Part shown: one piece after another, positions 1 through 40,959 of the stretch
How positions within the stretch are numbered: position 1 is the stretch's first letter
Layout: each line of letters starts with the position of its first letter
DNA from: a bacterium
GTDB taxonomy: Bacteria > Bdellovibrionota > Bacteriovoracia > Bacteriovoracales > Bacteriovoracaceae
Length of the DNA stretch: 40,959 bases
Assembly (NCBI GenBank): GCA_030425045.1
Contig: JAUHVL010000029.1
Location: forward strand, 1-40,959
Direction: 5' to 3'
The notes under the pieces: model-generated
What the model saw: the letters and a program-made list of their open reading frames with translations, nothing else
What the model was told of the DNA's origin: nothing
Database searches by the model: none
Position numbers and translations under genes: made by a program

Positions 1-380
1 CTTGGATTGCCGAGAAGATGGATAAACCAATGGTCTACCTAAGAGCGAAGGCAAAAAATCATGGGCGAAAAAATTCTATTGAGGGTGATTATAAAGAAGG
101 GCAAAGCGCTCTTTTGATTGAAGATCTCGTTAATCAAGGGAGCTCCCTTGAAGCTGCTGTAAAAGGGGCCCGTGAGTTTGGTTTAGTTGTAGAGCATTGT
201 ATAAGTATTGTTGATTATAAAATGGACGCGGCTAAAAGAAGGTTAGAAAAGCTAAATCTAAACTTAATCAGTCTTACTGATCTTGATGCCATCGTTAAAA
301 TGGCGCAGAAAAAACAAGGTCTGACTGATGAAGAAGTGTCGCTTATTTATCGATGGCAAGATGATCCCATCAACTGGTAA
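1..380 (+). CDS. pyrE: Orotate phosphoribosyltransferase, C-terminal part (5' truncated)
   Basis: Orotate phosphoribosyltransferase joins orotate to PRPP to make OMP in cytosolic pyrimidine synthesis. The reading frame is open from the first bases of the window, so the true start lies upstream. The visible part has the family's YLRAKAKNHG stretch (the YVRKEAKDHG region of OPRT), an IEG, and then the PRPP-binding loop LLIEDLVNQGSS, with the acidic pair ED followed by a small-residue turn. The usual second residue of the loop (often T-T-G) is N-Q-G here, a mild deviation. The stop codon is 2 nt before the next ATG, so the two genes are probably translationally coupled. The identification rests on these motifs; another phosphoribosyltransferase is possible but less likely. 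Confidence 0.85.
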   Translation, partial: WIAEKMDKPMVYLRAKAKNHGRKNSIEGDYKEGQSALLIEDLVNQGSSLEAAVKGAREFGLVVEHCISIVDYKMDAAKRRLEKLNLNLISLTDLDAIVKMAQKKQGLTDEEVSLIYRWQDDPINW

Positions 381-382
381 CG

Positions 383-847
383 ATGACTCCTTACCAACGT
401 TTTAAAACAACTTTTGTCCGTTTCTATCCCCCGTTATGGTTTGCAGGTATTCGTGTAAAGTCTAAAAGAGTTGAGAATATCCTAAGTTTTCACATTAAGT
501 TAAAGTCCACACTTTTAAATAGGGGAGTTCGAGGTACATATTTTGGAGGAAGTGCTTTTTCGATGGTCGATCCTTTTCACATGCTGATTCTTATGGACTA
601 CCTTGGAAATGATTATCTTGTCTGGGATAAGAAATCTTCAATTAAATTTATTAAACCAAGTAGAAAAGCATTATCTGCAGATGTCATTTTAACTAAAGAT
701 GAGATGGATGAAATTCGCCAAAAAGTAGACTCTGAGGGGGACTCGACACCATCATTCAAAATTCAAATACATGATACTGATGGCATCTTAGTCGCAGAGG
801 TAGAAAAAGTTGTCTACCTCAGAAAGATTACCAACGAAAAGTCTTAA
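383..847 (+). CDS. DUF4442 hotdog-fold protein (thioesterase-like)
   Basis: A 154-residue protein that matches the DUF4442 hotdog pattern: PPLWFAGIRV near residue 16, then RGTYFGGSAFSMVDPFHMLI at about 48-68, then YLVWDKKSSIKFIKP. Members are thioesterase-like proteins whose substrate is usually unknown. The start follows the pyrE stop by 2 nt, so it is likely co-transcribed with pyrE. Its last 20 bases overlap the 3' end of the fatty-acid hydroxylase gene on the other strand. Because the neighbouring minus-strand cluster makes acyl-ACP-type products, a role in releasing or editing acyl chains is possible but is only inferred from proximity. Confidence 0.75.
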   Translation: MTPYQRFKTTFVRFYPPLWFAGIRVKSKRVENILSFHIKLKSTLLNRGVRGTYFGGSAFSMVDPFHMLILMDYLGNDYLVWDKKSSIKFIKPSRKALSADVILTKDEMDEIRQKVDSEGDSTPSFKIQIHDTDGILVAEVEKVVYLRKITNEKS

Positions 848-1664
848 ACAGATTCGATAAACTATGAAGTCCACTTTTTGTATTCATTGGAATTTCGATG
901 GGGTTATGCTTTGAACTTTCCTCAAAGTCTTTTTCATAATCAGGGTGGAGAGTTCCCATCAACCTATCCCAGACATTTAAGAAGAGACCGAAATTATAAT
1001 TACCATTTTTATGGTGTTGGTAATGAAAAGTGGCACAGCTTTTTATTTTAGTAAACTCGGACGTTGCGTAGTTCTTGGGAAAAAACTCATAACCTGAGTG
1101 ACCAATAATATTCAACGTAAAAGTAATAATAGCAAAAACGGCAATAGTGTAAGGATGAAGAGGGATAAGCATTAAAATGATAGGCCTTACGAGTACTTCT
1201 ATAAATCCTTCTACTGGGTGAACAGAAAACGCCGCCCATGGTGAAACATTATGAAACATATGGTGAATATGGTGGTGAGAGTACTTTCTAAACCAAGGTC
1301 TATGCATTAAATAATGACTCCAAAAGAAATAAGCATCATGAAGGACAAGTAAAACGGGAATGATCGCGATGGCATAAAACCAACCATATTCATTGATATC
1401 GGTATATATTTTTAGCATTCCATTTTGATACAGAAAATAAAGGGCAACTCCCAATAAAAAGAAATTAATATTATTAACGAGTCCCCAATAGATTTCCTGT
1501 TTAATCATATTGTATTCAGGGAACTCTTTATTAATTTTAAATTTATGGAGTTGTTCTTTAAAAAAGACATAAACAACTCCGTAATAGGCACCAACCATCA
1601 GTAAGTATCTTAAGCAAGAAGCGATAAAGAGTATCACTCCAACTAATAAGGCTTCCATTATCAT
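828..1664 (-). CDS. Fatty acid hydroxylase / sterol desaturase superfamily membrane protein
   Basis: A 278-residue integral membrane di-iron oxygenase of the sterol desaturase/fatty acid hydroxylase superfamily. It has several hydrophobic segments and the histidine clusters that bind the two irons: H109 with H117 and H121, the HHHIHH run near 130-135, H189, and FHYQHH near 214-218. These enzymes hydroxylate or desaturate lipid acyl chains or sterols in the inner membrane. The start overlaps the stop of the upstream hotdog gene (ATGA-type) and has a GGAGA ribosome-binding site, so it is the last gene of the minus-strand lipid cluster. Its 3' end overlaps the DUF4442 gene by 20 bp. The substrate is not visible; hydroxylation of the product made by the neighbouring KS/ACP/FabG genes is an inference. 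Confidence 0.85.
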   Translation of the reverse strand: MIMEALLVGVILFIASCLRYLLMVGAYYGVVYVFFKEQLHKFKINKEFPEYNMIKQEIYWGLVNNINFFLLGVALYFLYQNGMLKIYTDINEYGWFYAIAIIPVLLVLHDAYFFWSHYLMHRPWFRKYSHHHIHHMFHNVSPWAAFSVHPVEGFIEVLVRPIILMLIPLHPYTIAVFAIITFTLNIIGHSGYEFFPKNYATSEFTKIKSCATFHYQHHKNGNYNFGLFLNVWDRLMGTLHPDYEKDFEESSKHNPIEIPMNTKSGLHSLSNLFKTFRW

Positions 1665-2152
1665 GCTCTTATCTCCTGTTGTGCGTCTTCAAAAGGTAGC
1701 TGCTCACCTTCAAAAAAAGCAAATCCTTTAATTTTAGCGCTACATAATTCATTGTTGTTTTGGTCAAAAATCTTTCCCTCAAGAACGTAGGCGGGGTGGA
1801 GGTTTCTTATGGTCTTTACTGAAATCCTAAGGATATCGCCAGGGCCTAGTGTTGAGGCTTTTGAGTTTGTCATCTTATCGATGGAGGTTAGATAACAGCC
1901 TTGAAGACTTTGATTTTTTCTTCTTCCATTTAAGGCCATGGTATAGGCATAAGCTTGTGCTATAAATTCAATATAGGCACTGGGGTAAAAGACCTGATTA
2001 TCAAAATAGAGCTGGTCTGAAACGAGCTCTGTTTGGGCCAAGCCCTCGTTCTCACTGGCATAAAGGATCTCATCGATCCAAATCATAGGGTCGCGATGAG
2101 GCAGAAGGTCTCTAAAATCGGGACAAATATCATAAGTATTTTGAGCTTCCAG
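1661..2152 (-). CDS. Hotdog-fold 3-hydroxyacyl-ACP dehydratase, ApeP/FabZ-like (probable CTG start)
   Basis: Dehydratase-like hotdog protein expected to remove water from 3-hydroxyacyl-ACP. The first ATG (2086) gives 141 residues but would cut off LLPHRDP, the conserved N-terminal FabZ/ApeP motif that lies in frame just upstream. The frame is open back to a TAG at 2186-2188. No ATG, GTG or TTG is present in between, but a CTG at 2150-2152 is preceded by GAGGT at a 4-nt distance. I therefore place the start there (164 residues). The middle has YPSAYIEFIAQAYA, the ApeP-like helix with the catalytic-type Glu, while the HFPG motif of FabZ is absent. The 3' end overlaps the hydroxylase start. An ATT start at 2126-2128 is the alternative. 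Confidence 0.75.
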   Translation of the reverse strand: MEAQNTYDICPDFRDLLPHRDPMIWIDEILYASENEGLAQTELVSDQLYFDNQVFYPSAYIEFIAQAYAYTMALNGRRKNQSLQGCYLTSIDKMTNSKASTLGPGDILRISVKTIRNLHPAYVLEGKIFDQNNNELCSAKIKGFAFFEGEQLPFEDAQQEIRA

Positions 2153-2190
2153 TTGTACCTCTGATGCTAAGTTATTAAAATCAAACTAAT

Positions 2191-2544
2191 ATGAGTTTAG
2201 ATAATTATATATTGCATCGCATTGCTGAAGTCGAAAAAGGGCCAGATCGTGTAAAGTTTTCACTGTGTATACCAAATGATCTTCCCCATTTGCAGGGGCA
2301 TTTTCCCGGTCAGCCCATCACGCCATCCATTGTGCTTATTGAGATATCTGCACTATTAATTCAAAAGAGTTTTGAGCTTGAAAGCAGAGAGTATAAGTCT
2401 CTTAAGAAATCGAGAGTTTCGAGAATGATTCTTCCTGAAGTTGAAACAATAGTTGAAATTAGTCGAAGTGCTGAAAACACTTATCAGGTCTTATGGTTAA
2501 GTCAGGATGATCAGCAATGTGCAAAGTTTATTATTGATTTTTGA
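2191..2544 (+). CDS. Hotdog-fold 3-hydroxyacyl-ACP dehydratase, FabZ/ApeI-like
   Basis: A 117-residue single hotdog domain. It carries GHFPG at residues 36-40, followed by QPITPS and LIEIS. His37 and Glu51 are 14 residues apart, the spacing of the E. coli FabZ catalytic pair. It probably dehydrates 3-hydroxyacyl-ACP in the same pathway as the adjacent KS, FabG and ACP. It is the only gene of the cluster on the plus strand. Its start is 38 bp from the divergent CTG start of the other dehydratase, and its 3' end overlaps the ACP gene tail-to-tail by 14 bp. No clear ribosome-binding site is visible before the ATG, and an in-frame stop at 2176-2178 rules out a longer start. Confidence 0.8.
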   Translation: MSLDNYILHRIAEVEKGPDRVKFSLCIPNDLPHLQGHFPGQPITPSIVLIEISALLIQKSFELESREYKSLKKSRVSRMILPEVETIVEISRSAENTYQVLWLSQDDQQCAKFIIDF

Positions 2545-2779
2545 AATGATCATCGATGAGATTGTATAAATCTTGAATAGTTTTTATTTTCATCAGATCT
2601 AATGTTTTAAATTTTGTATTGGTTTGTTCTTCTAAGATGACGATGAGATCAACGGCATCAAGACTATCGATATCTAGGTCCTCTCTAAAATTAGCTTCCG
2701 GGGTAATCTTATCGGCTTCAATTCCAAATTCGCTTGATAAGACGGAGACAACTTTTTCTTTTACTTCTTCAAGTTTCAT
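2531..2779 (-). CDS. Acyl carrier protein
   Basis: An 82-residue acidic helical protein with the phosphopantetheine attachment motif DIDSLDAVDL, where Ser39 is the expected attachment site. It would carry the growing acyl chain for the ketosynthase, reductase and dehydratases next to it. Its ATG overlaps the ketosynthase stop (ATGA at 2776-2779), so the two are translationally coupled. The chromosome should also carry a housekeeping acpP elsewhere; this copy is probably dedicated to the cluster, as in aryl-polyene and related systems. Confidence 0.9.
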   Translation of the reverse strand: MKLEEVKEKVVSVLSSEFGIEADKITPEANFREDLDIDSLDAVDLIVILEEQTNTKFKTLDLMKIKTIQDLYNLIDDHFKNQ

Positions 2780-4005
2780 TTTTCCTCTGCTTTAACAACG
2801 AGAGAAACATTTTGTCCCCCCATTGCAAAATTATTACTCATAAAGAGTTGATGTTTAGGTTTCGTAATATTTTTAATTAAATCTAGAGGTGGGATTTTTT
2901 CGTCAACTGTATCAAGGTTTCTTGTACCAAAGAGTATATCGTTTTGTATTCCCACCACTGAAAGAATGACTTCCAAAGCCCCACATGCCGCCAAGGTGTG
3001 ACCGAAATTTCCTTTAAAACTACTGACTGGAATCTTATTTCCAAAAACATTGAAAATCCCTTGTCCCTCTAGGATATCGCCAATAATTGTCGATGTGGCA
3101 TGAGCATTAACATAGCAAATATCAGAGGCCTTAACTTTTGAATTTGCTAAGGCATTTTCAATATTATTTTGTATTGATTCGGCAGATGAGTTTGCCAGAT
3201 TACTAGCATCGCAATTGTGAGCACCACCTAATATTGTTGCCAGAGCAGGTCGTTTTCTTTTTGTTAAATCTTCTTCTCTTTCCATAATCACCACGGCAGC
3301 ACCTTCTGAAACAACAATTCCCGTTCTCTTTTGATCAAAGGGACGTGATGCTTCTAAGGGAGCGTGATTAAAATTTGTTACCGCTGCTTTAGCTGTATCG
3401 AAACTGATGCACGTTGAAACATGACATTCATCGGCGCCACCTGCGATTACTAAATCACAAAGACCTGCTTGCAAATATTGATGGGCCAAAAGAATTGTTT
3501 GAGCACTAGTTGAGCAAGCACTTGCGATGCAGATCACTTGCCCTTTAAAATCGAGATAACTGGCAAGATTTAATGAAAGGGTATGGCTCATTCCTTTAAA
3601 CATGGTAGTTGAAAGTTGACCTTTCGTTGAGTTCGATTCTTTGAACTTCACCATTGACGTTTCTAATGTTGAAAGACTGCTGGTGGTGGATCCTATGATC
3701 ATTAACGTTCGTTTGTTATTGAGATCTTCTTTTGTTAGATTCGCCTTTGCGAGGGCCTCGTCGCAAGCGACGGCCATCATCTCGGACATCTTTGACATGG
3801 TTCTTCTTTTTTTACGAGGAATGACATCTCCTTTAAACTGATCGGCAAAAGATCCAATATTACATTGAAGGCCTTCAATTAAGGCCCATTGCTCAACCAG
3901 CTTCATATTACATTTGTTTTCTAACAGAGATGAGTAATTCTCTTCTACATTATTTCCAAGTGGAGAGACCAGACCAAAGCCTGAAATTTTTGAATGCTTA
4001 GTCAC
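2776..4005 (-). CDS. Beta-ketoacyl-ACP synthase, FabF/KAS II family
   Basis: A 409-residue condensing enzyme of the thiolase fold. The catalytic triad is complete: Cys164 in SACSTSAQ, His302 in NAHATST (the family usually has NAHGTST) and His336 in GNFGHTLAACG, with the conserved Lys331 before it. It should catalyse decarboxylative condensation of malonyl-ACP with the acyl chain on ACP. It overlaps the FabG-like gene upstream by 8 bp and the ACP gene downstream by 4 bp. Only one ketosynthase is present in the cluster, whereas aryl-polyene clusters usually have two or more, so either it works alone or a chain-length partner lies elsewhere. Confidence 0.9.
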   Translation of the reverse strand: MTKHSKISGFGLVSPLGNNVEENYSSLLENKCNMKLVEQWALIEGLQCNIGSFADQFKGDVIPRKKRRTMSKMSEMMAVACDEALAKANLTKEDLNNKRTLMIIGSTTSSLSTLETSMVKFKESNSTKGQLSTTMFKGMSHTLSLNLASYLDFKGQVICIASACSTSAQTILLAHQYLQAGLCDLVIAGGADECHVSTCISFDTAKAAVTNFNHAPLEASRPFDQKRTGIVVSEGAAVVIMEREEDLTKRKRPALATILGGAHNCDASNLANSSAESIQNNIENALANSKVKASDICYVNAHATSTIIGDILEGQGIFNVFGNKIPVSSFKGNFGHTLAACGALEVILSVVGIQNDILFGTRNLDTVDEKIPPLDLIKNITKPKHQLFMSNNFAMGGQNVSLVVKAEEK

Positions 4006-4732
4006 GTATCAAACCTCCATCGACATTGATCGTTTGTCCTGTCATATAAGATGAATCATCTGAGCAGAGAAACTTGATGACCTGTGCGATTTCACTTGCC
4101 TTCCCAAAACGTTGCATGGGAATCATTGGTTTTATTTTTTCGAGATGCTCAATTCCTTCGATCATTTTTGTTTCGACAACTCCAACGCAAATGGCATTCA
4201 CTCGGATTCCTCTTTTGGCATTTTCTAGAGCAAAAGATTTTGTTAGGCCGAGAAGACCTGCTTTACTCGCGGCATAGTTGGCTTGCCCAATATTACCAAG
4301 CTTTCCTGAGATCGAGCTGATGTTGATAATCTGTGCTTTGTTTCCTCTTCTAAAATGTCGGCAAAACCATTTCGATAAAACAAAAGGAGCGTAAAGGTTC
4401 ACCTTCATTACTTTATCAAACTGATCATAATCCATGAGAGGGGCAGGAGAGTCACTATGAATTCCAGCATTATTAACCAGCACACTTGGGTGTTGAATTT
4501 TATTATCTTTAAAAAAGTTTTCTAAGGTTTCTTCGAGGTTTGAAACATCGGATAAATCGTATTGAAAGAGATAGGATTTTTGTCCACTCTCTTCAACAAG
4601 CTTTTTTGTTTCCATGGCACCTTGTTCATTTTTTCCAAAATGAATAATAATATCAAAGCCATGTCTGGCAAGAGTTAGGGCCGTTTCTTTTCCCAAACCT
4701 GAGGATGCACCAGTGATAAAAGCTAATTTCAT
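3998..4732 (-). CDS. SDR-family 3-oxoacyl-ACP reductase (FabG/ApeQ-like)
   Basis: A 244-residue short-chain dehydrogenase. The cofactor motif TGASSGLG is at residues 7-14, NNAG at 87-90, and the catalytic residues are Ser139/140, Tyr153 and Lys157 (YAASK). The C-terminal GQTINVDGG is typical of FabG. It should reduce 3-ketoacyl-ACP to 3-hydroxyacyl-ACP with NADPH in the cytosol. Its ATG overlaps the acyltransferase stop (4729-4732), and its end overlaps the ketosynthase start, so it is in the middle of a coupled operon. No enoyl reductase is seen in the cluster, which would leave double bonds in place. Confidence 0.88.
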   Translation of the reverse strand: MKLAFITGASSGLGKETALTLARHGFDIIIHFGKNEQGAMETKKLVEESGQKSYLFQYDLSDVSNLEETLENFFKDNKIQHPSVLVNNAGIHSDSPAPLMDYDQFDKVMKVNLYAPFVLSKWFCRHFRRGNKAQIINISSISGKLGNIGQANYAASKAGLLGLTKSFALENAKRGIRVNAICVGVVETKMIEGIEHLEKIKPMIPMQRFGKASEIAQVIKFLCSDDSSYMTGQTINVDGGLIRD

Positions 4733-5580
4733 GAGACACCTCTATTTTCATTATAAATTGAGCCATAAACCTTTTCATTGAGCTTATTGACGGGGGTGGA
4801 GCGAACAGCTTCTGCAGTAAGCGGCTCTTTAACGGTGATCGTAATTTTTTTATTTTTTGTACGAATGAATTCCCAAAATAAAAACATCCTACCAGGAGTT
4901 CTTCCCAAAAACCTGATGAAGTGAAAGAGAGCGCTATTTTTTCCAGAGATATGAAGAGGAATAATTTGCGCCTTTGTTCTTCTGGCGAGCTTAAAGGGTG
5001 TGTTGAACCAAGGAGCATCTTGAATTTTGTATTGTTGATTAACTTTTCTTAAATAAGAGACTTCGCCTGCAGGTGCGTAAACAAGAATGCCACCTCGATC
5101 TAACTGCTCGTTTGAAAGCGTTAAGGCCTTGAGGTTTGAATTTATTTTTTCTTGTGTGTTCTTTCCCTGGTTATCGGCCGGAATAATATACTTTTCTGGA
5201 AAGAGAATAACGCCCTTTAAAATTTTATTGGCAAAGGCCTTCCAATTATCATGAAGGTTTTCTTCGATAAATAATGCCGTTACCAATGCATCGAGAACTC
5301 CATGGGGGTGGTTGATCGTAACGACTGTAGAGCGGTTGAGATCAATTTTTTTGAGGAGCTCTAGGTTTTGATATTCAACTTCAATACTTCTTTGTTGTAA
5401 GAGATTTTTTAGATTCTCTTTAAAATCATAGTGAAGGTCTTGATTTATTTTTTGCGCCTTAGGAATTCCGAGGATTATGGCCAAAAAGTTTTTGATTAAC
5501 CTTGTTAAAAAATTATCAGATTCATCGACTAAAGGATTCTTTAGCGTCATATTCATTTTATTTTGGGCGCCGCGACTCAT
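4729..5580 (-). CDS. Lysophospholipid acyltransferase-family protein (PlsC/OlsA-like)
   Basis: An acyltransferase of the LPLAT superfamily, 283 residues from the first ATG. The active-site motif is NHPHGVLDAL, in the spacing seen in the hemolysin-like branch (NHPxGGxDG), and PAGEVSY forms the later acceptor-binding motif. A hydrophobic stretch near residues 25-38 suggests membrane association. It would transfer the acyl chain made by the downstream genes to a lipid acceptor. It is the first gene of the minus-strand operon and diverges from gltA across 151 bp. The start is uncertain: ATGs at codons 1, 9 and 11 all lack a clear ribosome-binding site. Confidence 0.78.
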   Translation of the reverse strand: MSRGAQNKMNMTLKNPLVDESDNFLTRLIKNFLAIILGIPKAQKINQDLHYDFKENLKNLLQQRSIEVEYQNLELLKKIDLNRSTVVTINHPHGVLDALVTALFIEENLHDNWKAFANKILKGVILFPEKYIIPADNQGKNTQEKINSNLKALTLSNEQLDRGGILVYAPAGEVSYLRKVNQQYKIQDAPWFNTPFKLARRTKAQIIPLHISGKNSALFHFIRFLGRTPGRMFLFWEFIRTKNKKITITVKEPLTAEAVRSTPVNKLNEKVYGSIYNENRGVS

Positions 5581-5731
5581 ATAAATTCTTATAATAAAGT
5601 TAATTTCATAACTTATCGGTCGTTTTGGTCTTATATATACATTTTTTAACGCTCCAACCTTTGTAATTAACAGGGCCCTAACTTATTATTTTGTCGAAAA
5701 CTTAATTACCAATGATTTTTATGGAGGCAGC

Positions 5732-7006
5732 ATGTCCGAAACAGCGAAGCTAGAGCTAGCAGGGAAAACCTACGAATTGCCAATCATTACTGGAACAGAG
5801 AATGAGAAGGCCATCGACATCAGATCGTTAAGAGCAGAAACAGGTTATGTGACTCTCGATAATGGTTTTATGAATACAGGATCATGCCAGTCGGGAATTA
5901 CGTTTTTAAATGGAGAAGAGGGGATACTTCGTTATCGTGGCTATCCTATTGAGCAACTTGCAGAGCAGTCACGTTTTCTCGAAGTCGCTTATCTTCTTGC
6001 TTATGGTGAACTACCGACTCAGGCCCAGTTTGATGAATACCTAAAGCAAATGAGTAATTTTAATAATCTGCCAAATGGTGTTCAGAAAATAATTGAACAG
6101 TTTCCCAATAACTCTCATCCAATGGGTGTGATTTCTTCTACGGTTTGTTCACTTTGTTCTTTTTACCCTGAATATTTAAAAATGCCTCTTGAAGCTGAAG
6201 ACCGCGAAAGAGGAATTGTACAAATGATGGCGCAAACAAAAATCATCGCAGCATCTTTTTATAGACAAACGATTAATAAAAAACCTGTGCCCTCGGATCC
6301 TTCTCTTGGCTATACCGGAGACTTCTTAAATATGATGTTTGATAAAGAACCAGAGCCAGAAATTCTTAAGGCACTCGATGTTCTTTTTATGCTTCATGCA
6401 GACCATGAGCAAAATTGTTCTGCCTCAACTGTAAGAGTTGTAGGCTCTTCTGAGGCCAATATTTTTGCTACTGTTAGTGGAGGGATTAATGCTCTATGGG
6501 GACAACTTCACGGTGGTGCAAACCAAAGAGTGCTTGAGATGCTTACAAAAATTAGAGATGCCGGTGGTGACTACAAAATGTTCATCAATAAAGCGAAAGA
6601 TAAGTCTGATCCTTTTAGATTAATGGGATTTGGTCACAGAGTTTATAAAAACTTTGATCCACGAGCGAAAATAATCAAAAAAGCATGTGACGTTGTTCTT
6701 GAAAAATTAAATGTTCAAGACCCACTTCTCGACATTGCAAAAGGTTTAGAAGAAGAGGCGAGAAGTGATGATTATTTTGTCTCAAGAAATCTTTATCCAA
6801 ATGTAGATTTCTATTCAGGGATTATTTATAAGGCATTAGGGATTCCAACGAATATGTTTACTGTTATGTTTGTTTTAGGGAGGTTGCCTGGTTGGTTGGC
6901 CCAGTGGAAAGAAATGAGAGAAGATTCAAGCATTAAAATCTCAAGACCAAGACAGATTTATGTCGGTCATAATAAAAGAGAATATGTTCCGATCAACAAT
7001 AGATAA
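5732..7006 (+). CDS. gltA: Citrate synthase (type II, GltA-like)
   Basis: Condenses acetyl-CoA and oxaloacetate to citrate at the entry of the TCA cycle. At 424 residues it is close to the E. coli enzyme, and it carries the catalytic trio: His260 in QLHGGAN, His302 in GFGHRVYK and Asp359 in NVDFYSG. The N-terminal roughly 60-residue domain typical of hexameric type II enzymes is present. A good ribosome-binding site (GGAGG) precedes the ATG by 6 nt. The gene is monocistronic: it diverges from the lipid cluster and is followed by an intrinsic terminator. Confidence 0.97.
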   Translation: MSETAKLELAGKTYELPIITGTENEKAIDIRSLRAETGYVTLDNGFMNTGSCQSGITFLNGEEGILRYRGYPIEQLAEQSRFLEVAYLLAYGELPTQAQFDEYLKQMSNFNNLPNGVQKIIEQFPNNSHPMGVISSTVCSLCSFYPEYLKMPLEAEDRERGIVQMMAQTKIIAASFYRQTINKKPVPSDPSLGYTGDFLNMMFDKEPEPEILKALDVLFMLHADHEQNCSASTVRVVGSSEANIFATVSGGINALWGQLHGGANQRVLEMLTKIRDAGGDYKMFINKAKDKSDPFRLMGFGHRVYKNFDPRAKIIKKACDVVLEKLNVQDPLLDIAKGLEEEARSDDYFVSRNLYPNVDFYSGIIYKALGIPTNMFTVMFVLGRLPGWLAQWKEMREDSSIKISRPRQIYVGHNKREYVPINNR

Positions 7007-7039
7007 AGAAAAGTTTAAGTTAATATAGTGAATGTAAAG

Positions 7040-7066
7040 AAAGCCTCTTTTCAGAGGCTTTTTTTA
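7040..7066 (+). terminator. Intrinsic terminator after gltA
   Basis: A perfect 9-bp stem (AAAGCCTCT at 7040-7048, AGAGGCTTT at 7053-7061) with a TTTC loop runs into a T tract of seven or more. It begins 33 bp after the gltA stop. On the opposite strand the tail is poor in T, so it should act mainly on gltA transcripts. Confidence 0.88.
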
Positions 7067-7567
7067 TTTCATCTGTAAGGTTTCTGCTAAAAGATCAGCT
7101 TGTAAGGTAACGATCTTCCCATCAACCCAGCTATAAAACTGAATGGTGTAATTAATCTTTGTAGGCTCTTCAACGGTAAGGTGCATACACTTATTGTAAA
7201 GAGAAGAAGTGATGGTTAGAACTTCTCTTGTTCCATCAGCAGGCATATGGTTTCTCTCAGCCGTGTAAGTCATCGTTCCACAAGCATCATTTTCAATCGA
7301 CTTAAGTGGAAGGGTCACTTCTTTGATCTGTAAAGCGGCGATACAGGCCATCCCTTCTGGACAGTGAGCTGCGTATTCGTAATTAAGACTTAATGTTCCT
7401 AGAAACGCGTTGACTTCTACATGTCCTTCATAAATTGTTCCCATTTCGCTATCCACATCCCATCTCTCATGTTGAGAAAGCTCAGCAGTGAGAATAGGCA
7501 TAATTGGTGTTGTTGCCGTCGTGTTTAGTGAAACAAAAGTCATCAGTATTAAAAGCATCATCTTCAT
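7064..7567 (-). CDS. Secreted protein of unknown function
   Basis: A 167-residue exported protein. I chose the ATG at 7567 because AAAGGAGA lies just upstream at a good distance and it puts a signal peptide (MKMMLLILMTFVSLNTTA) at the N-terminus; the longer frame to 7606 adds 13 residues without a ribosome-binding site. The mature part is rich in Thr and beta-prone segments. It has four Cys residues (in AAHCPEGMACIA, ENDACG and YNKCMH) that may form two disulfides in the periplasm or outside the cell. No known family is recognised. A block of TGCCAC half-sites lies directly upstream. Confidence 0.7.
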   Translation of the reverse strand: MKMMLLILMTFVSLNTTATTPIMPILTAELSQHERWDVDSEMGTIYEGHVEVNAFLGTLSLNYEYAAHCPEGMACIAALQIKEVTLPLKSIENDACGTMTYTAERNHMPADGTREVLTITSSLYNKCMHLTVEEPTKINYTIQFYSWVDGKIVTLQADLLAETLQMK

Positions 7568-7599
7568 AATTATCTCCTTTGGTATGTGCTGAGCAATTT

Positions 7600-7660
7600 T
7601 TGCCACACTTCATGGCAAGTGGCAATTAGATATGCCACAAACTGTGGCATTGGCTGCCAC
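7600..7660. promoter_or_regulatory. Clustered TGCCAC/GTGGCA inverted repeats upstream of secreted-protein gene
   Basis: Five copies of the hexamer TGCCAC or its complement occur within 60 bp: 7601, 7619, 7633, 7645 and 7655. Two pairs form palindromes: TTGCCAC/GTGGCAA (7600-7606 and 7619-7625), and the perfect 8-bp stem ATGCCACA-AAC-TGTGGCAT (7632-7650). They lie between the end of xthA and the ribosome-binding site of the secreted-protein gene. They could be an operator bound by a dimeric regulator or RNA hairpins ending the xthA transcript; no T tract follows on either strand, which favours an operator. Confidence 0.5.
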
Positions 7661-7690
7661 AACGTAGCTGAGATCAAAATATGAGAGCTG

Positions 7691-8467
7691 TTAAAGGTTT
7701 AGTTCTAGAACGAGAGGGCAGTGGTCTGAGCCAAGAACTTCGGGGGTGATATAGGCCTTGTCGACATTCGATCTGAGCAATTGATCGACAAAGAAATAGT
7801 CAATTCTCCAACCGATATTTCTTTCACGACAATTTCCTCTATAGGTCCACCAAGTATAGTGGCCTTTTTCATCAGGGTGGAATTCTCTAACGACATCGTG
7901 AAAGCCTGCGGTCAGTACTTCATCAATATAAACTCTCTCTTCGGGAAGAAAGCCTGTGGTTTTCTGATTTGTCTTTGGGTTGGCCAAGTCGATTTCTGTA
8001 TGGGCCGTGTTGACATCACCACAAATAATAATACCTTTCCCCGTTTCTTTTTGTTTCTCTAAGGCTTGTGCTAAGAGAGTGCGGCTATAGTCGAGTTTAT
8101 AAGGAACTCGGCCATGATCTCGTTGTCCGTTTGGGAAGTAGCCGTTATAGAGAATGAACTGATCGAATTCTGCACATATGGTGCGCCCTTCGTTATCAAA
8201 CTCATCACGACCAAGCCCAAGAGTGATTTTAGGGGTACCAAATTTTTCATGAAAATATAGGGCAACGCCGGAGTAACCTTTCTTTTCAGCACTCGCAAAA
8301 AAGCTTTGATAGCCAGCAGGTCTTAATAAGGTTTCACTCAATTGTTCTGGTTGCGCTTTCGTTTCTTGTAGGCAAACAATCTCGTACTGATTTGAGCTTA
8401 GCCAATCGAGAAAACCTTTTTTCTCTGCTGCACGAATTCCATTAACATTCCAACTTGCGATTTTCAT
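7691..8467 (-). CDS. xthA: Exodeoxyribonuclease III
   Basis: Exonuclease III/AP endonuclease of base excision repair, 258 residues, close to the family's usual length. It has the N-terminal IASWNVNGIRA, catalytic Glu35 in LQETKAQ, Asp152 and Asn154 in GDVNTAH, and the final Asp248-His249 in GSDHCPL. It nicks abasic sites and degrades 3' ends of duplex DNA in the cytosol. The start codon at 8467 gives the standard N-terminus (MKIASWN). It diverges from the SGNH-protein gene at 8555. Confidence 0.95.
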   Translation of the reverse strand: MKIASWNVNGIRAAEKKGFLDWLSSNQYEIVCLQETKAQPEQLSETLLRPAGYQSFFASAEKKGYSGVALYFHEKFGTPKITLGLGRDEFDNEGRTICAEFDQFILYNGYFPNGQRDHGRVPYKLDYSRTLLAQALEKQKETGKGIIICGDVNTAHTEIDLANPKTNQKTTGFLPEERVYIDEVLTAGFHDVVREFHPDEKGHYTWWTYRGNCRERNIGWRIDYFFVDQLLRSNVDKAYITPEVLGSDHCPLVLELNL

Positions 8468-8554
8468 ACGCTTTATTTTGATCAGAAAACGTATGATGTA
8501 AACTAAATAATCTCTTTCTTGTCACTATGGCATTGGACCCCTTAAAATAATGAT

Positions 8555-10189
8555 GTGCAAAAAATAAAAACAATCTTATTTCTTTTAAGTATAACGGTAT
8601 TGAGTCTAGTTTTGACGGCCATACTGCTTTATTCATTTAATCGTCCACTTATTAATGGGAAGTATATTCTATCTAAAAGAAATTTAGAAATGGGTGTAGC
8701 AGGCTCTGAAGCAGCTATTATAGATAGAGCTCTATTTTCAACAAACAAGCTTAATCTTGATAAGTGGTACGGGTATCAAGAAGTAATATTAAAAAAAAGT
8801 GTTGGTTATGATAATGCAACCTTTTCCTTTGAGATATCAGATTATTCTTATATTGATTTCTATTTTCACTTTGATGAAAAAGTCAGATATGGAATTAGGC
8901 TATCTACTATGGAAGAAAATCCATCTCTTTTTTTTATTCAAGACAAGAGCTACCGCTTTTTAAAAAAATATCAATTAGATCTAAAGATAAAAGAAAATAT
9001 AGAACAGTTTTTAGAACTTAAAAAAAGTAAAAATAAATTAATATTAAATATTGAAAATAAGCAAATTATATTACCGGATTTGTTTGGAATTGACCTCGTA
9101 GGAATTGGTTTTAGAGGGGGGGCAAAACCTTCTAGTATCGATAATATTAAGTTGATGAAAAATAATGAAACTGTTTTGTTAAGCAAGTTCACTAATGATA
9201 AGAACATATTTCGTATATTTATTCAGCATTTTATAATGTTGATCTTGCTGTCATTTGTTCTAAAATTTTTTCTTTCTACAAATACTCTAATCTTTATAAA
9301 TTATTGTTTAATACTTCTAATGATTATTTTTTATATATTTGATTTTTATATATTTTCAGTTAGAGAGTCATTTGTAACACAAAAATATTTATATTCTGAA
9401 GAAGATGTTAACGTTACTCTTTTTGAGTCCTACCATCATAAACTGATTATGGTTTGGGGTAATCTGTTTGGGTTTGATACTGATTTTAAAAAACAATTGG
9501 ATGATACATACTTTCAAAAGAGAATTTCAAAAGGTCCAATAATTTGTAAAAACTTAGTTAAATGTGATAGGGCAAAGAAACATGAAGTTATTGAAGTATT
9601 AACTAAAAACAATGATTGTCATAAACAGTTATTCCTCGGAGGATCTCAGACTATTGGCGCAGGAGCTTCAAGCATAGAAAGAACATTTTTCTATAAAGTT
9701 CATTTTAAAAAGCTTTCTAAGATACGAGATAAATGCCTTATATCGTTAAATTTGGGAGCTTCAGGCTGGCCTTTAGAGAAAGTATTTAAAGATTTTAAAG
9801 ATAATTACTCTCACCTTAAGTTTAACATTATAGTCCTTAATACTGGTATAAATAATAAAAGTGATACATTCTTGGAACCATTCAAAAATTTTATGTTGTT
9901 TGCGAGTTCAAAAAAGCTAAATTTAATCGTACTAGAAGAGGCAATATCTTATGAGTTTAAATTTTTTGAACCTGGGTTGAAAAAACTAATTATTGAAAGA
10001 GAATCTGAAAAGTATAATATTCCTCAATACTCTCTTGAGAAATATATGAAAACCCAAACTAAAAATAGAGAGGGGGATATCTGGTGGGATATGGCCCATT
10101 ATACCGATTATGGTCATCAGCTTGTTGCAGACTGGCTAAGTGAAAAAATGGACAATCATTATGATTACGGGCAAGATAAAGCGCTATGA
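8555..10189 (+). CDS. Membrane-anchored SGNH-fold protein (hydrolase/acyltransferase-like), number 1 of 3
   Basis: A 544-residue membrane protein from a GTG start. One transmembrane helix lies near residues 5-27, an extracytoplasmic beta-rich region follows (about 30-225), two or three more hydrophobic segments lie at about 228-275, and the C-terminus is SGNH-like. In the latter the nucleophile is Ser364 in FLGGSQTIG, block II/III is LNLGASGW and LNTGINN, and the Asp512-x-x-His515 pair is in WWDMAHYTDYGH. Such domains act as esterases or as O-acyltransferase partners on glycans. The stop overlaps the start of the radical SAM gene (ATGA at 10186), so the two are coupled. Base composition is extreme: positions 9301-9360 hold only 7 G/C in 60. 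The substrate is unknown. Confidence 0.7.
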   Translation: MQKIKTILFLLSITVLSLVLTAILLYSFNRPLINGKYILSKRNLEMGVAGSEAAIIDRALFSTNKLNLDKWYGYQEVILKKSVGYDNATFSFEISDYSYIDFYFHFDEKVRYGIRLSTMEENPSLFFIQDKSYRFLKKYQLDLKIKENIEQFLELKKSKNKLILNIENKQIILPDLFGIDLVGIGFRGGAKPSSIDNIKLMKNNETVLLSKFTNDKNIFRIFIQHFIMLILLSFVLKFFLSTNTLIFINYCLILLMIIFYIFDFYIFSVRESFVTQKYLYSEEDVNVTLFESYHHKLIMVWGNLFGFDTDFKKQLDDTYFQKRISKGPIICKNLVKCDRAKKHEVIEVLTKNNDCHKQLFLGGSQTIGAGASSIERTFFYKVHFKKLSKIRDKCLISLNLGASGWPLEKVFKDFKDNYSHLKFNIIVLNTGINNKSDTFLEPFKNFMLFASSKKLNLIVLEEAISYEFKFFEPGLKKLIIERESEKYNIPQYSLEKYMKTQTKNREGDIWWDMAHYTDYGHQLVADWLSEKMDNHYDYGQDKAL

Positions 10190-11562
10190 GTTATTCTGAA
10201 AAAGAGTTTGAAAAAGTTGCTGTGATAACGAAAAAAATGGATGAAATTTCTTCTTCTTTTTGTTTGGTTCGTTGGAAACACGCAACTTTAAATCTTGCCT
10301 CAGGTGCATCGAAAAGCTGTTGTCATCACCACTTTAAACCAATTCAATTAAATAAAAATGGCGAGTTTCAATTACATGATAACTCTGAAGAGCAGAAACT
10401 TAGAAAAGAAATGTTAGACGGAAAGAGGCCAAAAGATTGTTCTTATTGTTGGTGGGTGGAAGATTCAGGGCATGCCAGTGATCGGGTAAACTGGAGTGCA
10501 AAATCTTGGATGGCCCCCAGTTTTGACGAAACAACGGAAAATATTTCAAATAAAGCCGCCCCTCCTTCATGGGTAGAACTTAATTTCTCTTCAGTTTGTA
10601 ATCTTAAATGTCTTTATTGTTCTCCGATCTATTCGACTAATTGGTATAAAGAGATCAAAAAGTTTGGTCCTTATCCGACGAGTAATCCACATAATAGTAT
10701 CTCCCATTTAAATTATATTGAATTTGAAGATAATTATGAAAATACCGAATTGATGGAGAAGTTTTGGCCTTGGTTTTATGAAACGCTACCTCATATACGT
10801 TTGTTGAAAATTACTGGTGGAGAGCCCCTTCTTAGCGAAAATACGTTTAAGTTGATGTCGATATTAGAAAAACAGAATCACCCGAAATTATGTTTAGGGA
10901 TAAATTCTAATTTAAGTATCTCTGATGACAAATGGATGAGATTTATCGAGAGTGTAAAGATACTCGAACAAAATAAAAGCATAGACCGAATTTATCTACA
11001 TCCGAGTTTAGACTCCTCTGCCAAAAGAGCAGAGTATATTCGTCATGGACTTGATTATTCTGTTTTACAAAAAAATGTTGAGACTTTTTTAAGTGAAACT
11101 AATGGCTCCGTTCACTTCATATCGACTTTAAATTGTTTAGCTCTTGGTGGGCTTTTAGATTATTGGAAATATATTCTTGAGTTAAAAACAAAACATTATA
11201 AAAAGGGTAGAGAGATCGCGATTGGTACAGAAGTATTACAAGCACCAGAGTGGTTAAATTTAAATATTCTCGATGAGAGTATGTCTCACTACTTTGATGA
11301 GGTGATTTCATTTGTTAAAGATCATATTAATGAAGATGGTTCGGGTTTTACCCAAGTTGAACTAGCTGGCCTTGAGAAAGCAAAAAGTACAATGTTGTCA
11401 CCATCGGATAATAGAGAAAGAAAAAGAAGTGATTTTTATCGATTTATAAAAGAAGTCGATAAAAGAAGAGACTCTTCCTTTGATGAAATTTTTCCTGAAC
11501 TTACATCTTTTATGGAGATATGTAAGGCAAACTCAGAGAGACTCGAGAACTTTTTGAGCTAA
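10186..11562 (+). CDS. Twitch-domain radical SAM protein, number 1 of 2
   Basis: A 458-residue radical SAM enzyme. The 4Fe-4S cluster motif CNLKCLYC uses Cys138, Cys142 and Cys145, and the SAM-binding ITGGEP is at about 209-214. An N-terminal Cys-rich region comes first (Cys26, Cys45-Cys46 followed by HHH, and CSYCWW at 85-90), which is characteristic of the twitch/SPASM-like group. These enzymes generate a 5'-deoxyadenosyl radical in the cytosol to modify peptides, sugars or lipids; the substrate here cannot be read from sequence. It is coupled to the SGNH gene upstream by a 4-bp overlap and overlaps the convergent SGNH gene by 30 bp. The pairing with SGNH proteins repeats downstream. Confidence 0.82.
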   Translation: MSYSEKEFEKVAVITKKMDEISSSFCLVRWKHATLNLASGASKSCCHHHFKPIQLNKNGEFQLHDNSEEQKLRKEMLDGKRPKDCSYCWWVEDSGHASDRVNWSAKSWMAPSFDETTENISNKAAPPSWVELNFSSVCNLKCLYCSPIYSTNWYKEIKKFGPYPTSNPHNSISHLNYIEFEDNYENTELMEKFWPWFYETLPHIRLLKITGGEPLLSENTFKLMSILEKQNHPKLCLGINSNLSISDDKWMRFIESVKILEQNKSIDRIYLHPSLDSSAKRAEYIRHGLDYSVLQKNVETFLSETNGSVHFISTLNCLALGGLLDYWKYILELKTKHYKKGREIAIGTEVLQAPEWLNLNILDESMSHYFDEVISFVKDHINEDGSGFTQVELAGLEKAKSTMLSPSDNRERKRSDFYRFIKEVDKRRDSSFDEIFPELTSFMEICKANSERLENFLS

Positions 11563-12537
11563 TACTTTATTAGCAAAAGCTGTTGGGTGGCCATCACCTT
11601 TGATTTTGATCTGATCTTCTTTATATTTATTGAATACATCTGAAGAATCAATGACAGGAATATCTCTTTCTTTTAAACATTTAGAAACTTCTTCGAAAAT
11701 TTCAGAATCTCTCCAAAAAGAATGAGCGACCGTGATAAACCTTGAATTTGGAAGCTGTTTAAGAAGGTTTTCTTTTGATTTTTGAATTATGTCACACATA
11801 AATAAGTAATCGTTTTGGTTAAAGAAATAATTCGTAATTCCAAGAGCTGCTTTTTCAAGGTAAATTTTGGTTTTAACTTTTCTGTCAAACTCAAAAAATC
11901 CTTTTCTGATAATTTTTCCACTTTCATTTTTCTCATAATAAGGCCACTTTTTTGCCCAAGTGATGACTCTGGGGGTTCCAAGTAAACGATCTAAGTGACC
12001 CGTAGGCCATGTGTAAAAAATGAGTCCTTTTTTTTCATTAATTTGCTCATTTATTTTAAAACTCTCGCTATAGGCCAACATTTGCTGTGGTCCATAACCG
12101 GGATGAGCGTATATATAAGATTTATATTTTTTAGAAAGTTGTTGAAAATAATAGGGAAAGGTCTCATCATCTTGAACTCCTTCTCCCATTGTGTAGGAAC
12201 AGCCGAAGAATATTGCATAATCTGAAAAAGAGGTATTATTAACATCAGGTACGATTCTTCTGCCGTAGTCATCTGTTTTGACTGTATAATCTATTATTTT
12301 TTCACCTTTTAAGTAACGCTTGATGTTTACATCTCTGTTTGGCTCAAGTGTTTTCCCCACAATAGGATGAAAATACGTTAAGCTGCCAGAGTAATGAACA
12401 CTAGTTTTATTATAATGCTGATTTCTTTTATAAAAATAAAAGCCAAGCACAATAGCAATGGTAAGGAGAATACCTAAAGAGATTGCTAAAAGATGAAATA
12501 TAAAGTTATTTTTGCTCAATTGCTGTTCACTGGACAA
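11533..12537 (-). CDS. Membrane-anchored SGNH-fold protein, number 2 of 3
   Basis: A 334-residue protein with one transmembrane helix near residues 13-36 and a long extracytoplasmic SGNH domain. The nucleophile block is FFGCSYTMGEG with Ser114. A GYGPQQM segment contributes the oxyanion block, and the C-terminal GDGHPTAFAN supplies the Asp-His end of the triad. This looks like the AlgX/AlgJ-like or esterase branch of the fold, acting in the periplasm. It lies on the minus strand between the two plus-strand radical SAM genes and overlaps the first one tail-to-tail by 30 bp. It has its own start region of about 50 bp facing the second radical SAM gene, where a shared divergent promoter could lie. 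Confidence 0.7.
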   Translation of the reverse strand: MSSEQQLSKNNFIFHLLAISLGILLTIAIVLGFYFYKRNQHYNKTSVHYSGSLTYFHPIVGKTLEPNRDVNIKRYLKGEKIIDYTVKTDDYGRRIVPDVNNTSFSDYAIFFGCSYTMGEGVQDDETFPYYFQQLSKKYKSYIYAHPGYGPQQMLAYSESFKINEQINEKKGLIFYTWPTGHLDRLLGTPRVITWAKKWPYYEKNESGKIIRKGFFEFDRKVKTKIYLEKAALGITNYFFNQNDYLFMCDIIQKSKENLLKQLPNSRFITVAHSFWRDSEIFEEVSKCLKERDIPVIDSSDVFNKYKEDQIKIKGDGHPTAFANKVLAQKVLESL

Positions 12538-12588
12538 GTTTACCTATAAAATTTACTCTAAAAGAAGAATAACATAAACCGAATTTCA

Positions 12589-13920
12589 ATGAATCAAACG
12601 AGAAATAATATTGAACAGACTTTTTGCCCCGTTCCCTGGGTTTCAAGCTCTGTTACTAATCAGGGCGTTTATAGGGCCTGTTGTCAATGTTCTCAAAGTT
12701 CATGTGGTGGCATCTTAAAAGATCAAGATGGTATACCTTTAAATGCATCGAAAGCTTCTTTTGAGCAAATTAGAAATCATTCGACATTGAAGTCTATGCG
12801 AAAGGATATGCTTAATGGAGTGAGAAGTTCACTGTGTAAGGCTTGCTGGGATGAAGAGGACGCTGGAATCGTTTCTAAAAGACAAAGTGAGATCAAAAAA
12901 TTAAATAAGTTTTTTAATTTAAAGGATGCCCAGCGTTGTACCAGTGATGAAGGTGAAATTTCACCAAGTACAAAAATGGTCAGTCTCGATTTACGGTTTG
13001 GCAATAATTGTAACCTTGCTTGTATTATGTGTGGTCCACTGGACTCCAAAGCTTGGTACGCTGATTATGTCAAGGCCACTGGAAAAACGAGATTTGGAAC
13101 CATTATTGGAGATGTCGAATTAGAAAAGGCGGGATCTGATTCTTGGATAACCAAAAATAAAAATAAATTCGAGTGGTATGACGAAGAGCACTTTTGGTCG
13201 GAATTAAAAAAATACGCAGATGGTTTGAAGTATATTTATATGGCGGGAGGTGAACCTCTCATTACTCCGAAACATCATGAGCTTTTAAAAAACCTAATTG
13301 AACTCAATGTTGCTAAAAATATCGAGCTTGATTACGCCACCAACTTTACAGTGCTGCCACCAGAAGTTTTAGAATACTGGACACATTTTAAAGGTGTTAA
13401 TCTTGGCATAAGTATTGATGGTACAGGAAAGATCAACGACTATATTCGTTTTCCCAGTCAGTGGGAAAAAATTGAGCGCAACTTTGATCAATTAGAAAAT
13501 TTAACGTCAGTGAATCTTCATGTTTATACCAATTCAACGATCTCCGCACTCAATATGCCATCTTCATTAACTACACTTAAATGGTTTATTGAGAGACGTA
13601 AAGAGAAGAAATATCCTCAACAAATGTTTGTTCACCCTGTCTATGGGGTGAACTATCTTTCACCTAAAGTGCTACCTAAAAAAATAAAAGAAAAAGTAAA
13701 AACGGAATTGCTTCACTTAAAAGAAAATTCAAAGATGGGTATTTTTTATAATAAAAGTATTTCTCAAAGCATTGAGCAATTTCAAAACATTGTAAACTTC
13801 TCACTTGAGGAAGATCTTTCTCATTTAAGGGAAAAACTTATAGCTGAAACAGAAAAGCTAGATCTTGTGAGAGGGCATCGTTGGAATGACTTTCTTGAAT
13901 TTAATTTAACTGATTCGTGA
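12589..13920 (+). CDS. Twitch-domain radical SAM protein, number 2 of 2
   Basis: A 443-residue paralogue-like radical SAM protein. The motif CNLACIMC uses Cys141, Cys145 and Cys148, and MAGGEPL is near 218-224. The N-terminus has FCPVPW (Cys13), ACCQC (31-34), Cys39 and CKACWDEEDAG (83-), the Cys pattern of the twitch-type group with the extra cluster-binding region before the barrel. SISIDG-like residues (GISIDGTG) follow in the barrel. It is cytosolic with an unknown substrate. The next gene, another SGNH protein, begins 10 nt after its stop, so the radical SAM-SGNH pairing is repeated in reverse order relative to the first pair. Confidence 0.82.
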   Translation: MNQTRNNIEQTFCPVPWVSSSVTNQGVYRACCQCSQSSCGGILKDQDGIPLNASKASFEQIRNHSTLKSMRKDMLNGVRSSLCKACWDEEDAGIVSKRQSEIKKLNKFFNLKDAQRCTSDEGEISPSTKMVSLDLRFGNNCNLACIMCGPLDSKAWYADYVKATGKTRFGTIIGDVELEKAGSDSWITKNKNKFEWYDEEHFWSELKKYADGLKYIYMAGGEPLITPKHHELLKNLIELNVAKNIELDYATNFTVLPPEVLEYWTHFKGVNLGISIDGTGKINDYIRFPSQWEKIERNFDQLENLTSVNLHVYTNSTISALNMPSSLTTLKWFIERRKEKKYPQQMFVHPVYGVNYLSPKVLPKKIKEKVKTELLHLKENSKMGIFYNKSISQSIEQFQNIVNFSLEEDLSHLREKLIAETEKLDLVRGHRWNDFLEFNLTDS

Positions 13921-13930
13921 TAAGGCCTCT

Positions 13931-15496
13931 GTGATAAAAATTGTCTTCTGGAACCTATTCATCCTCACTTTTATTATTGGAAGTTATATTGTTTATATTC
14001 ATAAAAAGTATGTGAGTGGACCTCTGACAGGTAATGCCATAAGGGGATATCAAAATTATAAGAAGCATCCTGAATATCACCCTAATCTAGATAAAGTTTC
14101 ATGGCTTACGTACTGGCCATCTCCAACAAGCTTTGTTTCCAATAAGCCAGATATGACAAAAATTCGAGTAGGATGTTTTGGTGATTCTCATACTCAAGGA
14201 GATGAAACGGCTCCGGGAAATGATTATCCCTCTGTTTTACAAAAAATTCTTGGTGACCGTTACCAAGTTATTAACTTTGGTAATGGGGGGCATGGCTTTC
14301 ATCAGATCTATACATTGATTGATCATTATCTCGATCGCTATAAACTAGATTATATTATTATTGGGCCTCGTGGATTTTATACTTATCGAAGTATGTCTTT
14401 TAATAATTATTGGAACCAAGGTTCCGTTCCTTATGCTCAATACAAGATTAAAGATGATAAATTAGTTGTTCATGAAGTAAGAGGAAAAACAACCATTGAT
14501 AAAGCAAAAAGATATTATGGTTTTTTCCCCTCAATGGAATTACTTTTTGATGACCATGTCCCACCTTCTTTTCTGAAACTTTCTTATATGAGGTATAGAA
14601 AAGAGATGGAGAATCCTTTTTTTAAAGAAAATATTAAGGAGGCGAGAAGGATTCAACGTCGTCAGATCATCGAAATTGCAAATAGGGGCGCAAAGCTCAT
14701 TCATTACACTGACTTTTCTAAAGATTGTAGGGCCTTTAAAGATATTAAACATAAAAATTACTCTCTTACCTGTATCGAACCTTTTATACATAAATTTCCT
14801 TACCTCGCGGAGATGACTCATCCCTCGGCGTTTGGTTATTATTATCATGCGAAAGATATTGCTCAGTTAATCTTAAAGAGTGATAAAAAGATCTCTAAAA
14901 TTAAGTTTCATGATTATCAAAACCAAATCATTCAACAAAAGTTTAAGGTTGATGATCAGAGCTTAGAGATTCATAAATTATCTACTTTCTTAGAAAGTCG
15001 TGTGATTGCCTGTTTGAAGTCTAATCGTGGTTATACGGGAATTATTGGAGAAATTAAAAGTTATGATAATCAGAATCAAAACGATCATGACTCTGTTTTA
15101 ATAGGGGTCTACATGAAAGGAGAGCCTCTTGCGAGTGCTCTTTTTTTAAAAATTCCTAAGAGAGACCCTATTTTAGAAAACTTGAAAAATGAAAAATTTT
15201 ATAAATTGAAGAGTGTTCCTAATCTTTATTTTTATGAATTAGAAGAGAGTTCTCTCGAATTATCTCGTAATGTCATTCACTCAGATCGTGACCTGCTTAA
15301 AAGTCCTCTTATTAAAACTTTTTTTAATCACACAAAAGATTATACTAATCATTATCATCCCAAATATCCTACCTTAAAGATGGTTGTTGATGAGAAACTT
15401 AGTGCCTATGAAATATTGAGAAATGAAAAGAGAAGTGAGCTTAAAATAGAGATGAAACTCAGTGCTCTTTGCCCTTACTCTATCGAAAAAAAGTAA
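13931..15496 (+). CDS. Membrane-anchored SGNH-fold protein with C-terminal extension, number 3 of 3
   Basis: A 521-residue protein starting at GTG, with AAGG 5 nt upstream as the ribosome-binding site. One N-terminal transmembrane helix (about 3-23) is followed by a canonical GDSL-type block, GCFGDSHTQG with Ser86, then INFGNGGHG, and MTHPSAFGY with the catalytic-type His. The residue three before that His is Glu (EMTH), not the usual Asp, so the triad may be ExxH. After about residue 330 there is a further 190-residue region that I do not recognise. It probably acts in the periplasm on acyl esters, coupled in expression with the radical SAM protein just upstream. Confidence 0.7.
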   Translation: MIKIVFWNLFILTFIIGSYIVYIHKKYVSGPLTGNAIRGYQNYKKHPEYHPNLDKVSWLTYWPSPTSFVSNKPDMTKIRVGCFGDSHTQGDETAPGNDYPSVLQKILGDRYQVINFGNGGHGFHQIYTLIDHYLDRYKLDYIIIGPRGFYTYRSMSFNNYWNQGSVPYAQYKIKDDKLVVHEVRGKTTIDKAKRYYGFFPSMELLFDDHVPPSFLKLSYMRYRKEMENPFFKENIKEARRIQRRQIIEIANRGAKLIHYTDFSKDCRAFKDIKHKNYSLTCIEPFIHKFPYLAEMTHPSAFGYYYHAKDIAQLILKSDKKISKIKFHDYQNQIIQQKFKVDDQSLEIHKLSTFLESRVIACLKSNRGYTGIIGEIKSYDNQNQNDHDSVLIGVYMKGEPLASALFLKIPKRDPILENLKNEKFYKLKSVPNLYFYELEESSLELSRNVIHSDRDLLKSPLIKTFFNHTKDYTNHYHPKYPTLKMVVDEKLSAYEILRNEKRSELKIEMKLSALCPYSIEKK

Positions 15497-15613
15497 CTAT
15501 TGAATAATTAAAGGCTTCTTTTCGGTGTCACTTTGCGCTAAAAGATATATATTTCAAATTCCTCTTATCATATTCGATACAATGGTATAAGGGCCTAACA
15601 ACTGGGTCACTAT

Positions 15614-17242
15614 ATGAAAGTAAAAAGTTTCTTTTTTAGTTTATTGCTAATAGTTTTAAGTCTCTCGAGTGAGGGGAAGTTCTTAGAACACTCTGTTGGT
15701 ATTTATATTTCTGAAAAAGGTCAGCAGTTTTTTAAGTCAAACCTTTTAGAAATTATGGAAAATAATGGGTTTTCTCCAGATAAGTTTTCCATTCCCAAAA
15801 GCACCTTTACCCTCAAAGAGTCTTCGTTGAGCAGTATGATTGAAGACCCTGAACTCATTGATCTTGCCTCTAATATCAAAGGATCATTTAATCGCTATTT
15901 TAATGGTCTAGAGTTTAAAGAAACTCATCAGTTTCAAATTGATGTCGGTGATATTGAATTTAAAGCAAATTGGAATGAGGCAGGGGTTGAGTTTCGTAAG
16001 CCCTTAGTAAATGAAATATCTGAACCTTATGAAGTCTTGGCCTATATTTGGATTAACGCTTCAAATATAGATATTAAAATTTCTTCAATTTCTGCTAGAG
16101 ACTTGAACCATCTTTTTCTTGGTGATGTGGGATTAGACGGTCTCCATATTAAACAATTAGATGAAAGTGAAAACCTTCGTATTGGATTACCTCTAAAGTT
16201 AAAGAAAAATGGCGCAAATGATTTTGAAATTATTGCCGAAGCCCCAAATTCAAATACCAGAGATATTCTTTTTGATATGGATTTCACTTCTCCCATACGT
16301 ATCCCGGAGATAAAAGTCAGTATTAATGGACATGAAGCTTCTTTAAATCTTGAAGAAGTTGAGACTCTTTTTAAAGACAATGAAACATTGATTCTTTCTA
16401 AAATTCAAGAAACATTAAAAGAACAACTTGAAGAGAAGTTTCCTGCTATCGTGAAAACTGAGATGTCTAAAGTTTTAAATGGCGGATTCTCTGAAAAAAC
16501 GGAAATGCTGCCTCCTGGAGCGCCAGAGGGGCGTACACCAAAACCACTTGTTTCTCAAATGAGAATTGAAGATATTGACTTCAAAGGGGACAATCTTCAT
16601 ATTGGTGTAGGCTTAGAGTTAGACGATCCTAGTGCTAGTAAACAAAGAGAATTACCACCTTCTCATCATGCTCAAAAACAACCAAATTTAAAGTCAGCAA
16701 AAGAAGAAAATTACGATTTAACGATCGCTGTTAATCAAGGTTTTATTAATAGAATTGTTCAGCTTACGGCCTATCGTCAATACTTCTCTAATATGCCCTT
16801 AGGTAATGGTCAAACGATTTCCTTAGCTTATCCACCAGTCTTTAATCTTAAAGGAAAGAATAAAAAGCCAAGCCTGTCAGTTGTGATTTCATATACGGTT
16901 GAGGGTCTAGCAGCAATTGCCGTAAAAAATCCTATTCAAATTGAAATGGATTTACTCTTAGATTTTCCAATTGATCAAAATACGAAAAGAATAGGAATAG
17001 AAGTTTCAGGAGTGGATATGAGTACGGTTCATGTTCCGGATCGTTTTATTCGTATGATGGCCGGTGTGGTAAGAAACTCCGCTGTGAAACAAGTTGGAAA
17101 ACTACAAGGGAGTATAAAGGGAATGAAGCTCGCTGAAGAGTTACCTGTTCCCACTGACTTTTCTGGTATAATTTTAGAAAAACAAGATGTAGAAGTTAAT
17201 GAATCTGGTTATTTAATGATCTACACAAATTATGGAAACTAA
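15614..17242 (+). CDS. Exported 542-residue protein, possibly TULIP/BPI-like
   Basis: A large exported protein with a signal peptide (about residues 1-22, FFFSLLLIVLSLSS). It has no transmembrane helices and no enzyme motif. The sequence alternates amphipathic beta stretches with two helical segments. It opens with a HSVGIYISEKGQQF pattern and seems to have two halves separated near residue 300 by a Pro-rich linker (MLPPGAPEGRTPKP). This layout recalls two-domain tubular lipid-binding (BPI/TULIP) proteins, which carry lipids across the periplasm or bind LPS. That assignment is an impression, not a motif match. The next gene starts 1 nt after its stop, so the two probably form an operon. Confidence 0.6.
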   Translation: MKVKSFFFSLLLIVLSLSSEGKFLEHSVGIYISEKGQQFFKSNLLEIMENNGFSPDKFSIPKSTFTLKESSLSSMIEDPELIDLASNIKGSFNRYFNGLEFKETHQFQIDVGDIEFKANWNEAGVEFRKPLVNEISEPYEVLAYIWINASNIDIKISSISARDLNHLFLGDVGLDGLHIKQLDESENLRIGLPLKLKKNGANDFEIIAEAPNSNTRDILFDMDFTSPIRIPEIKVSINGHEASLNLEEVETLFKDNETLILSKIQETLKEQLEEKFPAIVKTEMSKVLNGGFSEKTEMLPPGAPEGRTPKPLVSQMRIEDIDFKGDNLHIGVGLELDDPSASKQRELPPSHHAQKQPNLKSAKEENYDLTIAVNQGFINRIVQLTAYRQYFSNMPLGNGQTISLAYPPVFNLKGKNKKPSLSVVISYTVEGLAAIAVKNPIQIEMDLLLDFPIDQNTKRIGIEVSGVDMSTVHVPDRFIRMMAGVVRNSAVKQVGKLQGSIKGMKLAEELPVPTDFSGIILEKQDVEVNESGYLMIYTNYGN

Positions 17243-17243
17243 G

Positions 17244-17714
17244 ATGAAGATGATGATAAATAGAATTCTTATGACTTTATTTTTCCTAGGGGCACTATCA
17301 CCAAGTCTTTATGCTGCCGATATAAATGCCGCGAAGATTATTACGAAAAATGTAGAGGCCAAGTACGTTTCAGTGTTTTTGGTCACGGGAAGGCAGAGTT
17401 TCGCTGGGTCTTTTATTATCAATACCGTTTATAAAAATTTAGGAACATTTGAGTCGTCTCAAGACATAAATTTAGAGGCACAAGATACACCAAGAGATGG
17501 CTGGAGAAAGCCAAGTCATATTCTGGTGGTGATTCATAATCAAAAGGAAGTTTCTCTTAATAAATACAATGTTATGGGTGTTGAGGGATATGTAAAACCT
17601 CGTTTTTTCGATGAGAAAGATTATATCGCCCCCACAGAGTCTAATAGTATTTTTGTGGAAAGAAGAGGCCTTCTTATTCGTTCTCTCAACACAGTTGGTA
17701 GCTGGCAGCTATAA
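17244..17714 (+). CDS. Small exported protein of unknown function
   Basis: A 156-residue protein with a signal peptide ending near SLYA-A. I prefer the ATG at 17244, one base after the upstream stop and with GGAA 6-7 nt before it; the frame is also open to an ATG at 17232, which would add four residues and overlap the upstream gene. The mature protein is beta-prone, lacks Cys, and has no recognised domain. It is probably co-transcribed with, and acts beside, the large exported protein before it. Confidence 0.65.
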   Translation: MKMMINRILMTLFFLGALSPSLYAADINAAKIITKNVEAKYVSVFLVTGRQSFAGSFIINTVYKNLGTFESSQDINLEAQDTPRDGWRKPSHILVVIHNQKEVSLNKYNVMGVEGYVKPRFFDEKDYIAPTESNSIFVERRGLLIRSLNTVGSWQL

Positions 17715-17813
17715 ACTGTCGACTAATTTTTCGTCAAAATTCAAAATTTGTACAATTTTAAGACTGCTAACATCTTGATTTACAGTTGTCTAATTGGCAT
17801 ACAGTTTGCTTCC

Positions 17814-17819
17814 TATAAT
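17814..17819 (+). promoter_or_regulatory. Consensus -10 box (TATAAT)
   Basis: A perfect TATAAT at 17814-17819, about 25 bp before the strong hairpin. A TTGGCA at 17794-17799 is only 14 bp upstream, too close for a standard -35, so the upstream element is unclear. If active it would start a transcript of about 70 nt ending at the hairpin, or the mRNA of the aspartic protease gene. Confidence 0.35.
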
Positions 17820-17843
17820 AGGTAAGAGAATGCTTCGAATATA

Positions 17844-17900
17844 AAGTCATCCACATTGCGGTTTCCCCCTTACCAATATGTGGATGACTTAATTTTTTTT
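17844..17900 (+). terminator. Strong intrinsic terminator or leader hairpin
   Basis: A perfect 13-bp stem, AAGTCATCCACAT at 17844-17856 pairing with ATGTGGATGACTT at 17878-17890, has a 21-nt loop and is followed by AATTTTTTTT. It lies 130 bp after the small exported protein and 15 bp before the protease ATG. It may end the upstream operon, end a small RNA starting near 17826, or act as an attenuator in the protease leader. Confidence 0.75.
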
Positions 17901-17914
17901 ACCACTGGATAGAT

Positions 17915-18760
17915 ATGAATTATATGATGGTCTTTTTACTGGGCCTTTCAAGCCTTTTTGCTCAAGAAATTGTCTTTGATACGACAAGGTCAATGTTTGG
18001 TGCAGGAGAAATCAACCTAGAATGCCAGTTAAAAGAAAAACATGATAAATGTAAATTTGATACAGGAGCAAATATTAGCACCATCTCAAGTGGGAGTGTG
18101 CTTTTAGAAGAAGAAAATCCTGAAGTAATAGCGTCGACCTCTTATACCACGGCAACAGGGGCCCAAAAATCTTGTGATTTTATAAAAATAAAAGATATCA
18201 AAATTGGAAATTATCTGATCGATGAACTTACACCAGTTAGTTGTAATTTAAACCCTGGTGAAAAGGCGAAAAACTTAATTGGACTCGATGCTTTTCACCA
18301 AAAAAGTTTTTACCTAGATTATAAAAGTGGCAAAATTATTGTTAACTATACTCCTCCAGAGGATAAGGTTTTACGAGATTTTGATGTCGACAGTGTCGGT
18401 CATATCCTCATTCCTGTAAGACTTACTGATGGAACAAGCAGTACTGCCATGTTTGATACGGGAGCATCCTTAACGGTTGTGAGTAACAAGTTTATTAACG
18501 ATCATGAGCAACGCTTCTCTGTCCTTGAAACGAATAATCTTGGACAGGATTCTTTTGGTAACCCCATTGAGATGAGAAAAACCATCAGTACACTAAAAAT
18601 TGAAGATCAAAGTTATGTAGCAGAGTATATTATGGGAATCGATTTTAAGGCCATTCATGACAATGCTGGTGCACATGTTAACTTCATCTTAGGTCATAAT
18701 ATTATCTCTTCAAATAATTGGTATTTCGACCTTAAAAACAAGAAATGGTACGTAGAGTAA
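17915..18760 (+). CDS. Exported two-lobed aspartic protease (duplicated retropepsin-like domains)
   Basis: A 281-residue exported protein with signal peptide (cut near FA-QE). It contains two aspartic-protease domains in tandem: FDTGAN with Asp49 and FDTGAS with Asp181. Each is followed by a hydrophobic-hydrophobic-Gly segment (NLIGLDAFHQ near 114, FILGHNIIS near 256) and a FxLDYKSGK / FDLKNKK strand. A single retropepsin-like domain works as a homodimer; here one chain supplies both active-site Asp residues, as in pepsin. It should cleave peptides in the periplasm or outside the cell. The start has GGAT 5 nt upstream. The substrate is unknown. Confidence 0.78.
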   Translation: MNYMMVFLLGLSSLFAQEIVFDTTRSMFGAGEINLECQLKEKHDKCKFDTGANISTISSGSVLLEEENPEVIASTSYTTATGAQKSCDFIKIKDIKIGNYLIDELTPVSCNLNPGEKAKNLIGLDAFHQKSFYLDYKSGKIIVNYTPPEDKVLRDFDVDSVGHILIPVRLTDGTSSTAMFDTGASLTVVSNKFINDHEQRFSVLETNNLGQDSFGNPIEMRKTISTLKIEDQSYVAEYIMGIDFKAIHDNAGAHVNFILGHNIISSNNWYFDLKNKKWYVE

Positions 18761-18819
18761 CTCACTCCAGATGATTTAAGTATTTTCAACGTCTTCTTTT
18801 GTTGCTATACAACATTATT

Positions 18820-19743
18820 ATGTTTTTTGAAGGTGCAGAAAAAAAAGTCGAAATTATCGTTAAACCCACAGTGGGTACTCTTTTGGATATTCCTCGTGAA
18901 TATTGGCAAAGTTTAGTTGAGAAATGTAACGCCACCATACTTTCTGAAATTAAAAACGATAAACTTATTGGGTTTTTGTTGAGCGAATCGAGTTTATTTG
19001 TCTGGGAGGATCGAATTCTCATGCTGACATGTGGGCAGACTGTTCTCATTAACTCTGTGATTGAATTTGTTGAGAAGTTTGGGGTGGCTGAAATCGACTC
19101 TCTGATTTATCAAAGAAAAAATGAATGTTTTTCCAGGTTACAACCGACATCGTTTCTCGATGATGTGAAAACGATTAAGCAAAATATTGAGGGAGTGGCC
19201 TATCGTTTCGGTAAGGCCCACGGTCATTATAATCAATTATTTCATAGTACAAATCAGTATCAAGCTTTACCCGGTGATAAGACGGTTGAGCTTTTAATGT
19301 ATGATCTTGATGATGAGGTTATTAAAAGCTTCATTAGTGGAGATATGGATAATCATCAAACCAGAGCGTTTTTAAAATTAGATGATGTCATCAGTGATTA
19401 CCAAATAGACGACTTTGTCTTTGATCCTTTTGGCTACTCTTTAAATGCGATAAAAGGTGAAGATTATCTTACCATTCATATTACTCCACAGCCAAAGTCT
19501 TCCTATGCCAGTTTAGAGTTTTCTAATAGTGGGAGATCTGAAGAGTTGATGAATCATTTCTTAAAAGTGTTTTCGCCGAAATCTTGTGACATTATGAGTT
19601 TTAACTCAAAACAAAAGTGTAAATTAAATAATTTTACAAAAATTGAACATCGTCGTTTATCGACATCGACGGGGTACGATGTTGAATTTAGTTCTCATTT
19701 CGCTCTTTGTGAAAACGCAAAAGCTCCAGAGGAAATATTATGA
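18820..19743 (+). CDS. S-adenosylmethionine decarboxylase, class 2 (eukaryotic type)
   Basis: Makes decarboxylated AdoMet, the aminopropyl donor for spermidine. It clearly resembles the eukaryotic enzyme: MFFEGAEKKVEI at the N-terminus, LLSESSLFV with the self-cleavage site between Glu56 and Ser57 (Ser57 becomes the pyruvoyl group), Cys71 in LTCG (human Cys82), FDPFGYSLN containing the processing Ser, and TIHITPQP containing the processing His. I chose the ATG at 18820 because the family starts right there; a TTG frame reaches 18799. At 307 residues it is slightly shorter than the human protein. Its stop overlaps the speE start by 4 bp, confirming the pathway. Confidence 0.93.
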   Translation: MFFEGAEKKVEIIVKPTVGTLLDIPREYWQSLVEKCNATILSEIKNDKLIGFLLSESSLFVWEDRILMLTCGQTVLINSVIEFVEKFGVAEIDSLIYQRKNECFSRLQPTSFLDDVKTIKQNIEGVAYRFGKAHGHYNQLFHSTNQYQALPGDKTVELLMYDLDDEVIKSFISGDMDNHQTRAFLKLDDVISDYQIDDFVFDPFGYSLNAIKGEDYLTIHITPQPKSSYASLEFSNSGRSEELMNHFLKVFSPKSCDIMSFNSKQKCKLNNFTKIEHRRLSTSTGYDVEFSSHFALCENAKAPEEIL

Positions 19744-20597
19744 AATCAAATGTATGGGTTGAAGAAATGATCGAAGATAAAGTTGGTCTTCGGTTTAAGA
19801 TCGAAAATACACTTTTTTCAGGAAAAAGTGAGTTTCAATATGTTGATGTGGTTGCGACAACAGCTCTTGGTAAAATGTTGTTAAACGACGGACTCATTAT
19901 GGTAACGGAAAAAGATGAGTTTGTTTATCATGATATGATTGCTCATGTTCCTCTTTTTGTTCATCCAAACCCCGAAAATGTTCTTGTTATTGGGGGAGGA
20001 GATGGTGGAACGGCCAGAGAAGTTTTAAGGCATAAAAATGTAAAAAAATGTACGATGGTAGAAATCGATAAACTCGTTGTCGATGCTTGTCGTGAACATA
20101 TTCCTCAAACGTCCTGCGCATTAGATGATGAAAGACTAACTCTTCTCTTTGAAGATGGAGTAAAGTTTGTCAAAAACACTAAAGAAAAATTTGATGTCAT
20201 TTTAGTTGACTCAACAGATCCAATTGGACCTGCGACACCACTTTTTGGAGAAGAATTTTATCGTGATATCTACCGTTGTCTTTCTGACGATGGGATCGTG
20301 GTCTCTCAAGGTGAAAGTCCATGGTATCAGATGGATATGCAAGGAGTATTGATGAAAATTCTTCATCAGATATTTCCAAAGGTCAGGATTTATAATTTTT
20401 CTAATCTTACTTACCCTGGCGGTTTATGGTCATTTACCTTTGCCTCTAAAGGGTTACATCCCATAAAAGACTTCACTGAGCAGAGAGTGGAAAGTAGCGA
20501 TATGACTTTTGATTATTACACGCCGGCCGTTCATCGTGCGGCCTTCGCACTTCCTCAGTTTCAATTAAATAAAATTGGTGATTATATTAAGGAATAA
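19740..20597 (+). CDS. speE: Spermidine synthase
   Basis: Transfers the aminopropyl group from decarboxylated AdoMet to putrescine in the cytosol. At 285 residues it has the N-terminal beta domain, then VIGGGDGGTAREV (85-95) for binding the cofactor, MVEID at about 107-110, and VDSTDPIGPA at 156-165 with the catalytic-type Asp residues, then GESPW. The ATG overlaps the AdoMet decarboxylase stop, and AGGAAATATT provides the ribosome-binding site. The EVE-domain gene begins 2 nt after its stop, so the three genes are one transcription unit. Confidence 0.95.
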   Translation: MKSNVWVEEMIEDKVGLRFKIENTLFSGKSEFQYVDVVATTALGKMLLNDGLIMVTEKDEFVYHDMIAHVPLFVHPNPENVLVIGGGDGGTAREVLRHKNVKKCTMVEIDKLVVDACREHIPQTSCALDDERLTLLFEDGVKFVKNTKEKFDVILVDSTDPIGPATPLFGEEFYRDIYRCLSDDGIVVSQGESPWYQMDMQGVLMKILHQIFPKVRIYNFSNLTYPGGLWSFTFASKGLHPIKDFTEQRVESSDMTFDYYTPAVHRAAFALPQFQLNKIGDYIKE

Positions 20598-20599
20598 AG

Positions 20600-21061
20600 A
20601 TGCCTAAAAAATACTGGTTAATGAAAACAGAACCCGATGTCTTTTCAATTGATGACCTGAAAAAAAATAAAACAGAACCATGGGATGGCGTAAGAAATTA
20701 TCAAGCTCGAAATTTTATGCGTGATGAAATGAAAGTCGGAGACGAGGTTTTAATTTATCACTCAAATGCAACTCCTCCCGGAGTGGCAGGTACAGCGACA
20801 GTCTGTAGTAAGCCTTATCCTGATCCCACTGCGTTTGATAAAAAATCGAAGTATTTTGATGCAAAGTCTGACCCGGATAACCCAAGATGGATTCTGATTG
20901 ATGTGAAGTTTAAAAGTAAACTTAAAAACTTTGTGCCGTTATCAGATTTAAAAGAGGCGAAAGGACTTGAAGAAATGAAAATTCTTCAGAGGGGTAATAG
21001 ACTTTCCATCACCCCTGTCGAAAAGAAAGAATTTGATCTTATCTTAAAGATGGGTAAGTAA
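20600..21061 (+). CDS. EVE domain protein
   Basis: A 153-residue single EVE domain (PUA-like fold, thymocyte nuclear protein 1 family): KYWLMKTEPDVFSI at the start, WDGVRNYQARN at 28-38, and YHSNATPPGVAGTA at 52-65. The domain is a reader of modified bases in nucleic acids, such as methylated or hydroxymethylated cytosine in DNA. It follows speE by 2 nt with AAGGAATAAAG as ribosome-binding site. The link to polyamines is not obvious. Its 3' end overlaps the convergent peptidase gene by 18 bp. Confidence 0.9.
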   Translation: MPKKYWLMKTEPDVFSIDDLKKNKTEPWDGVRNYQARNFMRDEMKVGDEVLIYHSNATPPGVAGTATVCSKPYPDPTAFDKKSKYFDAKSDPDNPRWILIDVKFKSKLKNFVPLSDLKEAKGLEEMKILQRGNRLSITPVEKKEFDLILKMGK

Positions 21062-21559
21062 ATATTCTTTTATTTCTAACTCTAGATTAAAATTACTTTT
21101 TAGTGGAATATGAATAAAAAGACATTGAAAGTGTTTCTTTTGAGCATATTCTAGGGTCCTATAGTAGAGATCATTGCAGACATATGTTCCTGCATCCTCT
21201 GATATCTCCCAGTTCTCTTTTTGTTGTAGTGTCATTGCCGTTGAAAGCGTTGTCTCACCATTTGGGTTAATCAATCCTTGTTGAATAATGACTCCACTAT
21301 TATCGGCCAGTGAGCAGTCGTTAAGATTTCTTGCCTTTTTTTCTTGAGATATTTTCTCTCTCGATTGGGCCAAACCAAACATAAACACTTTTTGAGGCTT
21401 GTGCCGATCAATCTCTCTTTTTAAAATTTCAAATGAGTTTTTGTATTCTACAGGAAGAATAATATTACTGACTCCATCTATATTAATAGCGTTAACCAAC
21501 ACTTCTGAAGGGTTGGTCACAAAATCTTTAAAAGGTTTAAAGCCAGAAATTAGAATCAT
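21044..21559 (-). CDS. Pyroglutamyl-peptidase I-like protein (peptidase C15)
   Basis: A 171-residue cysteine peptidase-like protein, somewhat shorter than the usual 200-215 residues. Family motifs are present: ISGFKPFKDFVTNPSEVL at the start, GLAQSREKISQEKKARN with Glu73, AGTYVCNDLYY with Cys128, and FIHIP with His150, giving a plausible Glu-Cys-His set. It would remove N-terminal pyroglutamate from peptides in the cytosol. Its start overlaps the stop of the phosphodiesterase gene by 4 bp. The short length means activity should not be taken for granted. Confidence 0.8.
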   Translation of the reverse strand: MILISGFKPFKDFVTNPSEVLVNAINIDGVSNIILPVEYKNSFEILKREIDRHKPQKVFMFGLAQSREKISQEKKARNLNDCSLADNSGVIIQQGLINPNGETTLSTAMTLQQKENWEISEDAGTYVCNDLYYRTLEYAQKKHFQCLFIHIPLKSNFNLELEIKEYLLTHL

Positions 21560-22803
21560 TTTATATATTTTTGTAAGACGGATAATTTTCCATCGATATC
21601 GGAAGTAACTTCTAATCCTAAAACTTTCATAATGGCCGGGTAGAGATGGATATTATCGATTGTATCGATTTCACCCTTTTTAAAGTTTGGTCCTGAAGCA
21701 TAAAAGATACCTTGCATTTGTTGATCTTTATAAGGGTCCCAACCATGGGAGCCACCGGAAGCTTTCTTTCCCTCTTTTTGATAAAGATAATACCCAGGTT
21801 CCATCTCTAAGATAAGATCGCCAACTCTAGGGTTATCACTATAACCAAATTTCGCTGGAAGATCTTTTGGGCGAAAGACAGTGATATGTTTCGATTTCTT
21901 AAGAATTCTTCTGGCGCCATTGATTTTAGTCTTATCGTTAAAATAGAGTAGGGCATGGGGTCCTTTACCAATCATCATGATATCCCCATTATCGATCATC
22001 TCTTTTATTCGTGGATCAAGTATGAGAGTTTTTTCTGCTTCTAGCTTTCGCATACCATGATCTGAGACAACAATAATATTAACTTTGTAATCGAGCTTTT
22101 TGATCTCATCAAAGAGGATACCAAGGTGAAGGTCTACATCCATGATAGCGTCTTTTACTTGCTGGCTAGAAGGTCCAAATCGATGTCCAGCACTATCGAC
22201 GTCATGAAAGTATAGCGTAAGAAAGCGTGGTCTCTTTTCTTTTGGCATTTGAAGCCATTCGATCACCTTTGTAACTCGGTCAATTTTAGGCGTTTTTTGA
22301 TGGTAATTGAAATAATAAGTAGGGCGACATTGATCGATCTCAAACTCGCTTCCGACCCAAAAATAACTTGCTGAAACCATGCCTTGTTTGCAAGCCTCTA
22401 TCCAAATAGGTCTTCCCCCATACCAGCGTGTATCACTAATTGAGCTGGCATCACCAAGGGTGTATTTTTGATGAAGAGCGGGATCATAGAAACGATTCGC
22501 GACAATACCATGTTTGGCCGCTTTCATTCCGGTAACAAGGGCATAATGATTGGGAAAAGTCTTTGAAGGAAAAATAGGTCTAAGCCCTTTGGTATGAAGT
22601 GCATTATCTCTTAAGGTCATTAAATTCTTAGGACGGTATTTATCAGTATAGTCATAGCGATACCCATCGAGAGAGATCATTAAAACAGTTGGAGTATCAT
22701 CAAATTTTTTCAAATTTTTTTTTTGACCAAACTCAAGTTCTTTTGATGTTTGAAAAAGAGAACAGGAAGATAATAATAAGAGCAGTATTAGAGTAAATCT
22801 CAT
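21556..22803 (-). CDS. ENPP-type phosphodiesterase/phosphatase lipoprotein
   Basis: An alkaline-phosphatase-superfamily protein of the nucleotide pyrophosphatase/phosphodiesterase type. I place the start at 22803 because GAGGT lies 5 nt upstream; an ATG 12 bp earlier has no such site. The N-terminus is a lipoprotein signal with LLSSC (Cys14 in this numbering). Metal and catalytic motifs follow: ISLDGYRYDY, FPSKTFPNH with the nucleophilic Thr, DVDSAGHRFGP, VVSDHGM and GGSHGWD. It should hydrolyse phosphodiester or pyrophosphate bonds of nucleotides or lipids in the periplasm, anchored to a membrane. It overlaps the peptidase gene and starts 1 nt after the CDF transporter stop. Confidence 0.88.
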   Translation of the reverse strand: MRFTLILLLLLSSCSLFQTSKELEFGQKKNLKKFDDTPTVLMISLDGYRYDYTDKYRPKNLMTLRDNALHTKGLRPIFPSKTFPNHYALVTGMKAAKHGIVANRFYDPALHQKYTLGDASSISDTRWYGGRPIWIEACKQGMVSASYFWVGSEFEIDQCRPTYYFNYHQKTPKIDRVTKVIEWLQMPKEKRPRFLTLYFHDVDSAGHRFGPSSQQVKDAIMDVDLHLGILFDEIKKLDYKVNIIVVSDHGMRKLEAEKTLILDPRIKEMIDNGDIMMIGKGPHALLYFNDKTKINGARRILKKSKHITVFRPKDLPAKFGYSDNPRVGDLILEMEPGYYLYQKEGKKASGGSHGWDPYKDQQMQGIFYASGPNFKKGEIDTIDNIHLYPAIMKVLGLEVTSDIDGKLSVLQKYIK

Positions 22804-22804
22804 C

Positions 22805-23968
22805 TTAAACCTCATAGATCGTCAGTATTTTTAATTTATGAAACCAATGGTATTGCTTTAGCTTTTCTTTTAGTTTTGAGAACGCTTGATTTGATTGTTC
22901 CATTTTTTGATCTAGTAAAAACTCAATATCAATTTTGTTTTGAAAATAATGAAGTCTTATATCTTTGATCAGGTCTGAATTCAAAAGCTCCTGATCTAGC
23001 TCGGTTAAAATAGTGATAATATCACTTCTTAAAGGAAGATTTTGTTCGTAATTATGAGAAAACTCATCTTCCATATCATTTTCTGTGTCGATATGGACGG
23101 TAACATCAGCTTTATTTTCAAGAATCTGATTGAGCTTATTCGCCGCTAATGTTGAGATTTCATGACCTTCAGTAACAGAGATGGTGGGGGAGACTTCAAT
23201 ATTGATATCTACTAAAACTCTTTCTCCCATCTTTCTTGTTCTTAAATTATGATAACTTTTAATTTCATCAATTTCATTTAAAGCATGGTCTAGTTTATCG
23301 AGATATGTTTTATCAAGCCCTCTATCTGAAAGTTCTTGTATCGCTTGAAGAAGGTATTTTTGTCCAACTCTCGCAATCATGATGGCAATGATAAGTGCGG
23401 CGAGATCATCAAGCCAAGGATAAGAATAACGACTTATAAAAACACTGATCAGCACAATGATCGAAGAAATGGCATCTGTTCGGTGGTGCCAAGCATTGGC
23501 GGCCAAAAGCTGACTATCAATTTTCTTACTTTTATAAATGGTATAACGAAATAAAAACTCGTTAAGTAAAATTGAGACAAATGCCATATAGAGCGTTTGA
23601 ATCTGAGGTATCGTTTGTTGTGCTTTTAAAAAGAGGAGTTTTTCAACCGTTTCATAGACAAGAGCACCTGCTGTAACGAGCAGAATCGAGCCAAGCGCAA
23701 CGGTACCGAGAGTTTCAAATTTCTCATGACCATAGGGATGGTTTTGATCTGGCTTTTTATGGGCGATAGAAGATATCCAAAAGATTGCCACATCGGTGAG
23801 TAAATCGGAAAAAGAATGAATACCATCGATAACAAGCGCGTGAGAGTCGTAAAAATGGCCTATAGCAATCTTAGAGAGGCCTAAGATAAGGTTTATGAGT
23901 GCAGCGATATAGATAGCATCAGTAAAATGCTCTTTCTTTTGCTCTAACTTTTGATGCGTACTGTCCAT
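22805..23968 (-). CDS. Cation diffusion facilitator (CDF) family metal transporter
   Basis: A 387-residue CDF/FieF-like exporter of divalent metals (Zn, Fe, Mn) driven by proton antiport in the inner membrane. Six hydrophobic segments are visible in the first 210 residues. The metal site is formed by Asp48, His51, Asp55 (DGIHSFSD) and the second HxxxD, His161-Asp165 (HHRTD). HPYGHEKFE is the usual cytosolic loop. The C-terminal cytoplasmic domain is followed by an extra 90 residues or so, making it longer than the typical 290-310. It heads the three-gene minus-strand operon with the phosphodiesterase and peptidase. Confidence 0.92.
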   Translation of the reverse strand: MDSTHQKLEQKKEHFTDAIYIAALINLILGLSKIAIGHFYDSHALVIDGIHSFSDLLTDVAIFWISSIAHKKPDQNHPYGHEKFETLGTVALGSILLVTAGALVYETVEKLLFLKAQQTIPQIQTLYMAFVSILLNEFLFRYTIYKSKKIDSQLLAANAWHHRTDAISSIIVLISVFISRYSYPWLDDLAALIIAIMIARVGQKYLLQAIQELSDRGLDKTYLDKLDHALNEIDEIKSYHNLRTRKMGERVLVDINIEVSPTISVTEGHEISTLAANKLNQILENKADVTVHIDTENDMEDEFSHNYEQNLPLRSDIITILTELDQELLNSDLIKDIRLHYFQNKIDIEFLLDQKMEQSNQAFSKLKEKLKQYHWFHKLKILTIYEV

Positions 23969-24035
23969 AGTCGAAACCTTATCATATATGGTATAAAATG
24001 TGATTGATTAAATAATCTTTAAAGGCTTTTACTTC

Positions 24036-24887
24036 ATGATAGGCGAACAGCAGTTTATAACCATCGATGATGATATTGAAATTCACGCTAAAATTTACGA
24101 ATGTGGTGCTCCTCTTTGGTTAGTTATTACCCATGGTGTAAGCGAATATTCTGAAAGACATAATTTCTTAGTGGATCTCTTTTCTGGAAAGTTTAATTTA
24201 TTTTTCTATGATTTAAGAGGCCATGGACTCAGTAGCGGTAAGAGAGTTTATGTTGAAGATTTTTCTGATTATGCTCGAGACCTCGAGGCCATATTAAAAT
24301 ATTTAAAAAGTCGTTACCGCATGGAACGTTTTGTCCTCTACGGACATTCCATGGGAGGGCTGATCACATCGGACTTTATAAAAAACTTTTCCCATAAAGA
24401 TTTATATCCCGAGCTGGTCTATTTGAGTTCGCCTCCGGTTGGCATTGGTGGCCCTGTCGGAAAAGTCGTCAATAATTTACCTTCAATTGCTTTTTCTACA
24501 GCGGCACAACTTCCTCTTAGTCTTCGATTAAAAGGGTTAGTTGTCCAAGATAAGCTTTCACATGATCCCCAAGTTAATGAAGATGCAAAAAACGATCCCC
24601 TTTGTGCTCATAGCTTACATACGAAGCTTGCCATCGAATTAGTGAAGGCCTCACGCATGGTTTATCAAGGACCCCTAAACCCAAATTGCCCAGCTTTTGT
24701 CAGTGTGGGAACGGGAGATGAAATTGTGTGTCCGGAAAGCCTTATTGAATATTTCACCCATACGGAAACAAACTTTTCTTTAAAAGTTATTCCTGAAGCT
24801 TATCATGAAATCCATTTTGAGATTGAACGCTTTAGAAAACCTTATTTTGACTTTATGAAAGAGTCGATACTTTCCGTTTTTAAGTAA
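24036..24887 (+). CDS. Alpha/beta hydrolase (monoacylglycerol lipase / PldB-like)
   Basis: A 283-residue serine hydrolase of the S33/lysophospholipase group. The oxyanion segment is VITHGVSEYSER, followed by YDLRGHGLSSG (58-68), the nucleophile elbow GHSMGG with Ser105, the acid in GTGDEIV and the catalytic His in AYHEIHFE. No signal peptide is present, so it is probably cytosolic. It likely hydrolyses monoacylglycerols or lysophospholipids. It stands alone; its last 46 bp overlap the znuB-like gene on the other strand. Confidence 0.88.
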   Translation: MIGEQQFITIDDDIEIHAKIYECGAPLWLVITHGVSEYSERHNFLVDLFSGKFNLFFYDLRGHGLSSGKRVYVEDFSDYARDLEAILKYLKSRYRMERFVLYGHSMGGLITSDFIKNFSHKDLYPELVYLSSPPVGIGGPVGKVVNNLPSIAFSTAAQLPLSLRLKGLVVQDKLSHDPQVNEDAKNDPLCAHSLHTKLAIELVKASRMVYQGPLNPNCPAFVSVGTGDEIVCPESLIEYFTHTETNFSLKVIPEAYHEIHFEIERFRKPYFDFMKESILSVFK

Positions 24888-25651
24888 TAAAGTAAGCAAA
24901 CAAACATTAGTAAAATCACCTGTGATGGTGTGGTGCTAATATTTGAAAAAGCAATCGAGATGGTGAGCCCAGAAATAGAAGTCACCATCGAAATAAGGCA
25001 AATGCAAATTAAGGCCCTTTTTTGATTCTTAAAACTTTTTCCAATAAAAACCCAAGGAATTAAGACATAAGAAAGAGTGAAAAGAACTCCAAGACCAAAT
25101 AGTGAGCAAATTAAAACAAGTGAAATAAAGAGTTCTTGAATAAAGTGATAACAGTTAGCACCAAGAAGAGATTGTTCAATGGTATGCTTGAGAAACTCTT
25201 TTCTCTTGATCAGAAAAATTATTATTCCTGTGATAAAAATGGTTATCATAAGGATATTTTCATAAAACCCTGAGGTGACAACGCTACCAAAAACACCAAC
25301 CGTCATATGGCCATCGAGTCCGGGAAAATAAGTGATTAAAAAATACTGAAGTGAGAGAACAATAAGGTAAAAAGAAATCATCAGAGGATCGGTGACATGA
25401 ATCTTGTTACTGAATTTCGAAATAATAAACTTTCCCAAAAAATAGAAAACGCCACTAGTCAGTAAACATAAACCGGAATGCTCCGTCCAGATATTGGCAA
25501 GCAGATGACCCATAAGTGCAAATTGGGCCAAGGTAAAAATTTCTAGTGAGCTACCACGAGGAAGGGTGTGTTCTCCCACCATATTGAGGGCCACAGCTGC
25601 AACAGCAACAACGACAAAAGCTAGAGAGTAAAATTGAAGGAGCTCTATCAT
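24842..25651 (-). CDS. znuB: Zinc/manganese ABC transporter permease (ZnuB-like)
   Basis: A 269-residue inner-membrane permease with about seven to eight hydrophobic segments. The family pattern is present but divergent (GSSLEIFTLAQFALMGHLLANI near the N-terminus, FTLSYVLIPWVFIGKSF near the end). It forms the channel through which ZnuA-delivered metal passes. Its start overlaps the ATPase stop by 4 bp, and it is the last gene of the zinc operon, overlapping the convergent hydrolase gene by 46 bp. The assignment relies partly on the neighbouring znuA- and znuC-like genes. Confidence 0.85.
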   Translation of the reverse strand: MIELLQFYSLAFVVVAVAAVALNMVGEHTLPRGSSLEIFTLAQFALMGHLLANIWTEHSGLCLLTSGVFYFLGKFIISKFSNKIHVTDPLMISFYLIVLSLQYFLITYFPGLDGHMTVGVFGSVVTSGFYENILMITIFITGIIIFLIKRKEFLKHTIEQSLLGANCYHFIQELFISLVLICSLFGLGVLFTLSYVLIPWVFIGKSFKNQKRALICICLISMVTSISGLTISIAFSNISTTPSQVILLMFVCLLYYLKTESIDSFIKSK

Positions 25652-26208
25652 AAGTCCACCATTTTTATAAACTTATCCATGCCCTCGATGGGGAGGTGGC
25701 TAACAATGATCAGACCTTTAATGAAATGATGTTCCAACATATAAACGAGAAGGGTTTCAACCAAGGAGATAGAGCTTTTATCCAAATGATTAAAGGGCTC
25801 ATCTAAAACGAGAATTTCAGGGACATTATGAATTCTGCTGGCGATGAGTGTTTTTTGTCTTTGCCCCCCGCTTGCATCGGACCATTTTTTGTTCAACATC
25901 TCATCTGAAAAGAGTTCAAGTATTTTAGGGTTAACCACTGAGCAGCTTAATATCTCTCCTAATGTAAGCGAGAAATGCTGATAACCTCTGATAAGCTGGG
26001 GGAGGTAGGTGAAGTCTCCTCTTGTCGTGACATTTCCTTTGAGTGGCCTTAATTGACCGAGGATTGTCTTTAAAAGAGTTGTCTTCCCACAACCATTTTG
26101 ACCACAGATTTGGAGAATTTTTCCCGTCTCAAGGTCAAAGTTCAAATCGGTCACTAACGGTTTATCGTAACCGATTGTTAAATTTTCTACATTAATTAAT
26201 GTGCTCAT
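25648..26208 (-). CDS. znuC: Zinc ABC transporter ATPase (ZnuC-like)
   Basis: ATP-binding subunit of the metal importer. Walker A is GQNGCGKTT (about 36-44), the Q-loop region is YLPQL, the signature is ASGGQRQ, Walker B is ILVLDEP with the D-loop NHLD, and the switch His is in VSHLP. At 186 residues it is shorter than usual ZnuC (about 230-250), lacking the C-terminal part. All ATPase motifs are intact. It overlaps znuA upstream and znuB downstream by 4 bp each. Confidence 0.88.
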   Translation of the reverse strand: MSTLINVENLTIGYDKPLVTDLNFDLETGKILQICGQNGCGKTTLLKTILGQLRPLKGNVTTRGDFTYLPQLIRGYQHFSLTLGEILSCSVVNPKILELFSDEMLNKKWSDASGGQRQKTLIASRIHNVPEILVLDEPFNHLDKSSISLVETLLVYMLEHHFIKGLIIVSHLPIEGMDKFIKMVDL

Positions 26209-27104
26209 TTGAGCTTAAGAATATTCTTTGCTATTTGCATTTGCAACTCATGAAAGCTTTGAGGGCCATCATTTTTGTTGGTGGTCATGCCAAGAGGGAC
26301 GACAATATAAGGGATATTTGTCATTTGTTTAAATTTATTTAAGAGCTTCTCTGGTGTATTTGTCGTCGCCACGACGGCCTTAATAGATTTTCCTTTCATT
26401 TCAACGGCCAGTCTTGCTAGTCTACCGGCAGATGGCGGCACTCCTGGAGTTTCTTCAAGAGCACCGAGCTCATTGAGACCATACTCTTTAAAAAAATAAC
26501 TAAACTCTTTATGGTATTGCAGAAAGTTTTTATTTTTAAGATCTTTAAATAAACTTGCGGTATATTTTTTTGATTGCTGAACTTCTTTTTCAAGTTTACT
26601 AAAGTTCTTTAGGTAGAATTCGGCGTTTTTTGGATCATTTGAAATTAAAATATCCAAAACAGTATTGGCCCCCTGAAGAAAATAAGTTGGGGCCAAATGA
26701 AAATGAGGGTTGCCTTCAGCGTGAACATCACCCATAGAGCGATCTATTTTTCCTTGAGGAATATCGATGGCCTTAACTGTTTTACCCAGTTCACAATATC
26801 CTTTACCCCCTTTTTGAATCTTTTTATTTCCTGATTTCGTCAAAAGTTTAGGAGACCAACCCGCTTCAAGGCTCATTCCAATCTGACAGAAGATATCGGC
26901 GTTTGCGGCCTTTGCAATAAAGTGAGGCATAGCATCGACATAGTGAGGATCTTCAGTGCCATCGAGTAAACTCTCAACTTTAACGTTTGTGCCGCCTATT
27001 TTGTTTACCATAAAGGCAATGTCGGGAGTTGTGGTGATGACATTGAGCTTGGCATACACACTGGAGAATAAAAGAAAATAGAGAATAAGTGATTTAGAAA
27101 TCAT
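26205..27104 (-). CDS. znuA: Zinc-binding periplasmic protein (ZnuA/TroA family)
   Basis: A 299-residue solute-binding protein with signal peptide (MISKSLILYFLLFSSVYA). Metal ligands expected in the family are present: His54 in EDPHYVDAMP, His134/His136 in GNPHFHLAP, and His198 in QYHKEFSYF, followed by the EETPG and TNTPEKL segments. The His-rich loop normally found between the first two motifs is reduced to GDVHAE. It delivers zinc (possibly manganese) to the ABC permease. It overlaps the outer-membrane protein gene by 11 bp and the ATPase gene by 4 bp. Confidence 0.92.
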   Translation of the reverse strand: MISKSLILYFLLFSSVYAKLNVITTTPDIAFMVNKIGGTNVKVESLLDGTEDPHYVDAMPHFIAKAANADIFCQIGMSLEAGWSPKLLTKSGNKKIQKGGKGYCELGKTVKAIDIPQGKIDRSMGDVHAEGNPHFHLAPTYFLQGANTVLDILISNDPKNAEFYLKNFSKLEKEVQQSKKYTASLFKDLKNKNFLQYHKEFSYFFKEYGLNELGALEETPGVPPSAGRLARLAVEMKGKSIKAVVATTNTPEKLLNKFKQMTNIPYIVVPLGMTTNKNDGPQSFHELQMQIAKNILKLK

Positions 27105-28170
27105 GAGCTGGATGACTCCCCATAATAAAAGTTAATTGTAATTGAAATCTGGTATCTCTTGAATGAGTTAATCCCTCTTCTCGAGTAAACTCATGGGCCA
27201 AGGCAGCTGTAAATCTTGCAAACTCACTTGAGATATAGGTCGATTGTACAGTTCCACCATAAGAAATATTATTAAGTTTTTTTCCACTAATAGCATTTGT
27301 GGTGGTGAAGTCTTTATACATATCTAATCTGGCGCCAAAATTAATATTTTGATTCATGGCAATTTTGTTAAAGATATAAAGTCCTGCTTGTTCTGTCATA
27401 GAGCTATTAGAAGCTTCGATACTTTGATACCAGAATTCACTTTGTAAAAGATAAGAAACATAGCGCGCCTTTCTCTGTTTAATAGTGAGATCAATTCCCG
27501 TTAAATGGTATCTATTTTCATTTGAATCTTTTCTTCCTAGATAGTTCAACCCGATATCCATTCCAGACTTGGTTGAAAAGGGAGTGAAAATACTTAATCT
27601 TGAATAATGAGTTGGAATTTGCGGAACAGGTCCATCCGAGTGAGCATGCCCCCAACGTCTTCCACTGGTAAGACCAAGAGTTAAGGTGAGGGGAATTTCT
27701 GTGGGGATAATATGAGTTGCCTCAATACCTGTATCAAAGACTGCTTCTTCTGCAAAAAAAGTTTCATGAACTTTAGGAGCACGAATAAAAGGCCAGTCAT
27801 GCTGATGGAAACGATTGAGACGACCTAAGCCTAAAAAGAACTGACCTGCTTTGAGCGTCGTTCGAGGAATAAGTTTTGATGTTGAGATAACAAGCTCGTG
27901 TAACTCGACATTTGTTTCACCGCTTTCGTCATGGGCCGCAATATTTAAATAACCTTCAAATTGATGATCAATGGGAGCAAAAAGTCCAACCTCAGCTCCT
28001 CTCATCACTAATTTATCTTGAGCTGCACTCGCTTGGTTTAAACCCTGATCATAAATCATATCCCCTGCGGCCATGATCTCTAAACCACCTGATGAAAATG
28101 AATAACTATGAAAAGAAAAGATTAAAAGTAGTAGAAATAATTTAAGTCTTTTAAACATTTGAAAGTGCAT
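27094..28170 (-). CDS. Outer-membrane beta-barrel protein of the zinc operon
   Basis: A 358-residue protein with signal peptide (LKLFLLLLIFSFHSYSF), alternating-residue beta strands throughout and a C-terminal Phe, the usual end of an outer-membrane barrel. It has the segment AGQFFLGLGRLNRFHQHDWPF (about 109-129), which resembles barrels encoded next to znuA in gammaproteobacteria as I remember them. No TonB plug is visible. The gene lies between a lipoprotein gene (20 bp overlap) and znuA (11 bp overlap), so it is very probably a zinc-starvation outer-membrane channel or receptor. Start codon 1 or codon 5 are both possible; neither has a strong ribosome-binding site. Confidence 0.75.
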   Translation of the reverse strand: MHFQMFKRLKLFLLLLIFSFHSYSFSSGGLEIMAAGDMIYDQGLNQASAAQDKLVMRGAEVGLFAPIDHQFEGYLNIAAHDESGETNVELHELVISTSKLIPRTTLKAGQFFLGLGRLNRFHQHDWPFIRAPKVHETFFAEEAVFDTGIEATHIIPTEIPLTLTLGLTSGRRWGHAHSDGPVPQIPTHYSRLSIFTPFSTKSGMDIGLNYLGRKDSNENRYHLTGIDLTIKQRKARYVSYLLQSEFWYQSIEASNSSMTEQAGLYIFNKIAMNQNINFGARLDMYKDFTTTNAISGKKLNNISYGGTVQSTYISSEFARFTAALAHEFTREEGLTHSRDTRFQLQLTFIMGSHPAHDF

Positions 28171-28810
28171 CTAAGAAACCAGATAGTGAAATAATTAAGT
28201 TGGGATCACCTGTGTAGCCCCAAAATGTCCCAGATGCTTTTCCTGCATTTGACCATAATGGATTAAAGTCATCATCAAGAGCAAATGTTTCTGTATTATA
28301 GAGACAATCTCCATCAAATTCACATTCTTCGGCATCTCCAAAAGGACCGCTTGTTTTCCACATAAGGTTATGAGCATTTGGATGATCATTGTGAATATCA
28401 ATTGTGATATCAACTTCTTCAATATTTTCAAATTCTTTGATTTCTCTACTATGAGAAACGGTATTAAGACTCATGGTCATTGTGAGTTTCCCATCATTTC
28501 GTGAAAAGTTGACGTTCACTCCACCTGTTAGATCACTAAATGAATATAGGTGAAAAGTGAGTGATTGTTTTTCTGGAAGTCTAAAGTTTAATTTAAAGTT
28601 AGCTCCCGTATTAACATTGGGAGCTTGTCCATCGAGTAAAAACCTTTGAGCTCCTCCATTTTGATCGCCACCAACAGAGACTGCGCCCGTTCCACCAATA
28701 AGAGTATCAAAAATAATATCATTGGCCCCAGTAGAGTCGCCTTTTAGTTCTGCGCAAGAGGATAGAGATAGGGATAAAACAATCGTTAAAAAAAGTTTTA
28801 ATGTTTTCAT
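28151..28810 (-). CDS. Lipoprotein of the zinc operon, function unknown
   Basis: A 219-residue lipoprotein: LSLSSC gives the acylated Cys19, and AAAGGAGGGGG is a strong ribosome-binding site. The mature part is acidic and beta-prone. It has a possible metal-binding stretch DIHNDHPNAHNLMW (about 141-154) and a CEFDGDC pair that could form a disulfide. It ends with TFWGYTGDPNLI. It sits between the His-rich protein and the outer-membrane barrel in the zinc operon, suggesting a surface or periplasmic zinc-capture role. I do not recognise the family. Confidence 0.7.
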   Translation of the reverse strand: MKTLKLFLTIVLSLSLSSCAELKGDSTGANDIIFDTLIGGTGAVSVGGDQNGGAQRFLLDGQAPNVNTGANFKLNFRLPEKQSLTFHLYSFSDLTGGVNVNFSRNDGKLTMTMSLNTVSHSREIKEFENIEEVDITIDIHNDHPNAHNLMWKTSGPFGDAEECEFDGDCLYNTETFALDDDFNPLWSNAGKASGTFWGYTGDPNLIISLSGFLDALSNV

Positions 28811-28842
28811 ATTTTACCCCCTCCTTTTATTCTTATGGTTTA

Positions 28843-29475
28843 TCAGTGGTTATGTCCATGATCGTGATCATGGTCAGCATCAAATTCAATCTCGTCTTCA
28901 CCCGTTGTAGAATAGTGGCAAGCAAAATCGGTTTCACCAGCTTCAATATGGCATTGAACGTAGATTTCTTTTTCTTGACCATTTAATTCATAATGAAACT
29001 TAGTCCATACATCAGAACTATGATCATGGCCGTGACCATGTCCATGCCCAGACTCATCTGTTGTCCAAACCTTTACAGACTCAACAGCAGAGAAGTCGAG
29101 ACCTCTTCTTTGAAGAGTTTTTGTAAACTTACTAACAGCAGTTGAAAAAGCTGTTTTCATATAATTAAAATCTACAGCTTCATCTTTAACAAATACTTCT
29201 GTGCCTTGATCATGATCTTCTTCGTGACAATCAATAGCAGGGCCATGTTCGTGACAGCCGTAAGTTAACTTCATATCGTTAGTATTCAAAACAGAAACCA
29301 CAATTTCATCTTTTTCAACGACTGCGGTCCAAGCGAAGATTGAGTTAGCATCCATTTCGAAACTGGCCTCAGTTAAGGCAGCATCAATTGAGCTTTGAAG
29401 GTCGAGACCAGAAAGATCTTTTGCTTGAGAGTTTAAGCAAAAAATGGCCATTAATGTGATGAGATAGTGTTTCAT
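28843..29475 (-). CDS. His-rich exported protein, first gene of the zinc operon
   Basis: A 210-residue exported protein with signal peptide (MKHYLITLMAIFCLNSQA) and two histidine-rich stretches: GHGHGHGHDH near 143-152 and DHDHDHGHNH at the C-terminus. There are also Cys-His segments (YGCHEHGPAIDCHEEDHD near 72-89, VQCHIEAG and FACHYS). These features suit a periplasmic zinc buffer or chaperone handing metal to ZnuA. GGAGGAATA is the ribosome-binding site. It is the operon's first gene, directly downstream of the two putative Zur boxes. It is not clearly a ZrgA/DUF2796 protein. Confidence 0.78.
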   Translation of the reverse strand: MKHYLITLMAIFCLNSQAKDLSGLDLQSSIDAALTEASFEMDANSIFAWTAVVEKDEIVVSVLNTNDMKLTYGCHEHGPAIDCHEEDHDQGTEVFVKDEAVDFNYMKTAFSTAVSKFTKTLQRRGLDFSAVESVKVWTTDESGHGHGHGHDHSSDVWTKFHYELNGQEKEIYVQCHIEAGETDFACHYSTTGEDEIEFDADHDHDHGHNH

Positions 29476-29519
29476 TATTCCTCCAAGTATTTGATGTTAT
29501 TTATCAAAAATTAATTCTT

Positions 29520-29540
29520 TATTGCAATCTGTTTGCATTT
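29520..29540. promoter_or_regulatory. Putative Zur box 1
   Basis: TTGCAATCTGTTTGCAT (29522-29538) has the core GCAA-N5-TTGC. It lies 46 bp upstream of the His-rich gene start and is one of three copies of the same core around zur. Repression by the adjacent Fur-family protein when zinc is plentiful is inferred. Confidence 0.65.
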
Positions 29541-29570
29541 ACCTTTACATTTTTACTGGATTTTTAGGCT

Positions 29571-29590
29571 TATTGCAAGACGCTTGCACT
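29571..29590. promoter_or_regulatory. Putative Zur box 2
   Basis: TTGCAAGACGCTTGCA (29573-29588) has the same GCAA-N5-TTGC core. It lies 55 bp before the preferred zur start and about 100 bp before the divergent zinc operon, so it may regulate both, including zur autoregulation. Confidence 0.65.
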
Positions 29591-29642
29591 TAGAATTTTC
29601 TTACAATGACAAGTTTTGAATCTTACTGTATCTCTCATAGCT

Positions 29643-30080
29643 ATGGATGAGCAGTGGATCATTGATAAAATTAAAGCGGCAGGGTTGAAGTTAACGAGAC
29701 CAAGAATGTTGGTCATTGAAGTACTTCGACAAAATAAAAATGGTTTTATTTCTGCCGACGAGATTTTTAATCTTATAAATCACAAAGAAAAAGTTTGTGA
29801 TCTTACTTCTATCTACCGAACGTTGACATCTCTTGAGGAAATTCAACTTGTAGAAAAAAGTGATTTCTTTGGAGAGGCCTCACAGTATCGATTACTTTCT
29901 CATCAAGATCATTATCACCACCATCACCATTATTTTAAATGTAATGAATGCGGGAAAATTGAAGTCTTATGTGGAGATTGTAATGTTGTTCAGTATGAAA
30001 ACGATCTCAAAAAAAGAGGATTCTCAAACCTCTCTCATCGTTTGGAACTTAGTGGGCTGTGTCCGTCTTGCAACAAGTAG
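29643..30080 (+). CDS. zur: Fur-family zinc uptake regulator (Zur)
   Basis: A Fur-superfamily repressor, 145 residues from the ATG at 29643. That start matches the usual N-terminus (DEQWIIDKIKAAGLKLT); a TTG at 29616 would add nine residues, and neither has a clear ribosome-binding site. The winged helix has LTSIYRTLTSLEE. The metal region is unusually His-rich (HQDHYHHHHHYFKC), and two CxxC pairs, CNEC and CPSC, form the structural zinc site. The context with znu genes and palindromes on three sides identifies zinc rather than iron as the likely signal. The last 32 bp overlap the convergent MerC-like gene. Confidence 0.88.
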   Translation: MDEQWIIDKIKAAGLKLTRPRMLVIEVLRQNKNGFISADEIFNLINHKEKVCDLTSIYRTLTSLEEIQLVEKSDFFGEASQYRLLSHQDHYHHHHHYFKCNECGKIEVLCGDCNVVQYENDLKKRGFSNLSHRLELSGLCPSCNK

Positions 30081-30477
30081 TTTCTTTCTTACGTACTTTT
30101 AAATTATGCCAATGAAAAATAACAAGAAGGATACTCCCAATTGAAGATATGATTTCACCTGCAAGAGTTGGTTCGTGGTGGGCCATAAACTCTACGGCCA
30201 TGGCACCTATAATTAAGAGAATTCCTATGGGTCCAATAAAAAGGATATAACGATGGGCCTCACTCGTTTTTAAATGAGAAAGACTTGATAGAACCAAAGG
30301 AATGACGAGAACTAAGATAAAAAGATGGATAACTTCATGTTCAAAATAAAGTGCTAAAGTCGGAGAGAAAAATAATAAAAGGGGAATGGCCAAACAGTGG
30401 AGTAAGCAAAGAACCGAGATGACGACACCCCAGCCATCGGCATGGTCTTCAATATATTGGGTGATATTTTTTTTCAC
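30049..30477 (-). CDS. MerC-domain membrane protein
   Basis: A 142-residue inner-membrane protein with about four transmembrane segments. The MerC signature is near the N-terminus: GVVISVLCLLHCLAIPLLL, with the Cys-x3-Cys-like pair of CLLHC. MerC is known as a mercuric ion uptake protein, but no other mer gene is nearby. A perfect Zur-type palindrome lies 17 bp before its ATG, so it is more likely a zinc-starvation membrane transporter. The C-terminus has CCKTDTAH, possibly metal-binding. It overlaps zur tail-to-tail by 32 bp. Confidence 0.82.
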   Translation of the reverse strand: MKKNITQYIEDHADGWGVVISVLCLLHCLAIPLLLFFSPTLALYFEHEVIHLFILVLVIPLVLSSLSHLKTSEAHRYILFIGPIGILLIIGAMAVEFMAHHEPTLAGEIISSIGSILLVIFHWHNLKVRKKETTCCKTDTAH

Positions 30478-30493
30478 AGAAAATAATTACCCG

Positions 30494-30514
30494 AATTGCA
30501 ACCACCTTGCAATT
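30494..30514. promoter_or_regulatory. Putative Zur box 3 (perfect palindrome)
   Basis: AATTGCAA-CCACC-TTGCAATT is a perfect 8-bp inverted repeat with a 5-nt centre, the same architecture as boxes 1 and 2. It lies 17 bp upstream of the MerC-like gene and about 140 bp from the plus-strand gene at 30654, so it should control the former. Confidence 0.72.
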
Positions 30515-30653
30515 TAAATTATTACATAAATTCAGATACTTAGATATGTCTGATCAAAACTGTTTAGTAAAATTAATATTTTAGCATTTTTTCACCGATA
30601 AACGATTGAGGTGGTGTGTAGTCACCACTAGGTTTTAGAAGTTTAGGAGGTCC

Positions 30654-31268
30654 ATGGCGATCAATAAACTCGACTTAGAGTTTGAGGATGATGACGAGAT
30701 CAAAGCTCGGGAGGAAGCCGAGCGCCGAAAACACGAAGTCGAAGACGTTGATTTAGAGTTTGGAACCGAAGGCCCAACTCCGGTAAAGAAGCCTGCGCGC
30801 AGGCCACCGCCGCGAGAAGGAGCACCTCCCAGAAGAGGAGGAACGCCACCGAGAAGGCAACAAGCTGATGAAGGTGAGGCCCAAAGTTCAGCTCCAAGAA
30901 GAAGTGCTGCTCCCGCAAGTGGAGGAGGGGGACCCGTTTATATTGGTGATGAGTATCGTCTTGGAGATGAACTTAAAAAAGTTTCAGTTGATAATGAAGT
31001 GCTCGCCATTGAAATTGAAGCGAGAGTTAAAATTGAAGTTGCTCAAAAGATTACAGAAATTGTCGCCAATAATACCGCCAACGCAAAACTGTTAGAACAT
31101 AAAATCAATCGTATCTTAACTCAAATGAACCAAAAGTTTCCCACTGCTAAAAAAGAGTTAATGATGATCAAAAAACAGTTAGCAGAACATGTTCAAGATA
31201 CTGCTAAATCTCGAGAGAATGAAGAGGTTTTTGAAGGGAAACAAGCCCCTAAAAAGAAGGCAGCTTAA
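30654..31268 (+). CDS. Arg/Pro-rich cytoplasmic protein of unknown function
   Basis: A 204-residue protein with a strong ribosome-binding site (AGGAGG, 6 nt before the ATG). It has three parts. An acidic N-terminus carries two similar motifs, LDLEFEDD and VDLEFGTE (about 6-13 and 33-40). A disordered Pro/Arg/Gly linker follows (about 42-93), locally richer in GC than its surroundings. A helical C-terminal half then starts at GPVYIGDEYRLGDELKKV and likely forms a coiled coil, ending in a Lys-rich tail (APKKKAA). No signal peptide or known domain is seen. It stands alone between the zinc region and the protease gene. Confidence 0.7.
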   Translation: MAINKLDLEFEDDDEIKAREEAERRKHEVEDVDLEFGTEGPTPVKKPARRPPPREGAPPRRGGTPPRRQQADEGEAQSSAPRRSAAPASGGGGPVYIGDEYRLGDELKKVSVDNEVLAIEIEARVKIEVAQKITEIVANNTANAKLLEHKINRILTQMNQKFPTAKKELMMIKKQLAEHVQDTAKSRENEEVFEGKQAPKKKAA

Positions 31269-31279
31269 GAAATCAAAAA

Positions 31280-32542
31280 CTAGTTTTTAGCTGCCGATAA
31301 TTGCTCTAGATGATTCACCCTAATAAGTGCTGGGGGATGAGAGTGGTAATAAGCACTATAAGTTGGATCTGGAGTTAATGTACTTGCATTATCTTTGTAA
31401 AGTTTTACTAGCGCAGAAATAAGATCATTTGGGTTGGCATGTTGTGAGGCAAACTCATCAGCTTCAAATTCATACTTTCTTGAAATCCATGAGAAAAGGG
31501 GAGTCAAAAAGAAAGTATAAATACCGGCAACCATAGAAAAAAGTACCAAGGCCATATGGGTGCCAGCGCTTGCGCTACCATGACCTAAAAAGAAATCAGG
31601 CCAAATCATCAGACGAGATAAAATAAAAAGCCCAACTAATGTAGTGACCGTAGAGCGGATGAGCTGCTTGGTGATATGTTTCTTTTTAAAATGACCAAGC
31701 TCGTGGGCAAGGACGGCTTCTACTTCTTCAGGGTTGAGAGAGTTAATAAGAGTATCAAAAAAGACAATTCTTTTATTTTTACCAAAGCCTGTAAAATAAG
31801 CATTACCATGGGAGCTTCTAATTGAAGCGTTCATCACAAAAAGACCATTACTTTTAAAACCCGTTCTTTCTAAAAGGCCAAGAACTTTATTTTTTACCTC
31901 TCCCTCTTCAAGCGGTGAAAACTTATTAAATAGAGGAGCGATAAATCTAGGATAGGCCCAAAGAAGGGTGAACTGAACGGCGGTGAAAAAGAGCCAGGCA
32001 TAAATCCACCAATTGGCCCCCATTTTTCCCATTATCCAAAGCATCGCTGCTAGAAGGGGCAGGGCAATCAAGGCTCCAAGAACAAGACCCTTAATAGTGT
32101 CAATGATAAAGAGTTTCGGCGTGGTTTTATTAAAGCCAAATTTTTCTTCAAGAACAAAGGTAGAGTAAATGCTCTGAGGAAGATCTAATAAAGTTGAAAT
32201 CAAACCAAAAGCAGCAAAAAAAGTTACTCCGTGAGCAATTTGATCGAGGGCGTATTGGCTAACTTTATTATCAAGCCATTCAAGCCCTCCTCCGAGTGTC
32301 CACCCTAAAAGAATAAAGAGATTGAGCAGTCTTAGGGCACGGCCAAGGCGAATTTTGGCAAGTGAATAGTCGGCAGCTTTTTGGTGCTCTTCTAAAGTGA
32401 TTTTTTCTTTAAACTTTTCAGGAACTTCATCACGATTCATATAAATATGATTTTTATTTTTACTTTCAAGCCATGCTTCCACCAAACTTTTAAGCATAAG
32501 AGTGACTAAGAATATTTTTGTGACCAATGCGGCATTTCCCAT
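31280..32542 (-). CDS. M48-family membrane metalloprotease (Ste24/CAAX protease type)
   Basis: A 420-residue inner-membrane zinc protease. Several hydrophobic segments flank the active site HELGHFKKKH (His280-Glu281-His284). The third ligand region is YEFEADEFA (357-364), and YYHSHPPALIR near the C-terminus is the Ste24 signature. Length and layout match the CAAX prenyl protease 1 family; in bacteria, which lack CAAX proteins, the role is probably quality control of membrane or exported proteins. AAAGGAAAT precedes the ATG. Confidence 0.92.
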   Translation of the reverse strand: MGNAALVTKIFLVTLMLKSLVEAWLESKNKNHIYMNRDEVPEKFKEKITLEEHQKAADYSLAKIRLGRALRLLNLFILLGWTLGGGLEWLDNKVSQYALDQIAHGVTFFAAFGLISTLLDLPQSIYSTFVLEEKFGFNKTTPKLFIIDTIKGLVLGALIALPLLAAMLWIMGKMGANWWIYAWLFFTAVQFTLLWAYPRFIAPLFNKFSPLEEGEVKNKVLGLLERTGFKSNGLFVMNASIRSSHGNAYFTGFGKNKRIVFFDTLINSLNPEEVEAVLAHELGHFKKKHITKQLIRSTVTTLVGLFILSRLMIWPDFFLGHGSASAGTHMALVLFSMVAGIYTFFLTPLFSWISRKYEFEADEFASQHANPNDLISALVKLYKDNASTLTPDPTYSAYYHSHPPALIRVNHLEQLSAAKN

Positions 32543-32617
32543 TTTTCTTATTTCCTTTTTCTATTCAAGCCAATAGCATAACGTTGTTTTTAGGCTTTAT
32601 CAAAGATAGGAAAGGGT

Positions 32618-33397
32618 ATGAAGGCAACCATTGAAACAATTTTTGTGGGTAATAGTTTAAGAAATTTTACCTACCTTATTTCAGCCGGAGACAATCAGTA
32701 TTATTGTGTTGATCCTTTTGACGCTAAGGGTATAGAAGAGCGCTTAACTCAACTTGGAGGTGAGTTAAAGGGGATCATTAATACCCATCAGCACCATGAC
32801 CATATTTGTGGAAATAGTGACCTGATTGAGAAACATCAAGCTCCCTTGTATGCTCATCACAAGGCCAGTTATGATCGAGAATTTCACGGTGTAAAAGGTG
32901 GTGACTATCTCGACTTGGATGCTGACAACCGTCTTTTATTCTTAGATACACCTGGCCATACCATGACTCATATAAGTCTTGTGATGGAGTTTCAAAAAAC
33001 TCCATGGGCCATTTTATCTGGTGATACGATGTTTAACGCCGGAGTGGGGCATTGCAAGCTGGGTGGACACCCTGAAGTTCTTTATAAAACCATGAGTGAC
33101 ATTTATGGTGATCTCTCTGATGAGTTAGAGCTCTACCCGGGGCATGAGTACTTTGAGAATAATTTAAAATTCTCTCTTCACTGCGAACCCGAAAATGCTG
33201 AAACCACCGCACTACTAGATAAAGTCGGAAAAATTAATTGGTACCAGGAAGAATTTAGAACAACCATGGAGCAAGAAAGAAAAGTGAACCCCTTTCTTAG
33301 ACTTCATTCGGTCAATTTACGAAAGAACTTAGATATGGTTAATTCGACTGATAAAGAATTATTTTTAAAATTGAGAACTATGAGAAATAGTTGGTAG
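32618..33397 (+). CDS. gloB: Glyoxalase II-like metallo-beta-lactamase-fold hydrolase
   Basis: Hydrolyses S-lactoylglutathione or a similar thioester to finish methylglyoxal detoxification. The 259-residue protein has NTHQHHDH (His57, His59, Asp61, His62), DTPGHTMTH, SGDTMF and PGHEY, which build the two-metal site, and the C-terminal KVNPFLR typical of glyoxalase II. GGAAAGGG lies just before the ATG. The bcp gene starts 8 nt after its stop, so the two form a small stress-defence operon. Confidence 0.88.
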   Translation: MKATIETIFVGNSLRNFTYLISAGDNQYYCVDPFDAKGIEERLTQLGGELKGIINTHQHHDHICGNSDLIEKHQAPLYAHHKASYDREFHGVKGGDYLDLDADNRLLFLDTPGHTMTHISLVMEFQKTPWAILSGDTMFNAGVGHCKLGGHPEVLYKTMSDIYGDLSDELELYPGHEYFENNLKFSLHCEPENAETTALLDKVGKINWYQEEFRTTMEQERKVNPFLRLHSVNLRKNLDMVNSTDKELFLKLRTMRNSW

Positions 33398-33405
33398 GAG
33401 AAAAC

Positions 33406-33888
33406 ATGGCAAAATTAAAATTACCTGCAATTGGAAAAGCTGCACCTGCATTTAAATTGAAAAATCAAAAGGGAGAGGATGTCTCTTTGAAAGACTTCAA
33501 AGGTGAGAAAGATGTTGTTCTTTATTTTTATCCAAAAGCGATGACTCCTGGTTGCACGGTTCAAGCTCAATGTATTCGTGATTCAAAAAGAAAATTTAGT
33601 GCCAAAGGTGTTGTGGTTTTAGGTGTAAGTATTGATGCTCCAGAGAGATTAATGAAGTTTAGAGAAAAAGAAGGCTTGAACTTTGATTTACTATCTGATG
33701 AAGACCATAAAGTAGCTGAAAAATATGGTGTATGGGATATGAAAAAGTTCATGGGCCGAGAATTTATGGGATTACATCGTGTTACATTTATCATTGGTAA
33801 AGATGGAAAAATTAAGCATATTTTTGAAAAGGTTAATACCAAAACTCACCACGAAGACACACTTAATTGGATTAAAGAAAACCTTTAA
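33406..33888 (+). CDS. bcp: Thioredoxin-dependent peroxiredoxin (Bcp/PrxQ)
   Basis: Reduces hydroperoxides using thioredoxin, in the cytosol. I chose the ATG at 33406, with TAGGAG 6 nt upstream, instead of the TTG at 33391; this gives 160 residues. The active-site block is YPKAMTPGCTVQAQCIRD with peroxidatic Cys50. The second Cys is Cys56, six residues later, while E. coli Bcp has its resolving Cys five residues later. No other Cys exists in the protein. It is in an operon with the glyoxalase II gene and overlaps or abuts the phosphohydrolase gene that follows. Confidence 0.93.
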   Translation: MAKLKLPAIGKAAPAFKLKNQKGEDVSLKDFKGEKDVVLYFYPKAMTPGCTVQAQCIRDSKRKFSAKGVVVLGVSIDAPERLMKFREKEGLNFDLLSDEDHKVAEKYGVWDMKKFMGREFMGLHRVTFIIGKDGKIKHIFEKVNTKTHHEDTLNWIKENL

Positions 33889-34807
33889 TTTTCTTTTCTT
33901 TTTAATATTTTCCTTTGGGGTCAGTGGAAATGAACTGACCCTTCTTTTTTTGAATACCTATAATTTATTCGATACGGTTCATGATCAGGGCAAACAAGAC
34001 TACGCTTATTTACCAAAAAGTTCTCCCTTAAAAAAACATTGTAAAAAAGTGAAGAAAAATTATCGTCAAGCTTGTTATGGCAGAAATTGGACTAAGAAAA
34101 AGCTCGCTAAAAAAATAACGAAGTTATGCCAGATCATTAATTTAAGCAAGGCCGATATGGTAGGTCTGGTAGAAGTTGAAAATAAAAATGTTCTAAAACA
34201 GTTGGCGAGCAAATGTGGCTATGATCAATTTTTTATTACAGAAGGTGAGGATCAAAGAGGAATAGATCAGGCCTTAATGGTGAGAAAGAGAAAAGATTTA
34301 AAGTTTTTTGGAGTTTCGGATATTCCTGTTAGAGACTTTCGTTCTCTTCTCAAAACAAAATGGGCCTATGGGAAAAAAGAATTCACTCTCGTGGTAACTC
34401 ATTGGCCATCTCAGAGAAGTCCTCGTGAAAAACGATTTGCAAAAGCTCAAGCAGCTTTAAAAAAGATTGATTTAAATACCAACGTCATCGTGATGGGGGA
34501 TTTCAATATTGTTGAAAGGGAAGAGAAACATCTAAAAAAGATTTGGCCTTTAGAAAATATTATGAAAGAAAAGACCTATTTTTATCCCAAAGAAATGGTA
34601 TGGAATAATTTCGATCGTTTTTATATAACTGAGAACTTTAAAAAACAGTTTAATATCTTAAAGTCGACGATTTTTGTGCCTTATGAAATGAAAAGTGTCT
34701 TTGAGTATTCAGATAAAAAGAAAGCTTTTTATGGCTCACGAGTGGTGGGTGTTCCTAATAAAAAATATTCTGATCATTTTCCCATTATTTTAAAAATTTC
34801 TAATTAA
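33803..34807 (+). CDS. Exported endonuclease/exonuclease/phosphatase-fold protein
   Basis: An EEP-fold phosphohydrolase with the ordered motifs FLNTYNLFD, GLVEVENK (catalytic Glu), VVTHWPSQR, VIVMGDFNI and KYSDHFPII. A hydrophobic export segment (FNFLFFLIFSFGVSG) lies just before the domain and begins within the end of bcp. The start is unclear: the nearest in-frame ATGs are at 33779 and 33803, inside bcp, and would give an unusually long N-terminal region. A TTG at 33824 or an ATT at 33866 would give a normal signal peptide. I list the 33803 ATG as a compromise. It probably acts outside the cytosol on nucleic acid or phospholipid. Confidence 0.72.
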   Translation: MEKLSIFLKRLIPKLTTKTHLIGLKKTFNFLFFLIFSFGVSGNELTLLFLNTYNLFDTVHDQGKQDYAYLPKSSPLKKHCKKVKKNYRQACYGRNWTKKKLAKKITKLCQIINLSKADMVGLVEVENKNVLKQLASKCGYDQFFITEGEDQRGIDQALMVRKRKDLKFFGVSDIPVRDFRSLLKTKWAYGKKEFTLVVTHWPSQRSPREKRFAKAQAALKKIDLNTNVIVMGDFNIVEREEKHLKKIWPLENIMKEKTYFYPKEMVWNNFDRFYITENFKKQFNILKSTIFVPYEMKSVFEYSDKKKAFYGSRVVGVPNKKYSDHFPIILKISN

Positions 34808-34835
34808 TCGATTAGTTTAAAACTATTACGTGTTC

Positions 34836-35003
34836 AAAAACATCCCTGTTTTTAGACATTTAAAATGCTCCCGTCGTGGTCGCACCCACTACGTGGGCCA
34901 GTTTTAAATATCTTTTAACTTGAACCGTAGAGATGGCCAATACTTGCCCAGAGGGGCGGTCCGAGGATGGACCGATATTGGTTATCGTAAAACAGGAAGT
35001 TTT
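34836..35003. repeat. Structured repeat element, copy A
   Basis: About 165 bp bounded by inverted repeats AAAACATCCCTGTTTT (34837-34852) and AAAACAGGAAGTTTT (34989-35003). Predicted helices: P1 34845-34852 with 34989-34996 (8 bp); P2 ATTTAAAA 34858-34865 with 34902-34909, enclosing the hairpin CCCAC-TAC-GTGGG (34885-34897); P3 CCAATA 34937-34942 with 34976-34981, enclosing GCCC/GGGC (34946-34957) and GGTCC/GGACC (34958-34973). It may be a non-coding RNA gene or a MITE-like element; the strand is not known. Confidence 0.72.
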
Positions 35004-35076
35004 ATTTCTTACAAATTGATGTGCTTAAATGGATATGTTTCAATTTTGAAATTTAAACTATTTTTGATAGCCCTAT

Positions 35077-35243
35077 AAAAAACCTCCTGTTTTTGGACAT
35101 TTAAAATGCTCCCATCGTGGTCGCACCCACTTGTGGGCAAGTTTTAAACATCCCTTTTTTTAAAATAGGAGATGACCAATACTTGCCCGAAGGGTCGGGG
35201 CATGGATGACCCGATATTGGTTATCGCAAAACATGGAAGTTTT
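35077..35243. repeat. Structured repeat element, copy B
   Basis: Second copy, offset 241 bp from copy A in the same orientation, with most blocks nearly identical. Its ends are AAAACCTCCTGTTTT (35079-35093) and AAAACATGGAAGTTTT (35228-35243). P2 (35099-35106 with 35142-35148), the CCCAC/GTGGG hairpin (35126-35137, loop TT instead of TAC) and P3 (35176-35181 with 35215-35220) are all kept. In the inner stem one pair changes from T-A to G-C and the next is lost (G/A). Confidence 0.72.
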
Positions 35244-35338
35244 AATTTATTTTTGTAAGTAATTGGAACTTTATAAATGTTACGAGTTTACGTAGAATAC
35301 TTATCTCCAATTAAAGGAGTCAGTTTGTATTTCTTAAA

Positions 35339-36154
35339 CTAGTGATAAATAGAGTGAATCTTTAACCCTGTCAGCTTTTTTAACTGATCTTCAATGGCCT
35401 TAGCGTCTTCTTGTGACAGAGTTTGTAGCTCTCGGATTTCGTAATCAAAAATCTTAAGATGATTTCCTCTATTTTCTCGGTGCCACGAAAGGGGATAAGG
35501 TCTTTTAGGTGTATTGAGTTGAACTGAGTCGGGTTTTACCTCAATTAAGAAGCGAGCATAATCTTCAATTTGGTTTTTGTTTAGGTTCATAAACATGGTT
35601 TGGATGTCTATTTTTCCAGAATATGTTTGTTGGAATTCTAAAATAGATTTTTTAATTGAATCGAGTGTAACACCTTCAGCGGGGCGATTAATTTTTTGAA
35701 AAATATCCTCGTTCAATGAATCAAGCTTGAGAATAACTCGATCCATACTCATCAAATCTTCTCGTACATTTTGATCATGAAGTTCTGTCGCGTTAGTTAA
35801 AATAATAAACTTTTTGTGGGGAGTAAGGACTCTCATTTGAGAAACCATTTCACCTAAATTTTTTGCCAATGTTGGCTCACCGGAACCGGAGAACGTGAGA
35901 ACTTCAAAATCAATATTTTTACTTAGAAAGTTTTTGTAGTCGGAAATGACTTTATCCGTTTCGATATAAACTTTTCGCTCAGTCGTGATATTTTGAATTT
36001 GACCAAGCTGACAGTAGATACAATTAAATGAACAGGTTGATTCATGAAAGATTGGATCAACACCTAATGATTGACCAAAACGCCATGATTTTACAGGGCC
36101 ATAAATAGTACTTTTGTTGGTGAAGTATTTTTCTTCTTTCGTTTTATCTTTCAT
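35339..36154 (-). CDS. Radical SAM protein, COG0731 type
   Basis: A 271-residue radical SAM protein. The N-terminal IYGPVKSWRFGQSLGVDP matches the group that usually has YGPVPSRRLGxSLGxDP, followed by the cluster motif CSFNCIYC (Cys41, Cys45, Cys48) and QLG, then TFSGSGEPTLA. Proteins of this group are related to wybutosine-synthesis enzymes, but their bacterial function is mostly unknown. It is cytosolic. It overlaps the DUF4911 gene by 11 bp, a pairing that suggests joint function. Confidence 0.85.
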   Translation of the reverse strand: MKDKTKEEKYFTNKSTIYGPVKSWRFGQSLGVDPIFHESTCSFNCIYCQLGQIQNITTERKVYIETDKVISDYKNFLSKNIDFEVLTFSGSGEPTLAKNLGEMVSQMRVLTPHKKFIILTNATELHDQNVREDLMSMDRVILKLDSLNEDIFQKINRPAEGVTLDSIKKSILEFQQTYSGKIDIQTMFMNLNKNQIEDYARFLIEVKPDSVQLNTPKRPYPLSWHRENRGNHLKIFDYEIRELQTLSQEDAKAIEDQLKKLTGLKIHSIYH

Positions 36155-36395
36155 TATCTTCTAGGTAGATGATTTGAAACTTTTCTTCAAGTTTTTTAAG
36201 AATATGTCTTAGTTCATTACGGACAGAGTGATGACAATTAAGTTCAAGGTCACAGTAGTCAACGCCTTTGGGAGCGGGAAGTGTGGAGTAAAAGGCAATT
36301 CCTTCGTTGGCCTCCAATTGAAAATAAGTAAAAGAAGATTCTTTTTTGGGAACTCGTATTTTAATGGTTATTAGTTGATCGCTTTGCTCTGTCAC
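36144..36395 (-). CDS. DUF4911 domain protein
   Basis: A small 83-residue protein that fits the DUF4911 pattern (IKIRVPKKESSFTYFQLEANEGIAFYSTL, then a CDLELNC segment and a C-terminal helix). The function is unknown. It is the first gene of a two-gene operon with the COG0731 radical SAM protein and overlaps it, so it may be a partner or regulator of that enzyme. No membrane or export signals. Confidence 0.7.
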   Translation of the reverse strand: MTEQSDQLITIKIRVPKKESSFTYFQLEANEGIAFYSTLPAPKGVDYCDLELNCHHSVRNELRHILKKLEEKFQIIYLEDNER

Positions 36396-36461
36396 TTTTC
36401 AGTCCTCAATGTTTGACTTCGACAGGCCATCATTTACAATGGAATGAAGCAATAGAAAAGG

Positions 36462-36467
36462 TATAAT
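36462..36467 (+). promoter_or_regulatory. Possible -10 box of the TPR lipoprotein operon
   Basis: TATAAT at 36462-36467 lies 31 bp before the lipoprotein ATG in the only non-coding gap upstream of it. No -35 element is present at standard spacing, so the call is weak. Confidence 0.35.
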
Positions 36468-36498
36468 AAGGTAAAATACCTGAAAACGAGGTTTTTTA

Positions 36499-37230
36499 AT
36501 GAATACTTCCCTGCAAAATATAATTCTGATCGCTTTTCTTACACTTTCATTAACAAGTTGTAGTTGGATTAGTAGCGGTAGAAGTCTATTTGGCGAAGAG
36601 GAAGAAACCGCTAAAAAAGCCCCGGAATCAGTTCCTCGCGGTCAGTATGATGAGCTCATGGAAAAATATAAAATTCTCTTAGAAGAGAAAAAAATGGAAC
36701 GAGTTGAAACCGTAGGTGACGCCAATAATTTTGCTAACGAAATGGAAGCTTCAGCTGCACTTAAACAACTTTCTCAAGTAAGTGCTGAAGGTGATAAGCC
36801 TGAATTATCCGCAACAGTTGATCTTTTTAAAGAGTCTCGTGAAGCAGACCAAAGAAAAGTTAATATGCCTAAGGCCCAGTCTTATTCGAAGGGTTTGGTT
36901 GATGAGCATGTTAATAAAATTAGATCTGTTGAAAGGCTTGTCAGTCAAAATAAAATAGATCCAGCGATCAAACTTTTAAAAGAATTAGAAATGTCTCCTG
37001 TAAGACAAGTGGCCGTGAGAGCGAGGTTTTACTTAGGAGAGATCTTATTTAAGCAGCAGGAATATGATTTAGCCTTGCAGGTTTATGAGGATATTCTAAA
37101 AAAGAATGCCTTTTCTGGTTTGGTTATTATTTCGCTTGGAAGATTGATTGTTTGTAGTGAAAAGTTAAAAATAAAAAGTAAAAAGGAAAAGTATTATTCC
37201 ATGCTTCATGATTTTTTTGAGCAAGGATAA
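36499..37230 (+). CDS. Lipoprotein with TPR-like C-terminus
   Basis: A 243-residue lipoprotein; LSLTSC gives acylated Cys21, and GAGG lies 7 nt before the ATG. A charged, probably disordered or coiled-coil section (about 30-125) precedes two TPR-like helical pairs at about 140-215 (PAIKLLKELEMSP, YLGEILFKQQEYDLALQVYEDIL). TPR lipoproteins often scaffold envelope complexes. The next gene, for a LysM protein, begins 9 nt after its stop, so the two are likely partners in the cell wall or envelope. Confidence 0.78.
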   Translation: MNTSLQNIILIAFLTLSLTSCSWISSGRSLFGEEEETAKKAPESVPRGQYDELMEKYKILLEEKKMERVETVGDANNFANEMEASAALKQLSQVSAEGDKPELSATVDLFKESREADQRKVNMPKAQSYSKGLVDEHVNKIRSVERLVSQNKIDPAIKLLKELEMSPVRQVAVRARFYLGEILFKQQEYDLALQVYEDILKKNAFSGLVIISLGRLIVCSEKLKIKSKKEKYYSMLHDFFEQG

Positions 37231-37239
37231 TGAATTAAC

Positions 37240-39396
37240 ATGATGTTTGAGTCCTTCATTATTGCCATTTTTATGTCTGTGACTATGGAAGCTCATGGGC
37301 AAAGTGACCTCGAGCTGCTCGACTCTGCAGACGCTCAAATCTTATTAGAAGATAAGGGTAATCCCAATCAAATTGATATTTCGGAGTTAGAAGAGATTGA
37401 TGATCTTGAATCATTAAAAGAAGATGTTGGAGAAATGATTTTTGATGAGGATGCTGAAAAAGCAAAAGTTAAAGAACTTCAAGAACTTCAACGTCTAAAA
37501 ATTGAAGCCGATAAAAAGTCTAAAGCAGAACAGGCCTTGTTGAAAAAATTAGAAGCAGGAAAAGCTGCTAATTCAGGTAGTAACGATAGTGAAAGTATTG
37601 TTATCAAAAAAGATAAAGAAGAGATTTTTGATGTGGGAGATGTGGAAAAAGAACTACTTGGTTTAAGTAAGTTCATCGAGTCAAAAATTCCCGATAAACA
37701 ATGGGATGAGATTTCAACCGCAGCTAAAGTTGACAAATATGTCGTACAAGAAGGTGAGTGGTTATGGAAAATATCACAACGTCTTTTTGGTTCAGGTTTT
37801 TATTATTCAAAGATTTGGTCTCTCAACCCTCAGATTACAAATCCACACGAAATTGAACCTGGGATGACTCTTGTTTTCACCACTGGTGACTCTACCTCTA
37901 TGCCAAATGTTAGAGTTGGAAGCTTTAAAGATGATGGCTCTGAAGTGGATACGAGCTCAATGGGGGAAGATATCGACTTCACCAGGTTTGGTGATCAGGC
38001 CAAACCAGAATGGATGGATGAAAGAAAGAGGTTAATGGATGATGGGGTTTATTTTATGTATGCCTCAGAAAATACCATGGATGATATCAAGCAAATTGCC
38101 GAACAAAATTTACAAAGTGAATATAAAAAATATGAGCCAGTTCTTCCCACCATTGCTATAGAAGAGCCCGGTGCCCTTTATGATGATACTGGTTTTGATA
38201 AAACTTCTCGAATCGCATACGACATCAAGGAAGGTTTCTTTCTCAATACGTTTGTAACTTCAAATATCGTACAAGATCTTGGCGAAGTGGTTGGGATGCA
38301 AAAAGAAAATATCTTTATTCAGCAATTCGATAGAATTTATGTCAAATTTGATTCTTCAGTGAAAGTAAAACCCGGTGATATGTATTCGATTTATGTTCCT
38401 GGCGGTAAAGTTGCTCACCGAGTTTCAGATAGAAAGGGATATCGCTACACGATTGGGGCACAGATTAAAGCGATTCGTAAAATTAATCGTAAATGGGAAT
38501 GCGAGGTTACTGAGTTAACGGGAATTGTGGAACGTAAATCGAGAGTTACCGTCTATACTCCAAAAATTGGTCGTATCGTAAAAACCTATAACAAGAGAAA
38601 TATCGAAGCGGCTGTTATCTCCTCTTATAACGCGTCAGCTGGTGGGCTTTCTTTTGGTGATGTTGTTTATATCGATCGTGGTCGAGCGGATGGTGTCGAG
38701 ATGGGAACTGTTTTTGAGTTGTACTCTTTTACTGACCGAGGAACGCAAAAAAGAATAACTCCTGATCCAACTTATAAAATTGGTGAATTGAATGTCATCA
38801 GTTTAACAGATAATTTTGCTACTGCGTTAATTTCTGAAAGTAGTGGAACCATTAATGTTGGTACAATTGCGTTAACAAAAACCGAAGAACAAATGGCGTT
38901 AGAGCAAAGTGTGAAAAAAGAAAATGCTCTTACAGATGTGAAAAAGCTTGAGACTGCTGCTCTTGATGAACTTGATGTTGAATTAAATATTGATGATATC
39001 AATAAAGACCTTTTAGACCGTGCGGATCAGATTCAATTGTCAGAAGATGAGTTAGAAGAGCTAGAAAGACAAGAAAGAGAACGATCTATTATTAAAGAGC
39101 ATGAGAAAGATTTAAGAGAGCTAGAAAAACTTGAAAGAGAAATTGTCGATGCTGAGTCGAGTATAAATGAGGCGAAGCTTGATGAAGATAAATTCTTGGA
39201 GCAGCAAGACTTAAATAAAGTTGAGAAGGGAACGAAGAAGTCTCAAGCTGATAAATGGGGCTCACTCAACGATTTAGAAGAAGAAATCGGTGTTAAGTTC
39301 ATGGACGAAGATCTTAACTCAAAAGAAAATCCTTACGGTTTAACTGAATTTGATCTTGAAGAAATTGACGAATTGTTAAATACTGAAGAACTGTAG
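37240..39396 (+). CDS. Large exported LysM-domain protein with acidic coiled-coil C-terminus
   Basis: A 718-residue protein with an N-terminal signal-like segment (about 1-20, ending near AHGQ). An acidic region with predicted coiled coil follows (about 45-105), then a LysM domain at about 167-213 (YVVQEGEWLWKISQRLFG, with SLNPQITNP and IEPGMTLVF), which binds peptidoglycan. The central part has beta-rich repeats (about 320-535), and the tail from about 560 is strongly acidic and coiled-coil (repeats of LEELERQERE type). It follows the TPR lipoprotein gene by 9 nt. A structural role in the envelope is likely; no enzyme motif is seen. Confidence 0.82.
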   Translation: MMFESFIIAIFMSVTMEAHGQSDLELLDSADAQILLEDKGNPNQIDISELEEIDDLESLKEDVGEMIFDEDAEKAKVKELQELQRLKIEADKKSKAEQALLKKLEAGKAANSGSNDSESIVIKKDKEEIFDVGDVEKELLGLSKFIESKIPDKQWDEISTAAKVDKYVVQEGEWLWKISQRLFGSGFYYSKIWSLNPQITNPHEIEPGMTLVFTTGDSTSMPNVRVGSFKDDGSEVDTSSMGEDIDFTRFGDQAKPEWMDERKRLMDDGVYFMYASENTMDDIKQIAEQNLQSEYKKYEPVLPTIAIEEPGALYDDTGFDKTSRIAYDIKEGFFLNTFVTSNIVQDLGEVVGMQKENIFIQQFDRIYVKFDSSVKVKPGDMYSIYVPGGKVAHRVSDRKGYRYTIGAQIKAIRKINRKWECEVTELTGIVERKSRVTVYTPKIGRIVKTYNKRNIEAAVISSYNASAGGLSFGDVVYIDRGRADGVEMGTVFELYSFTDRGTQKRITPDPTYKIGELNVISLTDNFATALISESSGTINVGTIALTKTEEQMALEQSVKKENALTDVKKLETAALDELDVELNIDDINKDLLDRADQIQLSEDELEELERQERERSIIKEHEKDLRELEKLEREIVDAESSINEAKLDEDKFLEQQDLNKVEKGTKKSQADKWGSLNDLEEEIGVKFMDEDLNSKENPYGLTEFDLEEIDELLNTEEL

Positions 39397-39459
39397 GTTT
39401 CAATTTCCATAAAATTACATTATGAATAGATGAAACTCGCGTTCATTCAGGAGGCGCAC

Positions 39460-40959
39460 TTGGCTAAGAAGAAAGTAACAAAAAAAGCTGCCAAAAAGAC
39501 CACGAAGTCGACGGCAAAAAAAACGGCCAAAAAAACTGCTAAAAAAACAGCAAAGAAAACGGCCAAAAAAACCAAAAAGAAAGCTACCAAGCGGGATCTC
39601 GGCGATTACAACTTAGTCGTTGTGGAGTCACCTTCTAAGGCAAAAACAATTAAGAAGTATCTTGGTAAGGGTTATCAAGTGGTGGCCTCAAATGGCCATA
39701 TTAAAGATCTTCCTAAGTCTAAATTGGGAATCGATCTAGATAATAATTTTTCGATCGACTTGGTTCCTATCACTGGAAAGAAAGATAAGATCGAACGAAT
39801 CCAAGAATTAGCTAAAGACGCACAGCAAATTTATCTGGCGCCAGATATGGACCGCGAAGGTGAGGCGATCGCTCACCATTTGGCCCAAGAAATTGGGAAA
39901 AAAGCGAAGATTCATCGCGTTGTCTTTAACGCTGTTACAAAAAAGGCGGTTAATGAGGCGATTGAAAATCCAACTGTTCTTAATAAAGAGATGTACGAGT
40001 CTCAACAAACAAGAAGAATTCTTGATCGTCTTGTAGGCTATAAAATTTCTCCTATTTTATGGGATAAGGTTCAGCGTGGGATTTCTGCTGGTCGTGTTCA
40101 GTCTGTTGCACTGAGAGTCATCGTTGAAAGGGAAGAAGAGATTAAGGCTTTTGTTCCAGAGAGATGGTTTTCAATCAATGGTCAGATGGAAAAAGATAAA
40201 AACCCATTTGAGTTTAAATATTACGGGGAACAAGCGACTAAAAAAACAGAGTTAAATGAAGAAGACTTTGTTAATACCATTCTTTCTGATGTGAAAGGAA
40301 AAGACTTCAACGTCACCGATGTAAAAAAACGTGAAAGAAAGCAAAACCCAACTCCTCCTTTTACAACGTCAAAGTTACAGCAAGAGGCGGCTCATAAATT
40401 AGGTTTTACCGCTAAGAAAACGATGATGGTGGCGCAGAAACTCTATGAAGGGATTCAATTACGTGACCATGGAATGCAGGGTTTAATCACTTATATGAGA
40501 ACAGACTCGGTGAGAACGGCTCCAGAAGCGCTAGGAGAGTTGCGAGAGTTTATTAGTGGTAAATACGGTAAAGATTTTTTACCTGAACAAGAAATTGTTT
40601 ATAAGAAAAAAGGCTCGAGTAAAGTTCAAGATGCTCACGAGGCCATCAGACCGACAAGTTTGGTGTTTACACCAGATGAAGTGAGAGGGGATTTAGAGCC
40701 TGATCAGCAAAAACTTTATGAGTTGATTTGGAATAAATATATTTCTTCTCAAATGACTCAAGCAATTATTGATCAAACGACCATTACCTTTGAATGCGAG
40801 GGGCATTTCTTTAGAGCTAATGGATCGATTATTAAATTCCCTGGTTTTAGAACAGTCTTTTTAGAAGCTGCTGCTGAAAAGCGCTCGAAGAAAGGTGGAG
40901 ATGATGAAGAAGAAATGGATGTAAAGAAAGGTCTTCTTCCTGAAATTGCTGTTGGAGAA
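39460..40959 (+). CDS. topA: DNA topoisomerase I, N-terminal 500 residues (runs off the window)
   Basis: Type IA topoisomerase that relaxes negative supercoils. The start is TTG at 39460, with AGGAGG 5 nt upstream. The Toprim domain begins at about residue 50 (LVVVESPSKAKTIKKYLG), with SNGHIKDLPKS and the acidic PDMDREGEAIAHH. SAGRVQSVALR follows, and the active-site Tyr345 is in ITYMRTDS. The frame stays open to the window end. Unusually, residues 2-45 are a lysine-rich tail (22 Lys of 44) with five tandem AKKT repeats, like histone H1 tails, at the N-terminus. The gene lies 63 bp after the LysM gene. Confidence 0.95.
   Translation, partial: MAKKKVTKKAAKKTTKSTAKKTAKKTAKKTAKKTAKKTKKKATKRDLGDYNLVVVESPSKAKTIKKYLGKGYQVVASNGHIKDLPKSKLGIDLDNNFSIDLVPITGKKDKIERIQELAKDAQQIYLAPDMDREGEAIAHHLAQEIGKKAKIHRVVFNAVTKKAVNEAIENPTVLNKEMYESQQTRRILDRLVGYKISPILWDKVQRGISAGRVQSVALRVIVEREEEIKAFVPERWFSINGQMEKDKNPFEFKYYGEQATKKTELNEEDFVNTILSDVKGKDFNVTDVKKRERKQNPTPPFTTSKLQQEAAHKLGFTAKKTMMVAQKLYEGIQLRDHGMQGLITYMRTDSVRTAPEALGELREFISGKYGKDFLPEQEIVYKKKGSSKVQDAHEAIRPTSLVFTPDEVRGDLEPDQQKLYELIWNKYISSQMTQAIIDQTTITFECEGHFFRANGSIIKFPGFRTVFLEAAAEKRSKKGGDDEEEMDVKKGLLPEIAVGE

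Follow-up and report, generated by a model that had tools for sequence, protein, structure and literature searches.

The window analysed here, 40,959 nucleotides in length, is one complete contig of a 3.97 Mb genome and carries five consecutive open reading frames, in which SGNH proteins alternate with radical SAM enzymes:

8555 to 10189, + strand, S1, SGNH protein of 544 aa
10186 to 11562, + strand, R1, N_Twi radical SAM enzyme of 458 aa
11533 to 12537, − strand, S2, SGNH protein of 334 aa, LA_2486-like
12589 to 13920, + strand, R2, N_Twi radical SAM enzyme of 443 aa
13931 to 15496, + strand, S3, SGNH-like protein of 521 aa

An earlier note on this DNA had described these five genes, and the layout it gave is borne out by the open reading frames: S1 and R1 overlap through an ATGA, R2 and S3 are spaced by 10 nt, and one SGNH gene, S2, lies inverted on the − strand between R1 and R2. 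S2 is convergent with R1, the 3' ends of the two genes overlapping by 30 bp, and its start is 51 bp from R2. The cassette is AT-rich, with S1 having the lowest GC content within it (0.285). The flanking genes that we scanned match bacterial housekeeping families and include those for citrate synthase, exodeoxyribonuclease III, SAM decarboxylase and spermidine synthase; among them no phage gene was recognised near the cassette, which is not in the setting of a phage genome. Nor could a glycosyltransferase, a carrier or an acyl-donor gene be recognised near the cassette in the window. A promoter scan of the window did no better than chance (30 against 30.0), and a terminator scan was uninformative. 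No empty site that would prove insertion was found in relatives, in which the downstream gene sits after another operon and the exodeoxyribonuclease III gene lies elsewhere.

R1 and R2 are NF033640 (N-terminal twitch, N_Twi_rSAM) radical SAM enzymes that carry all of the conserved cysteines. Against a cut-off of 170, R1 scores 289.8 bits over positions 1-397 of the 398 in the profile and R2 scores 336.8 bits over positions 2-391; R2 also matches PF04055 above cut-off (39.5 bits). The cysteines of the auxiliary cluster are C26, C45, C85 and C88 in R1 and C13, C31, C83 and C86 in R2, and those of the radical SAM CxxxCxxC motif are C138, C142 and C145 in R1 and C141, C145 and C148 in R2. As read from the family alignments A2, A3 and A6 (A2 being too diverse for contig scans), the cluster cysteines of R1 are invariant over 50 sequences and those of R2 in 14 diverse members. 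Of 369 genomes in the phylum, 124 have at least one NF033640 gene; the genome to which the window belongs has 12 above cut-off, and we found no paper in the literature searched that gives NF033640 a function. R1 branches as a deep sister to the clade that bears the signature FCxAKWxQVTxxLxxGxTHSCHHP (the SCHHP or R1 clade), and reads SKSCCHHH at the position where most of its relatives read THSCHHP. This clade comprises 77 loci in named genomes, mostly of Bdellovibrionota, and at least 592 stretches of viral contigs; the closest sequence relatives of R1 itself are bacterial. As R1 lies outside this well-sampled clade, the genomic context of the clade transfers only weakly to it.

The predicted structure of R1 is confident (pLDDT 92.8), and among its full-length matches in BFVD a Caudovirales phage protein comes first (TM 0.79/0.87). 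Among the PDB matches listed, the best alignment is with the RiPP maturase SkfB (Z 14.2), with BlsE within 1 of it, and SkfB, BlsE, SuiB, MoaA, anSME and DesII all have close Z-scores. Because these matches cover only the common radical SAM core, we did not transfer a function to R1 from structure. Anti-phage defence was likewise set aside, since the similarity to viperin is generic and confined to the same core. A search for PDB sequence relatives of R2 and S3 found none.

The three SGNH proteins each have an N-terminal transmembrane (TM) helix, and S1 has a further two, as judged by hydropathy. Their assignment is made by homology to our own HMM and by conserved residues, not by Pfam scores. 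In S1 the N-terminal helix is followed by a middle region of ~190 aa, two TM helices at 217-256 and a C-terminal SGNH domain (~333-544) whose residues S364, N399, N433, D512 and H515 are 94-100% conserved over 18 sequences; S1 has no match in Pfam or NCBIfam, and folding it alone gave an unusable model (pLDDT 39.5). S2 has S114, D315 and H317, with S114 and H317 invariant in an alignment of 22, and a homologue of it is encoded by 75 of the 369 genomes surveyed in the phylum. It has no Pfam match and resembles the LA_2486 SGNH/GDSL-type esterases of NF047474 in parts of the chain (48.4 bits), but is not a member of that family by the curated cut-off of 300 bits. S3 consists of its N-terminal helix, an SGNH-like domain (~36-326) that scores 19.2 bits to Lipase_GDSL_2 (PF13472), below the gathering cut-off of 32.9, and a C-terminal extension of ~190 aa; a query with S3 only had no match in viral contigs. 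The Gly-x-Ser nucleophile of Block I (S364 in S1, S114 in S2 and S86 in S3) is invariant within each family alignment. The DxxH motif of Block V is present in S1 (D512/H515) and takes the form DxH in S2 (D315/H317); S3 alone, in an alignment of nine members, keeps the serine and a histidine (H297) without a catalytic acid, and because of the missing acid it may be inactive or binding-only. In line with the earlier note, the three are not simple copies of one another by pairwise phmmer comparison.

The pairing of SGNH and twitch radical SAM genes is real and recurrent. The genome has only four PF13472 matches at E 0.001, two of which flank another NF033640 gene on contig C72 to form an SGNH-R-SGNH trio (locus L070). 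Across this genome and its relatives, with the window excluded, SGNH genes make up 5 of 103 immediate NF033640 neighbours against 6 of 586 genes further out (Fisher p = 0.015); a second bacterial set, which shares some loci with the first, shows a weaker excess (7/162 vs 18/670). These counts are based on genes called by a simple ORF picker and on an SGNH HMM that was built iteratively from seeds including the window proteins. Adjacent pairs occur outside the window in at least seven loci: besides the trio, an SGNH gene precedes the radical SAM gene by 1 nt in L091, whereas the radical SAM gene comes first, followed after 3 nt by an S3 homologue in L100, after 15 nt by an SGNH gene in L105 and after 3 nt by an S1 homologue in L201; in L378 it is divergent from the adjoining S1 homologue. 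In L476, from a distant family (G349:C23), a radical SAM gene, an S2 homologue and an SGNH gene overlap in that order; because this locus was found by seeking S2 matches near NF033640 coordinates, it serves as an example and stands outside the statistics. We note that the L476 cluster (3826-17925), where the radical SAM gene that overlaps the two SGNH genes is of the R1 clade, holds more SGNH genes and another radical SAM gene, and also encodes a PqqD-like protein and a GNAT/Peptidase_M1 protein.

A looser association is seen in phages. Among 80 viral loci, chosen by an R1-clade query, 44 have SGNH genes within the fetched flanks. In 19 whole viral records, 25 of 57 SGNH positions lie no more than 12 kb from a radical SAM gene, against 12.2 expected under uniform placement, an expectation that ignores the clustering of SGNH genes among themselves and so overstates the significance. 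The density of SGNH genes around the phage radical SAM genes is flat out to six genes, which points to regional co-location in an island and not to strict pairing. Besides SGNH genes, the islands contain a methyltransferase, GT7+LamG proteins and other genes that resemble glycosyltransferases, and the Gp23 major capsid protein, present in 11 of 20 viral records tested, indicates that the phages are T4-like. The host recognition clusters of pelagimyophages and cyanomyophages are known to combine radical SAM cassettes with glycosyltransferases and tail-fibre genes (PMC7029224), and one T4-like genome is on record as having 12 radical SAM genes (PMC5332604). The phage loci we fetched are similar to these clusters and include SGNH genes; the window differs in that the contig is bacterial, its SGNH proteins are anchored in the membrane and no phage genes were recognised. 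The phage SGNH proteins have no N-terminal TM helix (0/78, compared with 46/59 of the bacterial ones), and for this reason the suggestion that the SGNH protein acts on an exported product does not hold as a general rule.

The five genes are not a conserved unit. The complete set was found in no other genome, and 38 of the 40 S1 and S2 loci fetched have no strong NF033640 match. A strong NF033640 gene is beside the S1 homologue in one of 20 S1 loci (L378), with two more (L376 and L380) having only weak radical SAM matches some genes away, and in one of 20 S2 loci (L406) it lies at a distance of three genes from that of S2. At E 1e-3 the S1 homologue of L394 was missed by phmmer. The S3 loci fetched besides L100 contain one NF033640 gene, in L145. 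Homologues of S1, S2 and S3 are mostly alone among unrelated genes, such as (judged from protein starts) murD/ftsW, groEL, rpsL-rpsG, flagellin and pyruvate kinase, and we reject a conserved five-gene cassette since they are mostly unlinked to radical SAM genes. Nor is the partner rule fixed, as S3 follows R2 here and an R1-clade enzyme in another genome (G027). Most NF033640 genes also have no SGNH neighbour. The earlier note had named this beforehand as grounds for giving up its proposal, that the repeated pairing reflects one pathway, and to the letter it is what we find; what stands of the proposal is the adjacent pairs in other Bdellovibrionota, the co-location in phages and an association at the level of whole genomes.

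That association was measured in 368 genomes of the phylum, where NF033640 genes are present in 16 of 20 genomes with S1 against 107 of 348 without (p = 1.5e-5), in 59 of 74 with S2 against 64 of 294 (p = 3e-20) and in 12 of 16 with S3 against 111 of 352 (p = 6e-4), these p values being uncorrected for phylogeny within families and for genome size. For S1 and S2 it holds both inside and outside the window's family, the limits of which are approximate; the S3 figure is unstratified. Genome content and phylogeny, and not a common function, may lie behind the co-occurrence.

Our preferred reading, which we hold tentatively and at somewhat less than even confidence, is that the five genes form a small mosaic cassette for surface modification, drawn from families common to Bdellovibrionota and the islands of T4-like phages. 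In the cytosol, R1 and R2 would generate radicals from SAM and use them for the oxidation or rearrangement of a sugar- or lipid-linked precursor, and the N-terminal [4Fe-4S] cluster would sit at the substrate site. S1 and S2 would be SGNH enzymes that face the periplasm and acylate or deacylate surface molecules, and S3 a degenerate relative. Instead of being inherited as a unit, the cassette would have grown stepwise by gaining members of gene families that move among the genomes of Bdellovibrionota and the host-recognition islands found in T4-like phages.

Another explanation, to which we give a smaller though still appreciable share of belief, is that the genes are unrelated cargo, singletons of dispersed accessory families that have collected at a single permissive site without belonging to a common pathway; the co-occurrence would then merely mark genomes that collect such genes. 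The isolation of most S1, S2 and S3 homologues beside unrelated genes, the flat SGNH density in phages and the inverted, convergent orientation of S2 are all as expected of such cargo. Tight operon-like couplings that recur with the same family pairs are not, and neither is the strength of the S2 association at the genome level inside and outside the window's family.

A surface-modification cassette would bring to mind the periplasmic SGNH domains that acetylate O-antigen in Salmonella (PMC7448272). Like the acyltransferase domains of OafA and OafB, S1 is membrane-tethered and keeps a Ser-Asp-His triad, and some S1 and S2 homologues are beside or near MBOAT-like genes. However, the SGNH similarity in sequence is weak, S3 lacks the acid, and no MBOAT or AT3 acyl-donor was recognised among the cassette and its immediate flanking genes. 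MBOAT-like genes adjoin SGNH homologues in L408 and L149 and lie no more than four genes from an S1 homologue in L388, L389 and L395, the MBOAT assignment having Pfam confirmation in L408 alone; we regard these neighbours, together with the acetylation of O-antigen by SGNH domains, as hints of acyl chemistry. In the latter three loci, a small protein, a protein of ~440-455 aa and the MBOAT-like protein near the S1 homologue resemble a dlt-type D-alanylation operon, the first two proteins being guessed from length and protein starts.

It is also conceivable, if rather improbable, that the N_Twi enzymes modify a protein or peptide made on the ribosome. The 77 bacterial loci of the R1 clade include 16 with a PqqD-like protein (PF05402) and 12 with a small Peptidase_S74 protein (PF13884), L476 carries a PqqD domain, and SkfB, a RiPP maturase, gives the best of the listed PDB alignments of the R1 model, with BlsE close behind. 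Yet no PqqD-like or S74 ORF of at least 30 aa was found in the window, and no RRE/PqqD partner near R1 or R2; R1 is outside the SCHHP clade, PqqD is absent from the viral islands, and the PDB matches span the common core and name no substrate. We note separately that the small S74 protein has a conserved N-terminus (FGGIxEFNLEEIExEVLNDSxYLDVFAGSD) and that a protein of ~300 aa without a recognised family is present in 33 of the 77 loci. The grouping is illustrated by L069 in the same genome (C9:1-16000; genes at 1818-2285 −, 3561-3842 −, 5106-6809 + and 6809-8164 +) and recurs in L091, L106, L169, L171 and L176; it is a candidate rSAM/RRE system, with the S74 protein as a possible substrate.

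That the cassette is what is left of a phage host-recognition island after integration into the chromosome we consider very unlikely: the Caudovirales match of the R1 model, the abundance of R1-clade relatives in viral contigs and the AT-richness of the cassette (28.5% GC in S1) would fit, but the scanned flanks match bacterial housekeeping families, the closest sequence relatives of R1 are bacterial, and the SGNH proteins are TM-anchored, unlike those of phages. A prophage or plasmid origin was rejected, as R2 has one marginal match in INPHARED and none among plasmids, and an R1-clade protein has no INPHARED match.

Returning to the mosaic cassette, a broader form of this reading, which we think unlikely, is that N-terminal-twitch radical SAM enzymes and SGNH proteins make up a modular, unnamed envelope-tailoring system whose components are exchanged between predatory Bdellovibrionota and the host-recognition islands of T4-like phages, in which case predators and phages would both alter cell-surface molecules by the same radical chemistry. 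We found no description of a radical SAM-SGNH association in the literature, the parts themselves being of known kinds. NF033640 is a large family, and our data tie it to SGNH proteins and glycosyltransferases in predatory bacteria and in the islands of T4-like phages; were the coupling functional, it would provide a first handle on the role of these enzymes and on the ways in which predators and phages change cell surfaces.

Lastly, two further settings of these families were observed. The same genome has a radical-SAM-rich island (L065-L067, C34, ~146-195 kb) with glycosyltransferase-like genes and a UDP-glucose dehydrogenase gene, located, as judged from protein starts, between an EF-Tu gene and a secE-nusG-rplK-rplA-rplJ-rpoB-like run. 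In addition, genes for NodU-like carbamoyltransferases are beside or near homologues of S3 (L147, 5249-8867), S2 (L406, 2665-6120) and S1 (L387, 6932-10367), and are possibly another partner of these SGNH families.
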